DNA from: Candidatus Bipolaricaulota bacterium
GTDB taxonomy: Bacteria; Bipolaricaulota; Bipolaricaulia; Bipolaricaulales; Bipolaricaulaceae
Direction: 5' to 3'
Assembly: GCA_937921255.1 (NCBI GenBank)
Contig: CAKZSO010000014.1
Location: 1 to 59,663 of the forward strand
DNA: 59,663 nt
Positions 1-59,663 of this stretch are shown here, piece after piece. The notes under the pieces are model-generated. The model was not told the origin of the DNA. It ran no database searches and saw only the letters and a program-made list of their open reading frames with translations. Made by a program: the position numbers and the translations under genes. How positions within the stretch are numbered: position 1 is the stretch's first letter; the number at the start of each line of letters is the position of its first letter.

Positions 1-195
1 GCGGACGATGGCGTCGCCGATGATGTAGTTGCGGCCGTGGCCGACGTGGAGGTAGCCCGAGGGATAGGGGAACATGTTGAGGTAGTAGAACTTCCGCCCC
101 GGGTCCGCGGTGTTGGCCCTAAAGTAGCCCTTCGTTCGCCAAAAGTCCCGCCACCGGCTCTCGACCGCCTGGGGGTCGTAGGTCTCCACGCTCAC
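1..195 (-). CDS. leuS: Leucyl-tRNA synthetase, N-terminal fragment
   Basis: Class I aminoacyl-tRNA synthetase charging tRNA-Leu. Only the first 65 codons are inside the window; the rest lies beyond position 1. Translating from a GTG gives the LeuS N-terminus: an early YDP..VE.RW segment, then [19 protein letters not shown], whose HVGH is the class I HIGH signature. The GTG overlaps the TGA of the upstream phosphohexomutase (GTGA), so it is translationally coupled to it. Partial only because of the window edge. Confidence 0.93.
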
Positions 196-1652
196 AGGAG
201 CCCTCCCACGGCCAGCCGCTCAGCCGCGTCGAGGGTGCGCCCCACGAGCTTGGGGTCGTCCATCTCGCAGTACAGGCGGAGGATGGGCTCGGTACCGGAG
301 GCGCGGAACAGGACCCACCCCCGATCGAGCCTGAGTTTGAGCCCATCGAGCGTCTCCACCTTGACCACCCGCTGGTCGCCCAACCGCTCCGGAGGAACTT
401 GGGACAACCGGTCGACCACCTCAATTCGCGTCGGGAGCTCAAGGTCGCGCCGGGCGTAGTGGTGCGGGCCGACGAGGTCAAACAGATCCCCCACGAGCGC
501 GCCGAGGGACTTGCCCGTGGCGGCCACAAGCTCGAGCAGGAGGAGGTTCGAAAGCACCCCATCGCGCTCGGGAAGGTGCCAGCTGTACCCGTACCCCCCC
601 GACTCCTCACCCGCGAATGCCGCCTTCCCCGTCACGAGGTCCTCCACCGCCCACTTGAACCCGACCCGGATCTCCCGCCACGGAACACTCATCCGATCGG
701 CGAGCTTGCCGACCATGTCCGTGAGCGCAAACGACTTCAGGACCTGCCCGGTCAGCTTCCGGTGGCGCCCGAGGTGCCACAAGAGGAGGGCGGCCGTGCG
801 GTGGGTGTCGAGGAACTGCCCGTGCTCATCCATCGCCGCGGCTCGGTCCCCATCGCCATCGGTGATCAACCCGACCACGGTCCGGCCCCGCGCCCGGGCG
901 CGGAGGGACCGGATCACCGCCTTCAGGGGGACGACGTTCTCCGGGAGGGGTTCGGGCTTTTTCCCCCCAAACAACGGGTCCACGGTCGACCGCACCTCGA
1001 GGTGGGGGATCCGCAGCTCCTGGAAGAGCTCGGCGAGGTACCCCTGCGCGGAGCCGTACATCGCGTCGACCACCACGTACAGAGGGGCCCGCGCCAGCTC
1101 GCGCGTGTCGACCGCGCGTCTGAGCCGCGCGAGGTACTCCTCCCGGACGGACACCGTCTCCACCCGGCCGTCACCGAGGTCCGGTGGGGCGGGAGGGATG
1201 TGCGACTCGATCACCGTCGTGATCTCCGCCGTCGCCGACCCCCCGTACTCGGGCTTGAACTTGACCCCGCTCCATTGGGGCGGGTTGTGGGAGGCGGTGA
1301 TCATCACCCCACCAGCTGCCCCCCGCGCCACAACCGCGGACGAAACCGCGGGGGTGGGAACCGGGGCGTCGGTAAGCCACACCGGCACCCCCCCTCCCGC
1401 CACCGCCCGGCTGAGGTGGCGGGCGAACTCGCCGGACATGAACCGCGTGTCGTACCCCACGACGAGCCCGGCGCTGGCCGGCCGGTACGGGACACCCCAC
1501 GTTCGGTAGGGAGCGAGCTCCGCCCGGTGCCCGTTGTGGAGGTAGCCGGCGATCGCCGCTCCCACCCGCGCGACGTTGGCGAACGTGAAGTCGTCCGCGA
1601 TCACCCCCCGCCAGCCGTCGGTTCCGAACTTGATCCTATCGCTTGCGGCCAT
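192..1652 (-). CDS. Phosphoglucomutase/phosphomannomutase (alpha-D-phosphohexomutase)
   Basis: Cytoplasmic enzyme interconverting hexose 1- and 6-phosphates for cell-envelope and glycogen precursors. At 486 aa it has all four family loops: catalytic TASHNPP (phosphoserine Ser121), metal loop DGDGD (265-269), sugar loop GEESGG (348-353) and phosphate loop RASGTEP (450-456). Substrate preference (glucose, mannose or glucosamine) cannot be read from the sequence. It overlaps the preceding small ORF by 17 nt and couples to leuS at its 3' end. Confidence 0.93.
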
Positions 1653-1884
1653 GTCGCCCCCTTCGCGGCGGCCGTTCGAAATCCACCCGCACCACGTGGG
1701 CTGGCATCTGGATCCCGTCGGTCTGAAGGAGGTCGGCGATCAGCTCCATCGGGAGTGCCGTCTCCAGCCACAGGTCGCGGATCGAGACGACCCCATTTCG
1801 AACCGGGACCCGTTCCAGGGCTCTCTCGATCGCCCGGCGGTACCCGTCCGGCATGCGGGACAAGTCTTGCTCTAAGGTTTCCAT
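1636..1884 (-). CDS. Small conserved-looking hypothetical protein
   Basis: An 82-aa ORF filling the gap between the DUF4139 gene and the phosphohexomutase, starting 9 nt after the former's stop and overlapping the latter's start by 17 nt. It looks soluble: an acidic, helical N-terminal half and a very basic tail ([12 protein letters not shown]). I recognise no family. Support is positional only (tight packing, same strand, no competing frame); its SD is weak. It may be a small accessory or nucleic-acid-binding protein, but that is a guess. Confidence 0.55.
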   Translation of the reverse strand: METLEQDLSRMPDGYRRAIERALERVPVRNGVVSIRDLWLETALPMELIADLLQTDGIQMPAHVVRVDFERPPRRGRHGRKR

Positions 1885-1893
1885 GTCCGACGT

Positions 1894-3126
1894 TCAGTAC
1901 CGCCACTCCACGGTGTACCGCACCTCGGCCTCCCCCCCCGCGGGCACGGTGACGCGGTACAGGATGCGCTGCGCATCGATCCGCTCATACGGGGAGCTCG
2001 TGTGGGTGATCGTCCACGTCCCGGGCAGACTCTCCACCACCTCAACCTCCACCGGCGTGTCCTTGCTCGAGCGGAGCGTGATCCGGTACGTGTCCCGGTA
2101 CAGGGCGTCCGTCAGGCGCTGGCGGAGCTCCTGGATCCTCTCGCCCCTGAGGTCGAACGCCGCACCGATCGCCAGGTCAACCGCAGCCCCAAGCGGGGTG
2201 TGTCCGATCGCCGCCGCACCCACGAACAGCCCCTCGTCGTAGACCCGCACCTCGCCCGCGGGAAGTGGAGCGAGGCCGTTGGTGAACCGAACCCGCACCT
2301 CTACCTCCCCACCGGAGAACCGGTAGGCCCGTGCGAAGGGAAGATCACCGTACAGGAAAGGAACGAGGACCGTCCCGGGACCGAGGTCAACGGGCCCCAG
2401 GAGCGTGTAGCGGTGGTACTCGAAGGCCGGCGCGCGGTCAAACTCGGGGGCCGCGGCCAGCAGACGGACCCCGAGCCCCTCGGGCTCCCGGGCCTTGGGC
2501 CGGTACACGTCGCCCGCCACGAGCGACACCTGAGCACCGCTGTACTCAACGCCGGTTTGGTTGTCCAGCGCGACCCCCCCTTGAAGACCGAGAACCTCCC
2601 CCCTCAGGGTTGCCGCGTAGGACACCGTCCACGACAAGCCCTGGACGAGGTAGGTCAAGCCGATCTCGGTCGAGCCCGGCACCGCCCCCCGGTAGCGCAC
2701 CTTGAGGGTGAGGGAGTCCCCTCCCCCAGAGAAGAAGGACGACGGGGCCACGACCCGGTCGTAGGAAGAGAGGAACACGATCCCGTCCTCAGTGGACAGG
2801 ACCAACCCGCCCCTCACGGCGAGGAGCACGCCCTGAAACCTCTCTCCTCCTCCGTAGACGACGACCGCCTTCCCGACGAGGTCTGCCAACTGGGGAGAGG
2901 GAGGAACGATCGGATCCAGCCGCGTCCACGCGATCCCCCCGAGAAGAACGCTGTCGAGGAGCACTGTCCGGGAGAGGTTCTCCAGGAGGAGGTCCCCCTC
3001 TTGGGCAAGGAGCACGGAACGCGTTTCGTGGACCAGACCGAACCCGCCCGAGTAGATCGTCACCACCGGGGCCGCACACGCCGCCGCCCCCAGCACACAC
3101 ACCCCAATCGTCAACGCCCTGAGCAT
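1894..3126 (-). CDS. Secreted DUF4139-type protein
   Basis: About 410 aa with a hydrophobic N-terminal export signal (MLRALTIGVCVLGAAACAAP). The mature part is beta-rich and resembles DUF4139: a segment near GLTYLVQGLSWTVSYAATL, then LDNQTGVEYSGAQVSLVAGDV. Function of the family is unknown. An upstream in-frame ATG exists at 3150, but the ATG at 3126 has an SD (GGAAGGTGA) and fits a promoter at 3149-3176 whose -10 box overlaps the upstream ATG; I prefer 3126. The small ORF, the hexomutase and leuS follow on the same strand. Confidence 0.8.
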   Translation of the reverse strand: MLRALTIGVCVLGAAACAAPVVTIYSGGFGLVHETRSVLLAQEGDLLLENLSRTVLLDSVLLGGIAWTRLDPIVPPSPQLADLVGKAVVVYGGGERFQGVLLAVRGGLVLSTEDGIVFLSSYDRVVAPSSFFSGGGDSLTLKVRYRGAVPGSTEIGLTYLVQGLSWTVSYAATLRGEVLGLQGGVALDNQTGVEYSGAQVSLVAGDVYRPKAREPEGLGVRLLAAAPEFDRAPAFEYHRYTLLGPVDLGPGTVLVPFLYGDLPFARAYRFSGGEVEVRVRFTNGLAPLPAGEVRVYDEGLFVGAAAIGHTPLGAAVDLAIGAAFDLRGERIQELRQRLTDALYRDTYRITLRSSKDTPVEVEVVESLPGTWTITHTSSPYERIDAQRILYRVTVPAGGEAEVRYTVEWRY

Positions 3127-3148
3127 GGGGATCACCTTCCTTTCCGTC

Positions 3149-3176
3149 ATCTTACCTTAGGATGGGGGGGGTGCAA
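3149..3176 (-). promoter_or_regulatory. Probable sigma70-type promoter of the DUF4139-leuS run
   Basis: Minus-strand TTGCAC (3176-3171), 16-nt spacer, TAAGAT (3154-3149). The predicted start of transcription falls just before the SD of the ATG at 3126, leaving a leader of about 15 nt. It lies in the 37-nt gap downstream of hflX. Confidence 0.5.
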
Positions 3177-3177
3177 C

Positions 3178-3197
3178 GGGCCCGTCCCTACGGGCCC
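3178..3197 (-). other. Stem-loop at the 3' end of hflX
   Basis: Perfect 8-bp inverted repeat GGGCCCGT/ACGGGCCC with a 4-nt loop, spanning the hflX stop codon. No T-run follows on the minus strand, so it is not a classical intrinsic terminator. It may protect the mRNA 3' end or act with Rho. Confidence 0.45.
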
Positions 3198-4375
3198 ACT
3201 CGGCTTCCCCCCGGGGCGGGGGCTGGCGCCCTCGAGTTCAAGAGCGCGGTCAGGGCCAGGACGAGCTCCGGCACGTTGTGGCCCATCTTCGCCGAGAGGA
3301 CGACATGGGGCACCGCCGCGTCGCAGAGCACGGCGAGCTGGGCCTCCTCCTCAGGCGTGACGATGAGGTCGACCTTGTTGAGCACGTAGAGGACCGGGGG
3401 CGGGGCCCGGTCCGGGCCGGCGATCTGGGCGATCACCTCCCGCACGACCCGCAGATGATCCTCGGCCGCCGGGTCGGCGGCGTCGAGGACGAGGAGAAGG
3501 GCCGCGGCGTCCCTCACCGCGCCGAGAGTCGCCTGGAACGCCGGGATGAGCTGATGGGGAAGGTCGCGGATGAACCCGACTGTGTCCGTCAAAAGGACTT
3601 CTCCCCGGGGCAGCGCCACCCGCCGCACCCGGGTGTCGAGCGTGGCAAAGAGCTTGTCCTCGGCAAGGGTGTCGCACCCCGTCAGGCGGTTGAACAGGGT
3701 GGACTTGCCGGAGTTCGTGTACCCAACGATCGCCACCTCCGGGGGCCCGGACCGGCGTCGTCGAGCCTGCTGGACCCCCCGGTCCTGGGTCACCTTGCGC
3801 AGGTCCTCGCGCACGGACTGGATCCGGCGCCGAATCGCCCTCCGGCCCTGTTCGAGCCGGGTTTCGCCGGGGCCGCTCGTCCCGATCCCCGCGCCGGGGT
3901 TCGTCAGCGCCTGTCCCCACCCCCGCAGGCGGGGGAGGAGGTACTCGAGCTGGGCGAGTTCCACCGCGAGGGCGGCCTCCTTCGTCCCCGCGCGCTGGGC
4001 GAAGATGTCGAGGATGAGCTGGGAGCGGTCGATGACCTTGAGGCCCGTCGCCTCCTCGAGGGTGCGCGCTTGGGCCGGGGTGAGCTCCGACCCGAGGATC
4101 AGGGTGTCGGCACCGAGGTCGCGCGCCCGGTCCCGGATCTCTTCGGCCTTGCCCCGCCCCACGTACCTGGCCGGGTCGGGCCGGGGCCGGCGTTGGAGGG
4201 CGGTCCCAACGATGTGCACCCCCGCCGTCCGCGCGAGCGAGGCGAGTTCACTCAGGCGCCCCCCCCCATCCACCCCCGGCGGGACCACATCGACGAGGAT
4301 CGCCCGTTCTCCCCCGTAGACCCGCGCCCGCCGGCCTACGTAGTCCTCGATCGTGGGGATTAGTCCGCGACGCAT
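3188..4375 (-). CDS. hflX: GTPase HflX
   Basis: Ribosome-associated GTPase that splits or rescues stalled 70S ribosomes. At 395 aa it has the HflX N-terminal domain with its GPGETRLE signature (168-175), then a Ras-like G domain: G1 GYTNSGKST (218-226), G3 DTVGF (264-268), G4 NKVD (333-336). Last gene of the GT2-rho-M23-murA-hflX chain; it overlaps murA by 16 nt. Confidence 0.95.
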   Translation of the reverse strand: MRRGLIPTIEDYVGRRARVYGGERAILVDVVPPGVDGGGRLSELASLARTAGVHIVGTALQRRPRPDPARYVGRGKAEEIRDRARDLGADTLILGSELTPAQARTLEEATGLKVIDRSQLILDIFAQRAGTKEAALAVELAQLEYLLPRLRGWGQALTNPGAGIGTSGPGETRLEQGRRAIRRRIQSVREDLRKVTQDRGVQQARRRRSGPPEVAIVGYTNSGKSTLFNRLTGCDTLAEDKLFATLDTRVRRVALPRGEVLLTDTVGFIRDLPHQLIPAFQATLGAVRDAAALLLVLDAADPAAEDHLRVVREVIAQIAGPDRAPPPVLYVLNKVDLIVTPEEEAQLAVLCDAAVPHVVLSAKMGHNVPELVLALTALLNSRAPAPAPGGSRVGP

Positions 4376-5601
4376 ACCTCCGCGCCCAGGCTCCGGAGCT
4401 TCCCGACGAGGTCCACGTACCCTCGGGCGAGGTGGACCTCCCCCCGGATCTCGGTCACGTCCTCCGCAGCGAGGGCCGCAAGCACGAGAGCAGCCCCGGC
4501 CCGGATGTCCGTCGCCTCGACCTCGGCGCCGTGAAGGACCTCCACCCCATCCGTGAGCACCGTGTCCGCGGCCACCTGGACCTGGGCCCCCATCCGCACG
4601 AGGGACCCCACGTAGTTGAACCGCGACGAGAACACGGTCTCCCGGGCTGTGGACCGGCCGGAAGCGGTCGCCAGGTAGGAGATCATCGGGGGCTGGAGAT
4701 CCGTGGGGAAACCGGGATAGGGGAGGGTCTGCAGGTTCGCCGCCTTCGCCCGCCCGCCGAGCGCCACCGTCACCGCCCGCTCCTTCACCCGGACGTCGGC
4801 CCCCGTCTCCACAAGCTTGGCGAGCAGGGCATCGAGGTGGTCGGGCCGTGCCCCGTCCACAGTGACCTCTCCGCGGGTGATCGCCCCGGCGAGGAGGTAC
4901 GTCCCCGCCTCGATCCGGTCCGGGATCACCCGATGGGTCGTCCCCCCGAGGGAGGGTTGACCGCAGATCGCCACCCGATCTTCCTGCCAGACCACCGGGG
5001 CCCCCATCGCCGTGAGGAGGTGGCCGAGGTCTACGACCTCGGGCTCGCGGGCGGGGTTGACGATCGCCGTCTTCCCCGTAGCGAGTGCGCCGGCAAGGAG
5101 GAGCTGTTCAGTGGCCCCCACCGACGGGTAGTCGAGGTACACGGTGGTTCCCTGGAGCGCCCGGGCGGAGGCGTGGACCGTGCCCCCCCGCACGTCGAAC
5201 GATGCGCCGAGCCGCCGCAGCCCCGCGAGGTGAAGGTCTACCGGACGGGGACCGATGGCGCACCCCCCGGGAAGGGGCATCCGCCCCTCCCCACGCCGGG
5301 CGAGCATCGGGCCGAGAGCCAGGAACGAAGCCCGCATCCGCTGGACGAGCACCGGCGGGGCTTCGGTGGCGAGCTCCCCCCCTCCGTTCAAGACAACCGT
5401 GGTGCCCTGCCAGCGCACCTCTTTCCCCAGCGCACGGGCCAGCTCCACCGCCGCATCCACGTCGAGAAGCCGGGGCACGTTCTCGAGGGTCACCGGTTCC
5501 GAGGTGAGCAGGCTCGCCATCACCGCGGGCAGGGCGGCGTTCTTCGCGCCAGCGGCCTTCACCACTCCATGGAGCGGCCGCCCGCCCTCGATGCGGATCA
5601 C
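4360..5601 (-). CDS. murA: UDP-N-acetylglucosamine 1-carboxyvinyltransferase
   Basis: First committed step of peptidoglycan synthesis: transfers enolpyruvate from PEP to UDP-GlcNAc. At 413 aa it has the normal length; the KN pair near the N-terminus (K20-N21) and the catalytic loop PLPGGCAIG with Cys114 are intact, so fosfomycin sensitivity would be expected at this residue. It overlaps the LysM/M23 gene by an ATGA, placing two cell-wall genes together. Confidence 0.96.
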   Translation of the reverse strand: MIRIEGGRPLHGVVKAAGAKNAALPAVMASLLTSEPVTLENVPRLLDVDAAVELARALGKEVRWQGTTVVLNGGGELATEAPPVLVQRMRASFLALGPMLARRGEGRMPLPGGCAIGPRPVDLHLAGLRRLGASFDVRGGTVHASARALQGTTVYLDYPSVGATEQLLLAGALATGKTAIVNPAREPEVVDLGHLLTAMGAPVVWQEDRVAICGQPSLGGTTHRVIPDRIEAGTYLLAGAITRGEVTVDGARPDHLDALLAKLVETGADVRVKERAVTVALGGRAKAANLQTLPYPGFPTDLQPPMISYLATASGRSTARETVFSSRFNYVGSLVRMGAQVQVAADTVLTDGVEVLHGAEVEATDIRAGAALVLAALAAEDVTEIRGEVHLARGYVDLVGKLRSLGAEVCVAD

Positions 5602-6434
5602 GGGAGGAACAGAAGGGGATCGAGGGCCACGCCATCGTGGCGGGTCTCGAAGTGGAGGTGAGGACCGGTGGAGAGGCCGGTGTTCCCCGAGAGGGCGATC
5701 GTCTGACCCATCTCCACAAACTGCCCCACAGCGACCAGGGGCTGCGAAAGGTGGCCGTAGTAGGTGGTGTAGCCGTCCCCGTGGTCAAGGACGACGAGGA
5801 AACCGAACCCCCCTTCCCATCCCGCGGTGATCACCCGCCCAGCGGCCGCGGCGTAGACCCGCGTCCCTTCCGGAATCGCGATGTCGATCCCGGCGTGGAA
5901 CGAGGGCACCCGGTACACGGGGTGGATCCGCGGTCCGTAGGGGGAGGAAACGACCCCCCGGGCCGGCCAGGAGAACCGGGCTCCCCGGCCGAGGGCGACC
6001 GCGGTGGCCTGGGGAATCACGGACGGCGAGGGAACGAGAATTCGCACCCCCGCCTGAGGCTCGCCCACAAGGCCGTTGGCGAGGGCGATCGCGCTCTCGG
6101 CGACCCCGTAGCTTTGGGCGATGTCGGCGAGGGTCTGCCCCGGTTTCACCGCGTGCAGGACCCCCCCCACGGGGAGAAGGAGCTGCTGCCCGGGCCGCAG
6201 GCGCGTCGGGTCCACGTCGTTGCTCGCGATGATGTGGTCGGCGGGGACCCCGGTCCGCTGGGCGATGCCGGAGAGCGTGTCCCCCGCCTGGACGGTGTAC
6301 GTGCTCCAGGCACTGCGCGTCGCTGCGACCGGGACCACCGGTCCCCCGCTCGGACTGGGGGGGAGAAGCGCCGCGATCAGGAGGGGAACGAGGAGCAACC
6401 CCAGCGCCACCGCCAGAAGGGGGTTCTCACTCAC
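5598..6434 (-). CDS. Membrane-anchored LysM-LysM-M23 peptidase
   Basis: Envelope protein of 278 aa: an N-terminal hydrophobic anchor (about 5-25), two LysM peptidoglycan-binding repeats (about 45-88 and 93-135), and a C-terminal M23 (lysostaphin/NlpD-like) domain (about 160-278). Metal ligands are present: H180 and D184 (HAGID), H228 (YGHL) and HLHFE (H259, H261). It is therefore likely an active peptidoglycan endopeptidase rather than an inactive NlpD/EnvC-type activator. Overlaps both rho and murA. Confidence 0.92.
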   Translation of the reverse strand: MSENPLLAVALGLLLVPLLIAALLPPSPSGGPVVPVAATRSAWSTYTVQAGDTLSGIAQRTGVPADHIIASNDVDPTRLRPGQQLLLPVGGVLHAVKPGQTLADIAQSYGVAESAIALANGLVGEPQAGVRILVPSPSVIPQATAVALGRGARFSWPARGVVSSPYGPRIHPVYRVPSFHAGIDIAIPEGTRVYAAAAGRVITAGWEGGFGFLVVLDHGDGYTTYYGHLSQPLVAVGQFVEMGQTIALSGNTGLSTGPHLHFETRHDGVALDPLLFLP

Positions 6435-7674
6435 TGTTCATCAGCTCCAGGAACTGCTTGTTCGTCCGGGTCTGTCCCATCTTGCCCTTGATGAACTCCA
6501 GCGCCGCACCGGGGTCGGGCATCTCGATGAGGAGCTTACGGAGGATCCACACCCTCCGAAGGACATCTGGCTGCAGCAGCAGTTCCTCTTTTCTCGTCCC
6601 CGATTGGACGAGGTCGATCGCCGGGAACACCCGGCGATTGGCGAGATCGCGGTTCAAAACGAGCTCCATGTTCCCGGTGCCCTTGAACTCCTCGAACACC
6701 ACCTGATCCAAGCGGGACCCCGTGTCCACAAGGGCGGTGGCGATGATCGTGAGCGACCCCCCCTCCTCGATGTTCCGCGCCGCGCCGAAGAACTCCTTGG
6801 GCTTGTAGAGCGCGGTGGGGTCGATGCCGCCCGAGAGGAGCTTCCCCGATGGGCTAATCGACAGGTTGTACGCCCGTCCAAGGCGCGTGAGCGAGTCCAT
6901 CAGGATCACCACGTCATAGCCCGACTCCACCAGTCGCTTCCCCTCCGCGGTGGCGAGCTCGGCGATCCGGGTGTGGTGCTGCGGCTCCATGTCGAACGTC
7001 GCTGCCACGACCTCCGCCTTCCTCACCGAGCGCCGAAAGTCGGTCACCTCCTCCGGTCGCTCGTCCACGAGGAGGATCAGGAGCCGGACGTCCGGGTGGT
7101 TGGCCTCGATCCCCTGGGCGATGTGCTTGAGGAGGGTCGTCTTCCCCGCCTTGGGCGGGGACACGATGAGCCCCCGCTGTCCCTTCCCGATCGGGGAGAA
7201 CAGGTCAATCATCCGCGTCGAGGGCTCATCCGGGTCGTGCTCGAGAACGAGGTGCTTGTTCGGGTGGAGCGGGGTCAGCTGTTGGAAATCAACGCGCTTC
7301 CTCGCCTGTTCGGGATCAAGTCCGCTGACCTTGTCCACCTTGAGGAGGGCGAAGTACCGCTCGCCCTCCCGCGGCTGCCGGACCGGACCGCGGATCAGGT
7401 CGCCATCCTTGAGCGCGAACCGCTTGATCTGGGACGGGGACACGTACACGTCGTAGCGGCTGGGAAGACAGGACCGCTCGCGGAGGAAGCCGTAGCCATC
7501 GGGCATGATCTCGAGGATCCCTTCCACCGCCAGCTCCTGGCGCTCGGCCAGGACGCGCATCACCGCCAGCTCGAGCTCGGCCGTAGAGAGGTCACCGCTC
7601 CCGTTGACCCCCAGGGTCTGCGCGACCCCGGTCAACTTCTCCAATCCCAACGCGCGGACCTCGCTCATTTCCAT
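6427..7674 (-). CDS. rho: Transcription termination factor Rho
   Basis: Hexameric RNA-dependent ATPase that terminates transcription. The 415-aa protein has an N-terminal helical domain, a cold-shock RNA-binding fold ([16 protein letters not shown]), Walker [10 protein letters not shown] (172-180) and the conserved secondary-channel segment [10 protein letters not shown]. Few hairpins in this window have T-runs, so Rho-dependent termination may dominate here. SD-like AGAGGTGATG precedes the ATG. Overlaps the M23 gene by 8 nt. Confidence 0.97.
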
Positions 7675-7711
7675 CGCACATCACCTCTGGCACTTCGCTT
7701 CAGACGTGTCC

Positions 7712-8347
7712 TCACAGCCGGCGGAAGAACGACCGGGCCACATCCCAGTACATCGCCATCCGGTCCGTGAACCCGAGCCAGAACCCCCGCTTTTCCTCTT
7801 TGCGGACGTGGCTCACCCCGTGGAGTTCCACCTTCTTCTTCCGCCATCCCTCCTTGGCGGCGAGCCGCGCCAAGGCGGTCTCGATGCCGAACTCGGTGTC
7901 CTCAATTGCCCCCCGAGCCCGCGCCCAGTGCGCGCGCGACATCACCCTCTGTCCGGACAGGAACGCAGCGATCCGCTGCGAGAGGTCCGTCCCGATCCGC
8001 CCGTTCCGGAACACGCCGATCACGACGTCCGCGTCCCCCTCGGCGTACGCCCGGACGAGTCGTTCAACGTGGGACGGGGTGAGGCCGGTGAGGTCGGCGT
8101 CCAGAAACAAGAGGACATCGCCCTGAGATGCCTCCACCCCCGCGGCCATCGCCGCCGCCTTGCCGCGGTTCTCCGGCAACCGGACGAGCCGGACCGCGTA
8201 GCGCTCGGCCACCGCCGCTGTACCGTCCGTGGACCCGTCGTCAACCACCACGACCTCGTCTACGACCGGTGAGGAGAGCAGGGGGTCGAGCACAGCTGCG
8301 ATACGTTCCGCCTCGTTGAACGCTGGGATGATCGCCGCGACCTTCAT
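7712..8347 (-). CDS. Family 2 glycosyltransferase
   Basis: Cytoplasmic GT-A fold transferase of 211 aa, resembling dolichol-phosphate-mannose-synthase-like or glucosyl-phosphoglycerate-type enzymes. The N-terminal nucleotide-sugar fold is clear: MKVAAIIPAFNEAERI, VVDDGSTDGT, then the DXD motif in LFLDADL. I see no membrane segment. An in-frame start at 8401 is ruled out because the promoter at 8373-8401 lies inside it. First gene of the chain leading into rho. Confidence 0.85.
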   Translation of the reverse strand: MKVAAIIPAFNEAERIAAVLDPLLSSPVVDEVVVVDDGSTDGTAAVAERYAVRLVRLPENRGKAAAMAAGVEASQGDVLLFLDADLTGLTPSHVERLVRAYAEGDADVVIGVFRNGRIGTDLSQRIAAFLSGQRVMSRAHWARARGAIEDTEFGIETALARLAAKEGWRKKKVELHGVSHVRKEEKRGFWLGFTDRMAMYWDVARSFFRRL

Positions 8348-8372
8348 GGAGTATGTTCGTGTGGCGCACCCC

Positions 8373-8401
8373 AGTATAGCGAGCGCCCAGACTTGGTTCA
8401 A
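8373..8401 (-). promoter_or_regulatory. Sigma70-type promoter of the GT2-rho-murA-hflX operon
   Basis: Minus-strand TTGAAC (8401-8396), exactly 17 nt, TATACT (8378-8373). It sits in the 50-nt gap after proS. Transcription would begin near 8366, about 19 nt before the GT2 start codon. Confidence 0.8.
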
Positions 8402-10119
8402 CTGCTCTCGGCGCGGAGCATGTCCTGGACCGAAGTGGCGATCACGTCGAGCGAAGCGCGAACGGGAGTCCGGGCCCCATCCCGCCGCCGTTCGAGGTCC
8501 ACCTCGCCTTTGCGCAAGCCGCGCGGGCCGATCACAGCGAGCACCGGGATCCCGAGGAGTTTCGCATCGTGGAACTTCTCCCCGGCCGTCCGCTCCCGAT
8601 CGTCGAGCAAGACGTCCAACCCCGCCTGAGCGAGGTGTTCGGCAACCGAGGCAGCGTACGCGAGCGGCTCAGGTTCTTTCGGGTTGAGGACCGCCACCAG
8701 CACGTGGAACGGAGCCACAGAACCCGGCCAGACGATCCCGTCCCGGTCGTGGTGGGCCTCCAACACCGCCGCCAGCAAGCGCCCGATCCCGATCCCGTAG
8801 CAGCCCATGACGAGCGGGCGCGCCCGCCCTTCCCGATCGAGGAACGTCGCCTCCAACGCCTGGGAGTACTTCGTACCCAGCTTGAAGATGTGCCCCAGCT
8901 CGATCCCCCGCTCGACGCGGAGTGTCCCCCCGCAGCGGAGGCAGCGGTCCCCGTCCCGGGCAAGGGCGACGTCGGCGACGACCGAGGCCTGGAAGTCGCG
9001 CCCGAAGTTGACGTTCCGGAGGTGGAACCCCTCCCGGTTTGCGCCGGCGACGAGGTTCCGCGCCCCAGCGATCGAGTCGTCCACCACCACCCGCGCGCCC
9101 GTGACCCCGATCGGGGAGGCGTAGCCTGGAACGGCACCCGTCGCCCGGATGTCGTCCTCGGTTGCCGGTCGGAGGTCACCTGCCCCGAGGACGCGGGCGA
9201 GCTTGGCCTCGTTCACCTCGAGGTCGCCGCGGACGACGACGAACACGACCTCCCCTGCTGCCCGGTAGAACACGGCCTTCGCCGTCTTGCTCGTGGGAAC
9301 ACCGAGCGCGCGCGCCACGGCCTCGATCGTCTCGCAGCCCGGGGTCGCCACCTCCTCCACCGCGCGCAGCGCCTCGTCGAGGTCAGCGTCCTTGGCCGCC
9401 ACTGCCCCTTCCCGGTTCGCCGCATAGCCACACCCCTCGCAGCGGACGAACGTGTCCTCGCCGTGCTCGCTCGCGAGCATGAACTCGTGGGAGCCCGTGC
9501 CGCCCATCATCCCCGAGTCGGCCTCCACCGGCACCGTGGCCAGGCCGCAGCGGCGGAAGATGCGGAGGTAGGCCTGGTACACCTCAGGGTAGTACCGATC
9601 GAGGTCGGCGAGGTCCTCGTGGAAGCTGTACCCGTCCTTCATCGTGAACTCACGAACGCGCACCAGCCCCCCCCGCGACCGCGGTTCGTCCCGAAACTTG
9701 GTCTGGATCTGGTAGAGCATGAGCGGGAGCTGGCGCCAAGACTGGATCTCCCGCCGGGCGAGGTCGGTCACGACCTCCTCGTGGGTCGGCCCGAGGACCA
9801 TCTCCCGACCTGCCCGGTCCTGGAACCGGATGAGGATCTCGCCCGCGTCCACCAACCGACCCGTCTTTGCCCACAGTTCGGCGGGGTGGACGACGGGCAT
9901 GTGGAGCTCAGCCCCCCCGATCGCGTCCATCTCCTCGCGCACGATCGCCTCGACCTTCCGGAGGGCCCGCCACCCAAGCGGGAGGTAGGTGTAGATCCCG
10001 GCCGCGAGGGGGCGGATGAGCCCCGCCCGCAGCATGAGCTTGTGGCTGGGGAGGTCGGCCTCCGCCGGCTCCTCCTTCCACGTGGGGAGAAAGTACCGGC
10101 TCCAACGGACGTAGGCCAT
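8398..10119 (-). CDS. proS: Prolyl-tRNA synthetase, bacterial type with editing insertion
   Basis: Class II synthetase charging tRNA-Pro, 573 aa. The GPTHEE loop (110-115) and motif 2 (FRDEPRSRGGLVRVREF, about 142-158) are clear. The YbaK-like editing insertion lies between motifs 2 and 3, and a C-terminal anticodon domain follows (VLLDDRERTAGEKF region). It contains an extra CEGCGY and a CLRCGG pair. Starts 13 nt after dinG. Confidence 0.96.
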   Translation of the reverse strand: MAYVRWSRYFLPTWKEEPAEADLPSHKLMLRAGLIRPLAAGIYTYLPLGWRALRKVEAIVREEMDAIGGAELHMPVVHPAELWAKTGRLVDAGEILIRFQDRAGREMVLGPTHEEVVTDLARREIQSWRQLPLMLYQIQTKFRDEPRSRGGLVRVREFTMKDGYSFHEDLADLDRYYPEVYQAYLRIFRRCGLATVPVEADSGMMGGTGSHEFMLASEHGEDTFVRCEGCGYAANREGAVAAKDADLDEALRAVEEVATPGCETIEAVARALGVPTSKTAKAVFYRAAGEVVFVVVRGDLEVNEAKLARVLGAGDLRPATEDDIRATGAVPGYASPIGVTGARVVVDDSIAGARNLVAGANREGFHLRNVNFGRDFQASVVADVALARDGDRCLRCGGTLRVERGIELGHIFKLGTKYSQALEATFLDREGRARPLVMGCYGIGIGRLLAAVLEAHHDRDGIVWPGSVAPFHVLVAVLNPKEPEPLAYAASVAEHLAQAGLDVLLDDRERTAGEKFHDAKLLGIPVLAVIGPRGLRKGEVDLERRRDGARTPVRASLDVIATSVQDMLRAESS

Positions 10120-10132
10120 GATGGGCCCAAGG

Positions 10133-12550
10133 TTAGCGGAAGAGCCCGCTCAGGGCAACGAGCAGCCCATCTGGATCGTCCACCCACCGCGCGGGAACAG
10201 GGAGCGCGCCCAGGAAAGCCTCGCCGTAGCCCCGCGTGGCGAGGCGTGGATCGGCGAGGAGGAGCGCGCCCCGATCGGTCGGCGTCCGCACGAGCCGGCC
10301 CACTCCCTGTCGCAGGCGGAGGACGGCCCGCGGGAGAAAGAGCTCCCCGAACGGGCTCCCCCCTCGGCGGCGGATCCGCTCCACCTGAGCCTCGATCAGG
10401 GGATGGGACGGGACGGGAAACGGCAACCGGACCACGACCAGGAGCTCCAGCTCCTCGCCCGGGAGATCGATCCCCTCCCACAGGGTGTCGAGCCCGAGGA
10501 GGATCACCGGAGGGGGGTGGCTCCGGAACCGGGTGAGGAGCGCCTCGCGCTCCCCGTCCCGCCCCTGGACGAGGTGCGGCGTCCCCGCGAGGTGGGCCGC
10601 GGTCGCGTCGAGGAGGCGGCGCGAGGTGAACAGGGCGAGGGCCCGCCGCGGGACGCGGGCCAGGACACGGCGGAGCGTCCCGGCCAGGACCTCGGGGAAC
10701 CCGGAGTCGTCGGGGTGCGGGAGGTAGCGGAGGATGAACGCCCCCACCCGGTCGTACGGAAAGGGGGACGGCCAGGCCTGGAACCGCGGCGACCCGATTC
10801 CCAGTTCGCGGGCAAGCGCCCTCCCCTCGTCGCCCACGGACAGGGTCGCCGAGGTGAGGACGCCCCCGGCGAGGCTGGGCCACAGGGCCGCGCCGAGGTG
10901 ATCCCCCACCCCCACGGGGGAGGCTGTGAGGCAGAGCCCGCGGCCTTCCCGCGCGTACCAGAACACGCTCTCCTCCCCCTCCGGACGGAGGAGGTAGTCC
11001 ACCAGGGCCGCCACCCGGCGGACCTCGCCTCCCAAGCCGCGGGCCTGGGCCGCGTCCTCGTCCGGAAGACCACGGGCCACATCTGCCACCGCGTCCGCGA
11101 GCTCGTCGAGCGCCCCCTGGAGGATCGCCCCCACCGGGAGGAGGGGGGCGACGTCCGCCCTTCCGTAGCGGCCGATTTCGCGGGAGAGGGTCGCCCCGGC
11201 CACCGCCCAGAACTGCCGATGGGCGGCGGCGGCCCTGTCCCAGGCCGAGACCGCCTCGCCCACATCCGTGAACTCTCCCCACGTCGCGAGCAAGCCCCCC
11301 GACCCGCGGCGGAGCTCGCCCAGGAGCCGGGGGATCACCGGCGGCGACAGGGCCACGCTCAACGCGTCGCGCACCGCCTCGGGCAGGTTATGGGCCTCAT
11401 CGGCAACAAGGAAGTCGTAGGGGCCCAGGATCGTCCCCCCCGCCGCGAGGTCGGCCCCGAGAAGGGCGTGGTTCACGACGACGAGGCGCGCCGCGCGAGC
11501 CCTGTCCCGGGCAAGGCGGGACGGGCAGCGGTCCCAGAACGGGCACGATCGGCCCCCACAGCGGTAGGGAAGGTCCGGGAGCTGCTGGAGGACCTCCGCT
11601 CCGGCGGGGCTCGCCCTCAGCCCAGCGACCTCGTCGAGGTCTCCGGTCTCCGTCCTCGCCACCCAGGCCAGGAGCGGGATGAGCACCTCGCGGGGGACGA
11701 GCTGGTGCCGGACCTCCTCCAGCCGTCGCAGGCAGAGGTAGTTCTCCCGGCCCTTGAGGAGCGCGCACCCAAGGTCCACCCCGAGCTCGCCCAGGAGAAA
11801 CGGAAGATCCCGTCCCCAGAGCTGTTCCTGAAGGGCGCGGGTGCGGGTGGAGACCACGGCCCGCCCGTCCCCGCGGGCGAGGGCGAGGAGGACGGGGACG
11901 AGGTACCCGATCGTCTTCCCCGTCCCCGGGCCCGCCTCGAGCAGCCGGACCTCCCCCCCGGCGAGGGCCTCGGCCACGGCCTCCGCGTACTCGATCTGGC
12001 CCTCCCGGCGAGCGAGAAGCCCGGCCGCGGCGAGCTGCGCGAGCGCCACCGCCGGCCCCTCGGGGAGCGGGCCCCGCTTCAGGGACGGCCGAGATGGGGA
12101 AGGTGAGCGGATCCAGTCCGGATCGGGAAGGATGCCCGCGATCACATTCTGAGCCGCGGGGGGCAGCGCGCCCGCATCGGCCAGCAGGCGGTGGAACACC
12201 TGACCCGTGACCTCCGCCCACCCCACCGCAGCGGTCGGGAGGGGAAGTCCCAGCCACCGCGCGAGGGCCGGGAGCGACGCCTCCAGCTCCCCTGGCCGCA
12301 CGGCCCGGGCCAGGACCTCGAGATCCACCCACGCCGGCCCCGTGACCTCCCCTGAGAAGCCGAGGACCACGCGCAGGGCGGCCGCGTTGTGGGCGACAAC
12401 GGGAAGCCCCGCCGCGAGGACGCACTCCTCGACCCTGGACCGCCCGGCCGAGAGGGGGACCGCTACCCGCTCAACGATCCCCTCGCCGCGGAACCGGACC
12501 GCCCCCAGGAGGTCTCCGCTGAGGGCAAGGGCGAGGAACTCGGGGTTCAC
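10133..12550 (-). CDS. dinG: DinG-family ATP-dependent DNA helicase
   Basis: XPD-like SF2 5'-3' helicase of 805 aa. The first ~140 residues resemble a decayed DnaQ-type exonuclease domain (HNAAA, DLEVLARAVRPGELEASL) without a clear acidic catalytic set. The helicase core has Walker A GPGTGKT (207-213), DEAH (384-387) and motif VI QGVGRLVRT. Four cysteines (C273, C331, C336, C342) fit the Fe-S cluster of DinG/XPD enzymes. Overlaps the CBS gene by an ATGA. Confidence 0.9.
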   Translation of the reverse strand: MNPEFLALALSGDLLGAVRFRGEGIVERVAVPLSAGRSRVEECVLAAGLPVVAHNAAALRVVLGFSGEVTGPAWVDLEVLARAVRPGELEASLPALARWLGLPLPTAAVGWAEVTGQVFHRLLADAGALPPAAQNVIAGILPDPDWIRSPSPSRPSLKRGPLPEGPAVALAQLAAAGLLARREGQIEYAEAVAEALAGGEVRLLEAGPGTGKTIGYLVPVLLALARGDGRAVVSTRTRALQEQLWGRDLPFLLGELGVDLGCALLKGRENYLCLRRLEEVRHQLVPREVLIPLLAWVARTETGDLDEVAGLRASPAGAEVLQQLPDLPYRCGGRSCPFWDRCPSRLARDRARAARLVVVNHALLGADLAAGGTILGPYDFLVADEAHNLPEAVRDALSVALSPPVIPRLLGELRRGSGGLLATWGEFTDVGEAVSAWDRAAAAHRQFWAVAGATLSREIGRYGRADVAPLLPVGAILQGALDELADAVADVARGLPDEDAAQARGLGGEVRRVAALVDYLLRPEGEESVFWYAREGRGLCLTASPVGVGDHLGAALWPSLAGGVLTSATLSVGDEGRALARELGIGSPRFQAWPSPFPYDRVGAFILRYLPHPDDSGFPEVLAGTLRRVLARVPRRALALFTSRRLLDATAAHLAGTPHLVQGRDGEREALLTRFRSHPPPVILLGLDTLWEGIDLPGEELELLVVVRLPFPVPSHPLIEAQVERIRRRGGSPFGELFLPRAVLRLRQGVGRLVRTPTDRGALLLADPRLATRGYGEAFLGALPVPARWVDDPDGLLVALSGLFR

Positions 12551-12984
12551 CCGCGGAGGCGGTGGAGGAGGTCGATCCTCCGCACCATCCCCAGCAGCCG
12601 TTTCTGATCGTCCAGGACCGGGAGCTGTTTCAGGCCCCGCCGGATCATGAGGTCGGCGACCTGGAGGTCGTTGTCGTCGGGCCGGGCAGCGACGACCTCC
12701 CGCGACATGAACTCCGAGACCGGTTTCCCCCCGATCTCGCGGAGCTTGCGGCTGAGCTGGTCCAGGCTCGGCAGGAACGCCACCGACTGGAGCATGTCCA
12801 CGTACCCCGGGAGCGCGGCGCGGATGAGATCGCGCTCCGAGATCACGCCCACCACCCGTCCCTCCTCGTCGAGCACCGGGAGCGAGGCGAGGCCCGACTC
12901 GTGGATGAGGTAGATCGCGTGGGACACCGTCGTGTCGAGGTCGACCGAGGTGAGGTCGCGGCGCATGAACTCGCGGACCTTCAT
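12547..12984 (-). CDS. Two-CBS-domain protein
   Basis: Stand-alone CBS pair of 145 aa: MKVREFMRRDLTSVDLDTTV starts CBS1 and KPVSEFMSREVVAARPDDND starts CBS2. Such proteins bind adenine nucleotides; the partner is unknown. An in-frame upstream start at 13050 is less likely: the ATG at 12984 has SD AGGGGAAGG and overlaps the kinase stop by 4 nt. Confidence 0.88.
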   Translation of the reverse strand: MKVREFMRRDLTSVDLDTTVSHAIYLIHESGLASLPVLDEEGRVVGVISERDLIRAALPGYVDMLQSVAFLPSLDQLSRKLREIGGKPVSEFMSREVVAARPDDNDLQVADLMIRRGLKQLPVLDDQKRLLGMVRRIDLLHRLRG

Positions 12985-13949
12985 CCTTCCCCTTGGCGGC
13001 GAACGGTCACGTGGTCGAGCTCCCGCTCGATCACGCCCGTGTCCAGGCACAGCTTCTCCTCGACTGCGGTTGCGGCGAGCGCGGCCGCCATCCCGTACCG
13101 GGCGGCCTCGACGAGCGGGTGCCCCCGAACGAGCGCCGCGAGGAGCCCGCCCACGAGCGCGTCGTCAGCACCAACGAGGTTCTTGAACGCGGCGAGCGAG
13201 ACTCGCGCCTCGAGCTCCCACACCCCATCGCGGGTGACAAGGATGTCACCCGTGATGTGATGCGAGATCAGGCACGCCTGCCCGCCCTGCTCGATCACCC
13301 GCCGTCCGGCACGGACGATCTCGTCCAGCGAGCTGACAGGCAGGTCTCCGAGCCGCAGCTCCTCGCGAACGTCCGGTTTGACAAGGAACGGGCCCTCCGC
13401 AATCGTCTGCACGAGGGCCTCTCCCCCAGCGTGGACGATCACCCGCACCCCGGCCCGATGCGCACGCTGGACGAGCGTGCGATAGCAGTCAGGGGGACAA
13501 CCGGGCGGGAGGGACCCCCCAAGGACGACGTACTCCGCGCGGCGGAGCATCCGCTCGTACTTGCGGAGGAAGATCCCCATCGCCTCCTCCGACACGGGCG
13601 GCCCCTCCTCGTGAATGAGGAGGGGGTGAAACTCCCGGCCCTTGGCGATCACGGTCACGTTCGTGCGGTTCTCTCCCGGCATCCACACGAAGTTCGCCGT
13701 CACTCCCCGAGCGAGGAGGTCCTGAAGGATGATCTGCCCGGTGTGACCGGCGAGGAACCCCAGGGCCACCGTCTCCACCCCATAGCAGGAAAGGAGGGTG
13801 GAGACGTTGATCCCCTTGCCTCCCGCCGAGGTGAGGGAGCGATCGCTGCGGATCAGGACCGCTTCCTCCGGCTTGTCAAGCGAAAGCGGAAGCTCGTCCA
13901 CCCAGTAGAACTTGTCGAGGGTTGGGTTGAGGGTGACGGTGAGGATCAT
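12981..13949 (-). CDS. PfkB-family sugar (phosphate) kinase, 1-phosphofructokinase-like, variant active site
   Basis: Cytoplasmic kinase of 322 aa with the FruK/LacC layout: MILTVTLNPTLDKFY, the GGKGINVS sugar-binding motif and the NRTNVTVI segment. The usual anion-hole motif GAGD is GADD here (Asp262 replaces Gly; catalytic base Asp263 kept), and the DTSGEAL motif reads HAGGEAL. Both were checked in the DNA. It may use another substrate or be weakly active. Coupled by ATGA overlaps to miaB and the CBS gene. Confidence 0.82.
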   Translation of the reverse strand: MILTVTLNPTLDKFYWVDELPLSLDKPEEAVLIRSDRSLTSAGGKGINVSTLLSCYGVETVALGFLAGHTGQIILQDLLARGVTANFVWMPGENRTNVTVIAKGREFHPLLIHEEGPPVSEEAMGIFLRKYERMLRRAEYVVLGGSLPPGCPPDCYRTLVQRAHRAGVRVIVHAGGEALVQTIAEGPFLVKPDVREELRLGDLPVSSLDEIVRAGRRVIEQGGQACLISHHITGDILVTRDGVWELEARVSLAAFKNLVGADDALVGGLLAALVRGHPLVEAARYGMAAALAATAVEEKLCLDTGVIERELDHVTVRRQGEG

Positions 13950-15244
13950 CCCCCCTCCCGCAACCGCCCGTGGAGCGCCCCCGCCGTGGCCTGCTCGATC
14001 GTCACCATCGCCAGCCGCCCGATCATAGCGGGGTCGCCGGGGAAGAGCACGGTCCGGAAGTCGGGCGTCTTCCCGGTGAGCCGCCCTTTCTCGGGGAGGA
14101 ACGACTCAACGAGGACTTCAGCGGTCGTCCCGATCCGCGCCCGGTGGAGTTCGAGCGCGATCCGACGGCTGAGCTCGAGCACCACGGCCAGCCGGCGTCC
14201 CTTGTCCCGGGGAGAGACGTCGTCGGCAAGCGCGGCAGCGCGCGTCCCCGGCCGGGGGGAGTAGGCCGCGGCGAACACCGTGCCGAACCGGGCCTCCTCG
14301 ATGAGGAACAGGGTCTGGGCGAAATCCTCCTCCGTCTCCCCGGGGAACCCAACGATCGCGTCCGTGGTCACGTTCACCTCAGGAATCGCCTCCCGGAGGC
14401 GACGAACGAGGGCGAGGAACTCCGCCCGGGTGTAGCCCCGCCCCATCGCCCAAAGGATCCGGTCGCTTCCCGACTGGACCGCGAGGTGGACGTGGGGACA
14501 GAGATTGCCACGTTGGGCGAGGACTCCAATCACCTCATCCGTCATGTACGCCGGGTGGGAGGTCGTGAACCGGATCCGGGGGATGGGGACCTCCCGGGCC
14601 GCCCGGAGGAGGCGAGCGAAGGTCGTCCCATCGCGGAGGTCCGTCCCGTAGGCGTCGACGTTCTGACCGAGGAGCGTGACTTCCTGGTACCCGGTGCGAG
14701 CGAGGTCCCGGAGCTCGGCGAGCACCTCCGGCATCGGTCGGGACCGGAGCGGCCCCTTCACCCGGGGGACGACGCAGTAGGCGCAGGCGTGGGAACAGCC
14801 CTCCGCGATTGTGACGGAGGCCTGGAACGGGCTCCGCCGGACGACAGGCAGCCGCTCGAGGCCGTTCGGGCTCGGAAGGCAGGCAAACCGCTCGCCCCCC
14901 CGAGCGCGGGCGATGAGGGCAGGCAGATCGGCAAGGCCGGCCGTTCCGAACGCGAAGTCGGCACCTGGGCACAGGCGGAGGATCCCCTCCCCTCGGCCCT
15001 GGGCCATGCACCCCCCGACCCCGAGGAGGAGGGGGCGCGACCGCCGGAGCCGCTGCAGCTCCCCAACCCGGCCGATCACCTTGTCCTCGGCCCGACCACG
15101 GACCATGCACGTGTTGAGGAGGACGACGTCCGCCTCCTCAGGGTCGTCCACGAGGTCGTAGCCCGCCGCGCGGAGGACGCCGGCGATCTCCTCGCTCTTG
15201 TGCTCGTTCTGTTGGCACCCCCAGGTCAGGACGCACGCCTTCAT
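13946..15244 (-). CDS. miaB: tRNA-2-methylthio-N6-dimethylallyladenosine synthase
   Basis: Radical-SAM methylthiotransferase that adds the 2-methylthio group to i6A37 of tRNAs. At 432 aa it has the N-terminal UPF0004 domain with cluster cysteines (C10, NTC and GGC), the radical-SAM motif CSHACAYC and a C-terminal TRAM-like RNA-binding region. Related RimO or MtaB are less likely given the GQNVDAYG segment typical of MiaB. First gene of its run, with a -10 box 7 nt upstream of the ATG and no SD. Confidence 0.92.
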   Translation of the reverse strand: MKACVLTWGCQQNEHKSEEIAGVLRAAGYDLVDDPEEADVVLLNTCMVRGRAEDKVIGRVGELQRLRRSRPLLLGVGGCMAQGRGEGILRLCPGADFAFGTAGLADLPALIARARGGERFACLPSPNGLERLPVVRRSPFQASVTIAEGCSHACAYCVVPRVKGPLRSRPMPEVLAELRDLARTGYQEVTLLGQNVDAYGTDLRDGTTFARLLRAAREVPIPRIRFTTSHPAYMTDEVIGVLAQRGNLCPHVHLAVQSGSDRILWAMGRGYTRAEFLALVRRLREAIPEVNVTTDAIVGFPGETEEDFAQTLFLIEEARFGTVFAAAYSPRPGTRAAALADDVSPRDKGRRLAVVLELSRRIALELHRARIGTTAEVLVESFLPEKGRLTGKTPDFRTVLFPGDPAMIGRLAMVTIEQATAGALHGRLREGG

Positions 15245-15251
15245 CGCCTGA

Positions 15252-15257
15252 ACGATA
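15252..15257 (-). promoter_or_regulatory. -10 box of miaB, leaderless arrangement
   Basis: Minus-strand TATCGT ends 7 nt before the miaB ATG. A -35 candidate TTGGAC lies 19 nt upstream. No SD is present. Confidence 0.4.
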
Positions 15258-15307
15258 CCCGGTAGGACCGGTTCCAGTCCAAGCTCAGCGGGTCACGGCG
15301 GACGGAC

Positions 15308-15348
15308 AACGGGCCACGGAAACGGACCCCGGAGAACGGACTACGGTT
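15308..15348. repeat. Short degenerate tandem repeat
   Basis: Three imperfect 13-14-nt units of the form AACGGRCYMCGG between miaB and the GNAT gene, running into the latter's 3' end. Similar ACGGAC words occur just upstream. No hairpin or coding role is apparent. Confidence 0.4.
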
Positions 15349-15898
15349 CCCGGTTCTTCTTCCGGTACGCGTAGGCGACAAACGCCTGCCGATCGAGGAC
15401 CTCCTCGACCCCAGCCCGGCCGAGCGTTCGCTCGACAAACTTCCGCAGCCCTGAACGGAGGTTCTCCGAGTAGTCGGCGCACAGAACGCCGTCCTCCCCC
15501 AGGGAGCGAACGGCCTGTGCTAGGAGGACCGCGCCCACCCGCTGCGTTGTCTGATACGCCGGATCCACGATCACGCCCGTGAGAAAGAACACCCTACCGC
15601 GAGCAGCGAGGTCGGGGAACCGGTGGGCGTAGTACGGGGCGCTCACCCACGGGATCTTGTCCAGTCGCGTCGTGATCACGCACAGCCCAGCCACGGTCCC
15701 ACCTACGTAGGCCACGTACTTGCGGAAGTCGGGGTCGCGCAGGAGCGCCTCGAACTCCGGCCGGGTGTAGCTCCCGTGCCGCATCGGCGCCGCCACGATG
15801 AGGGGGGCGAACGCCGCGTTGTAGATGGACCACAGCCGGTCCATCTCTGCGGCGTCCTCGACGAGCGCCTTCTCCTGCACCTCAATCTTGCGTGTCAT
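15341..15898 (-). CDS. GNAT-like N-acetyltransferase
   Basis: A 185-aa cytoplasmic protein with a GNAT-like core: substrate strands around YVGGTVAGLCVITTRL, then the acetyl-CoA-binding beta4-alpha3 region VFFLTGVIVDPAYQTTQRVGAVLLAQAV. The pyrophosphate loop is atypical (QTTQRVG rather than Q/RxxGxG/A). The substrate is unknown. No good SD or promoter was seen. The 170 nt between it and pepF hold no gene; only short palindromes such as TGACGTCA were seen. Confidence 0.65.
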   Translation of the reverse strand: MTRKIEVQEKALVEDAAEMDRLWSIYNAAFAPLIVAAPMRHGSYTRPEFEALLRDPDFRKYVAYVGGTVAGLCVITTRLDKIPWVSAPYYAHRFPDLAARGRVFFLTGVIVDPAYQTTQRVGAVLLAQAVRSLGEDGVLCADYSENLRSGLRKFVERTLGRAGVEEVLDRQAFVAYAYRKKNREP

Positions 15899-16070
15899 CT
15901 TGGACCCAGCGCCCGCCGCTCACGACCTGCGTGCGGGTCGCGACCGCCCGCTCACCCTAGCGCCGGAGCGTCCACCTCAGTGGTGCCAGCTGAAGCGGGG
16001 GTCCGTCGCAGCACGGCTTGCACCCAGCGGGGACAGTCCCGTCTACTGACGTCAAGTGCAAGGTCCCAAT

Positions 16071-17879
16071 TCACCCCAGGAGTCTCTCCAGTCGGTCGAC
16101 GAGCGCGGCGAGGTTCGCGAACGCCACCTCGACCGGCTGCGGCGACCGGAGGTCCACCCCGGCCTCGCGGAGGGCCTCGAGCGGGTACCGCGAGCCGCCC
16201 GCCTTGAGGAAGTCGAGGTACCGCGCCGCCGCCCGCTCGCCCTCGGCGAGGACCTTCTGCACGAGCGCATGGGCCCCGGAGATCCCCGTCGCGTACTGGT
16301 AGACGTAGAAGTTCATGTACATGTGCTGGAACTGGGCCCACGTGATCCCGATCCGCTCCCGGTCGAACACGACCTCGTCCCCGTACCCTTCGCGGAACAG
16401 GTCCGCCGTAACGCCGATCAGGGTGTCGGCGCTCACCGGCGCCCCGCGCTCCACCCGCTCGTGGACCTCGAGCTCAAACCGCGCGAGCGTTGGCATGATG
16501 AAGAAGTAGCGGTGGTAGTTCGACATCGCCTCCTCAATCAGTGCGATCTGGAGCGCCTTGTCGGTCAGGGTGCGGAACAGGTGGTCGCGAACCATCGCCT
16601 GGTTGAAGTTGGAGGCCACCTCGGCGGCGAACAGCCCGTACCGGCTGTAGATCATGCGCTGGCTCAGGCGGCTGTAGTAGGAGTGCATCGAGTGGCCGAG
16701 CTCGTGGGCGAGCGTGCTCAGGCTGAACACGTCGTCGGCGTAGCTCATCATGATGAACGGGTGCGTGCCCTGGGATCCGCTCGAGAAGGCACCCTCGCGC
16801 TTCCCGCGGTTGCGGGCGCGGTCCACCCACCGCTCCTCGAGGCACCCCCGCCGCAGGACCCCGACGTACTCCTCTCCCAAGGGCTTCATCCCCGCGCAGA
16901 TCCAGTCGACCGCCTGCTCGAACGGGATCACCGGCTTGTCTCCGGTGAGGGGAGCCTTGATGTCGTAGACGTGGAGGGCGTCGTAGCCGAGGACCTTGCG
17001 ACGGAGCGCCCAGTAGCGGTGCCAGGTGGGGAGGTTCTTCCGGAACGCCCCGATCAGGTTGTGGAACACCTCCACCGGGATGAAGTTCGGGGCAAGCGAC
17101 GCCTCGAGGCTTGACGAATAGCCACGGGCTCGCATCCGGAACACGTCAGCCTTGACCGCCCCGAGGAGGGAACCGGCGAGCGTGTTCTTGAGGGCGAGGT
17201 AGCCGTCGGCGTAGCTCTCCCACGCCGTCCGCCGCACGACCCGGTCGGGGTGGGTGCGCAGGGACTCGATGCTCGCCTGCCCGACCTCGAGCACGTTCCC
17301 CTGGCTGTCGGTGGCCGGCCGGAACGTCATGTCCGCCCCGGTGAGGCTGTTGAACACGGAGAACGGCGTGGACAGGGGGTCGGAGACGAGGGCCAGCACC
17401 TGTTCTACTTCGCCCGATCGCACGTGGGCCTGCTGCCGCTCGAGCTGGTCCAGGTAGTGGGCGAAGAACCGAAGGTCGGGCGTCTCGTCCATCCACCGAC
17501 GCAGGGTGTCGAACCCGATCGCCACGAGCTCCGGGTCGAGGAAGGCGACGGTCGCGCCGAACCGGGCAAACAACCCCCGGGCCTGCCCGCTCCGCCCGAC
17601 CGCAGCCTGATCGAGCGTGTTCACCGCGGCGGCGTTGCTCGCGTAGACGAAGATCTTCCCCATCCGGCGGGCGGCGTCCTCGTAGAGGGGGATGAACTCG
17701 AGGAGGACCGCGGGGCCCTCCTTCAGGCGCCCCTGGTAGGCGGCGAGCCGGGGCAACAGGGCGAGAAGCTCGCGGCAGGCCGCTTCCCAGTCCTGAGGGG
17801 TCGCGAACACGCTTTCGAGGTCCCAGGTCTCCTCAACCGGGACGGCCGAACGATCGGGCAGAACGGTTGGGTCGGACAT
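16071..17879 (-). CDS. pepF: Oligoendopeptidase F (M3 family)
   Basis: Cytoplasmic zinc metallopeptidase cutting medium-length peptides, 602 aa. HELGH (392-396) gives the zinc site. The family segments KADVFRMRARGY and MSYADDVFSLSTLAHELGHSMH (shown in part) surround it. In-frame starts at 17915 (TTG) and 17903 exist, but a promoter at 17887-17915 covers them and places transcription start at the 17879 ATG. Confidence 0.93.
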   Translation of the reverse strand: MSDPTVLPDRSAVPVEETWDLESVFATPQDWEAACRELLALLPRLAAYQGRLKEGPAVLLEFIPLYEDAARRMGKIFVYASNAAAVNTLDQAAVGRSGQARGLFARFGATVAFLDPELVAIGFDTLRRWMDETPDLRFFAHYLDQLERQQAHVRSGEVEQVLALVSDPLSTPFSVFNSLTGADMTFRPATDSQGNVLEVGQASIESLRTHPDRVVRRTAWESYADGYLALKNTLAGSLLGAVKADVFRMRARGYSSSLEASLAPNFIPVEVFHNLIGAFRKNLPTWHRYWALRRKVLGYDALHVYDIKAPLTGDKPVIPFEQAVDWICAGMKPLGEEYVGVLRRGCLEERWVDRARNRGKREGAFSSGSQGTHPFIMMSYADDVFSLSTLAHELGHSMHSYYSRLSQRMIYSRYGLFAAEVASNFNQAMVRDHLFRTLTDKALQIALIEEAMSNYHRYFFIMPTLARFELEVHERVERGAPVSADTLIGVTADLFREGYGDEVVFDRERIGITWAQFQHMYMNFYVYQYATGISGAHALVQKVLAEGERAAARYLDFLKAGGSRYPLEALREAGVDLRSPQPVEVAFANLAALVDRLERLLG

Positions 17880-17886
17880 GAAGGGG

Positions 17887-17915
17887 AGAATAGTGGAGGA
17901 CATCCCCAACTGCAA
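17887..17915 (-). promoter_or_regulatory. pepF promoter, leaderless arrangement
   Basis: Minus-strand TTGCAG (17915-17910), 17-nt spacer, TATTCT (17892-17887), then 7 nt to the ATG at 17879. No SD is present. Confidence 0.6.
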
Positions 17916-17944
17916 CCAGACGGAACGAGCGCTCCCCAGCCGTG

Positions 17945-17961
17945 GACCCGCGCAGCGGGTC
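17945..17961. repeat. Inverted repeat between divergent pepF and DUF72 promoters
   Basis: GACCCGC-gca-GCGGGTC, perfect 7-bp arms, in the gap between the two divergent genes. It could be an operator or a chance GC-rich palindrome. Confidence 0.35.
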
Positions 17962-18034
17962 TCCCCTCTGCCCCCGACGGATCAGGCCCCTGGACGCAAG
18001 CCCGCTGCGCGCCGGACGGAACCGCCAGCCCCCC

Positions 18035-18040
18035 TATAAT
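18035..18040 (+). promoter_or_regulatory. Consensus -10 box of the DUF72 operon
   Basis: TATAAT ending 6 nt before the ATG at 18047, so the mRNA probably starts at or next to the start codon. No convincing -35 and no SD. Confidence 0.65.
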
Positions 18041-18046
18041 CTCCCC

Positions 18047-18895
18047 ATGGTGTCCGCCCCCTCCCTCCGTATCGGCACGTCGGGCTGGAGCTACCGGGAC
18101 TGGGTCGGGCCGATCTACCCAGCGACCCTACCCCAAGCGGAGTGGCTCGGCTACTACGCCCGGGAGTTCAATGCGGTAGAGATCAACTCCACCTACTACC
18201 GCGTTCCGTCCCCCCCGATGATGGCCGCCCTCGTCCGCAAGGTGGACCCCAAGGCCTTCCTGTTTGTGGTGAAGGTGCCCCGGGAGATGACCCACGACCG
18301 GGGCAAGTTCGACGCGACCGTGGGCCCGTTCCTCTCCAGGCTCGGGCCGTTGCGGGACGCGGGGTGCCTGGGGACGCTCCTTGCCCAGTTCCCGTACTCC
18401 TTTCCCCGAGAGAAGGACGCCCTCGGTCACCTCCGGAAGCTCCGCGAGGCGGTTCCCGCGGAGATCCCGGTCCACGTCGAGTTCCGGCACACGTACTGGT
18501 ACCGGCCGGAGGTGTACGCGTTCCTGCGCGAACACGACCTGGGGTTCGTGAACGTGGACCTCCCCCCGCTTCCGAACCTGCCCCAGGAGAAGACGGGCAA
18601 CCTTACGAACGGGATCGGGTACTTCCGGTTTCACGGCCGGAACGCAGCCAAGTGGTGGAAGCACGCCCAGGCAAGCGAGCGGTACGACTACGCGTACTCC
18701 GACGCCGAGCTCGCGGAGTGGGTGCCGGTGATCGAACGGGCGGCCCGGGAGGCACGAACCACGTTCGTGTTCATGAACAACTGCCACCTGGGGAAGAGCG
18801 TCCGCGACGCAGTGAAGCTTCTCCGCCAGTTCCACCTCCGGGGCCCAGACCACGTCCCTCCGTGGGACGCGACGAAGGATCCCCTGTTCGGATGA
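18047..18895 (+). CDS. DUF72 (YecE-like) family protein
   Basis: Soluble TIM-barrel-like protein of 282 aa with the DUF72 signature: LRIGTSGWSYRDWVGPIYP at the start, EFNAVEINSTYYRVP, VPREMTHDR, and an FRFHGRN segment near 200. The biochemical role of the family is not established. An in-frame ATG at 17942 exists, but the TATAAT box fixes the start at 18047. It overlaps the next gene by an ATGA. Confidence 0.88.
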   Translation: MVSAPSLRIGTSGWSYRDWVGPIYPATLPQAEWLGYYAREFNAVEINSTYYRVPSPPMMAALVRKVDPKAFLFVVKVPREMTHDRGKFDATVGPFLSRLGPLRDAGCLGTLLAQFPYSFPREKDALGHLRKLREAVPAEIPVHVEFRHTYWYRPEVYAFLREHDLGFVNVDLPPLPNLPQEKTGNLTNGIGYFRFHGRNAAKWWKHAQASERYDYAYSDAELAEWVPVIERAAREARTTFVFMNNCHLGKSVRDAVKLLRQFHLRGPDHVPPWDATKDPLFG

Positions 18896-19764
18896 CCGAG
18901 CTCACGCCCCTCTACGCGCCGCGGCGGCTCGATCTTGAGACTGCTGAGCGGATGCTCCAGGCGTGGGAAGCCAGGTTCCCCCGCCCCCTCGTTGACCTGT
19001 CCCGACTCGTGCGGATCGACCCGTTCGGGCTGCTCGTCCTCACCCTCCACGGGCGGCGGTGCCTCGAGGCGGGCGGGAAGCTCCGCGTTCTCCTCCCGGA
19101 GAACGCCCGGGCCCGGGACCGGCTCTTGGGGTCGGGGCTGTTTGGGCACCTCGAAGGCGCGCACTGGACGGACAAACCGTTGCCCCGCGAGGTGTCTGGC
19201 GATCCCGAACTCGCTCCGGTGCGGGTCGAGGACGAGGGCGGTGTCGGGCCAATCGCGAATGAGGTCGGAGATCGACTGGAGCAGCGGTTCCCATTCGGGG
19301 CGAGGGCGAACCGGCTCCTCGTCGGGGCCCTGATCGAGCTCCTCCAGAACATCCCCCACCACGCCGCCCCTGCGGGCGAGGTCGATCCGTTTGGCCTCGC
19401 CTGCCTGGAGGAAGGCCGCGACCACCTCCACCTCGCAATCGCCGACAAGGGGATCGGGCTCGCGGGGAGCCTCGGGCTCAACCCGCGGCACCGCGGGCTC
19501 GAGGCCACGGAGGTGCTGGAGGCGGTGCTGGTCGGCGGGGCATCGCGGTTCGACGATCCCGGCCGGGGCGGGGCCCTGCGGCGGATCCGCGAAGCGGTGG
19601 TGGCGAGCTCGGGCCGGCTCTACGTTCGGTCGGGGAGGGCGGCGTTCCTCCAGGAGGACGTCGAATGGTCGGCCGGGGCGGTTACCCCGTTCCCCGGGGT
19701 CCAGATTTCGATCCGGCTCCCGCGGACCCTGTTCGAGCTGGGGACCGACGATGGGCATCGGTAA
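18892..19764 (+). CDS. STAS-like / histidine-kinase-type ATPase regulatory protein
   Basis: Cytoplasmic protein of 290 aa. Residues ~20-75 look like a STAS fold (PLVDLSRLVRIDPFGLLVL). Residues ~130-290 form a GHKL ATPase: N-box-like LVGALIELLQNIPHHA, G1-like IADKGIGLAG, then a Gly-rich lid (DDPGRGGALRRI). No phospho-acceptor His domain or sensor is present. It pairs with the downstream DUF4325-winged-helix gene; comparable ATPase plus DUF4325 pairs are known as signalling partners of unknown function. Confidence 0.75.
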   Translation: MTELTPLYAPRRLDLETAERMLQAWEARFPRPLVDLSRLVRIDPFGLLVLTLHGRRCLEAGGKLRVLLPENARARDRLLGSGLFGHLEGAHWTDKPLPREVSGDPELAPVRVEDEGGVGPIANEVGDRLEQRFPFGARANRLLVGALIELLQNIPHHAAPAGEVDPFGLACLEEGRDHLHLAIADKGIGLAGSLGLNPRHRGLEATEVLEAVLVGGASRFDDPGRGGALRRIREAVVASSGRLYVRSGRAAFLQEDVEWSAGAVTPFPGVQISIRLPRTLFELGTDDGHR

Positions 19765-19807
19765 GCCCTGGGCAGCGGGGGACCAGCCCGCTACGATCGG
19801 TCGGCCC

Positions 19808-20374
19808 ATGACGACGCGGACGATCCTCCTCGCCCAGTTCGGAACCCGGGTGGGCACCCGCGGCGAGGGTCGCACGGCGCAAAAGGCGGTTTGGAAAGAG
19901 CTTACCTCTCTTCCGGAGGGGGGGATCCTCGCCGCCGATCTCTCCGGAATTGAGGTCCTGAGCGGGTCGTTTGCCGACGAGGCGATTGGGGAACCGGTGG
20001 CGCGGCTGGCGGCGGGGGAGCTTCCCGGCCGGTACCTCGTCGTCCGCGCCCCGTCCGCGGATCTCGTGGAGGACCTCGGGATCAAGCTCGCCCAGCGCCG
20101 GCTCGCCCTGCTGGCAGTCCTCGCCGGGGGGCGGTGGCTCCTGCTGGGGCACCTCCCCCCCTACCTCCGCGAGACCCTGGACTGGGTGGTCGCCCGGGGG
20201 GAGACGACGAGCCAGGACCTAGCCCAGGGGTTGGGGGTGACCCCCCGGGCCGCGGCGACGCGGATCGCCCAACTCGCCGAACTCAGGCTGGTCCACCTCG
20301 TCCCTCAGGCCCGCCCCTCCGGCGGGGTGCTGTACCTCAGCCGGTCCCTCGTCTCGGTCAATTGGGGTTCTTGA
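19808..20374 (+). CDS. DUF4325 (STAS-like) protein with C-terminal winged helix
   Basis: A 188-aa protein. The middle carries the DUF4325 signature (AADLSGIEVLSGSFADEAIG), a STAS-like fold. The C-terminus is a MarR-like winged helix (TSQDLAQGLGVTPRAAATRI) followed by a basic wing. It may convert the state of the adjacent ATPase into DNA binding. A TACGAT box 10 nt upstream of the ATG and no SD suggest its own leaderless promoter. A tandem palindromic operator begins inside its last codons. Confidence 0.75.
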   Translation: MTTRTILLAQFGTRVGTRGEGRTAQKAVWKELTSLPEGGILAADLSGIEVLSGSFADEAIGEPVARLAAGELPGRYLVVRAPSADLVEDLGIKLAQRRLALLAVLAGGRWLLLGHLPPYLRETLDWVVARGETTSQDLAQGLGVTPRAAATRIAQLAELRLVHLVPQARPSGGVLYLSRSLVSVNWGS

Positions 20375-20406
20375 CCGAAGCTCGGTCAAGGGTTACGCTT
20401 GACCGA
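20354..20406 (+). promoter_or_regulatory. Tandem palindromic operator upstream of the DUF6504-dinB operon
   Basis: Four perfect 8-mers: TCGGTCAA (20354-61), TTGACCGA (20371-78), TCGGTCAA (20382-89), TTGACCGA (20399-406). They form two identical inverted repeats, TCGGTCAA-N9-TTGACCGA, 28 bp apart. The sites overlap the predicted -35 and -10 and abut the SD, so a bound protein should repress. Confidence 0.85.
20371..20399 (+). promoter_or_regulatory. Promoter of the DUF6504-dinB operon
   Basis: TTGACC (20371-76), 17-nt spacer, TACGCT (20394-99), embedded in the tandem operator. The SD GAGAGG follows at 20405-20410. Confidence 0.65.
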
Positions 20407-20416
20407 GAGGCGGGCG

Positions 20417-20674
20417 ATGCTCCACCGTATCCACGAGGCCGTCGACGTCGGGGCCGTGTTCCCCGCCCGCCGGACCTACCCGGTCCCGCGGTGGGTTCTG
20501 TGGCGGGGGGAGCGGCTCCCCGTGGAGGAGGTCCACCTCGTCCACGAGCGGCGGGTGGGGGCAGTGCGGCACCTCGTCTACTCCCTCACCGCGGGGGGGA
20601 CTGGGTTTCAGCTCCGGTTCGACCCTGCGGGCCCCCGGTGGTACGTGGACGGGGTGTTCGCGGAGGGGCCATGA
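20417..20674 (+). CDS. DUF6504-like small protein, dinB partner
   Basis: An 85-aa soluble protein. The pattern VLWRGERLPVEEV, a VRHLVYSL core and FDPAGPRWYVDGVF near the end resembles DUF6504, often next to translesion polymerases, especially in actinobacteria; this match is from memory. The ATG at 20417 has SD GAGAGG; a TTG at 20399 lies within the operator and is rejected. Its stop overlaps the dinB ATG (ATGA), so both are made together. It may be an accessory factor of Pol IV. Confidence 0.7.
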   Translation: MLHRIHEAVDVGAVFPARRTYPVPRWVLWRGERLPVEEVHLVHERRVGAVRHLVYSLTAGGTGFQLRFDPAGPRWYVDGVFAEGP

Positions 20675-21909
20675 CCATCCTCCACCTCGACATGGACTCC
20701 TACTTCGCCTCGGTCGAGCAGCAGGCGAACCCTCACCTCCGGGGAAAGCCGATCGTCGTCTCCGGCCGGCCCGACATCCACTCCGTCGTTGCCGCGGCCT
20801 CCCGGGAGGCCAAGCGGTACGGGATCCGGTCTGGGATGACCACCTGGGAGGCCCAGCGGCTTTGCCCATCGGTCGTCTTCGTCCCCGGGGACCCCGACAA
20901 GTACGAGACGGTCACCCGGCGGTTTGTGGAGATCCTCATCCGCTACACCCCGGACGTTGAGGTGTTCTCGATCGACGAGGTGTTCCTCGACGTGACCCAG
21001 GAGGCCCCGCGCCACGGGGGGCCCCTCGCCCTGGCCCGGAGGATCCAGGAGGACTTCCGGGCGGAGCTCGGGCGGTGGATCACCTGCTCGGCTGGGATCG
21101 CCCCGAACAAGATGCTCGCCAAGCTCGCCGCGGAGGGGGCGAAGCCGGGTGGGATCGCCTGGATCCTCCCCGAGGAGGTCCCGGCGGTCCTGGCCGAGAC
21201 CCCGGTGGAGGCGGTGGCCGGGATCGGGCCCCGGATCACGAAGCGCCTGGAGCGAATGGGCATTCGCACCCTGGCCGACCTCGGCCGGTACCCGCCGGCC
21301 CGGCTCAGGCATGCGTTGGGGGTCTACGGGACGGTCCTCTCCCTGTGGGGGCAGGGACTCGACCCCACCCCGCTCCTCCCCTACTGGCAGGAGGAGGAGG
21401 TGAAGAGCGTGGGGCACTCCCACGCGATCCCCCGGGCCCTCCGCCATCCGGACGGGGCACGGAGCGTGCTCCTCTACCTCTGCGACCGGACCGCGACCCG
21501 GCTGCGGGCCAAGGGGTTGGTGGGGCGGGTGGTCCACTACGGGCTCCGGGACGGAGCGATGCGCTGCCGGGGTGCCCAGCGGGCCCTCGGGGTACCGACC
21601 GACGACGAAGATGTGATCTTCCAGACGGCCCTCGACCTCATCGAGGACCAGGGGGGGTTCCCCGAGGAGACGACGCTGGTGGGGGTTCGGGTGTCCGGCC
21701 TTCAGCCCAAGGCGGAGACCCCGCGGCCCCTGTTTGCCGGCGACGCCCGCCGGGAGCGGCTCGCCCAGGCGGTGGACCAGATCCGCCACCGGTACGGAGA
21801 GGGAGTGCTGGGACGGGGGTCGGTGTACGCCTGCCGAGGGCTCACCGCGGCCACGGGGGGGATGGGGAAGCAGAAGGAGATCGCCCTCTCCCTCCGCCGG
21901 GGGGCCTAG
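20671..21909 (+). CDS. dinB: DNA polymerase IV (Y family)
   Basis: Error-prone translesion polymerase of 412 aa. The palm acidic residues are intact: HLDMDSYFASVE at the N-terminus, with the aromatic steric-gate position, and SIDEVFLD near 100. The AGIAPNKMLAKLA fingers segment, the helix-hairpin-helix thumb (GIGPRITKRLERMG) and the little-finger domain follow. Damage-inducible expression is likely given the operator upstream. It converges with the UvrD-type gene, overlapping by 4 nt. Confidence 0.95.
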   Translation: MTILHLDMDSYFASVEQQANPHLRGKPIVVSGRPDIHSVVAAASREAKRYGIRSGMTTWEAQRLCPSVVFVPGDPDKYETVTRRFVEILIRYTPDVEVFSIDEVFLDVTQEAPRHGGPLALARRIQEDFRAELGRWITCSAGIAPNKMLAKLAAEGAKPGGIAWILPEEVPAVLAETPVEAVAGIGPRITKRLERMGIRTLADLGRYPPARLRHALGVYGTVLSLWGQGLDPTPLLPYWQEEEVKSVGHSHAIPRALRHPDGARSVLLYLCDRTATRLRAKGLVGRVVHYGLRDGAMRCRGAQRALGVPTDDEDVIFQTALDLIEDQGGFPEETTLVGVRVSGLQPKAETPRPLFAGDARRERLAQAVDQIRHRYGEGVLGRGSVYACRGLTAATGGMGKQKEIALSLRRGA

Positions 21910-23927
21910 CCCCACCGGGCCCGAATTCGCGCCGCCCCGTCGAACCGCGTCACCCCGTGGCCCTCGGACGGGGTTCCCACGTCCCCTCCCGCGGTGCCTT
22001 CCTCCATCGTCTCCCGCACCGCGGGGGTGAAGAACCGGCACAGCTGGGCGTACCCGTGGGCATCGGCGGCCCCCCACCGCCGGTAGGCGTACCGGAGGGG
22101 CCAGGTCACGGTGAGGTACGTCTTGGCCCGCGTCAGGGCGACGTAGACCAGCCGAAGCTCCTCCTCGATCTCCTCCTCGGAACCGGTGGCGAGGTCCGAG
22201 GGGAGAAAGCCGTCCGCGGCGTGGATCAGGTACACCGCGTCCCACTCGCACCCCTTCGCGGAGTGGATCGTCGACAGGACAAGCCAGTCGTCGTCCAGGT
22301 GCGGGGGGCCGGCGAGGTCGGCGGCCGACTCCGGCGGGTCGAGTTGGAGGTCGGCGAGGAAGCTCCGCCGGGAGGAGTACCCGGAGGCGATGACCTCCAG
22401 GCTCTCCAGGTCCCGCAGCCGCGCCGGGGCGTGGTCGTAGAGGGCCGTCAGCAAGGGCTCGTAGAACCGCCGCACCCGCTCCACCTGGGCGGGGAGCGGG
22501 AGATCCCCCCGAAGCTCAGCGAGGAGCTTTCCCAGCCGTTCCAGGTCCTCTCGCGACGCCGACGGCCCGGAGAAGAAGGCGATGGCCTCCGGCCGGTGGC
22601 CGTGCTGGGCGAGGTGGGCCAGGGCCCGGGAGACCGTCACCGGTCCCACCCCGTCCAGGAGCTCCAGGATTCGGAACCAGGCGAGCTCGTCCCGGGGGTT
22701 TTCCGCCACCCGGAGAAACGCCAGGGCGTCCTTGATGTGCGCCGTCTCCACGAACTTGAGACCCCCGTACTTGCGGAACGGGATCCCCCTCCGGGCGAGC
22801 TCCACCTCGAGGGACGCTGTGTGGTGGGCTGCCCGGAACAGGACCGCCTGGTTCCGGAGCGGCACCCCCGCCTCGTAGCGGGCCAGGACCTCCCCCACGA
22901 CGAACTCGTCCTGGGCCCGCTCGTCCCGGCAGGCCACGAGGAGCGGCCTGGGTCCCCGCTCCCGGGGCGACCACAGGTTCTTCGTGTACCGCTCCCGGGC
23001 CTGGGCGATCAGGGCGTTGGCCGTCCGGAGGATTGGCATCGTCGAGCGGTAGTTCTCCTCGAGGGCCACGATCCGCGCCCCGGGGAACTCCCGGGGAAAG
23101 TCGAGGATGTTCCGCACCGTGGCCCCCCGGAACCGGTAGATGCTCTGGGCGTCGTCCCCCACCACGGTCACATTGTCGTTCCCGATCCGCATCCCGCGGA
23201 GGATCTCGGCCTGGAGGCGGTTGGTGTCCTGGTACTCGTCGACCAGGAGGTGGTCGAACTGGGCGGAGAGCTCCCGGGCGAGGGCGGGGTCCGCCACCAT
23301 CTCCCGCCAGTAGAGGAGGAGGTCGTCGAAGTCCAGGACGCGGAGCCGCTTTTTCCGGTCGACGTAGGCCCGGAAGAGGGTGCGCAGCTCGTCCTCCCAG
23401 GCGGCCGTCCACGGGAAGTGGCGGGCGAGGACGGTGGAGAGGTCCTCGGTTCCGTTCACGGCCCGGGAGTAGATCGCGAGGCAGGTCGCCTTGCGGGGGA
23501 ACCGCCTGTCCCGAGAGGCGAGCCCGAGCTCGTGGCGGAGGAGCCCCAGGAGGTCCTCGGCGTCACCCCCGTCGAGGACGGTGAAGTCCGGGCTCAGGCC
23601 GGCCGCTTGGCCGTGGAGCCGGAGGAGGCGGCTGGCGGTGGCGTGGAACGTCCCCCCCCACGCCCGGCCGCGGACGTCCCCCGCCCGGCGGAGGACGCCC
23701 TCGGCCCGGGAAAGCATCTCCTCCGCCGCCCGGCGGGTGAAGGTGAGGAGGAGGATCCGCTCGGGGGGAGCCCCCTGGGCGACGAGGTAGGCGACGCGGT
23801 AGGCGAGGGTCCGGGTCTTGCCGGTCCCCGCCCCGGCGACGACGAGGAGCGGCCCCTCCCCGTAGGTCACCGCCTCCCGCTGGGCGGGGTTGAGGTCATC
23901 GAGCCAGCGGAGATCCGGGTCGGCCAC
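21906..23927 (-). CDS. UvrD/PcrA-type SF1 DNA helicase
   Basis: ATP-dependent 3'-5' helicase of about 673 aa. Motifs are in order: Q-motif LNPAQREAV, Walker A AGAGTGKT, TFTRRAAEEM, DEYQDTN (motif II), VVGDDAQSIYRFRGA (III), ALEENYRST (IV), TIHSAKGCEWDAV (V) and YVALTRAK (VI). It could act in repair or restart; uvrD versus pcrA cannot be told. The frame is open up to 24023, but GTG at 23927 has a -10 box 7 nt upstream and begins where homology starts. Confidence 0.92.
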   Translation of the reverse strand: MADPDLRWLDDLNPAQREAVTYGEGPLLVVAGAGTGKTRTLAYRVAYLVAQGAPPERILLLTFTRRAAEEMLSRAEGVLRRAGDVRGRAWGGTFHATASRLLRLHGQAAGLSPDFTVLDGGDAEDLLGLLRHELGLASRDRRFPRKATCLAIYSRAVNGTEDLSTVLARHFPWTAAWEDELRTLFRAYVDRKKRLRVLDFDDLLLYWREMVADPALARELSAQFDHLLVDEYQDTNRLQAEILRGMRIGNDNVTVVGDDAQSIYRFRGATVRNILDFPREFPGARIVALEENYRSTMPILRTANALIAQARERYTKNLWSPRERGPRPLLVACRDERAQDEFVVGEVLARYEAGVPLRNQAVLFRAAHHTASLEVELARRGIPFRKYGGLKFVETAHIKDALAFLRVAENPRDELAWFRILELLDGVGPVTVSRALAHLAQHGHRPEAIAFFSGPSASREDLERLGKLLAELRGDLPLPAQVERVRRFYEPLLTALYDHAPARLRDLESLEVIASGYSSRRSFLADLQLDPPESAADLAGPPHLDDDWLVLSTIHSAKGCEWDAVYLIHAADGFLPSDLATGSEEEIEEELRLVYVALTRAKTYLTVTWPLRYAYRRWGAADAHGYAQLCRFFTPAVRETMEEGTAGGDVGTPSEGHGVTRFDGAARIRARWG

Positions 23928-23934
23928 GGGCCAG

Positions 23935-23940
23935 AGTTTA
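23935..23940 (-). promoter_or_regulatory. -10 box of the UvrD-type gene, leaderless arrangement
   Basis: Minus-strand TAAACT, then 7 nt to the GTG at 23927. No SD and no clear -35. Confidence 0.4.
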
Positions 23941-24038
23941 GCCGGAGGTGCGGCCCTCAGGGCGGCCAGGTCCGGGAACAAGCCGGGGAGGGGACCAAGA
24001 CCTGCGTGGCTTTCCAGCCACACCTTCCGCGTGCCCCC

Positions 24039-24114
24039 TGGCTCCTCGGGGAGGACTCGAACCTCCGGCCCGCCGGTTAACAGCCGGCTGCTCTGCCAAC
24101 TGAGCTACCGAGGA
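24039..24114 (-). tRNA. tRNA-Asn (anticodon GUU)
   Basis: A complete 76-nt cloverleaf. The acceptor stem TCCTCGG/CCGAGGA, D-arm (AGCTCAGTTGGCAGAGC), anticodon loop CTGTTAA with anticodon GTT, and T-arm GGAGG-TTCGAGT-CCTCC all pair. The discriminator is G and CCA is encoded in the DNA. Confidence 0.97.
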
Positions 24115-24123
24115 ATGCATTTG

Positions 24124-24153
24124 ATGGTACCGCTTCCCGCGCCAAACCGTCAA
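24124..24153 (-). promoter_or_regulatory. tRNA-Asn promoter
   Basis: Minus-strand TTGACG (24153-24148), 18-nt spacer, TACCAT (24129-24124), placing transcription start a few nt before the mature tRNA 5' end. Confidence 0.65.
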
Positions 24154-24185
24154 GCGCGGAGAGGATAACCGCGCCCAGCACGTCA

Positions 24186-24214
24186 TTGTCGGCAGTAGCG
24201 CCGCCGCCTATACT
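24186..24214 (+). promoter_or_regulatory. hyuA promoter, leaderless arrangement
   Basis: TTGTCG (24186-91), 17-nt spacer, TATACT (24209-14), then 9 nt to the GTG at 24224. No SD. It is divergent from the tRNA-Asn promoter. Confidence 0.65.
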
Positions 24215-24223
24215 CCCCTCTCC

Positions 24224-26239
24224 GTGAGGACGGCGATTGGAATCGACATCGGGGGCACGTTCACCGACCTCGTCGTCCTCGGAGCGGACGGGCCGCGGAT
24301 CTACAAGTTCCCCACCACCCCCGCCGATCCGGCCCAGGGGGTCGTCGCTGCCCTGGGAGATCTCATCCGCCGCGGGGAGATCCAGCCCGAGACCGTAGAC
24401 CGGATCGCCCACGGCTCGACCGTGGCCACGAACGCCGTCCTCGAGGGAAAGTTCGCCCGCACCGCACTGGTGACGACGAAAGGGTTCCGTGATGTCCTCG
24501 AGATCGGACGCCAGAACCGGCCAGAACTCTACGATCTCTTCTTCACCCGACCGGCACCGCTTGTCCCCCGCGAGCTCCGGTTCGAGATCCGGGAACGGGT
24601 CGGTGCGGAGGGGGCAGTCGTCCGCCCGTTGGAGCGCGCCGAGGTGGAGGCGCTGGTCCCCGCTCTCCGCGCCGCTGGGGTCCAGGCGGTGGCGGTCTCG
24701 TTCCTGTTCTCGTTCCTCCACCCGGACCACGAGCGGGAAGCGGGGGAAGTCCTCGGCCAGCTCGGGGTGCCCGTGACCCTCTCCAGCGACCTCCTCCCCG
24801 AGTTCCGGGAGTACGAGCGGACCTCGACCGCGGTCCTCAACGCCGCCCTCCGGCCGGTGGTGGGAGGCTACCTCTCCGCCCTTGAGAGGGGCTCATCCGA
24901 GCTCGGGCTTCCCGGCCAGTGGCTTGTGATGCAGTCGAGCGGGGCGATCGCCCACGCGGCGACCGCAGAGCGGGAGCCGGTGCGGATCCTCCTTTCCGGG
25001 CCCGCAGGGGGGGTCGAGGGAGCCCGGCAGGTCGGCCTTCGCTCCGGGTTCCGGGACCTGATCACCCTCGACATGGGCGGGACGAGCTGCGACGTGGCCC
25101 TCGTCCAGGGCGGGACCGCGGGCCGCACGGTGGGGGGCTCTGTCGGGGGGCACCCCGTCGCCCTCCCAAGCGCGGACATTCACACGATCGGCGCCGGCGG
25201 GGGAAGCCTGGCCCGCCTCGACCCGGGCGGCGCGCTCGGCGTGGGCCCCGAGAGCGCGGGGGCCGACCCCGGTCCGGCCTGCTACGGCCGGGGAGGAACG
25301 GAGCCCACGGTCACCGACGCCCACCTCGTCCTCGGCCACCTCCTTCCCGACTTTCCCCTCGGGGGCCTCCCCCGCTTGGACCTCGGGGCGGCCCGGGAGG
25401 CCGTGGGGCGAATCGCCCAACCCCTGGGGACCTCCGTCGAAGGGGCCGCGCTCGGGATCCTCGAGGTTGCCGATGCGGCAATGGAGCGGGCGATCCGCGT
25501 GATCTCCGTCGAGCGGGGGCACGACCCGCGGGGGTTCGTCCTCCTCGCGTTTGGAGGGGCGGGCCCGCTCCACGCGGTCTCCCTCGCCCGTCGCCTGGGG
25601 ATCCCGAAGGTGCTTGTCCCCCCCACGGCCGGGGTCCTGTCCGCCCTCGGGCTTCTCCTCGCCGAGGTGGGGTCCGAGGCCAGCCAGGGGGTCGTCCGCC
25701 CGCTCCGGTCGCTGCCGGAGGGCGCCCTCGCCCGCGCCCTCAGCGAGATCGAGGCGAAGGCACGGACCGGCCTCGCAGGCCAATGGGGTGCAGTCCGGTT
25801 CGCCGGCGTCGCCGCTCTCCGCTACGCCGGCCAGGCCCACGAGCTTGACGTCCCCCTCCCCGACGGAGAGGTCGGCCCCGGTTGGGTCGAGGGGCTCGAA
25901 CGGGCGTTCCACGCTGCGCACGCCAGGCGGTACGGACACGCAGCGCCCGAGGAGCCGGTCGAGCTCGTCGCCCTCCGGGTTCGGGCGAGCGTCCCCGCCC
26001 CGAAGATCCCGGTGCGCCCGGCGTTTGCCCCCGCCCCGGGGCACCGCGGGATGTGCGAGGTGTGGTTTGACCGAACGGGCGCCGTCGCCACGCGGCTCGT
26101 CCACCGGGCCGACCTCGCCTTCGGGGCAGAGGTCGCCGGGCCGGCGATCGTTCTCGGCCCCGACGCCACGGCCCTCCTCCCCCCGGGGTCCCGCGCCACC
26201 GTGGACGACCACGGGGTCCTCGTCGTGGAGGTTGGATGA
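24224..26239 (+). CDS. hyuA: Hydantoinase/oxoprolinase family, subunit A
   Basis: ATP-dependent amidohydrolase or carboxylase subunit, 671 aa. The actin-like ATPase start GIDIGGTFTDLVV, the HGSTVATNAVLE segment, LDMGGTSCDVALV and the GAGGGS motif are family marks. Members include N-methylhydantoinase, 5-oxoprolinase, acetone and acetophenone carboxylases; the substrate cannot be told from sequence. The GTG is right after a promoter. Its stop overlaps hyuB by an ATGA, so the two subunits are coupled. Confidence 0.9.
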   Translation: MRTAIGIDIGGTFTDLVVLGADGPRIYKFPTTPADPAQGVVAALGDLIRRGEIQPETVDRIAHGSTVATNAVLEGKFARTALVTTKGFRDVLEIGRQNRPELYDLFFTRPAPLVPRELRFEIRERVGAEGAVVRPLERAEVEALVPALRAAGVQAVAVSFLFSFLHPDHEREAGEVLGQLGVPVTLSSDLLPEFREYERTSTAVLNAALRPVVGGYLSALERGSSELGLPGQWLVMQSSGAIAHAATAEREPVRILLSGPAGGVEGARQVGLRSGFRDLITLDMGGTSCDVALVQGGTAGRTVGGSVGGHPVALPSADIHTIGAGGGSLARLDPGGALGVGPESAGADPGPACYGRGGTEPTVTDAHLVLGHLLPDFPLGGLPRLDLGAAREAVGRIAQPLGTSVEGAALGILEVADAAMERAIRVISVERGHDPRGFVLLAFGGAGPLHAVSLARRLGIPKVLVPPTAGVLSALGLLLAEVGSEASQGVVRPLRSLPEGALARALSEIEAKARTGLAGQWGAVRFAGVAALRYAGQAHELDVPLPDGEVGPGWVEGLERAFHAAHARRYGHAAPEEPVELVALRVRASVPAPKIPVRPAFAPAPGHRGMCEVWFDRTGAVATRLVHRADLAFGAEVAGPAIVLGPDATALLPPGSRATVDDHGVLVVEVG

Positions 26240-27828
26240 GGGGGATCGACCCGATCACGCTCGAGGTCCTCCGCCACGCCCTGGCAAGCGTGGCCGAGGA
26301 GATGAACGCGAATCTCGTCCGATCCGCGTACAGCCCGAACATCAAGGAGCGGCGGGACTGCTCGTCGGCCCTGTTCACGGCCGATGGGGAGCTCGTCGCC
26401 CAGGCGGAATCGATCCCCGTCCACCTCGGGGCAATGCCGTTCTCAGTCCGGGCCGCGCACCAAGCGGTGACGGACTGGGAGAGGGGGGACGTGGTCGTCC
26501 TCAACGACCCCTACCTCGGGGGGGCCCACCTCCCGGACGTAACGTTCGTCGCCCCCGTCTTCGTGGGCTCCGAGCTCGCGGCGTTTGTTGCCTGCCGGGC
26601 CCACCACGCCGACATCGGCGGCTCGTCTCCGGGGAGCCTCGCCCCCCGGGCAACGGAGATCTATGGGGAGGGGTTGCGGATCCCGCCGGTGCGGCTGTGG
26701 AGAAGGGAAGAGATCGCCGGCGACCTGCGACAGCTCCTCCTCCGCAACGTCCGGACCCCCGACGAGCGGTGGGGCGACCTCCGCGCCCAGCACGCGGCGT
26801 GCCGGACCGGGATCGAGCGGGTGGCGGAGCTCATCCACCGGCACGGGGCGGAAACCCTCGCCGCGGGAATGCGGGCCATCCTCAACTACAGCGAGAAGCG
26901 GATGCGAGCGGAGCTCGGCCGGCTGCCCCGGGGGAGCGCCGAGTTCTCCGACGCCCTCGACGACGATGGGACCGGATCCAAGCCGGTCGTGATCCGGGCC
27001 CGGGTGGAGCTCGGCGGGGACCGCGTCCGGGTCGACTTCGCGGGGTCGGCCCCCCAGGTTCGGGGGCCGGTGAACGCTGTGTTCGCCGTAACCGCATCGG
27101 CGGTGTACTACGCGATCCGCGCCGTGACCGACCCCGCGATCCCCCCCAACGCGGGTTGCTACCGCCCAATCGAGATCCTGGCCCCGGAGGGCTCGGTCGT
27201 GAACCCGCGCCCGCCGGCCCCTGTGGTGGGGGGAAACCTCGAGACGTCCCAGCGGATCGTGGACGTCGTCCTCGGGGCCCTGGCCCAGCTCGTCCCGGAC
27301 CGGGTCCCAGCGGCAAGCCAGGGGACGATGAACAACGTCGCCCTCGGGGGGACGGACCCCCGCACCGGCCGCCCGTACGCGCTCTACGAGACGATCGGGG
27401 GGGGCTCCGGGGCCCGGCCGAACGGACACGGGGTGGACGGGATCCACACTGGGATGACGAACACCCTCAACACGCCGGTGGAGGCGCTTGAGCTCGCCTA
27501 CCCCCTGCGGGTCGAGCGGTACGAGCTCCGCCCGGGGACGGGCGGCCGGGGCCGGTTCCGCGGCGGGTGGGGGATCCGACGCGACCTCACGCCGCTTGGG
27601 CACACAGCCCACGTCTCCCTCCTCACCGACCGGCGGGTGGGGCGCCCGTACGGGCTGCGGGGCGGGGAGCCGGGGGCCCGCGGGGAGAACGTCCTTGTCC
27701 GAGACGGGGCGGAGATCCCCCTCCCGGGAAAGATCGAGCTCGACCTCCACCCCGGGGAGACCCTCAGCATCCGCACCCCGGGCGGGGGAGGCTACGGCCC
27801 ACCGGCGGGCTGCGAGGGGTCACCGTGA
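26236..27828 (+). CDS. hyuB: Hydantoinase/oxoprolinase family, subunit B
   Basis: Partner of HyuA, 530 aa. The family start IDPITLEVLRHALASVAEEM, the HADIGGSSPGS segment, NDPYLGGAHLPD, and a GGGSGARPNGHGVDG region near 390 are all present. No third subunit like those of acetone carboxylase lies nearby; an acyltransferase follows instead, overlapping by a GTGA. Confidence 0.92.
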   Translation: MRGIDPITLEVLRHALASVAEEMNANLVRSAYSPNIKERRDCSSALFTADGELVAQAESIPVHLGAMPFSVRAAHQAVTDWERGDVVVLNDPYLGGAHLPDVTFVAPVFVGSELAAFVACRAHHADIGGSSPGSLAPRATEIYGEGLRIPPVRLWRREEIAGDLRQLLLRNVRTPDERWGDLRAQHAACRTGIERVAELIHRHGAETLAAGMRAILNYSEKRMRAELGRLPRGSAEFSDALDDDGTGSKPVVIRARVELGGDRVRVDFAGSAPQVRGPVNAVFAVTASAVYYAIRAVTDPAIPPNAGCYRPIEILAPEGSVVNPRPPAPVVGGNLETSQRIVDVVLGALAQLVPDRVPAASQGTMNNVALGGTDPRTGRPYALYETIGGGSGARPNGHGVDGIHTGMTNTLNTPVEALELAYPLRVERYELRPGTGGRGRFRGGWGIRRDLTPLGHTAHVSLLTDRRVGRPYGLRGGEPGARGENVLVRDGAEIPLPGKIELDLHPGETLSIRTPGGGGYGPPAGCEGSP

Positions 27829-28754
27829 TCCGGTTCCTTGGCCCGCTCCGCGACGCCTACGCCTCCGGTGATCTGGAGCGCTTCGTTGAGGAGTACGCCC
27901 GCGCCCGGCGACGCCCCCACCTCGCCCTTCCGCTGTGGGCACTGGAGGCGGTGTACCCGGTGTGGGGGTTCCTCCAGATCGCCCCCACCCTCGACCGTCG
28001 GATCGCGGAGGAGGGCCTCGTCGAGGCCAGTCGGTGGCTCCTCGACACCTACCTCGGCCCGTGGCGCTCCACGATGACCGACTCTGTCCGGTCCGCCATC
28101 GCAACCGGGCCTGTCCTCGTCTACGGGAACCACACCGCGTTGACCACGCCGTTCCTCGTTGCCGCGGCCGTCGGTCGCCTGGACATCCGGATCGTGTCCG
28201 CGAGCTACGTCCCGAAGCTCCTCCCTCACTACGGCCCGTACGCGTTGCCGGTGGACATCCCCCACGGCGGGTGGTGGGAGGAGTACCGCCGCGGCGGCCT
28301 CCGTGGCGCCGTCCAGGCAAAGCTCCTCAACCTCATGCCTGCAGCCCCCCGAACGGAGCGAACGCGCGAGGAGAACCGGGCTTCGCTCGACGCGGGAGCG
28401 GACCACCTCGCCGCTCGAGGTTGCCTCTTGGTCTGTCCGGAGGGAGGTTCGATCCGCCCAAGGCCGTGGTACACCGGGATCGGACACATCGCGCAGCGGG
28501 CGGTGGGCCGAGCGCTCGCCGTCCCGGTCCAGTGCCTCCCCTACCAGGAACAGCACATGTCGCACCGCCGGGCATCCACCGCCGTGAGGCGCGGCCCGTG
28601 GGCCCGGTTCCGCCGGCGGTTCGTGTACCGCCATCCGGTCACAATTCACTTCGCCGACCCGATCCCCCTCCACACGCTGGTGCGCCCCGATGACACGGCA
28701 GCCCAGGCCACCGCGCGCCTGCAGGCCCACTACCGGGGGCTGTTCCCGAGCTAA
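27825..28754 (+). CDS. PlsC-like acyltransferase
   Basis: A 309-aa protein resembling 1-acylglycerol-phosphate acyltransferases. A block I-like motif (VYGNHTALTTPF) and block III-like LLVCPEGGS are visible, but block I is NHTALTT: the usual NHxxxxD has lost its Asp. It may be inactive, use a different base or belong to a distant branch. GTG start overlaps the hyuB stop. A link to hydantoinase function is not obvious. Its 3' end overlaps the convergent MFS gene by 4 nt. Confidence 0.65.
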   Translation: MIRFLGPLRDAYASGDLERFVEEYARARRRPHLALPLWALEAVYPVWGFLQIAPTLDRRIAEEGLVEASRWLLDTYLGPWRSTMTDSVRSAIATGPVLVYGNHTALTTPFLVAAAVGRLDIRIVSASYVPKLLPHYGPYALPVDIPHGGWWEEYRRGGLRGAVQAKLLNLMPAAPRTERTREENRASLDAGADHLAARGCLLVCPEGGSIRPRPWYTGIGHIAQRAVGRALAVPVQCLPYQEQHMSHRRASTAVRRGPWARFRRRFVYRHPVTIHFADPIPLHTLVRPDDTAAQATARLQAHYRGLFPS

Positions 28755-30007
28755 CCCGTCCGCACGGGTTTGAGGCCGAGGACGCTCGTGGCGATTCCGA
28801 CCGCGGCGAGGCCCATCACGGGCAGGAACACGGGGAGGTAGCTCCCCGTCGTGTCCCGAATCGCACCGGAGAGGAGCGTCCCCCCGATCGCCCCGACCCC
28901 GTACCCGGAGAACACGAGGGCGAAGTTGCGCGGGTAGTGCTTCGGCCCGAACAGGGCCGCGGTCGAGGCCGGGGCCATCGCCACCCACCCCCCGAGGTTG
29001 AGCCAGAGGACGGAGAACGCGACGAGGTAGACGGGGAGGTTCCCCTCACCACCCAGGTAGAGCCCCGCTGCGGCGAGGAGGATGAGGGAAAACGACGTCG
29101 CCGCCGCAAACCGGGGGCTCGTCCGGTCGATGAGCCACCCGAACGCCGGGCGGCCAGCCCCATTGAACACCGAGAACAGGGACACGGCAAGGGTGGCGAG
29201 ACCCGCGCTCGCCCCCGCCACCTCGACCCCGAAGTCCTTGGAGAAGCTCACCGCCATCAGCCCGGCCACGGACCCGAGGGTGAACCCGCCCCACAGGGCG
29301 TAGAACTGGACCGTACGCACGATCTGTCCCCGGTCGAGCTCGATCCCGGCCCGGGCCCGTTGCTTGGGGGTCGGGACCCACCCCGCCGGGGCCCACCCCA
29401 GGGGAGGGAACCGGAGCGGGAGGGCCAGAGCCGCAAGGAGGACGAGGAACACCACCCCGAGGATCGCGAACGCCGGGAGCACCCCTTGGGCCGCGATCAG
29501 GGAGGCGATGATCGGCGCGGTGACCAGGGGCGAGATCCCAAACCCAAGCACGGTCAGGCCCACCGCGAGCCCGCGCCGATCGGGAAACCACGCCGTGGAG
29601 GTTGCGATCGGGCACCCGTAGAGGATCCCCACCCCGCCCCCGGCGATCCCGCCGTAGCACAGGGTGAGGAGGGCGATGTTTGGGGCGAACCCGGAGAGGA
29701 GCCACCCCAGGCCCACGAGCGCCCCGCCGACCAGGCTCACCCGCCGCGGCCCGTACCGGACGATCGACGGGCCGGTGAACGCCATCCCCACCGCAAACAT
29801 CGCCAGGAACACCATGAACGGAAGCCCGCTTGCGGTGGCGGAAATCCCCCACAGGTCGATGAGCGGCTTCTTGAACACGCTGAACGCGTACACCGCGCCT
29901 AGGCAGAGGTTGATCGCCAGGCCGAGGCCGACGAACCCCCATCGCCCAAGCTCCGGCCGGAGCCCAAACGGGCGGCTGGCGCCCGCCGTCGCCGGGGCCG
30001 GCATCAT
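28751..30007 (-). CDS. MFS transporter, oxalate:formate antiporter (OFA) type
   Basis: Inner-membrane protein of 418 aa with about 12 hydrophobic segments. The first, with NLCLGAVYAFSVFKKPL, matches the OFA family start; family members carry oxalate/formate, lactate or other monocarboxylates. As last gene of the carboxylate cluster, coupled by ATGA to prpE, it probably moves a monocarboxylate used or made there. The substrate is inferred. Confidence 0.85.
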   Translation of the reverse strand: MMPAPATAGASRPFGLRPELGRWGFVGLGLAINLCLGAVYAFSVFKKPLIDLWGISATASGLPFMVFLAMFAVGMAFTGPSIVRYGPRRVSLVGGALVGLGWLLSGFAPNIALLTLCYGGIAGGGVGILYGCPIATSTAWFPDRRGLAVGLTVLGFGISPLVTAPIIASLIAAQGVLPAFAILGVVFLVLLAALALPLRFPPLGWAPAGWVPTPKQRARAGIELDRGQIVRTVQFYALWGGFTLGSVAGLMAVSFSKDFGVEVAGASAGLATLAVSLFSVFNGAGRPAFGWLIDRTSPRFAAATSFSLILLAAAGLYLGGEGNLPVYLVAFSVLWLNLGGWVAMAPASTAALFGPKHYPRNFALVFSGYGVGAIGGTLLSGAIRDTTGSYLPVFLPVMGLAAVGIATSVLGLKPVRTG

Positions 30008-31914
30008 CGGCCCGCCGGGGCTGAGCCGCCGAGCTCGTCGAGCGCTCTCCGAACCTCGTCGACGCTCGCCCCGTCCTCGATCGTGGACAGGTCGCCGAGG
30101 GCCTTCTCCTCACAGATCGCCCGCAGGACGCGGCGCATCACCTTCCCGGAGCGTGTCTTCGGGAGCCGGGGGACGACCCGCAGCACCTTCGGGGTCGCAA
30201 TCGGCCCGATGCTGTCCCGAATAAGGCGGACGATCTCCCCGTGGAGCTCAGGGGTGTCGTGGACGTCCTTCTTCAATACCACGAACGCCGCGATCGCCTG
30301 GCCCTTGATCTCGTCGTCCACCCCGATCGCCGATACCTCGGCCACGCCGGGGTGCCCGGAGATGACCTCCTCCACCTCCCGCGTCCCCATCCGGTGCCCG
30401 GCAACGTTGATCACCTCGTCGGCCCGGCCAAGGAGCCAGTAGTACCCGTCCTCGTCCTTGATCGCGTAGTCCCCGGAGAAGTAGAACCGCTTCCCATGGC
30501 GGGCGAAGTACTTCCAGTAGCTCTCCACGAACCGCTCGTCGTCGCCCCACAGGGTCTGGAGCGCCCCCGGCGGAAGGGGCGGGTGGGCAACGAGGTACCC
30601 CCGCTGCCCACGGGGGACGGGCTCCCCTCGCTCGTCCACCACGTCGAGCTTCCACCCGATCGCCTCCCGCGTCGGGGACCCCGGCTTCACCGGCAGCGGG
30701 CGAAGGCCCATGTGGTTCGTGATCATCGGCCAGCCGCTCTCGGTCTGCCAGTAGTGGTCGATGACCGGCTTCTTCAGGGTTTCGGAGGCCCAGGTGTAGG
30801 TCGGCTCGTCGAGGGGCTCGCCGGCGAGGAACACGTGCCGCAGCGAGGACAGGTCGTGGCCCTCGATCCAGCTCGCCGGGAACTTGCGGAGCATCCGCAT
30901 CGCGGTGGGGGCGGAGAAGAGGACCGACACGCGGTGCTTGGCGATCGTCTCCCACCAGATCCCGGGGTGAGGGCTGTCCGGCGTTCCCTCGTAGACGAGG
31001 GTGGGGATCCCGTACAGGAGCGGCCCGTAGATGATGTAGCTGTGGCCGACGACCCACCCAATGTCAGACGTGGACCAGTACACGTCGTCCGGGGTGCAGC
31101 CGTAGACCAGGTCCATCGAGGTGTGGAGGGCGACCATGTACCCCCCCGTGTCCCGCACCACCCCTTTGGGCTTCCCGGTCGTCCCTGAGGTGTAGAGGAT
31201 GTAGCTTGGGTCCGCGGCGTCGAGGGGCAGGGCGGGCACTTCGACGTCCCCCACCTTGGCCATCGCCTCGTCCCAGCGGACGTCGCGGCCGGGGACCGGG
31301 GCCCACGGGACAACCCCCCGGTCGAGGACGATCACGCGTTCGACCCGCGTCTGGGCCTGGGCGATCGCCCGGTCCACGATCCCCTTGAGGTCGATCGGCT
31401 TCCCCTTGCGGAGCCCGCCGTCGGCGCACACGACGACCCGCGACCCCGAGTCCTCGATCCGGTGGGCGAGGGACTCCACGGAGAACCCGGCGAAGACCAC
31501 GGAGTGGACGGCCCCGATCCGAACGCAGGCGAGGACCGCGGTCAGGGCCTCGGGGACCATCGGGAGGTACACGAGCACGCGGTCGCCCTTGTTCACCCCG
31601 AGGCCCTGGAGGACCGCGGAGAACCGGTTCACCTCCCCGTAGAGCTCGCGGAACGTGAGGATCCGGCTCCCGCCCGCCTCCGGGCTCTCCCAGAGGACCG
31701 CCGGCCGGTCGCCCCGCCCCGCGAGGACGTGCCGGTCGAGGGCGTTGTAGCAGAGGTTCGTCTTCCCGCCGGGGTACCAGCGAGTGAACGGGGCCTTCGA
31801 ATCGTCAAGGACCCGGTCCCAGCGCTTGAACCAGTGCAGCCTCTCGGCCTCCGCCCCCCAGAACGCCTCGGGTTCCTCGACCGACTTCCGGTACACCTCG
31901 TCGTAGGTTCGCAT
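30004..31914 (-). CDS. prpE: Propionyl-CoA (short-chain acyl-CoA) synthetase
   Basis: AMP-forming ligase of 636 aa that activates propionate or acetate. The ACS N-terminal domain (YNALDRHV), P-loop YTSGTTGKPKGVV followed by RDTGG, and GWVVGHSYIIYGPLL are closer to PrpE than Acs. The acetylation-site lysine motif PKTRSGKVMRR is intact. SD GAAGGAG precedes the ATG; a 35-nt gap separates it from the hydrolases. It would recover propionyl or acetyl units released by the cluster. Confidence 0.87.
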   Translation of the reverse strand: MRTYDEVYRKSVEEPEAFWGAEAERLHWFKRWDRVLDDSKAPFTRWYPGGKTNLCYNALDRHVLAGRGDRPAVLWESPEAGGSRILTFRELYGEVNRFSAVLQGLGVNKGDRVLVYLPMVPEALTAVLACVRIGAVHSVVFAGFSVESLAHRIEDSGSRVVVCADGGLRKGKPIDLKGIVDRAIAQAQTRVERVIVLDRGVVPWAPVPGRDVRWDEAMAKVGDVEVPALPLDAADPSYILYTSGTTGKPKGVVRDTGGYMVALHTSMDLVYGCTPDDVYWSTSDIGWVVGHSYIIYGPLLYGIPTLVYEGTPDSPHPGIWWETIAKHRVSVLFSAPTAMRMLRKFPASWIEGHDLSSLRHVFLAGEPLDEPTYTWASETLKKPVIDHYWQTESGWPMITNHMGLRPLPVKPGSPTREAIGWKLDVVDERGEPVPRGQRGYLVAHPPLPPGALQTLWGDDERFVESYWKYFARHGKRFYFSGDYAIKDEDGYYWLLGRADEVINVAGHRMGTREVEEVISGHPGVAEVSAIGVDDEIKGQAIAAFVVLKKDVHDTPELHGEIVRLIRDSIGPIATPKVLRVVPRLPKTRSGKVMRRVLRAICEEKALGDLSTIEDGASVDEVRRALDELGGSAPAGR

Positions 31915-31949
31915 CGCTATCTTCTCCTTCGTCAGCTAGTGCCCTACCG

Positions 31950-33020
31950 TCACCGCCCGAGGTGGGCGTGGAACACGTCGTTGAACTCCCGTGTCTTCTC
32001 GAGGAACGCCACGTGACCGCAGTCGGGGATCACGGTCTCGCCGTACGTCCCCCCCGCCTCGCGGTACCGCTCGAGGACGTACCGGGTCTGCTTGAGCATC
32101 GGCTGGTGCGGGAACACGTCCCGCCCCGGCCACCCCGGGATGAGCCCCATCTCCCCGAACGTCACGGGGTCCGAGGCCGCCTGGTCCGAGATCGCCACGT
32201 CGTCCGCCCCGCGGATCCACAGGATCGGCACCTTCGGTTCGGCCCGCCACAGGGCGTCCGGGGGAAGGAGGTACCGGGGTGAGAGCGCGTTCGTCGCCCC
32301 CCACCGCCCGGGGGCAAAGTACGGCCAGTTCGGGCTCCGCACGATGTCGCCCGGGAGGTCCCGTTCCCCTCGGTGAACCTGGAACAGGGCGTCGAGGATC
32401 GCCTCCTCGCGCGGGGGGACGAACGGCCGCTTGTAGACGAGGTCGCGGAGCGCGTTCCGTGGGGAGAAGCGGTGGTCGGTGGAGCGATCGCCGGCAGCGA
32501 TCCGCTCGATTAGTTTGGGGCTGAACAGGCCCCCGCCCGACCCCGCGTGGTCAGGGTAACACGGGGTCCCCTGCTCGTCCTTCGTTCCCCCGAACCCGTA
32601 CGGCGACCCCGGGCCCACGAGCGTCGCCGTGATCCAGCGCTTGGGGTGGAGGGAGAGGAGGTGGTAGACGATCACCCCCCCGAGCGAGTTTCCCACGAGG
32701 TGGGCCCGTTCGATCCGCAGGTGGTCGAGGAGGGCGATCGCGTCGTCGGCGAGGTCCCCCATCCCCCGCGTTGCATCCACGACCGCAGCCGGATTGGCCT
32801 CCCCAAACCCCCGCATGTCGGGGGCGATCCCCCGAAACCCCCGCGGCAGAGCGACGAGGGTCTCCTCCCACCACGTGGCGGAGGAGAGGTTCCCGTGGAG
32901 GAACAAGACAGGCTCTCCATCCTCGGGCCCAGAGAAGAGGACCCGGGTCGCCAGCCGCGGAGTGACAACCCAGCGGGCCGTGACCCCCTCGAGCGTCGGG
33001 ATGGCGGAGCGGTAGGTCAT
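31950..33020 (-). CDS. Alpha/beta hydrolase (tandem paralogue 1)
   Basis: Soluble hydrolase of 356 aa. Oxyanion-hole VLFLHGNLSSATWW, nucleophile elbow GNSLGG, acid region GADDVAISD and catalytic His in DCGHVAFLE complete a triad. An insert of about 120 residues forms a large lid (PGSPYGFGGTKDEQGTP starts it). It is clearly a duplicate of the upstream neighbour, sharing that lid. Substrate unknown; enol-lactone, C-C bond or thioester hydrolysis are all possible. Overlaps its paralogue by an ATGA. Confidence 0.85.
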   Translation of the reverse strand: MTYRSAIPTLEGVTARWVVTPRLATRVLFSGPEDGEPVLFLHGNLSSATWWEETLVALPRGFRGIAPDMRGFGEANPAAVVDATRGMGDLADDAIALLDHLRIERAHLVGNSLGGVIVYHLLSLHPKRWITATLVGPGSPYGFGGTKDEQGTPCYPDHAGSGGGLFSPKLIERIAAGDRSTDHRFSPRNALRDLVYKRPFVPPREEAILDALFQVHRGERDLPGDIVRSPNWPYFAPGRWGATNALSPRYLLPPDALWRAEPKVPILWIRGADDVAISDQAASDPVTFGEMGLIPGWPGRDVFPHQPMLKQTRYVLERYREAGGTYGETVIPDCGHVAFLEKTREFNDVFHAHLGR

Positions 33021-34078
33021 CGGGCCGCGAGGTGGGCGTGGAACGCGCGGTCGAACTCGGTCGGGTTGTCCAAGAACGGGACGTGCCCGCTCCCGGGGAG
33101 GACGACCTCCTCATAGCTCCCCCCCGCGTTCGCGTACTCCGCGAGGACGTACCGGGTTTGCTGAAGCATCGGCTGGGGCGGGTAGGCGTCCATCCCGGGC
33201 CACCCTGGGAGGAGGCCGATCCGCCCGAGGTTCCCGGGGTCGGAGGCCGCAGCGTCGGACACAGCGACGTCCTTCCCTCCCCGAACCCACAGGATCGGCA
33301 CCTTGGGCTTGGAAGCCACGATTTCCGGCACTGGAACAGCATATTTAGGGGAAAGGGCGTTGTTCGGGCCCCACAGGCCGGGGGCAACGAACGGCCAGTT
33401 CGGGGAAGGGACGGAGTCCCCCGGGTAGTCCCGCTCCCCCAGGTGGACGGCGAGGGTCGCCGAGAGGAGGTCCTCCTCCCGGGTCGGGATGAACCCAGCC
33501 CCGAACACGAGGGTTCTCAACGCCGCCCGGGGCGAGAACGGGCTGTCCGTCGAGCGGTCGCCGGAGGCGAGCCGCCGGACGAGCTCGGGGTTCACCAGCC
33601 CCGCCCCCGACCCGGCGAAGTCCGGGAAACAGGGGGTCCCCCGCTCGTCCTTCGTCCCCCCGAACCCGTACGGCGACCCCGGCGCGACGAGGATCGCCGA
33701 CCGGAGGCGATTCGGGGCGCGGGCGAGGAGGTGCCAGACCACGTTCCCCCCAAGCGAGCTCCCCACGACGTGAGCCCGCTCGATCCCGAGGTGGTCGAGG
33801 AGGGCGAGCGCATCGTCGGCGAGGTCGCCCAGCCCGCGCCTGGCGTCGATCTTCGCCTCCGGATCGGCGTCTCCGTAGCCGCGCTGGTCGGGAGCGATCC
33901 CCCGAAACCCCGCCGGCAGGCGGACCATCGTCTCCTCCCACCACGTCGCGGAGGCGAGGTTCCCGTGGAGGAACAGGACCGGAATCCCCTCGTCCGGACC
34001 CGAGAACAGGACCCGCGTCGCGAGCCGATGCGTCGCAACCGTCTTCGCCTGCACACCATCGATCGTCCGAATCGTCAT
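33017..34078 (-). CDS. Alpha/beta hydrolase (tandem paralogue 2)
   Basis: A 353-aa paralogue of the downstream gene. It has VLFLHGNLASATWW, nucleophile GSSLGG, GGKDVAVSD and the His in SGHVPFLD. The lid segment PGSPYGFGGTKDERGTP is nearly the same in both. ATG at 34078 has SD AAGGAGGAG; the frame runs open further upstream but without a better start. The two copies have probably diverged in substrate. Confidence 0.87.
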   Translation of the reverse strand: MTIRTIDGVQAKTVATHRLATRVLFSGPDEGIPVLFLHGNLASATWWEETMVRLPAGFRGIAPDQRGYGDADPEAKIDARRGLGDLADDALALLDHLGIERAHVVGSSLGGNVVWHLLARAPNRLRSAILVAPGSPYGFGGTKDERGTPCFPDFAGSGAGLVNPELVRRLASGDRSTDSPFSPRAALRTLVFGAGFIPTREEDLLSATLAVHLGERDYPGDSVPSPNWPFVAPGLWGPNNALSPKYAVPVPEIVASKPKVPILWVRGGKDVAVSDAAASDPGNLGRIGLLPGWPGMDAYPPQPMLQQTRYVLAEYANAGGSYEEVVLPGSGHVPFLDNPTEFDRAFHAHLAAR

Positions 34079-34089
34079 CGTTCTCCTCC

Positions 34090-34899
34090 TTACTTCATCT
34101 GCTCGGCGTGGCGGGCCACGAACCCCAGAAGGGCGGTGTTGAACTCCGCCGGCCGCTCCAGGCACAGGGCGTGGCCGGCCGTGGGGACCATCAGGAACTC
34201 CGCGCCGGGGATCTCCCGGGCAATCGTCGCCGCGTACCCCCGGGGCTTGAGGACGTCCTCTTCCCCGACGAGGACGAGGGACGGGGCCCGGATCCGGTGA
34301 AGCTTCCCCGTAAGGTCAAGGCGAAGGAAGCACCGACACAGCTCCGCCACCGCCCGGAAGTCGAGCGCGGCGTAGCGGGACCGTGCCTGGGCGACCTCCT
34401 CTGGGTGGGCAGCCGCCCACCGCTCGGAGAACCCCGTGGCGACAACCAGGTGGTGGAGTAACTCAGGGTTCTCCGTTTCGGCAGCGGCGATCCACGCCTC
34501 GATCGTCGTCCGCACGAGGGGCCCCACCTCGCTCACCGCCGAGGCGACGAACAGGCTCCTCGTCCGCTCGGGGTAGGAGAGGGCGAACTGGAGGCTGATC
34601 TCCCCCCCGTAGGAGATCCCGGCGATGTGGGCCGCCTCGACCCCCACCGCGTCGAGAAGGCCGGCGAGGTCGGAGGCGTGGAGCTCCATCGTGTACGGTC
34701 CGGGCGGGTGGTCGGATCGCCACATCCCGCGCGCGTCGTAGAGGAGGAGCCGAAACCGACGGGACACGGCCGGGACCTGGTATGCCCAGCTCGCCGTGCT
34801 CATCAGGACGCCGTTCGAGAGGACCACGACGTCGGCATCGCCGTCCCAACCGTGGGGTTCGTAGTAGAGATCGATCCCGTTCACCCGGGCGCGGGGCAC
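34090..34899 (-). CDS. Alpha/beta hydrolase, third and unrelated copy
   Basis: A 269-aa enzyme without the large lid, of the 3-oxoadipate enol-lactonase/MhpC style: VNGIDLYYEPHG start, nucleophile GISYGG, LVGEEDVLKP acid region and AGHALCLERP His. The GTG start at 34899 has SD GGAGGGG and lies right after the DUF35 stop; an open frame reaching 35223 is a shadow of DUF35. Likely hydrolyses an ester, lactone or thioester intermediate of the cluster. Confidence 0.85.
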   Translation of the reverse strand: MPRARVNGIDLYYEPHGWDGDADVVVLSNGVLMSTASWAYQVPAVSRRFRLLLYDARGMWRSDHPPGPYTMELHASDLAGLLDAVGVEAAHIAGISYGGEISLQFALSYPERTRSLFVASAVSEVGPLVRTTIEAWIAAAETENPELLHHLVVATGFSERWAAAHPEEVAQARSRYAALDFRAVAELCRCFLRLDLTGKLHRIRAPSLVLVGEEDVLKPRGYAATIAREIPGAEFLMVPTAGHALCLERPAEFNTALLGFVARHAEQMK

Positions 34900-34900
34900 G

Positions 34901-35314
34901 CTACCCCTCCGGGCGGAACGCGAGGCGGGCCGCCTCCCCCTCACCGATGACCTCGGCGCGGACCTCGAGCCCCACCCGAATCGACTCCGGCCGCTTCGGA
35001 TCCACGCCGACGAGCTGGGCGGTGATCCACGGGCCCTCCGCGAGCCGCACCACGGCCGACGCGTACGGGTTGTCCCGGCCGAACCCGGCCGCAGCGAGCG
35101 GGGTCGGGGGAACGTGGACCACGGTAAACCCTTCGAGGGTCCCCCGTCCCGAGAGCTCGACCCACTCCGGGTCCGACGCCCGGCAGCTCGCGCACACGAC
35201 CCGCGGGACCACAGACAGGGCACCGCAGGCCCGGCAGCGGACGCCCATCAGGCGGCCCTCGGCCAGGTGCTCCGCGAACGACGTGCGGGTGAAGTCGCGT
35301 TCGGCCATCGTCAT
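34901..35314 (-). CDS. DUF35 OB-fold / zinc-ribbon protein
   Basis: A 137-aa accessory protein: an N-terminal rubredoxin-like zinc ribbon CRACG...CASC and a C-terminal OB fold (about 55-137). Such proteins bind acyl-CoA and form complexes with thiolases or HMG-CoA synthases; it lies directly after the thiolase, overlapping by ATGA. A second ATG 6 nt downstream is possible. Confidence 0.9.
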   Translation of the reverse strand: MTMAERDFTRTSFAEHLAEGRLMGVRCRACGALSVVPRVVCASCRASDPEWVELSGRGTLEGFTVVHVPPTPLAAAGFGRDNPYASAVVRLAEGPWITAQLVGVDPKRPESIRVGLEVRAEVIGEGEAARLAFRPEG

Positions 35315-36570
35315 CCCCTCCCAAAGATGTGGACCACGCAGGTCTGGCCGGTGCCGCCCACGTTGTGGGTGAGGGCCAGGTCGACGTCGGCTGGAACCTG
35401 GCGCGGCCCGGCCTCGCCCCGCAGTTGCTTCCAGACCTCGACGACCTGGGCCACGCCCGAGGCCCCCACGGGATGCCCCTTGGCCTTGAGCCCGCCCGAG
35501 GTGTTCACGGGAATCCTCCCGTCGCGCCGCGTGGCGCCGTCGACGGCCGCCCGCCACCCCTGACCGGGCGGGAAGAACCCGAGGTCCTCGATCGCCAGGA
35601 CCTCGGCAATCGTGAAGCAGTCGTGGACCTCAGCGAGCTTGATCTGGGACGGGGTGACCCCGGCCATCCGGTACGCTTGCGCTGCCGCCTCGCGCGCCGC
35701 ACGGAGCGAGGTGAGGTCTGTCCGGCCGTAGAGGCAGGCGTCGCTTGCCTGGCCCGTTCCAAGGACCCGCAGGGGCCGGTCGGTGAACCGCCGGGCAACC
35801 TTGCTCGCGACGACGAGAAGCGCCGCCGCCCCGTCCGTGATCGGCGAGCAGTCGAACAGCCGCAGCGGCCACGCCACGGGCGGGTTCGCCCCAGGGTCCC
35901 GGAGGAACTCGCGCTCGTCTCTCCACTCCGGGACCGGTCCCCCCTTCTCCTCGGCCCTGGCGATCCGCCGGTCCATGACCTCCCGGATCGTCATCCCGAA
36001 CTGGGCCTTGTCGTTGAGGGACCCGTTTTCGTGGTTCTTCCGCGCCACCTCCATCAGGGCCTCGTACGGCATCCCGTACCGCGCGGCGTAGGCGGTGGCC
36101 ATCGCCGCGTAGAACCCGGGGAAGGTGAACCCGGCCGGGAACTCGTACAGGACGTCGCCGGCCGTGGCCAAGGTGTCCGTGACGGCCTCGGTCGGGAGCG
36201 CGGTCATCCGCTCCACCCCACCAACGAGGACGACGTCGTAGAGCCCGGACGCCACAGCGAGGACTGCCTGGCGGAGGGCGACCCCACCGCTGGCGCACGC
36301 GTCCTCGACCCGCAGCGCCGCCCGCGGGGTGAGACCGACCCAGTCGGCGAGGATCGGGGCGAGGTGCCCCTGGTGCTCGAACAGATCGCTCGAGTAGTTC
36401 CCGATGTACAGGGCCTCGACCGCGGCCGGGTCGAACCCCTTGTCCACGCTCGCCACGAGCTCGCGAAACGCGTCCACGAACAGGTCGCGGCTGTCCTGGC
36501 GCGGGTAAGCGCCGAACTTCGTCACCCCCGCCCCGACCACGGCCACGCCTCGCCTCAGCTTTCCCGTCAT
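35311..36570 (-). CDS. Thiolase-family acetyl-CoA C-acyltransferase
   Basis: A 419-aa thiolase of the SCP2/acetoacetyl-CoA type that needs a DUF35 partner. Nucleophile Cys in VEDACASGG, EVHDCFTIAE (the second Cys region) and GGLKAKGHPVGASG are intact, so it should be active. ATG at 36570 has SD AAGGGAGGAG and overlaps the ligase stop by 4 nt. It would cleave (or condense) a 3-oxoacyl-CoA in the pathway. Confidence 0.92.
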   Translation of the reverse strand: MTGKLRRGVAVVGAGVTKFGAYPRQDSRDLFVDAFRELVASVDKGFDPAAVEALYIGNYSSDLFEHQGHLAPILADWVGLTPRAALRVEDACASGGVALRQAVLAVASGLYDVVLVGGVERMTALPTEAVTDTLATAGDVLYEFPAGFTFPGFYAAMATAYAARYGMPYEALMEVARKNHENGSLNDKAQFGMTIREVMDRRIARAEEKGGPVPEWRDEREFLRDPGANPPVAWPLRLFDCSPITDGAAALLVVASKVARRFTDRPLRVLGTGQASDACLYGRTDLTSLRAAREAAAQAYRMAGVTPSQIKLAEVHDCFTIAEVLAIEDLGFFPPGQGWRAAVDGATRRDGRIPVNTSGGLKAKGHPVGASGVAQVVEVWKQLRGEAGPRQVPADVDLALTHNVGGTGQTCVVHIFGRG

Positions 36571-38126
36571 CCGCTCCTCCCTTCGATCAGCCGTCTCCGC
36601 AGCTCGTCCTTGAGGGGTTTGCCCATCCCCGACAGGGGCAGGGCATCGAGGAACACGACCTTCTTCGGGATCTTGTACCGGGCGAGCCGCTCCCCAAGGT
36701 AGCGCAGGATTTCCTCCTCCGTCGCCGACCGCCCGGACCGGAGGACCACGCACGCCGCCCCGACCTCGCCCCACTTCGGGTCGGGGATCCCCACCACGGC
36801 ACAGCTCGCCACCGCCGGGTGGCGGTACAGGACCTCCTCGATCTCCAGGGGGTAGACGTTCTCCCCCCCGGAGATGAACATGTCCTTCTTCCTCCCTACG
36901 ACGGTGAAGTAGCCCTCCCCGTCGTAGGTCACGAGGTCACCGGTGTGGAAGAAGCCTGCCTCGTCCACGAGCTCGGCCGTGGCCCCGGGATCCCCGAAGT
37001 ACCCCGAACACAAGGACGGTCCCTTGAGGACGAGCTCCCCCACGACGCCGGGCCCGACGGGGCGGTTCCCCTCGTCCACAACCCGGGCCGCGACGAAGAA
37101 GTTGGGGCGGCCGATGCTCCCCGCCTTGCGGACGGCGTCCTCGGCGGCGAGGGCGAACACGCCGGGGCCGAACTCGGTCATCCCGAACCCCTGCTTGAAC
37201 CGAACCCCCTTCTCCTGAACGTACTTCTCAATCAGGGGGACGGGGAGGGGAGCCCCGCCGCTCGTGCAGAACCGGAGGCTCGAAAGGTCGGCCCGGTCCC
37301 AGTTCGGGGCCTGCGTGAGGAGGTGGTACATCGAGGGGACCCCGGCGAACACCGTGACCCGTTCCCGCTCGATCAAGTCGAGGACCTGCTCGGGGTCGAA
37401 CCGCCGAACCTGGATCGTGGTGTTTCCGAGGACCACTTGGGAGGACCAGTAGCAGAACAGTCCCCCGGCGTGGAACAGGGGGAACACGTTGAGGACGACG
37501 TCGTCGTGGCGGAGGTCGTGGATGATCGTGTTCAAGACGTTCCAGGCGATCATGCGGTGGCTGATGAGGACCGCTTTGGGGAGGCCGGTTGTTCCCCCGG
37601 TAAACAGGATGCACGCCGGGTCCTCGGGGTCGAGCGCGTCGCACGTCACCGGCGCCACCGGGGGGCCAGCGACCACGCCGGCAAACGCCGTCGAACCCCC
37701 CAGCCCCGGCCCGTCGAGGTGGAGGAGCTTCGCCAGAGCCGGCGCCCCCTTGGGTAGGCTGTCGAGGATCTGCGTCACCACGGGTCGGAACTCGTCCTCG
37801 TACACGAGAACCCGCGGTGTGGTCTTCTCCACAAGCTGGAGCAACTCCCGAGGGTGGAGGCGCCAGTTGAGGGGGACGTGGATCGCCCCGAGCTTCCCGC
37901 ACGCGTAGTAGACGTCGAAGTGCTCGACCCCGTCCCGGGCGAGGATGGCCACCCGATCGCCCCTCGCCACCCCGGCCTCGTCCCGGAGCCACCTCGCCAG
38001 CCGGTTCGCGCGCGCGTTCATCGCGCGGTAGGTGAGTCGAAGCTCCGGGGTCTTGCCGTGGTCCACAATCCCAATTGCGTCGGGGGTATAGAGCTCGCGC
38101 CGACCGAGGTAGTCGCCGATGACCAC
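36567..38126 (-). CDS. Acyl-CoA synthetase (AMP-forming) 1
   Basis: ANL-superfamily ligase of 519 aa. P-loop FTGGTTGLPKAVLISH, the GFGMTEFGPG adenylate motif, GDLVTYDGEGYF and C-terminal KxGK-like SGMGKPLKDELRR are present, though the final catalytic Lys sits in a GMGKPLK context. It activates a medium or aromatic carboxylate; which one is not evident. It lies 1 nt after the second ligase, to which it is clearly related. Confidence 0.88.
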   Translation of the reverse strand: MVIGDYLGRRELYTPDAIGIVDHGKTPELRLTYRAMNARANRLARWLRDEAGVARGDRVAILARDGVEHFDVYYACGKLGAIHVPLNWRLHPRELLQLVEKTTPRVLVYEDEFRPVVTQILDSLPKGAPALAKLLHLDGPGLGGSTAFAGVVAGPPVAPVTCDALDPEDPACILFTGGTTGLPKAVLISHRMIAWNVLNTIIHDLRHDDVVLNVFPLFHAGGLFCYWSSQVVLGNTTIQVRRFDPEQVLDLIERERVTVFAGVPSMYHLLTQAPNWDRADLSSLRFCTSGGAPLPVPLIEKYVQEKGVRFKQGFGMTEFGPGVFALAAEDAVRKAGSIGRPNFFVAARVVDEGNRPVGPGVVGELVLKGPSLCSGYFGDPGATAELVDEAGFFHTGDLVTYDGEGYFTVVGRKKDMFISGGENVYPLEIEEVLYRHPAVASCAVVGIPDPKWGEVGAACVVLRSGRSATEEEILRYLGERLARYKIPKKVVFLDALPLSGMGKPLKDELRRRLIEGRSG

Positions 38127-38127
38127 G

Positions 38128-39684
38128 TCAGCCCTCCTTGGGGGGAAGGTAGCGGGCGCGGAGCTCCGCCTTCACGACCTTCCCGTACGCCGAGTAGGGA
38201 AGGCTCGGGGCGAACACGACCTTCTTCGGGACCTTGTACCGGGCGAGGCGCTCCCCGCAGAACGCCTGGAGCTCCTCGGCGGTCGCTCGAGCCCCCGTCT
38301 TGAGGACGACGACGATCAGCCCCACCTCGCCCCACTTCGGGTCCGGCATCCCGATCAAGGCCGCGTCCTGCACGGCGGGGTGCTCGCGGAACGTGGCCTC
38401 CACTTCCGCGGCGTAGATGTTCTCTCCACCGCTGATGATCATGTCCTTGGCCCGGCCGACGATCGTGTAGAACCCCTCCTCGTCGGCCCGGGCCACGTCG
38501 CCGGTCCGGAACCAGCCGTCCACGATCGCCTCCGCGGTCGCCTCCGGGTTCCGCCAGTAGCCGGTGCAGACGTGGGGCCCGCGGATGAGGAGCTCCCCCG
38601 GCTCGCCCGGCGGCACGTCCTCCCCGCGCTCGTCGACAAGGCGCATCTCGCTGTGGAAGATCGGCTTCCCGACCGACCCCAGTTTGCGCACGGACTCCTC
38701 ATCGGTCATCGAGAAGCAGTTCGCCCCGACCTCGGTCAGGCCGTACCCCTGGCGGAACACGCCGCCCTTCTTCGCAATCCACTCCCGGACGAGGTCCACC
38801 GGGAGAGGCGCCCCACCGCTGATGAAGAACCGCACCGACGAGAAGTCGGCCTGGGCGAACCCCGGGGCGTTGAGGAGCATCCGGTAGATCGTGGGAACAC
38901 CCAGGACGACCGTGCACCGCTCCTCCTCGATCGCGCGCAGGACCGCGTCGGCGTCGAACGCGCGGATGAGGACAACCCGTCCCCCGATGTAGAGGAGCGG
39001 GGTCAGGAACGCGAACAGCCCTCCGGCGTGGAAAAGCGGCATGAACAGGGGCGACACGTCGCGCTCGGTGAGGCCCCAGCTCGCAATCGTGTTGATGCAG
39101 TTCCACAGGACCTGCCGGTGGGGGATCATCGCCCCCTTGGGGCGGCCAGTTGTCCCCGACGTGTAGAGGAGGAGGTACGGGTCATCTTCGGAAAGCGGCG
39201 GGCGGGCGGGCTCGGAGTTCGGGCACCCCGTCACCTCGCCCTCGTACCGGCGCCCCGCGACCTCGGCCCCCTCGATCCCGAGGACGTGGGGGACCGGCGC
39301 CTCAGCCAGAACCTTCTCCGCCGTGGGGACGAACTCCGGGCCGCAGAGGAGGACCTTCGGGGTGCAGTCACCCACGATGTAGGCGAGCTCCCGCGGCTGC
39401 AGGCGCCAGTTGAGGGGCGCGAACACCGCCCCGATCTTCCCCACCCCGTACAGGAGGTCGAGGTAGGCGAGGGCGTTGTGGGCGAGGATCGAGATCCGAT
39501 CACCTTTCTCCACGCCAAGCCCCCGCAGGAAATGGGCGGCCCGGTTCGCCCGGCGGTTGAGCTCGGCGTACGTGTAACTCCGACCGTCGCTCCGGTCGAC
39601 CACCGCAACTCGGTCCGGGGTGAGCTCGGCCCGGCGGGTGAGGAGGTGCGCCGCGTCCATCTCGCCGTGCGCGTAGATCGCCAT
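38128..39684 (-). CDS. Acyl-CoA synthetase (AMP-forming) 2
   Basis: A 518-aa ligase similar to its neighbour: YTSGTTGRPKGAMIPH, GYGLTEVG, GDVARADEEGFYTIVGR, and C-terminal YSAYGKVVKAELR. The ATG at 39684 has SD GAGGTGACG; the open frame reaching 39801 is not used. Two ligases in a row could activate two substrates or two ends of a dicarboxylate. Confidence 0.88.
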   Translation of the reverse strand: MAIYAHGEMDAAHLLTRRAELTPDRVAVVDRSDGRSYTYAELNRRANRAAHFLRGLGVEKGDRISILAHNALAYLDLLYGVGKIGAVFAPLNWRLQPRELAYIVGDCTPKVLLCGPEFVPTAEKVLAEAPVPHVLGIEGAEVAGRRYEGEVTGCPNSEPARPPLSEDDPYLLLYTSGTTGRPKGAMIPHRQVLWNCINTIASWGLTERDVSPLFMPLFHAGGLFAFLTPLLYIGGRVVLIRAFDADAVLRAIEEERCTVVLGVPTIYRMLLNAPGFAQADFSSVRFFISGGAPLPVDLVREWIAKKGGVFRQGYGLTEVGANCFSMTDEESVRKLGSVGKPIFHSEMRLVDERGEDVPPGEPGELLIRGPHVCTGYWRNPEATAEAIVDGWFRTGDVARADEEGFYTIVGRAKDMIISGGENIYAAEVEATFREHPAVQDAALIGMPDPKWGEVGLIVVVLKTGARATAEELQAFCGERLARYKVPKKVVFAPSLPYSAYGKVVKAELRARYLPPKEG

Positions 39685-39691
39685 CGTCACC

Positions 39692-40456
39692 TCAGGTCCC
39701 AAGGACCATGCCCCCGTCCACCCTGAGGACGGCGCCCGAAACGTAGGCCGCCTCGTCCGAGGCGAGGAACAGGTAGGCGTTGGCAATGTCCACGGGCTCA
39801 CCCAGCCGCCCGAGCGGCGTCCGGGCGCGCATCCCCTCGAGGACCTTCTCCGGCATCGTCCGGAGGATCTCCGTGGCCGTGAACCCCGGGGCGACCGCGT
39901 TCACCCGGATCCCGTACCGCCCGAGCTCCCGCGCCCACACCTTCGTCATCCCAACGAGGCCGGCCTTGGTCGCAACGTAGTTCGTCTGGCCGAAGTTCCC
40001 GTCGAGGCCAGCGATCGAGGTCGCGTTGAGGATGACCCCTGACCTCTGGGCGATCATGATCGGGACCACCGCCTGGGTGCAGAGGAACGTCCCCTTGAGA
40101 TTCACGGAGACGACGAGGTCGAAGTCGGCCTCGGACATCTGACCCACGACGGCCCCGTCCTTCACCCGGACGAGCTGGTGGTCGCGGATGATCCCGGCGT
40201 TGTTGACGAGGATGTCGATCCGCTCGTAGCGGCGGTGCACATCGGCCACCCACGCGTCGACCGCCCCCTTGTCCGTCACGTCCACCCGCCGGAAGTCGGC
40301 CCGCGGGCCAAGCTCCCGCACCGCCGCTTCCCCCGCCTCCGAGGACACGTCACCGATCGAAACGCGGGCCCCTTCCTCCACGAACCGTTTCGCCGTCGCC
40401 CGGCCGATCCCCGCCGCCCCCCCCGTGATCAGGGCCACCTTTCCGTCTAATCGCAT
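39692..40456 (-). CDS. SDR-family 3-oxoacyl/3-hydroxyacyl reductase
   Basis: FabG-like NAD(P)-dependent dehydrogenase of 254 aa: TGGAAGIGRA cofactor loop, NNAG, catalytic Ser in NATSIAG, YVATK (YxxxK) and a VDGG end. D38 after the second strand (IGDVSS) suggests NAD rather than NADP preference. ATG at 40456 has SD AGGAGGGAG. Probably oxidises a 3-hydroxyacyl-CoA before thiolysis; overlaps the KAS gene by 10 nt. Confidence 0.88.
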   Translation of the reverse strand: MRLDGKVALITGGAAGIGRATAKRFVEEGARVSIGDVSSEAGEAAVRELGPRADFRRVDVTDKGAVDAWVADVHRRYERIDILVNNAGIIRDHQLVRVKDGAVVGQMSEADFDLVVSVNLKGTFLCTQAVVPIMIAQRSGVILNATSIAGLDGNFGQTNYVATKAGLVGMTKVWARELGRYGIRVNAVAPGFTATEILRTMPEKVLEGMRARTPLGRLGEPVDIANAYLFLASDEAAYVSGAVLRVDGGMVLGT

Positions 40457-41493
40457 CGGTCTCCCTCCTGGCACGGCCCCCACCGGACCACGCCCGCGCC
40501 CCACACGTACCCGATCCCCGCCCCGACCATGACCATCAGGTCTCCGTCCTTGAGCCGCCCAAGCTTGAGCCCCTCGATGATGTTGATGATCGTGTCCTGC
40601 TCGCCGATGTGGCCGTAGCGGTCGTTGTAGACCCCCTGGTCCTCGGTCAGGCCCAGGCGGCCGAGCATGTCCCGGTACCCGGACGGCTTGATGAGGACCA
40701 TGTTCAGGAACGACACGTCCTCCCGGGTCCGGCCGCTCTTGCGCAGCGCCTCGTCGACACAGCGCATCCAGTTGTCCATCGAGACCTCGTTCAGGCGGGC
40801 CTTCATCTTCTCCTCAGCGACGAGGTCGAACGTGAACAGCCCTTGGGCCACCGCCTCATCGGTCGGGAACTGAACCGTCCCGCTCGCGGGGACGATCACG
40901 TCCCGGCTCATCGAGCCGTCCGTGATGAGGTGGGACCCCAAGACGTGGTTCCGCGGCCACCCGCGGCGGAGGAGCATCGCCCCCGCCCCGGCCCCGATAT
41001 TGAACAGGAACGTCGTCCGCAGGTTCTTGAAGTTGATGAGGTCCCCGATCCGGTACCCGCCGGCGATGAGCACGGTGCGGATCTCCGGGTCAGAGCGCAT
41101 GATGTCCTTGGCGATCTTCATCGCCGCCACGGTCGTGCAGCAGCGCATGTGGATGTCCATCCCCCACGCCCGAGTTGCCCCGATCTGGTAGGCGAGGTCG
41201 ATTCCCGACGTCCAGAGGAGGTACTCACGCCACTCCTCGGTCGTACAGATGACAAGGTCGATCTCCTCAGGGGGGATGTCGCACCGGGAGAGGCAGTCTT
41301 TCGCCGCCAGCACGCCCATCTCGTTCGGGTGGAGGTCGGGGGGGGCCATCCGCTTCTCGGTGATCCCGAGCTTGTCCCGCACCACCCACTCCGGAAGGCC
41401 GCTCTCCGCCGCGATCTCGGCGGCGGTGATCACCCGCTCGGGGAGGTACATCCCCACGCTCACAATCCCCACAACCCGTTCCGATCCGCTCAT
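40447..41493 (-). CDS. KAS III-like condensing enzyme, atypical active site
   Basis: A 348-aa thiolase-fold protein of the FabH family (VVGIVSVGMYLPERVIT start). The nucleophile region is MRCCTTVAAMK, two adjacent Cys, and the FabH His-Asn pair is replaced: KPSGY where FabH has HQAN, and YGHIGEQD where it has NTSAAS. A role in housekeeping fatty-acid synthesis is therefore doubtful; a CoA-linked condensation or retro-condensation in this cluster is more likely. ATG at 41493; an open frame to 41634 is discounted. Confidence 0.75.
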   Translation of the reverse strand: MSGSERVVGIVSVGMYLPERVITAAEIAAESGLPEWVVRDKLGITEKRMAPPDLHPNEMGVLAAKDCLSRCDIPPEEIDLVICTTEEWREYLLWTSGIDLAYQIGATRAWGMDIHMRCCTTVAAMKIAKDIMRSDPEIRTVLIAGGYRIGDLINFKNLRTTFLFNIGAGAGAMLLRRGWPRNHVLGSHLITDGSMSRDVIVPASGTVQFPTDEAVAQGLFTFDLVAEEKMKARLNEVSMDNWMRCVDEALRKSGRTREDVSFLNMVLIKPSGYRDMLGRLGLTEDQGVYNDRYGHIGEQDTIINIIEGLKLGRLKDGDLMVMVGAGIGYVWGAGVVRWGPCQEGDRCD

Positions 41494-41568
41494 CCCCGCC
41501 TCTTTGGCCCTCAGCTCTTCGCCGCGGGCATCCCCAGCACGCTCAACTTGGCCCGATCCGAGTCCCAG

Positions 41569-41597
41569 GAGGGGCCTCTCCCACCGAGGCCCCTCCC
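41569..41597 (-). terminator. Strong hairpin between livK and the KAS III-like gene
   Basis: GGAGGGGCCTC and GAGGCCCCTCC, perfect 11-bp stem with a 7-nt loop, in the only large gap (116 nt) of the cluster. No T-run, so it more likely attenuates or protects the upstream livK mRNA than terminates outright. Confidence 0.55.
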
Positions 41598-41609
41598 CAG
41601 TTCCCACAA

Positions 41610-42800
41610 CTAACGGTGTTTCGTCCAGTCCCACTCCGCGATGAACTCGGCGGTCCGCACACCGTTAACCGTCTTCAGCTGGTTCATCCACAAGGTCTTG
41701 ATCCCGTAGTGGTCGTCCGGCCGGTACGTCACCGGCGGGATCATCCCATCAGCATCCCAGTCGGTGAACGCATCGAGTGCGGCGATGAACGCCTCGCGGG
41801 TCAGGTTCGGGCCCGCGTCCATGAGGGCCTTGGTGACCATCTGCGCGCCGACGTAGGCAATCATCGCGTACGCGTTCATGAGCTCGCCTGGGTAGTAGCG
41901 GGCGTACACCGCCCGCATCGCAGCCGCCGCCTCGCTCGTCGGATCCTGCGGGTCGGTACCGAACCCCGGGAAGATCACGCCCTCGGCGGCCTCGCCCGCC
42001 AGATCGTAGAGCTGGAGGGTAATCGTGTTGATTCCGACGAACTTCGGCTTGAAGCCGAGGAGGTCGCACTCCACGATCAGCTTCGCCGCATCGCTCACGT
42101 AGCTGAAGAGGAGGACGGCCTCGGCCCGCGACTGGCGGAGCGTCAACGCGTAGGCGCTGAAGCTCGTCTCGGTCCCCGGGTACTTGATCACCGCCACCGG
42201 CTGCATCCCCTGCAGCTTGAGCTCATCGAGTGCGAAGTTCAGGAGCTCCGTCCCCATTGCGTCCTCGACGACAGCGATCGCCACGCGCTTGGCACCGAGC
42301 TCCTTCACCGCGTACTGCGCCGCGGCCCGGCCGAACGACTCGTTGTTCGGCTGAAGGGCGAACACGTGCGGGACCGTGGGAGACGCCAGCGTAAGCCAGT
42401 TCATGTGCGGAGACACCACCGGAAGCTTGTTCTCAAGGATGTACGTCCACACCGCCGCCATCCCGATCGTCCCCAGGGGGTTCACGAGGGCAAAGATGTT
42501 CTCCTGCTCCACAAGCCGCTTCATCACCGCCACGGTGTTCGCCGGGTTGAACCCGTCGTCGAGGGCGAGGAACTCGATCTTCCGACCGTGGATTCCGCCG
42601 AGCTCATCGTTCACGTAGTTGTACCAGGCCTGGGCGCCCCGCATCACTGGAACACCGATAAACGCCACCGGACCCGACTGCACGATGAACGAACCGAGTT
42701 TGATCGTGGTGTCCGTCACACCCGGCGTCTGGGCGAACAGCCCCCCGGACGCCCCCACCACGCACGCCGCTGCCATTGCCACCGCCAAGATCCGCTTCAT
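41610..42800 (-). CDS. livK: Branched-chain-amino-acid-type ABC substrate-binding protein
   Basis: Periplasmic or lipid-free secreted binding protein of 396 aa: Sec signal peptide MKRILAVAMAAACVVGASGGLFAQ, then a type I periplasmic-binding fold (TIKLGSFIVQSGPVAFIG; RKIEFLALDDGFNPANTV). It delivers substrate to the LivHMGF complex. In this gene context the ligand is more likely a carboxylate or aromatic acid than Leu/Ile/Val. SD AGGAGG precedes the ATG. No lipobox is visible. Confidence 0.88.
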   Translation of the reverse strand: MKRILAVAMAAACVVGASGGLFAQTPGVTDTTIKLGSFIVQSGPVAFIGVPVMRGAQAWYNYVNDELGGIHGRKIEFLALDDGFNPANTVAVMKRLVEQENIFALVNPLGTIGMAAVWTYILENKLPVVSPHMNWLTLASPTVPHVFALQPNNESFGRAAAQYAVKELGAKRVAIAVVEDAMGTELLNFALDELKLQGMQPVAVIKYPGTETSFSAYALTLRQSRAEAVLLFSYVSDAAKLIVECDLLGFKPKFVGINTITLQLYDLAGEAAEGVIFPGFGTDPQDPTSEAAAAMRAVYARYYPGELMNAYAMIAYVGAQMVTKALMDAGPNLTREAFIAALDAFTDWDADGMIPPVTYRPDDHYGIKTLWMNQLKTVNGVRTAEFIAEWDWTKHR

Positions 42801-42851
42801 GACACTTTCCTCCTTTGTACCCCGCTGTTCCCAACGTCGTGTTGAGCTAAC

Positions 42852-43628
42852 CTAATCGGTTGAACCCCGTTTCGCGTCGGGCACATCACCTCCTGTGTCG
42901 TCCGGCCGAGGGTCGGCCTTGCCCTTCGTTCCCAAGTACAGCTGCCGGACCCGATCGGTTCGGCGAAGCTCGTCGCTCGATCCCATCAGGGCGACCCTCC
43001 CCGTCTCGAGGACGATCCCCTGAGAGGCCACCTCCAGGGATAGGTACGCATTCTGCTCCGCCACGATCATCGTGATCCCCTCGTGGCTGAGGGCCGCCAA
43101 CCGGTCGAAGAGCTGCCGGACCAGGAGGGGCGAGAGCCCGAGGGAGGGCTCGTCGAGGAGGAGAACCCTCGGCCGTGCCATAAGCGCCCGGCCGATGGCG
43201 AGCATCTGCTGCTCGCCCCCGCTCAGCGTCCCCGCGATCTGGCGCCCCCGGCCGTTGAGGGCGGGGAACCGCTCGAACACCTCGGACATGTCCCGCCGCA
43301 GCGCGGCGCCATTCCGACGGATGTACGCCCCCATCCTCAAGTTCTCGACCACCGAAAGGTCGGGGAACAGCTGTCGGCCCTCCGGGACCTGGGTGATCCC
43401 CAGGCGGACGATCCGGTCCGGAGGCAGGCGCTCGATCCGCCGGCCCTCGAGGAAGATCTGTCCCGACCGGGCGCGGACAAGCCCCGAGGTCGTGTTCATG
43501 AGCGTAGTCTTGCCCGCCCCGTTGGCCCCGAGCACCGCGACGAGCGCGCCCTTGTCCACGTGGAACGAGACGCCCTTCAACGCGTGGATCGGGCCGTAGA
43601 ACGTGTTGACCCCCTCAAACCTGAGCAC
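42852..43628 (-). CDS. livF: ABC transporter ATPase LivF
   Basis: Cytoplasmic ATPase of 258 aa energising the Liv-type importer. Walker A GANGAGKTT, signature LSGGEQQML and Walker B VLLLDEPSLGL are intact. An in-frame TTG at 43634 abuts AGGAGG with no spacing, whereas the GTG at 43628 has the ideal 6-nt spacing, so 43628 is chosen. Overlaps livG by 14 nt. Confidence 0.93.
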   Translation of the reverse strand: MLRFEGVNTFYGPIHALKGVSFHVDKGALVAVLGANGAGKTTLMNTTSGLVRARSGQIFLEGRRIERLPPDRIVRLGITQVPEGRQLFPDLSVVENLRMGAYIRRNGAALRRDMSEVFERFPALNGRGRQIAGTLSGGEQQMLAIGRALMARPRVLLLDEPSLGLSPLLVRQLFDRLAALSHEGITMIVAEQNAYLSLEVASQGIVLETGRVALMGSSDELRRTDRVRQLYLGTKGKADPRPDDTGGDVPDAKRGSTD

Positions 43629-44394
43629 GGTCAACCTCCTGTCCCAGATAGGCCTCGATCACCCGCGGGTTCGTCCCGATCTCGTGCGGCGTCCCCTCTG
43701 CGATCTTGCGGCCAAAGTCGAGGACCACGATCCGATCGCAGATCTCCATCACGAGCGACATGTCGTGCTCGACGAGGAGGACCGTCACCCCGCGCTCGTC
43801 CCGTACCCGCCGGATGAACTGGCCCATCGCCTGGGTCTCGGCGGCGTTCATCCCGGCCACGGGCTCATCGAGGAGCACCAGCCGAGGCCCGGCCATGAGC
43901 GCCCGGATGAGCTCGACCGCCTTCTGGCTCCCGTAGGGAAGCATCGACGCGAGCGCGCCCCTCACGGCGCCCAACCCGAACGCCTCGAGCATCGCTCGGA
44001 CCTCGGAGGCAGCGGCCCGCTCCTCGCGCTGCCCAAGGCCGAGCGCCAGCGGCAGGATGCGCCCGCGGAACTGGTTGTGGCGCCCGATGAGCAGGTTGTC
44101 CTCGACGGACAGGTACGGGAACAGTCCGAGGTTTTGGAACGTCCGGGCGATCCCTAGTCCGATCACCCTGTGGGGGGGGACCTTGAGGAGGTTCACCCCG
44201 GCAAAGGTGATCGTCCCCGCGGTCGGCTCCAAGAACCGCGAGATGAGGTTGAACACGGTCGTCTTACCTGCGCCATTGGGGCCGATCAGGCCCACGATCT
44301 CGCCCTCGTCCACGTGGAAGTCGACCCCGTCCACCGCGGTCAAGCCCCCGAACCGCTTGGTGAGCTCCGACGCCACCAGCAGGTGCTCGCTCAC
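43615..44394 (-). CDS. livG: ABC transporter ATPase LivG
   Basis: Second ATPase, 259 aa: Walker A GPNGAGKTT, a long insertion after the Q-loop typical of LivG, and Walker B LVLLDEPVAGM. The signature loop is unusual, LPYGSQKAVELIRAL rather than LSGGQ/LPYGxQR..E; the LPYG form is common in LivG. GTG start overlaps the livM stop as GTGA. Confidence 0.93.
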   Translation of the reverse strand: MSEHLLVASELTKRFGGLTAVDGVDFHVDEGEIVGLIGPNGAGKTTVFNLISRFLEPTAGTITFAGVNLLKVPPHRVIGLGIARTFQNLGLFPYLSVEDNLLIGRHNQFRGRILPLALGLGQREERAAASEVRAMLEAFGLGAVRGALASMLPYGSQKAVELIRALMAGPRLVLLDEPVAGMNAAETQAMGQFIRRVRDERGVTVLLVEHDMSLVMEICDRIVVLDFGRKIAEGTPHEIGTNPRVIEAYLGQEVDRAQV

Positions 44395-45380
44395 CGTCCA
44401 CCTCCTCCGCGCACGAACTCCACCGCCGCCCGCAGGGGCCAGGGCAGGGATTGCACCTTGTCCGGAGCCGTCCACTTGCGGACGAACCCCCAGATCCCGA
44501 ACGGCATGAAGATGACCACCCCAATGAGGGCGGACCCGTAGATGATGGACTGCAGCCCACGGAACCCGCTCAGCCAGTGCGGGAGGTAGGTCAGGAACAG
44601 GGCCCCCAGGACCGGGCCGGGCAGGGACGCCATGCCTCCCAGGGCGATCATGATGAACAGGTCGATGGACTTCCCGAGCCCAAACTCCGCCGGGCTGATG
44701 TACCCCACGACGTGGGCGTAGAGTCCGCCCGCCAGACCGGCGTAGAGGGCGCTCAGGAAGAACGCGAGCGCTTTGTACTTGGCGAGGCTCACCCCGCACG
44801 CCTGGGCCGCCGCGCTCTTATCACGGATGGCAACGAACGCCCGGCCAACCCGTGATCGCACGATGTTCCGCGCCACCCAAAGAAGCACGACCACCATCAC
44901 CAGCGCCAGGTAGAACATCGCGACGTCGTTCCGGGTCACGGTGACCCCGAGGAAGCTCTCCCGCGGGACGCTCATCCCCTGGTAACCTCCGGTGACGGAC
45001 GCCCACCGCGGCAGTGCCTCCACCACCGCGGTGCCGAACGCCAGCGTGGCAATCGCGAGGTAGATCGCGGTCAGCCGCAGGGCGGGGACGAGCAGGATGA
45101 ACCCCGCCAGGCCGCTCAGGAGCCCCGCCACGGGGATCCCGACCCAGAACGGTAGGCCCGCGTACTGAGCGAGAAGCGCTGTCCCGTACGCCCCAATCGC
45201 CAGAAACCCAGCGTGCCCGATCGAGAGTTGTCCCGTGAATCCGGTGAGGAGAGCGAGGCCGATCGCGGCGATGATCTTCACCGCCGCCAGGTTGAGGAGG
45301 TAGAGGTTGTAGCTCCGCAGGACAAGGGGCAGGAGCGCCAACAGAGCAACGACAACGGTCCAGAAGATGGCCCGCTTCAT
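44391..45380 (-). CDS. livM: ABC transporter permease LivM
   Basis: Inner-membrane permease of 329 aa with about 9-10 hydrophobic segments. The LLTGFTGQLSIGHAGFLAIGAYG segment (given in part) and IRDKSAAAQACGVSLAKYK, the coupling loop that contacts the ATPase, are standard LivM. The ATG at 45380 overlaps the livH stop by 4 nt; the frame stays open through livH but that part is shadow. Confidence 0.93.
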   Translation of the reverse strand: MKRAIFWTVVVALLALLPLVLRSYNLYLLNLAAVKIIAAIGLALLTGFTGQLSIGHAGFLAIGAYGTALLAQYAGLPFWVGIPVAGLLSGLAGFILLVPALRLTAIYLAIATLAFGTAVVEALPRWASVTGGYQGMSVPRESFLGVTVTRNDVAMFYLALVMVVVLLWVARNIVRSRVGRAFVAIRDKSAAAQACGVSLAKYKALAFFLSALYAGLAGGLYAHVVGYISPAEFGLGKSIDLFIMIALGGMASLPGPVLGALFLTYLPHWLSGFRGLQSIIYGSALIGVVIFMPFGIWGFVRKWTAPDKVQSLPWPLRAAVEFVRGGGGR

Positions 45381-46258
45381 CCGTGGCCTCCTGCCGACCG
45401 TTCGCCCAGAAGGCCGTGGGGCCGAACCACGAGCACGAGGATGATCAGGGTGAACACGAACGTCGTCTTGAGCGGGGCGATCGCCGTTGGCATGTACCCG
45501 CTGAACAGGTTCTCGATCACACCGAGGACGAGGCCGCCCACCACCGCGCCGGGAAGGCTCGTGAACCCGCCGAGGACCGCCGCGGCAATCGCCTTGATCA
45601 TGACGAAGATCATCGACTGGAGATCGAGAAACACGATTGGTGCCACCAGGCAGCCCGCGATCGCCCCCGTCCCGAGGCCGAGCGCCCAGCTCCACGTCCC
45701 GATCCGACCGACGTTGATCCCCATGAGCTGCGCGGCCCGCTTGTTCTGCGAGGTGGCCCGCATCGCGATCCCGACCTTGGTGAACTTGAAAACGATGAAG
45801 AAGAGAAGCGACACCGCGAGCGCGACCCCGAACACGAGGAGGTCGTGTTGGCGCAGAACCACGTCCCCGATGAACAGCGGCCGGCCCCGCAACACGTAGG
45901 GGAAGGGCCGCGAGTCGATGAGCCCCATCCAGAGGGCAATCGCCTGCAGGATCATCCCGATCCCGAGCGTGGCGATGAACAGGCTCGTCACCGGAGCGTT
46001 CTTCGCCCAGCGGAGAAGCCCCCGGTCCACCACAATCCCGAGGAGCCCCCCTGTGACCAGCGCTGCCCCCAGGGCCGCCAGAAGCGGTAGTCCGTACGAT
46101 TGGAAGAGCAACAGGGCGATGAACGTGCTGAACATCGCCATGTCCCCCTGGCCGAAGTTGAGGATGTGGGTCGTCTTGTAGATGAGGATCAGGCCGAGGG
46201 CCATGATCCCGTAGAGACTCCCCGCCGCCAGTCCGCTGACGATCAGCTGTGCCAACAC
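45377..46258 (-). CDS. livH: ABC transporter permease LivH
   Basis: Inner-membrane permease of 293 aa: GLAAGSLYGIMALGLILIYK start, FGQGDMAMFSTF, and the coupling segment GIAMRATSQNKRAAQLMGIN. First gene of the transport/acid-degradation operon; GTG start at 46258. The leader from the promoter at 46377-46405 is about 110 nt. Confidence 0.93.
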   Translation of the reverse strand: MLAQLIVSGLAAGSLYGIMALGLILIYKTTHILNFGQGDMAMFSTFIALLLFQSYGLPLLAALGAALVTGGLLGIVVDRGLLRWAKNAPVTSLFIATLGIGMILQAIALWMGLIDSRPFPYVLRGRPLFIGDVVLRQHDLLVFGVALAVSLLFFIVFKFTKVGIAMRATSQNKRAAQLMGINVGRIGTWSWALGLGTGAIAGCLVAPIVFLDLQSMIFVMIKAIAAAVLGGFTSLPGAVVGGLVLGVIENLFSGYMPTAIAPLKTTFVFTLIILVLVVRPHGLLGERSAGGHG

Positions 46259-46356
46259 GCGCCATCAGCCCCCACGCCTACCTCCCACGATGAGCGGGTC
46301 CCCTCGGTTCCGAGCTGACCCGCGGGTTGGCCGCCCCGACTCCGCGGACAGGCCTA

Positions 46357-46377
46357 TGACACCTGAATCACCTGTCA
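46357..46377 (-). promoter_or_regulatory. Operator-like palindrome at the liv operon start
   Basis: A 21-bp imperfect palindrome: outer arms TGACA/TGTCA and inner arms TGA/TCA, 8 of 10 pairs matching; it also holds CAGGTG twice in direct repeat. It starts at the last base of the -10 box, so a bound repressor would block initiation. Confidence 0.65.
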
Positions 46378-46405
46378 GCATAGCGATGGGGGGAGCGATC
46401 GTCAA
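46377..46405 (-). promoter_or_regulatory. Promoter of the liv/acyl-CoA operon
   Basis: Minus-strand TTGACG (46405-46400), exactly 17 nt, TATGCT (46382-46377), in the gap between the TetR gene and livH. Confidence 0.8.
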
Positions 46406-46418
46406 CCCCCACCTGGCC

Positions 46419-47669
46419 CTATCGCTCCACGCCGTGCAAGATGAAGCCAGTCAGAAAGGGGAGCACCTCTTCGGCAGGCCGATCGGGATCCCCCCACAAC
46501 ACCCATCTCTGCCCGCTGAAGTGAGCAATTCCCAGGAGAGCGTAGGTGAGGGCCTCGGGATCACACCGGCGGATCTCGCCCCGGTCCATGGCCGCCGCCA
46601 GCCCGCGCGCGTACCCCTCGGCAAGCCGCGTGTAGTACCACCTTCCCACGCCCTCATCCACGAACTCCGCCTCGCGGACGATCCGGTACGCCCCAGGGTG
46701 GTCTCGGACCCACTTCAGGAACGACCGCAGCCCCAAGACCTCCGCTGTCCGCCGATCGCGGCACGAAGCCACAGCGAGGGTCTGACCCCGCCGGAACCCC
46801 CTGCTGATCTCCCGCACGAGCTCACTGAACACCGCGACCTTACTCGGGAAGTGAAGGTAGAACGTGCCCTGGCCCACACCGGCGAGGTAGGTGATCGTCG
46901 CGATCGTGGTCCGGTGGAACCCGACCTGGCCGAACGCCCGCTCCGATGCCCGCAGAAGGGCCCTCCGCGTCGCCTCCCCTCCTTCGGAATCCACCCGGGC
47001 GGGGTTTCCCGCTGTCCGCGACGCCACCTTCGGTGGCTCCGCCGCGTCGGCGAGGGGTTGGGTTCCCGTGAACCCCCTCCGAATGAGCTCCGCACCCCCG
47101 CGCCGCGCCTCCGGAGGCACGGCTCCCTGTCCCCACATCACGTACCGCAGCGCGAGGAAGAAGACCACCCCTAGGATACCGTACGCCACCACTTCAGGAT
47201 CGGCATCGCGAAAGTCGCCGGTCGCGATCCCTTCGCGAACGACCGCGACTAGCTCATCGCAGATGGCCCCGTAGAATCGCATCGGGATCTCGGACCGGAC
47301 GAACTCCGCTTCGCGGAACACCTGGAACGTCCCAGCGTTCTCCGTGATGTAGTCGAGGAGGGTGCCGTACGCCTGAAGGAGCTTCTGCGGGGGGGTGCGC
47401 GCGGCGGCGACGTCGGCCCGCAGCCGCCCGACGAGCCTCTCCTGAAGCCCCTCTACCAGGCGGAGGTAGATCTCCTCCTTGTTCGCGAAGTAGAGGTAGA
47501 ACGTGCCTTGGGCAATCCCCGCCCGGCGGCAGATCGCCGACACGGAGGCGAGTTCGTACCCACGCTCACGGAACACGTCCTCCGCGTTGCGCAGGATTCG
47601 GTCCAGCGTCTCCTGGCCGCGGGCAGTCCGTGGCAATCGAGTGGTCGCCTTTTCGCTCCGTGTCCCCAT
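46419..47669 (-). CDS. Fused tandem TetR-family regulator
   Basis: Two complete TetR units in one 416-aa protein. Unit 1 (about 18-200): HTH with ICRRAGIAQGTFYLYF, then a helical ligand domain. Unit 2 (about 230-416): ITYLAGVGQGTFYLHF, then a second ligand domain. The two ligand domains share FREAEFVRSE and VREAEFVDEG, so this looks like internal duplication. A single chain could bind both halves of an operator. SD GAGGAGG precedes the ATG. Probable regulator of the downstream liv operon. Confidence 0.9.
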   Translation of the reverse strand: MGTRSEKATTRLPRTARGQETLDRILRNAEDVFRERGYELASVSAICRRAGIAQGTFYLYFANKEEIYLRLVEGLQERLVGRLRADVAAARTPPQKLLQAYGTLLDYITENAGTFQVFREAEFVRSEIPMRFYGAICDELVAVVREGIATGDFRDADPEVVAYGILGVVFFLALRYVMWGQGAVPPEARRGGAELIRRGFTGTQPLADAAEPPKVASRTAGNPARVDSEGGEATRRALLRASERAFGQVGFHRTTIATITYLAGVGQGTFYLHFPSKVAVFSELVREISRGFRRGQTLAVASCRDRRTAEVLGLRSFLKWVRDHPGAYRIVREAEFVDEGVGRWYYTRLAEGYARGLAAAMDRGEIRRCDPEALTYALLGIAHFSGQRWVLWGDPDRPAEEVLPFLTGFILHGVER

Positions 47670-47821
47670 GCCTCACGCCTCCTCGTCAGGAACCCCGCTC
47701 CTCCCCGTGGGCCGACCGCTCAATGGCGTGGCTCCTGGCGCGTCGTGCGGGGGTGAGTGTACATCGTGTCCTGGCTTCCTCGGGGGCGTGCGAACGCCGC
47801 CGACACGCCGGGCGGCAACGG

Positions 47822-50695
47822 TCAAGGGACCACGCGTACCACCAGGCTCAACTCGTCGGTGAGGCCCGCGTCGTCGGTCACGACCAGGGTCACCAGGTAC
47901 ACCCCGGGCTCGGGGAACGTCCACTCCGCACGGACCCCCTCCGCATCGAGCGTCCGGTCCCCCGTGAAATCCCACTCGTAGCGCACGACCTTCCCCAGCG
48001 ATGGACCCGCGTCGAACCTCACCGCCTCGCCCGCCCGAGGCGAGGGGGGTGTCCAGGTGAAATCCGCCACCGGAGGTCGGTACACGATCACGACCGGCCG
48101 CGGCCTCTCCCAAATCCCAAACAGGACCTCCTCCGCAGCCCCCGGGGCTAGATTCACCTCCACCACAGCCGGGGTTGTGGGCTCATGCCGCTCGGGGAGC
48201 GTGTCCGCATCCACCCGAACCCTGTACTCCCCGGCGGGAAGGTCGGGGAACGAGAACGAGCCCGTCGGTGTCGTGAACGCCTCGGCCACCTCGGCCCCGC
48301 CCTGCTCCAGAACGATCCGCACCCGCCCCACGCCGGCCTCGCCCGCCGTGCGCGTCCCGCTTTGATCTCCGTCGCGGTACACCACGCCCGAGATCATCCC
48401 CACCCGCTCGCACGGGACGTGGACGATCGTCCGTCCGGCGAGGTCCACCGTGACCTCCGGGGGGAGCTCTGCACGGGACCGGAACCCTGCGGGCAGCCGT
48501 TCCACGGCAAGGGCATACGTGCCCGGTGGGAGGGGTGGGAACAGGAACCGGCCGTCCGCACTGCTGGCTACCCTCTTGCCATCCGCGACCAGAACGGCGT
48601 TGGCGATCCCCTCTTCTCCCAGGTCGAACCGCCCGTTCCCGTTATCGTCTGCGAACACCACCCCCTCCAGCCACCCCTTGGAGGGGAGGAAGGGTGGCGT
48701 CCACGCGAACGTGTAGTTGAACGAGATCGAGCCGAAGAGCGAGGTCACCTCGCCGAGGGGGCCCCACCTTGCCTCCACGCGCCCCGTTGCCGACAGCGCG
48801 GACGCCACGGCCACCGGGAGTACCACCCCCACGCTACCGCCATCGGTCCGGCCCCGGAACTCAACGGCGATGCCCGCCGGAGTGAGCAGGTCCAGGCGCA
48901 CCTCGTTCCCCGCGACGAGGAGCGCGCCCGTGTCGTCGTAGGTGGCGGCCTGGGTGAGGGCAAGGGTCGCCCTCGTCCGTCCGAGCGTAAGGCCGAACCG
49001 CTCCTCGTACTCCCCGGTCCAGCGGCGGGTGGGAGCAACGACGTCCTCTTCCCACCGCCACCGTCCGCCCAAACGCACAGTGAGGGGGGCTTCTCCGAGG
49101 TGGAGCGCCAGTCCCAAGGTGCCGATCCGGAGGTCCGGGTTCAAACCTGGGCCGAACCCTTGGCTTCGACGGAGGGAAGCCGTGCCCAGGAGGGCGACGA
49201 GCCCTCCCGGCGGCAGCCAATCCCAAGCCGCGAACAGGTCCGTTCTCACCACGGTCGGCACGACCGGGATCGCGAGGACGTTGTCCCTTTCCCAGCGCAC
49301 GGTGAACCGAAACGCGAGGGGGTCCACGGCCAGCTTTCCCGACAGATCCATCCCGGCGCGGTCGGCGCGCGGCCCCGGCACGTGTGGGCCCACAGCGTAC
49401 CCCGTGGCCCCCACCGAGAAATCCGACCCTGTGCCCACCAAGAACCCCATCAGGAAGCCCGCGTCGAGGTGGGAACCGGCAAGGGCAAGGCCTCCCTCGC
49501 CGTGGACGGTCAAGGACTCGTCGACCTGTCCCTTCACCCACAGGGTCCCTGCACGAACCGTGTCCACTCCCCGGGTCTCCCGGAACGCCAGCCCCAGTTC
49601 CCCCCAGGGTCCAATCCAGGCTCCGTGCAGGCCGAACCGGCCTTCGCCTCCCGCCCACCCCGTGAGGAACGCCGCCCGCCCGTAGTCCGTCCCGATCCCG
49701 GCTCCCATCCCGCTTGCCCCGAGCGAAAAGAGGAGCGCCGAGAGGTCGAGCCCCACCTCTCCTACCGTGACCCACGCCCACGGCCCGTCGTAGGAGAAGG
49801 CGAACCGCGACAGCCGGTACGGGGTCGGCTCCCACGGGCCGCTTGCGTGGACGACAAGTTCAACCGCGCCGTCCAGGACCCCACCTTTCCCCGTCAGCGT
49901 CAGCCGGGACAGCCGCCGGTCCGAGATCACGTCGTAGCCCAGCGCCAACCCCAGCTGCATGTCGAGTTCGGACAGGACGGTGCCGACGATCGCCCCCGGC
50001 CCCGGGGGAAGGACCGTAGTGATCCACCCCGTGCGCCCCTCCGCCCCGTCTTGAGATCGAACCACCGCCGTCAGGAAGTCGCGACCGGGCTCAGAGTCGG
50101 TCGGGATGGAGAGGACGATCCGCACGGTGCCCAGCTCTCCCGGACGCAGGCTGAACTCCCGAGGTTCGACCCGCACCGACCACCCCTGTGCCGAAGACGC
50201 TCCCACGGAGAACCGATCGAGCGCGTTCCCCCGGTTCACGACTACAAGCTCGTAGGTCACGGAATCCCCGGGTTGGCCCTCGCCCGACCGGGGGGGAAAG
50301 ATCTCCACCCTGGCCACGGCCAGGAGGCGGACCTTTGCCTCGGCGGCTGCCTCTCCTCCAGGCCAGGTCGCGGCCATACGGACCGCGTGCTCCCCGGCTT
50401 CAGCCTCCCGGGGCACAATGAGCGTCAGGAAGACCGCTTCTTCCTCCCCCGGGGCCAGGGAAAGCGCCGGCGGGAGTCCAAGGTGCTGCCAGCCCTCAGG
50501 AACACTGACACTGAGGGCGATCGCACTCGAGGTCTCTCCCGTGTTGCGCACCGCAAACACGTGGACCACCACCTCGCCGGGAGACACGGTGCGCGGTGGG
50601 GAGAGCACACCCACGGTCACCTCGGCCGCACCGCCCGTCCCCACAAGGATCGCCCCCGCAACGCAGGCGACAAGGCGCGCCCTCACCCAAGACAT
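47822..50695 (-). CDS. Large secreted protein: Ig-like domains, beta-barrel-like middle, SdrD-B repeats, PKD
   Basis: About 957 aa from ATG 50695 (signal peptide MSWVRARLVACVAGAILVGTG; open frame to 50770). Order: two NEW3-like Ig domains (about 25-230), a 450-residue Gly/aromatic-rich region of alternating strands resembling an outer-membrane barrel, two SdrD-B-like domains (GVVFADDNGNGRFDLGEEGI; GVVYRDGDQSGTRTAGEAGV), and a C-terminal PKD domain (YEWDFTGDRTLDAEG). It could be an usher-like or barrel-anchored surface protein. Last gene of the c-di-GMP-linked run. Confidence 0.75.
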   Translation of the reverse strand: MSWVRARLVACVAGAILVGTGGAAEVTVGVLSPPRTVSPGEVVVHVFAVRNTGETSSAIALSVSVPEGWQHLGLPPALSLAPGEEEAVFLTLIVPREAEAGEHAVRMAATWPGGEAAAEAKVRLLAVARVEIFPPRSGEGQPGDSVTYELVVVNRGNALDRFSVGASSAQGWSVRVEPREFSLRPGELGTVRIVLSIPTDSEPGRDFLTAVVRSQDGAEGRTGWITTVLPPGPGAIVGTVLSELDMQLGLALGYDVISDRRLSRLTLTGKGGVLDGAVELVVHASGPWEPTPYRLSRFAFSYDGPWAWVTVGEVGLDLSALLFSLGASGMGAGIGTDYGRAAFLTGWAGGEGRFGLHGAWIGPWGELGLAFRETRGVDTVRAGTLWVKGQVDESLTVHGEGGLALAGSHLDAGFLMGFLVGTGSDFSVGATGYAVGPHVPGPRADRAGMDLSGKLAVDPLAFRFTVRWERDNVLAIPVVPTVVRTDLFAAWDWLPPGGLVALLGTASLRRSQGFGPGLNPDLRIGTLGLALHLGEAPLTVRLGGRWRWEEDVVAPTRRWTGEYEERFGLTLGRTRATLALTQAATYDDTGALLVAGNEVRLDLLTPAGIAVEFRGRTDGGSVGVVLPVAVASALSATGRVEARWGPLGEVTSLFGSISFNYTFAWTPPFLPSKGWLEGVVFADDNGNGRFDLGEEGIANAVLVADGKRVASSADGRFLFPPLPPGTYALAVERLPAGFRSRAELPPEVTVDLAGRTIVHVPCERVGMISGVVYRDGDQSGTRTAGEAGVGRVRIVLEQGGAEVAEAFTTPTGSFSFPDLPAGEYRVRVDADTLPERHEPTTPAVVEVNLAPGAAEEVLFGIWERPRPVVIVYRPPVADFTWTPPSPRAGEAVRFDAGPSLGKVVRYEWDFTGDRTLDAEGVRAEWTFPEPGVYLVTLVVTDDAGLTDELSLVVRVVP

Positions 50696-50791
50696 TCCCA
50701 TGCCCGAGAAGGTAAGGGTGGGCCCTGGCAGCGGCGAGGAAAGGGGTCCGGGGGGCAGAGGAAGTTCCACACCCCGAACGGGCGACGGGAT

Positions 50792-51796
50792 CTACGGAGT
50801 ACGGGCGGCGAGGAGTCGCGCCAGCGCCTCCACATCGGCCTCATCCACGCGGCCGTCGTTGTTGAAGTCGAACGCCCGCGCGTTTCCCTGCACCGCCGGG
50901 CTCCTCAGCTGCTCGCGAAACAGGGCCACATCAGCCTCCGAGAAGACACCGTCCCCGTCTACATCCTCGTACAGGCCGTCGCCATCGAGGTCGCGCGGGA
51001 GGGCGCCCCCGGCAAGGGGAACGAGGGCCAACGGGCGCACCCGCAGGTACGCCTGACCCGCGAGGATCCCCTCTCCCCCGGCGTCCACCCGGGCGACGAC
51101 GAGGTACGTCCCCGGCTCAAGACAGAGCTCCGTCTCGGCGACAATCCACCGGGTCGCACCCGGAAGGCAGGGGACAGGGGCGGGCGCGACGCGCGCCAGG
51201 CGCTCTCCCCAAGCATCGTAGACCTGGACCTCGACCCGGACCTCGCGCAGGTTCACGAGCCCCACGTTGGCGAACTCCACCACCAGCCAGAGCGGGTTCA
51301 GGCCGCGGAACTCGATCTTCCGCACCTCCCCTTCGTTGGGCCCCGACCCCACCGTCGCGTAGACTTTGACCCCGATCCGGCGGGCGACCATCACCGTCGT
51401 CCCCCCGTGGTCCACCGGCCGCGGCTCGCCATGGACGAACACGACACCCCAATAGGTCCCCACCGCTGCGCCCGCGGGGACGTGGAGCGACCCCCTCACC
51501 TCCCGAGTCTCCCCCGGGCCCAAGGAGAAGGAGGAAGGGGCCACTGAGAGCCACGCGGCAAGCGAGCGCGGGATCGTCCCCGGGGGGTAGAACCGATTCC
51601 CCCCCATCACATCGCGATCCCAGTCCCCGACGTAGACGGAGAACGTCTCTGCAACCGCCGTCTCGTTGCGGGCGATGAACGAGAACGTGTAGACCCCGCC
51701 CGGAGCGACGTCAAGGTCGACCTCGAGGAGGTTGACCTCGAGCCCCAGGCCCGTGACGCCCAGGAGAAGGATGGCGATCCAGAGGAACTTGCGCAT
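50792..51796 (-). CDS. Secreted two-Ig-domain (DUF916/chaperone-like) protein with dockerin-like tail
   Basis: A 334-aa secreted protein: signal MRKFLWIAILLLGVTGLGLE, first Ig-like domain with RNETAVAETFSVYVGDW and LSVAPSSFSLGPGETREV, a second beta domain (about 150-255), and a C-terminal pair of calcium loops (DLDGDGLYEDVDGDGVFSEAD; FDFNNDGRVDEAD, shown in part) like type I dockerin. The first two domains recall DUF916/DUF3324 of WxL clusters or PapD-type chaperones; this is a fold-style resemblance only. ATG set by a TATAAT box 7 nt upstream. Confidence 0.7.
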   Translation of the reverse strand: MRKFLWIAILLLGVTGLGLEVNLLEVDLDVAPGGVYTFSFIARNETAVAETFSVYVGDWDRDVMGGNRFYPPGTIPRSLAAWLSVAPSSFSLGPGETREVRGSLHVPAGAAVGTYWGVVFVHGEPRPVDHGGTTVMVARRIGVKVYATVGSGPNEGEVRKIEFRGLNPLWLVVEFANVGLVNLREVRVEVQVYDAWGERLARVAPAPVPCLPGATRWIVAETELCLEPGTYLVVARVDAGGEGILAGQAYLRVRPLALVPLAGGALPRDLDGDGLYEDVDGDGVFSEADVALFREQLRSPAVQGNARAFDFNNDGRVDEADVEALARLLAARTP

Positions 51797-51803
51797 CGGG
51801 GGG

Positions 51804-51809
51804 ATTATA
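51804..51809 (-). promoter_or_regulatory. Consensus -10 box, leaderless arrangement
   Basis: Minus-strand TATAAT, 7 nt before the ATG at 51796, just after the preceding gene's stop. No SD and only a weak -35, so the last two genes may have an independent promoter. Confidence 0.6.
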
Positions 51810-51820
51810 CGCCCCACGGC

Positions 51821-52747
51821 CTACGGTGCGGTCAGCGTGTACGTGAAGCGAAGCTCGTACGTGCCGGGGACGGTGGTGTCGTAGTCCACCCGAAGCCGCA
51901 GGGCGACCTCGAGCCACAGGCCGGTGCCCGCCGGCCCCCCGGCCACCCTCTGCGACCCAAGGGACAGCCCCACGTACGTCGTCTGGGGGCCAGAGATACC
52001 AGGGCCGAAGGCGCCCACCCGCCACTCCAGGTGCGAGGCCGGCTTCCCGGGGTAGGCCTCAGAACCAACGTAGGCCCACGTCCCCCCGTCCGCGGCCACG
52101 TACAGGGACCACGCGGTGGCGCTGGATACCGTTACCCGCTGCGCGGGGGAGACCTCCCGGTAGCCCGCATCGTAGTCGGCGAGGGTGAGCACGCCAAGGT
52201 CCACGAGCTGCGGGGTGACCGTCAGCGCCTGGGTGATCCCTTCTCGGTAGTGCACCCGCACCGCCACCCAGTCCAGCTGGGCGTAGCCCAGGGCACGGAC
52301 CTCAACCCACAGCACCCCGTCCGCAAGGTCTGCTGTCGTCCAACTCCGCCCCCAAAGGTCGCTGCTGCCGCCCAGGACGTAGTCCTGCCAGCGCACGGGG
52401 TAGAGCCCCGTCGCAGCGTAGCCCGTGTTCGTCCAGCTGATTCCCCCGTCGCCGGACAGCTCGACCCCCAGGGCTCCCGCCTGCGCCGGGGCCCTCCGCG
52501 CCCGGAGGAGGACCTCGATCCCCACGATTTCGCTTCCCGCCGGCACGGCAGCCCCAAAACCCCCGTAGCGGTGCACCGCGTTCGCCCCGACCGCGAAGGG
52601 CCCTCCGGGAGCATACGCCGCGGGGCCATTGGAAAACTGCCCCTGATCGACAGACGGGCTGAGCCAGCCCGTGCTCTGGGCCAGGCCCCCAGACCCCAAG
52701 AGCAGTAACGTCAGCAACAGTACCAGTTGGTACATCGCCATGTTCAT
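51821..52747 (-). CDS. Secreted beta-rich protein, pilin/WxL-like C-terminal domain
   Basis: About 308 aa with signal MNMAMYQLVLLLTLLLLGSGGLAQ (open frame to 52804). The N-terminal half (about 22-160) is a separate beta domain with LSGDGGISWTNTGY. The C-terminal half matches the previous gene's product: LGVLTLADYDAG and W.LYVAADGGTW, ending in FTYTLTAP. So it is a modular relative of the 170-aa protein. Family not recognised with certainty. Confidence 0.7.
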   Translation of the reverse strand: MNMAMYQLVLLLTLLLLGSGGLAQSTGWLSPSVDQGQFSNGPAAYAPGGPFAVGANAVHRYGGFGAAVPAGSEIVGIEVLLRARRAPAQAGALGVELSGDGGISWTNTGYAATGLYPVRWQDYVLGGSSDLWGRSWTTADLADGVLWVEVRALGYAQLDWVAVRVHYREGITQALTVTPQLVDLGVLTLADYDAGYREVSPAQRVTVSSATAWSLYVAADGGTWAYVGSEAYPGKPASHLEWRVGAFGPGISGPQTTYVGLSLGSQRVAGGPAGTGLWLEVALRLRVDYDTTVPGTYELRFTYTLTAP

Positions 52748-52754
52748 CCGTCTT

Positions 52755-52801
52755 CCGAAGAGAAGAAGGGCAGCCCGGATTCTTCTCGGACCCGGGCCGC
52801 C
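52755..52801 (-). terminator. Attenuator-like hairpin between two surface-protein genes
   Basis: Minus strand: GGCGGCCCGG pairs with CCGGGCTGCC (10 bp, one G-U in RNA; 52801-52769) and is followed by the pyrimidine-rich CTTCTTCTCTTC. It could lower expression of the genes after the 170-aa protein. Confidence 0.55.
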
Positions 52802-52814
52802 CATGAACCCCTCA

Positions 52815-53327
52815 TCATGGGGCGGTGAGCGTGTAGGTGAACCCCAACCTGTAGTCGCCGGCCGGGTCGTTCTCCCAGCTCACGAGGACCTCGAAGTCCA
52901 TGGAGAGCTGGATGTTCCCGCCCCTCGTGCCGGCGGCCACCTGGGTTGCCCCCGTCGTGAGCCCGGTGAACGTGCTCGCGTACGAGGACACGCGGCCATC
53001 GGAGGTCGCCGCGCGGAACAGAAGGTCGGTGGACGGCTTCGCCCACGGCCCGGTCCACGTGGCGGTGTCGGCGGCCACGTTCAGGATCCAGTTCCGGTTG
53101 CTCCAGATCTGGACACCCTGGGCGGACAGAACCTGCTTCTGCCCAGCATCGTAGTCCGCCTCGGTGAGTGCCCCGAAGTCGATCGTGCTCGTCGAGAGGG
53201 AGAGCCGGATCAACGTCGGCACCGTGAACTGCGCCACCGAGCCCTGCGTCACCTGCGCCATCCCTGCCACGCCCACAAGCAGCCCCAAAGCCAACATGCC
53301 AACTGTAAGCGTACGAACCTTCATCAT
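52815..53327 (-). CDS. Small secreted beta protein, likely fibre or surface subunit
   Basis: A 170-aa secreted protein: signal MMKVRTLTVGMLALGLLVGVAGMA, then one beta-rich domain starting QFTVPTLIRLSLS, with FGALTEADYDAGQ, SNRNWILNVAADTATW, and the C-terminus FTYTLTAP. Size, export and single domain suit a polymerised or cell-wall-attached subunit. SD GGAGGAG and ATG at 53327 lie downstream of a c-di-GMP-I riboswitch and inside a pairing element. A second ATG is at 53324. Confidence 0.75.
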   Translation of the reverse strand: MMKVRTLTVGMLALGLLVGVAGMAQVTQGSVAQFTVPTLIRLSLSTSTIDFGALTEADYDAGQKQVLSAQGVQIWSNRNWILNVAADTATWTGPWAKPSTDLLFRAATSDGRVSSYASTFTGLTTGATQVAAGTRGGNIQLSMDFEVLVSWENDPAGDYRLGFTYTLTAP

Positions 53328-53334
53328 CACTTCT

Positions 53335-53378
53335 CCTCCAAGGATAGTTAGATTGGGTAATCCGTTTAACCTTGGAGG
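53335..53378 (-). promoter_or_regulatory. SD-sequestering pairing element of the second riboswitch
   Basis: CCTCCAAGG (53378-53370), directly after the aptamer, is perfectly complementary to CCTTGGAGG (53343-53335), which holds the SD of the 170-aa protein; the loop is 26 nt. This suggests translational control. Confidence 0.65.
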
Positions 53379-53380
53379 CG

Positions 53381-53456
53381 TTTCGGCAACCCAGCCATCT
53401 CCCCACAAAAGAGAGATCTGTGGTTTTGCGTCCCCGGGTCGCCCCGGGTTTGCCCG
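53381..53456 (-). ncRNA. Cyclic di-GMP-I (GEMM-I) riboswitch 2
   Basis: Minus strand. P1 5' GGGCAAACCC pairs with 3' GGGTTGCC; P2 CCCGGG-GCGA-CCCGGG carries a GNRA loop; then the conserved GGACGCAAA junction, and P3 with ATCTC/GAGAT leading into TGGCTGGG. This matches the GEMM-I core. It precedes the secreted-protein run ending at 47822. Confidence 0.92.
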
Positions 53457-53617
53457 TTCGATCACCTCGTGTTCCCACAAGAAACCGTACTCCTGCACTC
53501 GCGGATCTCCCGGTCGGACAACCACCTCCCCTCGGCCCCAGGATACGGGGCACGCCCGCAGGCTCTCGGGCACCGTCCACTTCCCCACGTCGCGTCCGTC
53601 CATCGGCGTGGGCACGT

Positions 53618-54091
53618 CTATCCCTCGACGGCGTAGATCAGGGTGAGCAGGCGCTCACCGCTCCACCCAGCCTCGCCCAGGTTCACCCGGTAGTCGAGCA
53701 CGATCTCGTGCACACCCGGTCGACCCGTGGCGAGAACCAGCCCGTCCGGCCCCACCGGCCGGTATTCTCCACGCCCGAGGCGTACCTCCACAACCCCCGG
53801 GAAGGAGAGGTCTGAGGAGCGTACGACGAGCGTCCACGGCACGTTGCTGCGCACGAGGAGGGTAACTGCCTGCCGCAGCTCGATCGGTCCCGAACGATCG
53901 GGCACCGGAGCACGGATCTCCACCGCGACTGGGATCTCCCGCCCGGAGTCCTTCGCGCCCAGAACGGAGAGGCGACTGAGCGCGGGAATGGTGACCGTAG
54001 CTTGAGCCCCTAGAGCGGTCGACGTCGCCCGCCCGACGACAGTCCCCGCTGTCAGCCCGACCATCACCAGCAGCACTGCTTTCCTGACCAT
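53618..54091 (-). CDS. Small secreted beta protein under riboswitch 1
   Basis: A 157-aa secreted protein: signal MVRKAVLLVMVGLTAGTVVG, then a beta domain with TVTIPALSRLSVLG, VRSNVPWTLVVRSSD and an aliphatic C-terminus (LLTLIYAVEG). It looks like a distant relative of the 170-aa subunit. The ATG at 54091 is only a few nt after the aptamer; an open frame reaching 54142 runs through the aptamer and is rejected. No SD is visible. Confidence 0.75.
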   Translation of the reverse strand: MVRKAVLLVMVGLTAGTVVGRATSTALGAQATVTIPALSRLSVLGAKDSGREIPVAVEIRAPVPDRSGPIELRQAVTLLVRSNVPWTLVVRSSDLSFPGVVEVRLGRGEYRPVGPDGLVLATGRPGVHEIVLDYRVNLGEAGWSGERLLTLIYAVEG

Positions 54092-54093
54092 GC

Positions 54094-54161
54094 TTCGGCA
54101 ACCCAGCCATCCCTGAGGGACCTGTAGGCTTTGCGTCCCCACGTTGCCGTGGGTTTGCCCT
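54094..54161 (-). ncRNA. Cyclic di-GMP-I (GEMM-I) riboswitch 1
   Basis: Minus strand. P1 GGGCAAACCC with 3' GGGTTGCC, P2 CCACG-GCAA-CGTGG (GNRA loop), conserved GGGACGCAAAGCC, and a short P3 (TCCC-TCA-GGGA) leading into TGGCTGGG. The aptamer ends about 2 nt before the ATG at 54091, leaving almost no separate expression platform. Confidence 0.94.
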
Positions 54162-54232
54162 TATCGGACGGTCGAGGTCAGTTGCCCGGCGACACCCCCT
54201 TCCCCGCACCGCGGGCGGTCCGAGTTACTTGC

Positions 54233-54260
54233 AGTATATACGGATATAAACCACCGTCAA
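54233..54260 (-). promoter_or_regulatory. Promoter of riboswitch 1 and the surface-protein run
   Basis: Minus-strand TTGACG (54260-54255), 16-nt spacer, TATACT (54238-54233), in an AT-rich patch that stands out from the surrounding GC-rich DNA. The leader to the aptamer is about 65 nt. Confidence 0.75.
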
Positions 54261-54330
54261 GTACACCTGTCACGCTCTTCGCTTTCACGTATAGGAAAAG
54301 GATCTTCCTCGATCCAGGTTACCTTCCACG

Positions 54331-54388
54331 GTGTCGCGCGACACCGGCTCACCCCCGTAGAATGGGCTGCCTACCCCCGTACGGGGGT
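54331..54388 (+). promoter_or_regulatory. Palindrome-rich promoter region of the small membrane protein
   Basis: Perfect palindrome GTGTCGCGCGACAC (54331-54344), a TAGAAT -10 box (54358-54363), and perfect palindrome ACCCCCGTACGGGGGT (54373-54388) right after the expected start; ACCCCCGT also occurs at 54351-54358. No clear -35, as expected for an activated promoter. The 240-nt divergent region between riboswitch 1 and this gene holds no other gene. Confidence 0.5.
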
Positions 54389-54407
54389 GGGCAAGGCTGT
54401 GGGAGCG

Positions 54408-54851
54408 ATGCGCACGAAAACATGGGTTGGAGTCGCAGCAGTGGCCGTGATCACCGTCCTACTAGCTGTTGTTCTCTGGCCAGCGCCGGACCCGTGGGCA
54501 CGCGTGCACACGGTGGCGATCCAGCCCCCGGACTGGGAGCGCACGGATCAAGTCCTGCGCGTCCCGTTCATGGATGGGCTCACCGTCACGTTGGGAGCGA
54601 AGAACGTGCGGATCGTTGCCGACCCCCAGGCCGCGGATGCCGTGCTTGTCGTCCAGAGCGTGCGGGTGGACTTGATCGAGCTCCGTCTCGACTCCGGCGA
54701 GCTCAGGGGGAAGATGAGCGCAACGTGCGTCCTCATTGAGCTTCGGACAGGCCGGTCACAGGTCATGGACTTCCACCTCGAACTCCGCGGCGGCACTGTG
54801 CGCGCCACCCTTACCGCCCGCCGGTTCTGGGAGTTTTGGAAGCGCGGGTAG
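54408..54851 (+). CDS. Small membrane-anchored hypothetical protein
   Basis: A 147-aa protein with one N-terminal membrane segment (about 5-25: WVGVAAVAVITVLLAVVLW) and a small alpha/beta outside domain (about 35-147: VLRVPFMDGLTVTLGAKNVRIV, in part; then ADAVLVVQSVRVDLIELRL). The topology recalls LptE-like or DUF4136 envelope proteins, but no family is clear. ATG at 54408 has SD GGGAG; the open frame from 54144 lies in the divergent promoter. rimI follows 15 nt later. Confidence 0.65.
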   Translation: MRTKTWVGVAAVAVITVLLAVVLWPAPDPWARVHTVAIQPPDWERTDQVLRVPFMDGLTVTLGAKNVRIVADPQAADAVLVVQSVRVDLIELRLDSGELRGKMSATCVLIELRTGRSQVMDFHLELRGGTVRATLTARRFWEFWKRG

Positions 54852-54866
54852 AGAGTCGGAGCCCGT

Positions 54867-55319
54867 GTGCAGATTCGCCGAGCGTCGCGCACTGACCTTC
54901 CGGCGATCGTCGCGATCGAGGATCAGAGCTTTCCCGACCCGTGGCCCCAAAGCTCGATCGCGGCGTACTTCGGCGACCCGCACGCGGTGATCCTCTTGGC
55001 GGTCGATCCCCAACCCGTCGGGTTTCTCATCGCCCGCCGCGAGGCCACCCCGCGCGGAGGCTGGGTCTTCCACATCCACGATCTGGCTGTGGCCCCCACC
55101 CACCGCCGCCAAGGCGCGGCGAGCGCGCTCCTAGCGGAGCTCGGCGCGATTGCTCGAGCGCAGAGGGTTTCCGGAATCCGGCTCGAGGTTCGGGTAGACA
55201 ACGAGAGCGCCCATCGGTTCTACGAGCACCAGGGATTCAAGGTCGTGCGAGAGCTGGCGCGGTACTACGAAGACGGTGGAGCTGCCCTCCGGATGGAGCT
55301 CGCCCTCACCGAAAGGTGA
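54867..55319 (+). CDS. rimI: Ribosomal-protein S18-alanine N-acetyltransferase
   Basis: A 150-aa GNAT enzyme that acetylates the N-terminus of ribosomal protein S18 (or a related target). IRRASRTDLPAIVAIED start, acetyl-CoA loop HRRQGAASALL, and LEVRVDNESAHRFYEHQGF are RimI-like. The GTG follows GGAG. Overlapping GTGs (54865, 54867) exist; only 54867 is in frame. Confidence 0.87.
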   Translation: MQIRRASRTDLPAIVAIEDQSFPDPWPQSSIAAYFGDPHAVILLAVDPQPVGFLIARREATPRGGWVFHIHDLAVAPTHRRQGAASALLAELGAIARAQRVSGIRLEVRVDNESAHRFYEHQGFKVVRELARYYEDGGAALRMELALTER

Positions 55320-55325
55320 AGGCCC

Positions 55326-56339
55326 TCAGCCCGAGACTCCCCGCCCCACCGTCAACACGAAGTACATCGCGCCCATCCACCCCGCCACAATCCCCAGCGC
55401 GAGCCACCGAGAGAGGCCTAGCTTCCCTCGCGCGCGGAGAACAAGGAACAGCGGGCCGAGCGCCATCAAGGCAAGTGCCCCCAGCCCCGCCACAAGGTGC
55501 GAGCGGTCGAGCACGGTGAAGATCGGCTTGGCGTAGAGGAGATCCGATAGCCCCAGGACGAGCACGTTGAACGCGCAGCTCCCGTAGACGTTTCCGAGGG
55601 CCATCTCCTTTGATCCCAGCCGCAGCGCGCCCCACGTCACGCTCGTCTCGGGCATTGTGGTCACGACCGCCACAGCCAGCACGCCCATGAAGCTCCCCGA
55701 GATCCCGAAGATCTCCGCCAGCCGATCCGCGCTCGCCGCGAGAAGGGGTGCCGCCACAAGGACCCCTCCTGCAGCCAATCCGAACATGACCCACGCTCGT
55801 CTCGCCGACGGGCGAGAGGCATCGGATGAAGCCCTCCCATGATCCGGCTCAAGCTGGACTTCCACCGCGCGAGCTCGGTACACGGCCATCATCCCCAGGA
55901 CGTACCCCCCGAGGAGGAGGATCGTCCCCAGGCTCACCGGACCAAGGTTCCCCGGCCCTTCCAGCCCCACCAAGACGGTTACGACAACTGTCAGAGCGAG
56001 GGCCGTGGCCACGAGCAGCCGTTGGTCGCGCGTCGCCGGGCGGATCGCCACCTTCGGGAACAGGCTGACGAGGACGACAAGGACAACGATGTTGAGCATG
56101 TTGGCCCCGAGGATGTTCCCACCGGCAAGGGCAGGGGCATCGAGGCGAACCGCGGAGAGGTTCGTCACGAGCTCGGGGAGCGAGGTCGCGATGGCAAGGA
56201 GGATCGTCCCCACCCACAACCGACCGAGCCCGGTCGCCTCGGCGAGGTGATCACCCGCCTTAGACAAACTGAGGCCGCTCCGCACGACCACCGCCGCGCT
56301 GAGGAGAAACAGCCCTGCCCAGCCTAGAGCCTGAGTCAC
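55326..56339 (-). CDS. CaCA-family Na+(K+)/Ca2+ exchanger
   Basis: Inner-membrane cation antiporter of 337 aa with about 10 segments and two inverted alpha repeats: LLAIATSLPELVTNLSAV with GNILGANMLNI, and VVTTMPETSVTWGALRLG with GNVYGSCAFNVLVLG. The acidic residues that bind Ca2+ in the repeats (E of PEL and PET) are kept. A charged loop separates the halves (about 162-184). GTG start. Tail-to-tail with rimI, 6 nt apart. Confidence 0.9.
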   Translation of the reverse strand: MTQALGWAGLFLLSAAVVVRSGLSLSKAGDHLAEATGLGRLWVGTILLAIATSLPELVTNLSAVRLDAPALAGGNILGANMLNIVVLVVLVSLFPKVAIRPATRDQRLLVATALALTVVVTVLVGLEGPGNLGPVSLGTILLLGGYVLGMMAVYRARAVEVQLEPDHGRASSDASRPSARRAWVMFGLAAGGVLVAAPLLAASADRLAEIFGISGSFMGVLAVAVVTTMPETSVTWGALRLGSKEMALGNVYGSCAFNVLVLGLSDLLYAKPIFTVLDRSHLVAGLGALALMALGPLFLVLRARGKLGLSRWLALGIVAGWMGAMYFVLTVGRGVSG

Positions 56340-56404
56340 GGTGCTACACCCTGAGGACCCACAAGGGAGCGATCTTGCGTCAGAGCCGTCCCCACTGCAA
56401 CTGG

Positions 56405-56442
56405 AAACATAAGACGAGGCCCGGAAGCCGGAGCTCCGGGCC
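56405..56442 (-). terminator. Likely intrinsic terminator of the large surface protein
   Basis: Minus strand: GGCCCGGA/TCCGGGCC hairpin (56442-56418, 9-nt loop) followed by TCGTCTTATGTTT, a loose T-rich tail, 26 nt after the stop codon. Confidence 0.6.
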
Positions 56443-56467
56443 CTACAGGGTCACCGTCGTGCCGTTC

Positions 56468-59400
56468 CTAGCGCCCGGCGACGGCCTCCCGGACCTCGAA
56501 TACCAGAACCCGGAACAGGGTGCTCCCGAGGGAGATCCACAGCCGGTAGGTTCCCGGCGGGAGGTCCGCCGTGGCAACCTGGAACTGGTAGTTGTCCGTC
56601 GGTTCGATCCGCCTCCCCACGAGCACGTGCTGCTCGAGGTCAGGCGGGAGAACCGCCCCTGCCCCGCCCGCCGCGTCGTCAGCGCGCGTCAACACGGCGT
56701 GGGGAAGGCAGGGTGTATCGTCACAGGCAGTTGGAGCGACGACCGCCACCGTGACCACGTCGCCCCTCTCCACCACCTGAGCTGCCTGGTCATCGGCAGA
56801 TCGAAGGAGAACGGGCTCGTTCGTCGTGCGTGCCGTGGCCACAAGGCACACCTCATCCGTATCAAGACCATTGATCACGATGTACTGGTTGGAGTCCCAG
56901 TTCCCGTCAAGGTCTGGAAGGGACGGGTCCACTCGCTCCATCGTCGCAAATGGCAGCGCCCCGTGCAAACCGTAGCCCACAGCCCACCCATCGCGGTCGG
57001 AGTTGTCGGCGTTCGCCGTGTCCACGATGTTCCCCGCAGGGTCCACAAGCTCCAGCACCTCCCCCAGGTCGGACAGTTCAAGAGTAAACGGCAGATACGC
57101 CAGATCCGTGGGGAACTCTGTCGGATCCACCTCCGGATACGCCCACAGGAGGAACTGCTCGTTCACCGCCCGTGGGGTGGCCACGAGGGGAATCCCGTCG
57201 CGGTCCGTGCCATACGTGAGGGTTCCTGAGTTCGCCTGCCAATTGTGCTCCGCATCGCGGGCAAACGGGTTCACCCGCTCCATCGTCGCGTACGGATGAG
57301 CGTTACCCAGACCGTAACCAGTGGCCCAACCGGGCCGCCCGAGGCGTTCCGCGTTCGCCGTGTCCACCACTGTGCCCAGCGGATCCACGAGCTCCATGAC
57401 CTCGCCGCGCGGATCGAGGGCCACAGTGTAGATGAGATCGGCAGGTATATTCCTCACCACGTCGTCACTCCCCCGCTCGAGGAGGTACGTTGCGCACGGG
57501 GCGATCGTCCCGCGGAGTTCGACCACCTTCCACTCCCGCTCCCCGGCTGTGGTCGGCTGGGTAAGACGCCAGCGGAGGGTCCATCCCGTGAGGTCCACCG
57601 CGTTTTCCGTAATGTTGGTAAGCTCGATCCACTGGTCGTTCGGGCTTGCCGCGGTCCCGCCCCACGCGATTTCCGTGATCACGACCGGCCCCGTCTCCTC
57701 GTAGATGAGGTCGGCCTCGATGTCGCTCACCACGTCGTCGGTGCGGCGCTCCATGAGGTAGAACCCGAAGGGGTCGATCACCCCGCGGAGATCCACAACC
57801 TTCACGTACTGCTCCAGCACGTGCCCCGGCTGCTTGCGCCGCCAGCGGAGGGTCCATCCGGTGAGGTCGATCGGTTCGCCAAACGAGCTGTAGAGCTCGA
57901 TCCACTCGTGATTCGGGTCTGCCTTGGTGCCGCCCCACGCAATCTCGTTGATCACGATCCGCGGTCCCAATGCACCGCCTCCACCGGCGATCTCCTCCCC
58001 GCAGTCCAAAACCGTGATCCGAACCATTCCCACCGCAAACGCGCCGGTGGGATCGGTGACGGTGTAGGCGATGAAGTCCGTGCCGAGGAAACCAAGCTGC
58101 GGCACGTACACCACGTCCACCAACGCGCTGTGCGGCGCGCTGTATGTAACAGCACTCAGGCTCCCGCTCACCGCACCGTAGGTCGGCGCCCCCTGGATCG
58201 CGAATGCCAGCGGATGCGACGCTGAGTTCGCGGGGTTCACGTCGGGGTCGCTGCCACGCAGGGAGAAGGCGAGGGGCGTGTTCCGACAGGTCACGAACGA
58301 GAGCGTCTCTGCCGTGGGGGGCTCGTTACTGCGCACCCAGTTCTTGACGGCATCCGGCCCGTTCACACCCCCGGATCCCGTCGTTCGGCGCAGGAGAAGC
58401 CCGGCAACGGTCACATCCGCCGTCGCCCGGATGGCGACACCACCCGGGTTCGACGAGAACAGAGTCACGGAAGCCTGCCCGCTGCTCGTTGTCACCGCTG
58501 CCGGCGTAACGAACGTAGCTCCAGCCGTGTTGGTAAGAAGCGTGAACACGACCGGCGTGCCATTTGAAGCTGGTACCCAGCCAGCGCCGGCGTTGACCTC
58601 CACCAGCGCGGTCACGGTATGGCCTGTGGCTACTGGATTGACCGAACTCAACGGGGTCACGCTGATCCGCGCATCTACGTAGGTTTTCGCGGCGTTGCTG
58701 CCATTCCCAGGCGTGCCCGTCACACGGACAAACGTCCCGGTGCCGAATAGGTCCGCTGCCGCCTGAATCAGGACCGTTCCCGGCGTCGAAGAGACGATCT
58801 GCGCCGTCGCCTGACCCGCGCTGTTGGTGACCGAGGTGTTGACCCCGCCGACAAAGATCGCGGCTCCACCTACGATGGAGAACGTGACTCCCACGCCAGG
58901 CGCTGGGAACCACGCGAACCCGTCGGTTGTCGTTTCAACCAGCGCAACCATCGTATGAGGATCCCCCACCTCATTCGTGGCGGACAACGGACTCAGGTTG
59001 ATCCGTCCCTGCACGTAGGTCTTCCGCGCGGGCACGGTGCTTCCGCCTAGGCCGTCCGTCGTCCGCACAACCTGCGTCCCGCCGGGGAACGTCATCGTCA
59101 CCGTCGGGGTTGCCAAGAACGCACCCGGCGCTGTGCTATTGATCGTCAGGTTCCACGTTGCGCTCATCCCGTCCGGGGCCACCGTAGGTCCGCTCAAGCT
59201 CTGGATCCCCGGCGTCGGCGCCACGGTGTAGCTGAGGGCCCACGAACTGGGCGCCGCACCTTCCGCGTACGCGGTAATCACAAACGTGTGCGGGTCGCCC
59301 ACCGCGTTTGTCGCCTGTCCTGGCGTGATGGCGATGTAGCCATCTATCCCAAAGTAGTGGCTCGGATCGGTGTCGCTCACCGTCTGCCCCTGGTACGTCG

Positions 59401-59663
59401 TCTCGGCCTTCCCTACGTTCGCGTACTGCCCAGGAACGGCCGTACCCGTCTTCGTCAGCGTCGCGCTCGCTCCCACCGCCAGGCTCGGGATCGTCCCGAT
59501 CGCTCCCACCTTGTCGTCGGTCACGACCACGTTCGAAAGCGGCACGTTCCCCGTGTTCGTCACCTCGTACGTCCACGTCACCGTCGACCCCACCACCACC
59601 ACCGGCCCGGTCGGCGTGTCCGCATCGTCCCCGTTCGTCTTCTTCTCCAGCACCAGCCCCGGC
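56468..59663 (-). CDS. Large surface protein with DUF11-like, Ig-like and lamin-tail domains (5' end outside window)
   Basis: At least 1064 aa; the N-terminus is beyond the window. Visible in order: a DUF11/DUF7507-like repeat (TWTYEVTNTGNVPLSN), several Big/Ig-like repeats sharing the phrase VGDPHT and KTYVxxRI, a tandem cadherin-like domain (FLGTDFIAYTVTDPTG), then two lamin-tail domains (INEIAWGGTKADPNHEWIEL and ITEIAWGGTAASPNDQWIEL) each ending in DVV..I.ADLIY, and a C-terminal beta domain. No anchor motif is seen. Likely extracellular; role unknown. Confidence 0.85.
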   Translation of the reverse strand, partial: PGLVLEKKTNGDDADTPTGPVVVVGSTVTWTYEVTNTGNVPLSNVVVTDDKVGAIGTIPSLAVGASATLTKTGTAVPGQYANVGKAETTYQGQTVSDTDPSHYFGIDGYIAITPGQATNAVGDPHTFVITAYAEGAAPSSWALSYTVAPTPGIQSLSGPTVAPDGMSATWNLTINSTAPGAFLATPTVTMTFPGGTQVVRTTDGLGGSTVPARKTYVQGRINLSPLSATNEVGDPHTMVALVETTTDGFAWFPAPGVGVTFSIVGGAAIFVGGVNTSVTNSAGQATAQIVSSTPGTVLIQAAADLFGTGTFVRVTGTPGNGSNAAKTYVDARISVTPLSSVNPVATGHTVTALVEVNAGAGWVPASNGTPVVFTLLTNTAGATFVTPAAVTTSSGQASVTLFSSNPGGVAIRATADVTVAGLLLRRTTGSGGVNGPDAVKNWVRSNEPPTAETLSFVTCRNTPLAFSLRGSDPDVNPANSASHPLAFAIQGAPTYGAVSGSLSAVTYSAPHSALVDVVYVPQLGFLGTDFIAYTVTDPTGAFAVGMVRITVLDCGEEIAGGGGALGPRIVINEIAWGGTKADPNHEWIELYSSFGEPIDLTGWTLRWRRKQPGHVLEQYVKVVDLRGVIDPFGFYLMERRTDDVVSDIEADLIYEETGPVVITEIAWGGTAASPNDQWIELTNITENAVDLTGWTLRWRLTQPTTAGEREWKVVELRGTIAPCATYLLERGSDDVVRNIPADLIYTVALDPRGEVMELVDPLGTVVDTANAERLGRPGWATGYGLGNAHPYATMERVNPFARDAEHNWQANSGTLTYGTDRDGIPLVATPRAVNEQFLLWAYPEVDPTEFPTDLAYLPFTLELSDLGEVLELVDPAGNIVDTANADNSDRDGWAVGYGLHGALPFATMERVDPSLPDLDGNWDSNQYIVINGLDTDEVCLVATARTTNEPVLLRSADDQAAQVVERGDVVTVAVVAPTACDDTPCLPHAVLTRADDAAGGAGAVLPPDLEQHVLVGRRIEPTDNYQFQVATADLPPGTYRLWISLGSTLFRVLVFEVREAVAGR

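Follow-up and report, generated by a model that had tools for sequence, protein, structure and literature searches.

A GEMM-I riboswitch-led operon encoding a predicted 26-stranded outer-membrane barrel as a candidate envelope assembly system in Bipolaricaulota

What do five genes for apparently secreted proteins build when they lie one after another behind two predicted c-di-GMP riboswitches? The operon was found in a stretch of 59,663 nucleotides (the window) from a Candidatus Bipolaricaulota (Acetothermia) bacterium, a member of a phylum that is apparently double-membraned and little studied. A physiological genome study of this phylum reported that genes for flagella, fimbriae, pili and surface adhesins are absent, and left the envelope type open (PMC6092417). 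An operon with a predicted outer-membrane barrel constitutes a candidate surface structure for Bipolaricaulota, and with it c-di-GMP gains a concrete target in the phylum.

Operon layout, conservation and surroundings

The five genes, designated A to E, and all other features located here are on the minus strand. Genes A (53618..54091) and B (52815..53327) are open reading frames for small secreted beta subunits of 157 aa, with a conserved SN..W.L.V motif, and of 170 aa (169 if the second ATG is used), respectively. They are followed by gene C (51821..52747; 308 aa), with an N-terminal domain and a C-terminal B-like domain; gene D (50792..51796; 334 aa), with two Ig-like domains resembling WxLIP and PapD-type chaperones and a dockerin; and gene E (47822 to about 50695, or to 50701; 957-959 aa), arranged as two NEW3 domains, a 26-strand barrel, two SdrD_B-like domains and a PKD domain. 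By eye, all five N-termini resemble signal peptides. Upstream of aptamer 1, a weak sigma-70-like promoter candidate (TTGACG-16-TATACT, 10/12) was located at 54233..54260, with two such sites found where 0.4 were expected.

Conservation of the gene order had been put forward as a check on the locus, and the A-B-C-D-E order is indeed kept in genomes of the same genus and across the family, with short gaps separating C, D and E. Farther out, in more distant families of the phylum, the D-E pair is kept, and at some loci the subunits and D occur without E within the stretch read. Omp85 was found in 39 of 40 related genomes, which supports the presence of an outer membrane.

The genome has five GEMM-I aptamers, and all of them lie in one island; three, absent from the initial annotation, are on a neighbouring contig. 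The island also encodes a subtilase that is secreted, a ribbon-helix-helix (RHH) protein with an MshE-type c-di-GMP-binding domain, and a large repeat protein. Part of the large secreted DUF7507/LTD repeat protein is encoded at 56468..59653, and its gene runs on into contig C48, the contig ends sharing an exact 141-base overlap; it is the third GEMM-I-led gene of the neighbouring part of the island. The MshE-type domain was assigned to its family by NF053729 (E 3.5e-21; 74.7 bits against a cut-off of 38), the protein matches PilF, PilB and MshE in the PDB, and its gene is itself GEMM-I-led.

Two leaders of different design

Two GEMM-I aptamers had been proposed in the initial annotation to precede two related secreted proteins of 157 and 170 residues, and the Rfam matches and open reading frames agree. 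Aptamer 1 (54093..54168; 63.5 bits) ends 1 nt ahead of the A start codon, and aptamer 2 is located at 53381..53463 (62.6 bits); both are c-di-GMP-I-GGC aptamers, scoring above the Rfam gathering score with E ~1e-12, and match the c-di-GMP-I model. With regard to the ligand, c-di-GMP or cGAMP, the base preceding GGCAAACC is G in both aptamers of the window, and A or C in some relatives.

In the B leader, the P1 helix is extended (53375..53468) by pairing of GAGGTG (53468-53463), a strand that resembles a Shine-Dalgarno sequence, with CGCCTC (53380-53375); this pairing is complete (100%) in 17/17 sequences, with an A-U to G-C exchange in 7. It competes with a hairpin (53335..53378; -19.2 kcal/mol, z -3.9) formed between the anti-Shine-Dalgarno segment CCTCCAAGG (53378-53370) and CCTTGGAGG (53343-53335), which encloses the ribosome binding site of gene B and is conserved among relatives, being bulged or shifted in six species. 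Judged by its pairing pattern, the B leader shows the conserved and covarying design of a translational ON switch, this being the polarity that we infer.

The A leader is built differently, with an outer P1-type helix (54084..54181) pairing CTGACC (54181-54176) with GGTCAG (54089-54084), whose 3' strand starts at the G of the gene A ATG; alternative GACC/GGTC pairings are also present. Most of 14 distinct A leader sequences have a complementary flank, which is weak in 4/14, and the pairings vary in sequence (CTGACC/GGTCAG, CCTGGCC/GGCCAGG, CAGCC/GGCTG). We tentatively read this leader as an OFF switch, in which the start region would be held in a helix favoured by the ligand. With the A start region in a ligand-stabilised helix and B switched up, the mix of A and B subunits could shift with c-di-GMP. 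Intrinsic terminators were also sought after each aptamer, and control by termination was rejected, with no convincing terminator behind aptamer 1 or 2. The riboswitch designs yield predictions that are precise and testable.

Subunits, the two-Ig protein and the barrel

The earlier suggestion that C is a two-domain relative of the small proteins is well founded, as homology to B was found for its C-terminal half (profile E 8e-58); A is a more distant relative of B. Within the subunit family, a first W-x-L motif is near-invariant, and the second motif reads Y-T-L. Searches of A, B and C against Pfam, NCBIfam and PDB sequences yielded no significant match, none of the Pfam fimbrial pilin families matched them, and the family profile gave a weak match to the 16-chain PDB entries of TLP-1/TLP-2 (E 0.08). 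Family searches proposed at the outset were likewise negative, with neither SCPU (PF05229) nor the WxL domain (PF13731) nor the usher family above the cut-off in 40 related genomes, where PF00577 gave 0/40 even with E up to 1.

For D, a type I dockerin overlooked in the initial annotation was identified at residues 276-329 (50810..50971; E 5.5e-9), and it is present at the C-terminus of 22/22 D proteins in one broad alignment; relatives of about 260 aa without dockerin exist, placing the dockerin in one branch of D. No cohesin partner was found in this genome, which is 86% complete. To obtain folds, genes C and D were joined by reading TAG as Q and folded together, with a pTM of 0.51, at which the model gives the folds and no interface or domain arrangement. 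A structural search with it returned the WxLIP of Enterococcus faecium first (E 7e-12), with the chaperones CfaA, CupB2, FimC, CsuC and Caf1M in the top 50 (E ~1e-8) and other Ig proteins (ciliary, RbmA) ranking in between. By sequence, the D profile matches EfmWxLIP1 over residues 26-236 (E 0.029), PF06030 (DUF916) appears below the cut-off in 6/22 D members (best E 0.0023), and PapD_N is weak in 3/22 (best E 0.016). PF06030 exceeded the cut-off in 0/40 related genomes. The resemblance to DUF916/DUF3324 or PapD proteins suggested earlier for the two-Ig protein finds support in the structural search, while PF06030 itself stays below its cut-off.

These matches bear on a reading of the operon as a platform for surface anchoring similar to WxL clusters, instead of a secretion machine, in which E would be an outer-membrane anchor holding D and the small proteins, or these would be held by peptidoglycan, with the N-terminal domain of C and the large repeat protein binding targets outside. 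WxLIP as the closest structural match, a cluster composition resembling WxL loci, the dockerin as a docking module, and riboswitch-controlled surface proteins with a protease, which recall C. difficile, where c-di-GMP riboswitches govern surface genes including that of a colonisation factor, all suit it. However, PF13731 gave no WxL domain match and the second W-x-L motif is Y-T-L, and two aptamer-led divergent small subunits together with a barrel carrying probable periplasmic domains at both ends suit export better, so that we consider anchoring unlikely, if a serious contender.

A 957-aa protein with a barrel-like middle, SdrD-B and PKD domains had been described for E. Pfam matches to SdrD_B and PKD (47852..48076) bear this out, and NPCBM_assoc/NEW3 domains, missed before, were added. 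For the middle (435 residues, 48686..49990), where a barrel of at least 20 strands was looked for, structure prediction gave an outer-membrane beta-barrel of 26 consecutive antiparallel strands (pLDDT 94.1, pTM 0.81), with no plug-sized insertion and with beta-sandwich domains on both sides. Among PDB structures, ushers were the best by E-value, with FimD, PapC, BtuB, MtrB, LptD and OprD-like porins matching; the usher match is not specific, since BtuB is nearly equal in score and MtrB superposes better (TM 0.60). By sequence, the barrel has no Pfam or PDB relatives; a profile search against the PDB returned retinol-binding protein only, which was dismissed as chance matches.

The breadth of these barrel matches, which include BtuB, OprD-like porins and LptD, and of the Ig-like matches of the C-D model would fit unrelated secreted proteins that have only riboswitches and neighbourhood in common, with E acting as receptor or porin and D as an Ig protein of adhesin-like kind. 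We hold this to be very improbable, as gene order is strict across many genera, the C-D-E gaps are short and D and E are linked in distant families. E-family matches were recovered in 100/100 phylum genomes searched, about half of them covering most of the protein, a count inflated by the shared NEW3, SdrD_B and PKD domains. This distribution, a weak NCBIfam match between the NEW3 region of E and a putative S-layer protein, and the prosthecae and possibly Thermotoga-like envelope of one described species could indicate a toga- or prostheca-like sheath. E would then be a major outer-membrane spacer, connecting that membrane with peptidoglycan or with a matrix in the periplasm, and the small proteins would be matrix components made at high c-di-GMP. 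Besides the swollen count, the conserved neighbours D and subunits, the riboswitches, and the linked protease and repeat protein suit regulated appendages better than a constant sheath, which we regard as improbable.

A possible assembly system and its relation to known systems

We give roughly even credence to the operon being a c-di-GMP-controlled envelope assembly system. In favour stand the kept gene order, the E-family matches across the phylum, the barrel and fold predictions, the WxL-like gene set, Omp85, and the leader designs together with the RHH/MshE-domain regulator. Against it weigh the lack of Usher, WxL and SCPU matches above the cut-off in 40 relatives, a barrel of 26 strands with no plug and with BtuB and MtrB as comparable matches, a dockerin for which this genome yielded no cohesin and which shorter D relatives lack, other Ig proteins ranking above the chaperones, the pTM of 0.51 of the C-D model, and loci with D and subunits but no E in the stretch read. 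The proposal of one surface assembly system made in the initial annotation holds for the architecture, while no match above the cut-off assigns the operon to the chaperone-usher or WxL families. Gene order, riboswitch architecture, barrel prediction and fold similarity are computed results; the scheme set beside them presumes complexes, export, formation of a fibre or coat, and switch polarity. In it, A, B and C would be small subunits of beta-sandwich fold that enter the periplasm by export and are bound there by D, a two-Ig protein of WxLIP/chaperone-like fold whose dockerin may dock onto another part. E, as a 26-stranded outer-membrane barrel with its five beta-sandwich domains toward the periplasm (compare the usher NTD and CTDs), would take in D-subunit complexes, and the subunits would reach the cell surface or be anchored there. 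High c-di-GMP would raise B translation through the P1/anti-Shine-Dalgarno switch and may turn A down, its start region lying in the ligand-stabilised helix; the same signal would act on the secreted subtilase, the large repeat protein and the RHH/MshE-domain regulator. The predicted shapes of the five proteins suggest a mode of surface-structure assembly that has not been described before. A bolder version, which we find doubtful, would make it a separate and near-universal outer-membrane assembly class of Bipolaricaulota, in which a WxLIP/PapD-like chaperone works with a 26-stranded barrel that lacks a plug, and A is swapped for B by two c-di-GMP riboswitches that lie in tandem and act with opposite signs.

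Among known systems, TasA-type donor-strand filaments offer only a lead, as here too small secreted beta subunits lie in an operon and a weak profile match leads to TLP-1/TLP-2, at most putative relatives of TasA, but the subunit family has no significant sequence relation to them. CdbA of Myxococcus xanthus is a ribbon-helix-helix c-di-GMP receptor (PMC7156744), and the island regulator is likewise an RHH-type DNA-binding protein and predicted c-di-GMP binder; unlike CdbA, it is predicted to bind through an MshE/PilF-type domain fused to the RHH-like part, and its gene is GEMM-I-led. In C. difficile, c-di-GMP riboswitches coordinate surface proteins (PMC6200980, PMC6447587), an arrangement that the island would share and extend to a secreted protease gene, whereas the protein families differ and all five GEMM-I aptamers are gathered in one island.

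Chaperone-usher pili, including the archaic Csu-type, resemble the operon in the two-Ig chaperone-like D and in several small related subunits, and their ushers resemble E, predicted to be a large outer-membrane barrel flanked on either side by beta-sandwich domains. Conversely, no Usher or SCPU match exceeds the cut-off, PapD_N is weak, D carries a dockerin unlike the chaperones of these pili, and the E barrel has 26 strands instead of 24, no plug, and additional SdrD_B and PKD domains. WxL clusters of Firmicutes comprise small WxL, large WxL and WxLIP proteins, the last arranged as DUF916-DUF3324-TM (PMC10599100). Unlike them, our operon belongs to an Omp85 phylum, gives no PF13731 match, has Y-T-L as second motif, encodes a D that ends in a dockerin or in no extra domain instead of a TM helix, and includes a 26-strand barrel and riboswitch control. 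Yet two small proteins, a larger one ending in the same domain and an interacting protein are encoded together as A-B-C-D, as in WxL clusters (PMC10599100), the closest PDB fold of D in the C-D model is WxLIP, and the first W-x-L is near-invariant. The operon is a possible bridge between Gram-positive WxL clusters and Gram-negative chaperone-usher systems, and the separate-class version, if true, would join both in one wider family of surface assembly with two-Ig proteins.

Operon layout and predicted folds

Two GEMM-I (c-di-GMP-I-GGC) aptamers were matched by Rfam at 54168-54093 and 53463-53381 (minus strand), and the five genes described in the initial annotation follow on the same strand: A (157 aa; 54091-53618), B (170 aa; 53327-52815), C (308 aa; 52747-51821), D (334 aa; 51796-50792) and E (957 aa; about 50695-47822). 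The relatedness of the small proteins and their two-domain relative was likewise corroborated, as homology links A with B and both with the C-terminal half of C; signal peptides were assessed by eye. A dockerin at the C-terminal end of D and two NEW3 domains at the N-terminal start of E had been overlooked. The subunit family shares the motif V.SN..W.L.V; it has a W-x-L at the first motif position but Y-T-L at the second, and family and PDB sequence searches retrieved no known family for these proteins. A calcium/sodium antiporter-like gene (55326-56339, minus strand) lies near this operon, which encodes a calcium-binding dockerin, as also occurs in two relatives (L040 and L076).

C and D, whose frames agree, were folded as a single read-through chain with the TAG read as Q (pLDDT 89.1, pTM 0.51). 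The three best PDB matches were Enterococcus faecium WxLIP, the interacting protein of Firmicutes WxL clusters (E 7e-12 to 3e-11); ranked below these were ciliary and other Ig proteins, Vibrio cholerae RbmA, and numerous chaperones of chaperone-usher systems (CfaA, CupB2, FimC, CsuC and Caf1M). The match lengths (235-256 columns), together with an independent profile search in which EfmWxLIP1 matched residues 26-236 of D (E 0.029), point to D as the matched part. As to the likeness of D to DUF916/DUF3324 or PapD proteins proposed initially, the structural search put WxLIP first and chaperones lower, and the family profiles gave weaker signals: of 22 D proteins, six matched PF06030 (WxLIP_PGBD) with a best E of 0.0023 and three matched PapD_N, and PF06030 was nowhere above its cut-off in the search of related genomes.

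A barrel of 20 or more strands in E had been named initially as a supporting sign, and the model of residues 238-672, built from 20 sequences, displays 26 consecutive strands (mean pLDDT 94.1, pTM 0.81) with neither helices nor plug-sized loops. In Foldseek searches against the PDB, the FimD and PapC ushers were top by E-value (8e-8), but BtuB was close behind and the barrel of the Mtr complex reached a TM-score of 0.60; the modeled region is therefore a predicted barrel that resembles ushers in its size and flanking domains but is not specifically an usher. Given the even strand number, both ends of E would be periplasmic.

Riboswitch leaders and neighboring regulators

In all 17 B leaders, the 5' strand of P1, G(A/G)GGTG, fully pairs with C(A/G)CC(T/C)C directly after the aptamer (100% of cells; 41-56% in slid controls). 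Seven sequences have G-C in place of an A-U pair, but these come from related genomes and thus represent fewer events. The 3' strand of P1 also serves as the anti-Shine-Dalgarno arm in a hairpin hiding the B ribosome binding site (z -3.9; bulged or shifted in six species), so that a ligand-stabilized P1 should free this site, and the B leader is predicted to be an ON switch. In the leaders of gene A, the aptamer stops 1-2 bases short of the start codon, no Shine-Dalgarno sequence was seen by eye, and upstream flanks of varied sequence are able to pair with the start region (individual shuffles gave p < 0.06 for 10 of 14 leaders, the other four being weak), suggesting that ligand binding hides the start; we tentatively consider this leader an OFF switch. 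The base before GGCAAACC plays a role in the choice of ligand, c-di-GMP or cGAMP; in B leaders it is G in the window and A or C in several relatives, hence the ligand may differ between species.

The end of the window (59523-59663) and that of contig C48 of the same genome share an exact 141-base overlap that splits one large DUF7507/LTD repeat protein (remainder at 56468-59653), so that the genome's three remaining aptamers lie next to the window. These lead that repeat protein, a secreted subtilase (L035:16618-17691, on C48) and a small protein (L035:17878-18234, on C48; also L097:4245-4568 and L100:7522-7863) in which a ribbon-helix-helix (RHH)-like N-terminal part is followed by an MshE-type, predicted c-di-GMP-binding domain. 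The subtilase gene, like A, starts where its aptamer ends, the start codon overlapping the 3' end of the aptamer. G009, a relative assembled as a single contig, has its five GEMM-I aptamers on one strand and inside 12.5 kb. The MshE-type domain matches NF053729 (E 3.5e-21) and, in the PDB, PilF/PilB/MshE. The RHH-like protein occurs in 33 of the 40 relatives, frequently next to GEMM-I, and its gene lies directly 5' of D in L097 and L100; this protein is a candidate c-di-GMP-responsive DNA-binding regulator. CdbA of Myxococcus xanthus is an RHH c-di-GMP receptor (PMC7156744).

In the relatives L103 (6066-14730) and L104, the genes beside D encode GGDEF-EAL, GGDEF and NosD-like/OpuAC proteins and a subtilase, and the family search placed a sigma-70-type factor just upstream of D in L092 (2890-3534) and L095 (6423-7193). 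Genes similar in size to such factors precede subunits or D in L131, L132 and L135. In the window, a regulator of the TetR family whose single chain carries two TetR_N domains (46419-47669, minus strand) adjoins a branched-chain amino-acid-type ABC transporter operon.

Distribution and comparison with known assembly systems

The assembly to which the window belongs, as contig 14, measures 1.29 Mb and is 86% complete; genes in relatives were called with a simple coding-score script. Gene order, proposed initially as a check, proved to be conserved as A-B-C-D-E both within the genus and within the family, and D-E occurs with other small subunits in more distant families. D-profile matches in GTDB genomes were mostly Candidatus Bipolaricaulota or Acetothermia records, the remainder being a Fraserbacteria genome, a record labelled Thermotoga sp. 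and a small number of uncultured bacteria; a single Gemmataceae match covered dockerin residues only. Shorter D relatives (about 260 aa) have no dockerin, which thus marks a single branch rather than the entire D family. A second D-like group (about 275 aa; L130, L133, L135 and L137) lies away from GEMM-I, some members having a small secreted partner. The E profile matched 100 of 100 phylum genomes, a count inflated by shared NEW3, SdrD_B and PKD domains, and about half matched over most of its 956 positions. Both the window's genome and 39 of 40 relatives encode Omp85, which fits a diderm envelope.

The whole system is taken to be a c-di-GMP-controlled envelope assembly, in which A, B and C would be the subunits, D a periplasmic carrier and E an outer-membrane exit or anchor, each functional step being inferred. 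No pili, fimbriae or adhesin genes were reported in a closed Acetothermia genome (PMC6092417), and WxL proteins are described as almost entirely limited to Lactobacillales and Bacillales (PMC10599100). In layout, the A-E operon resembles chaperone-usher systems as well as WxL systems, but their defining families (Usher, WxL and SCPU) gave no match above cut-off in 40 related genomes; we therefore regard it as a variant of these systems rather than a member.
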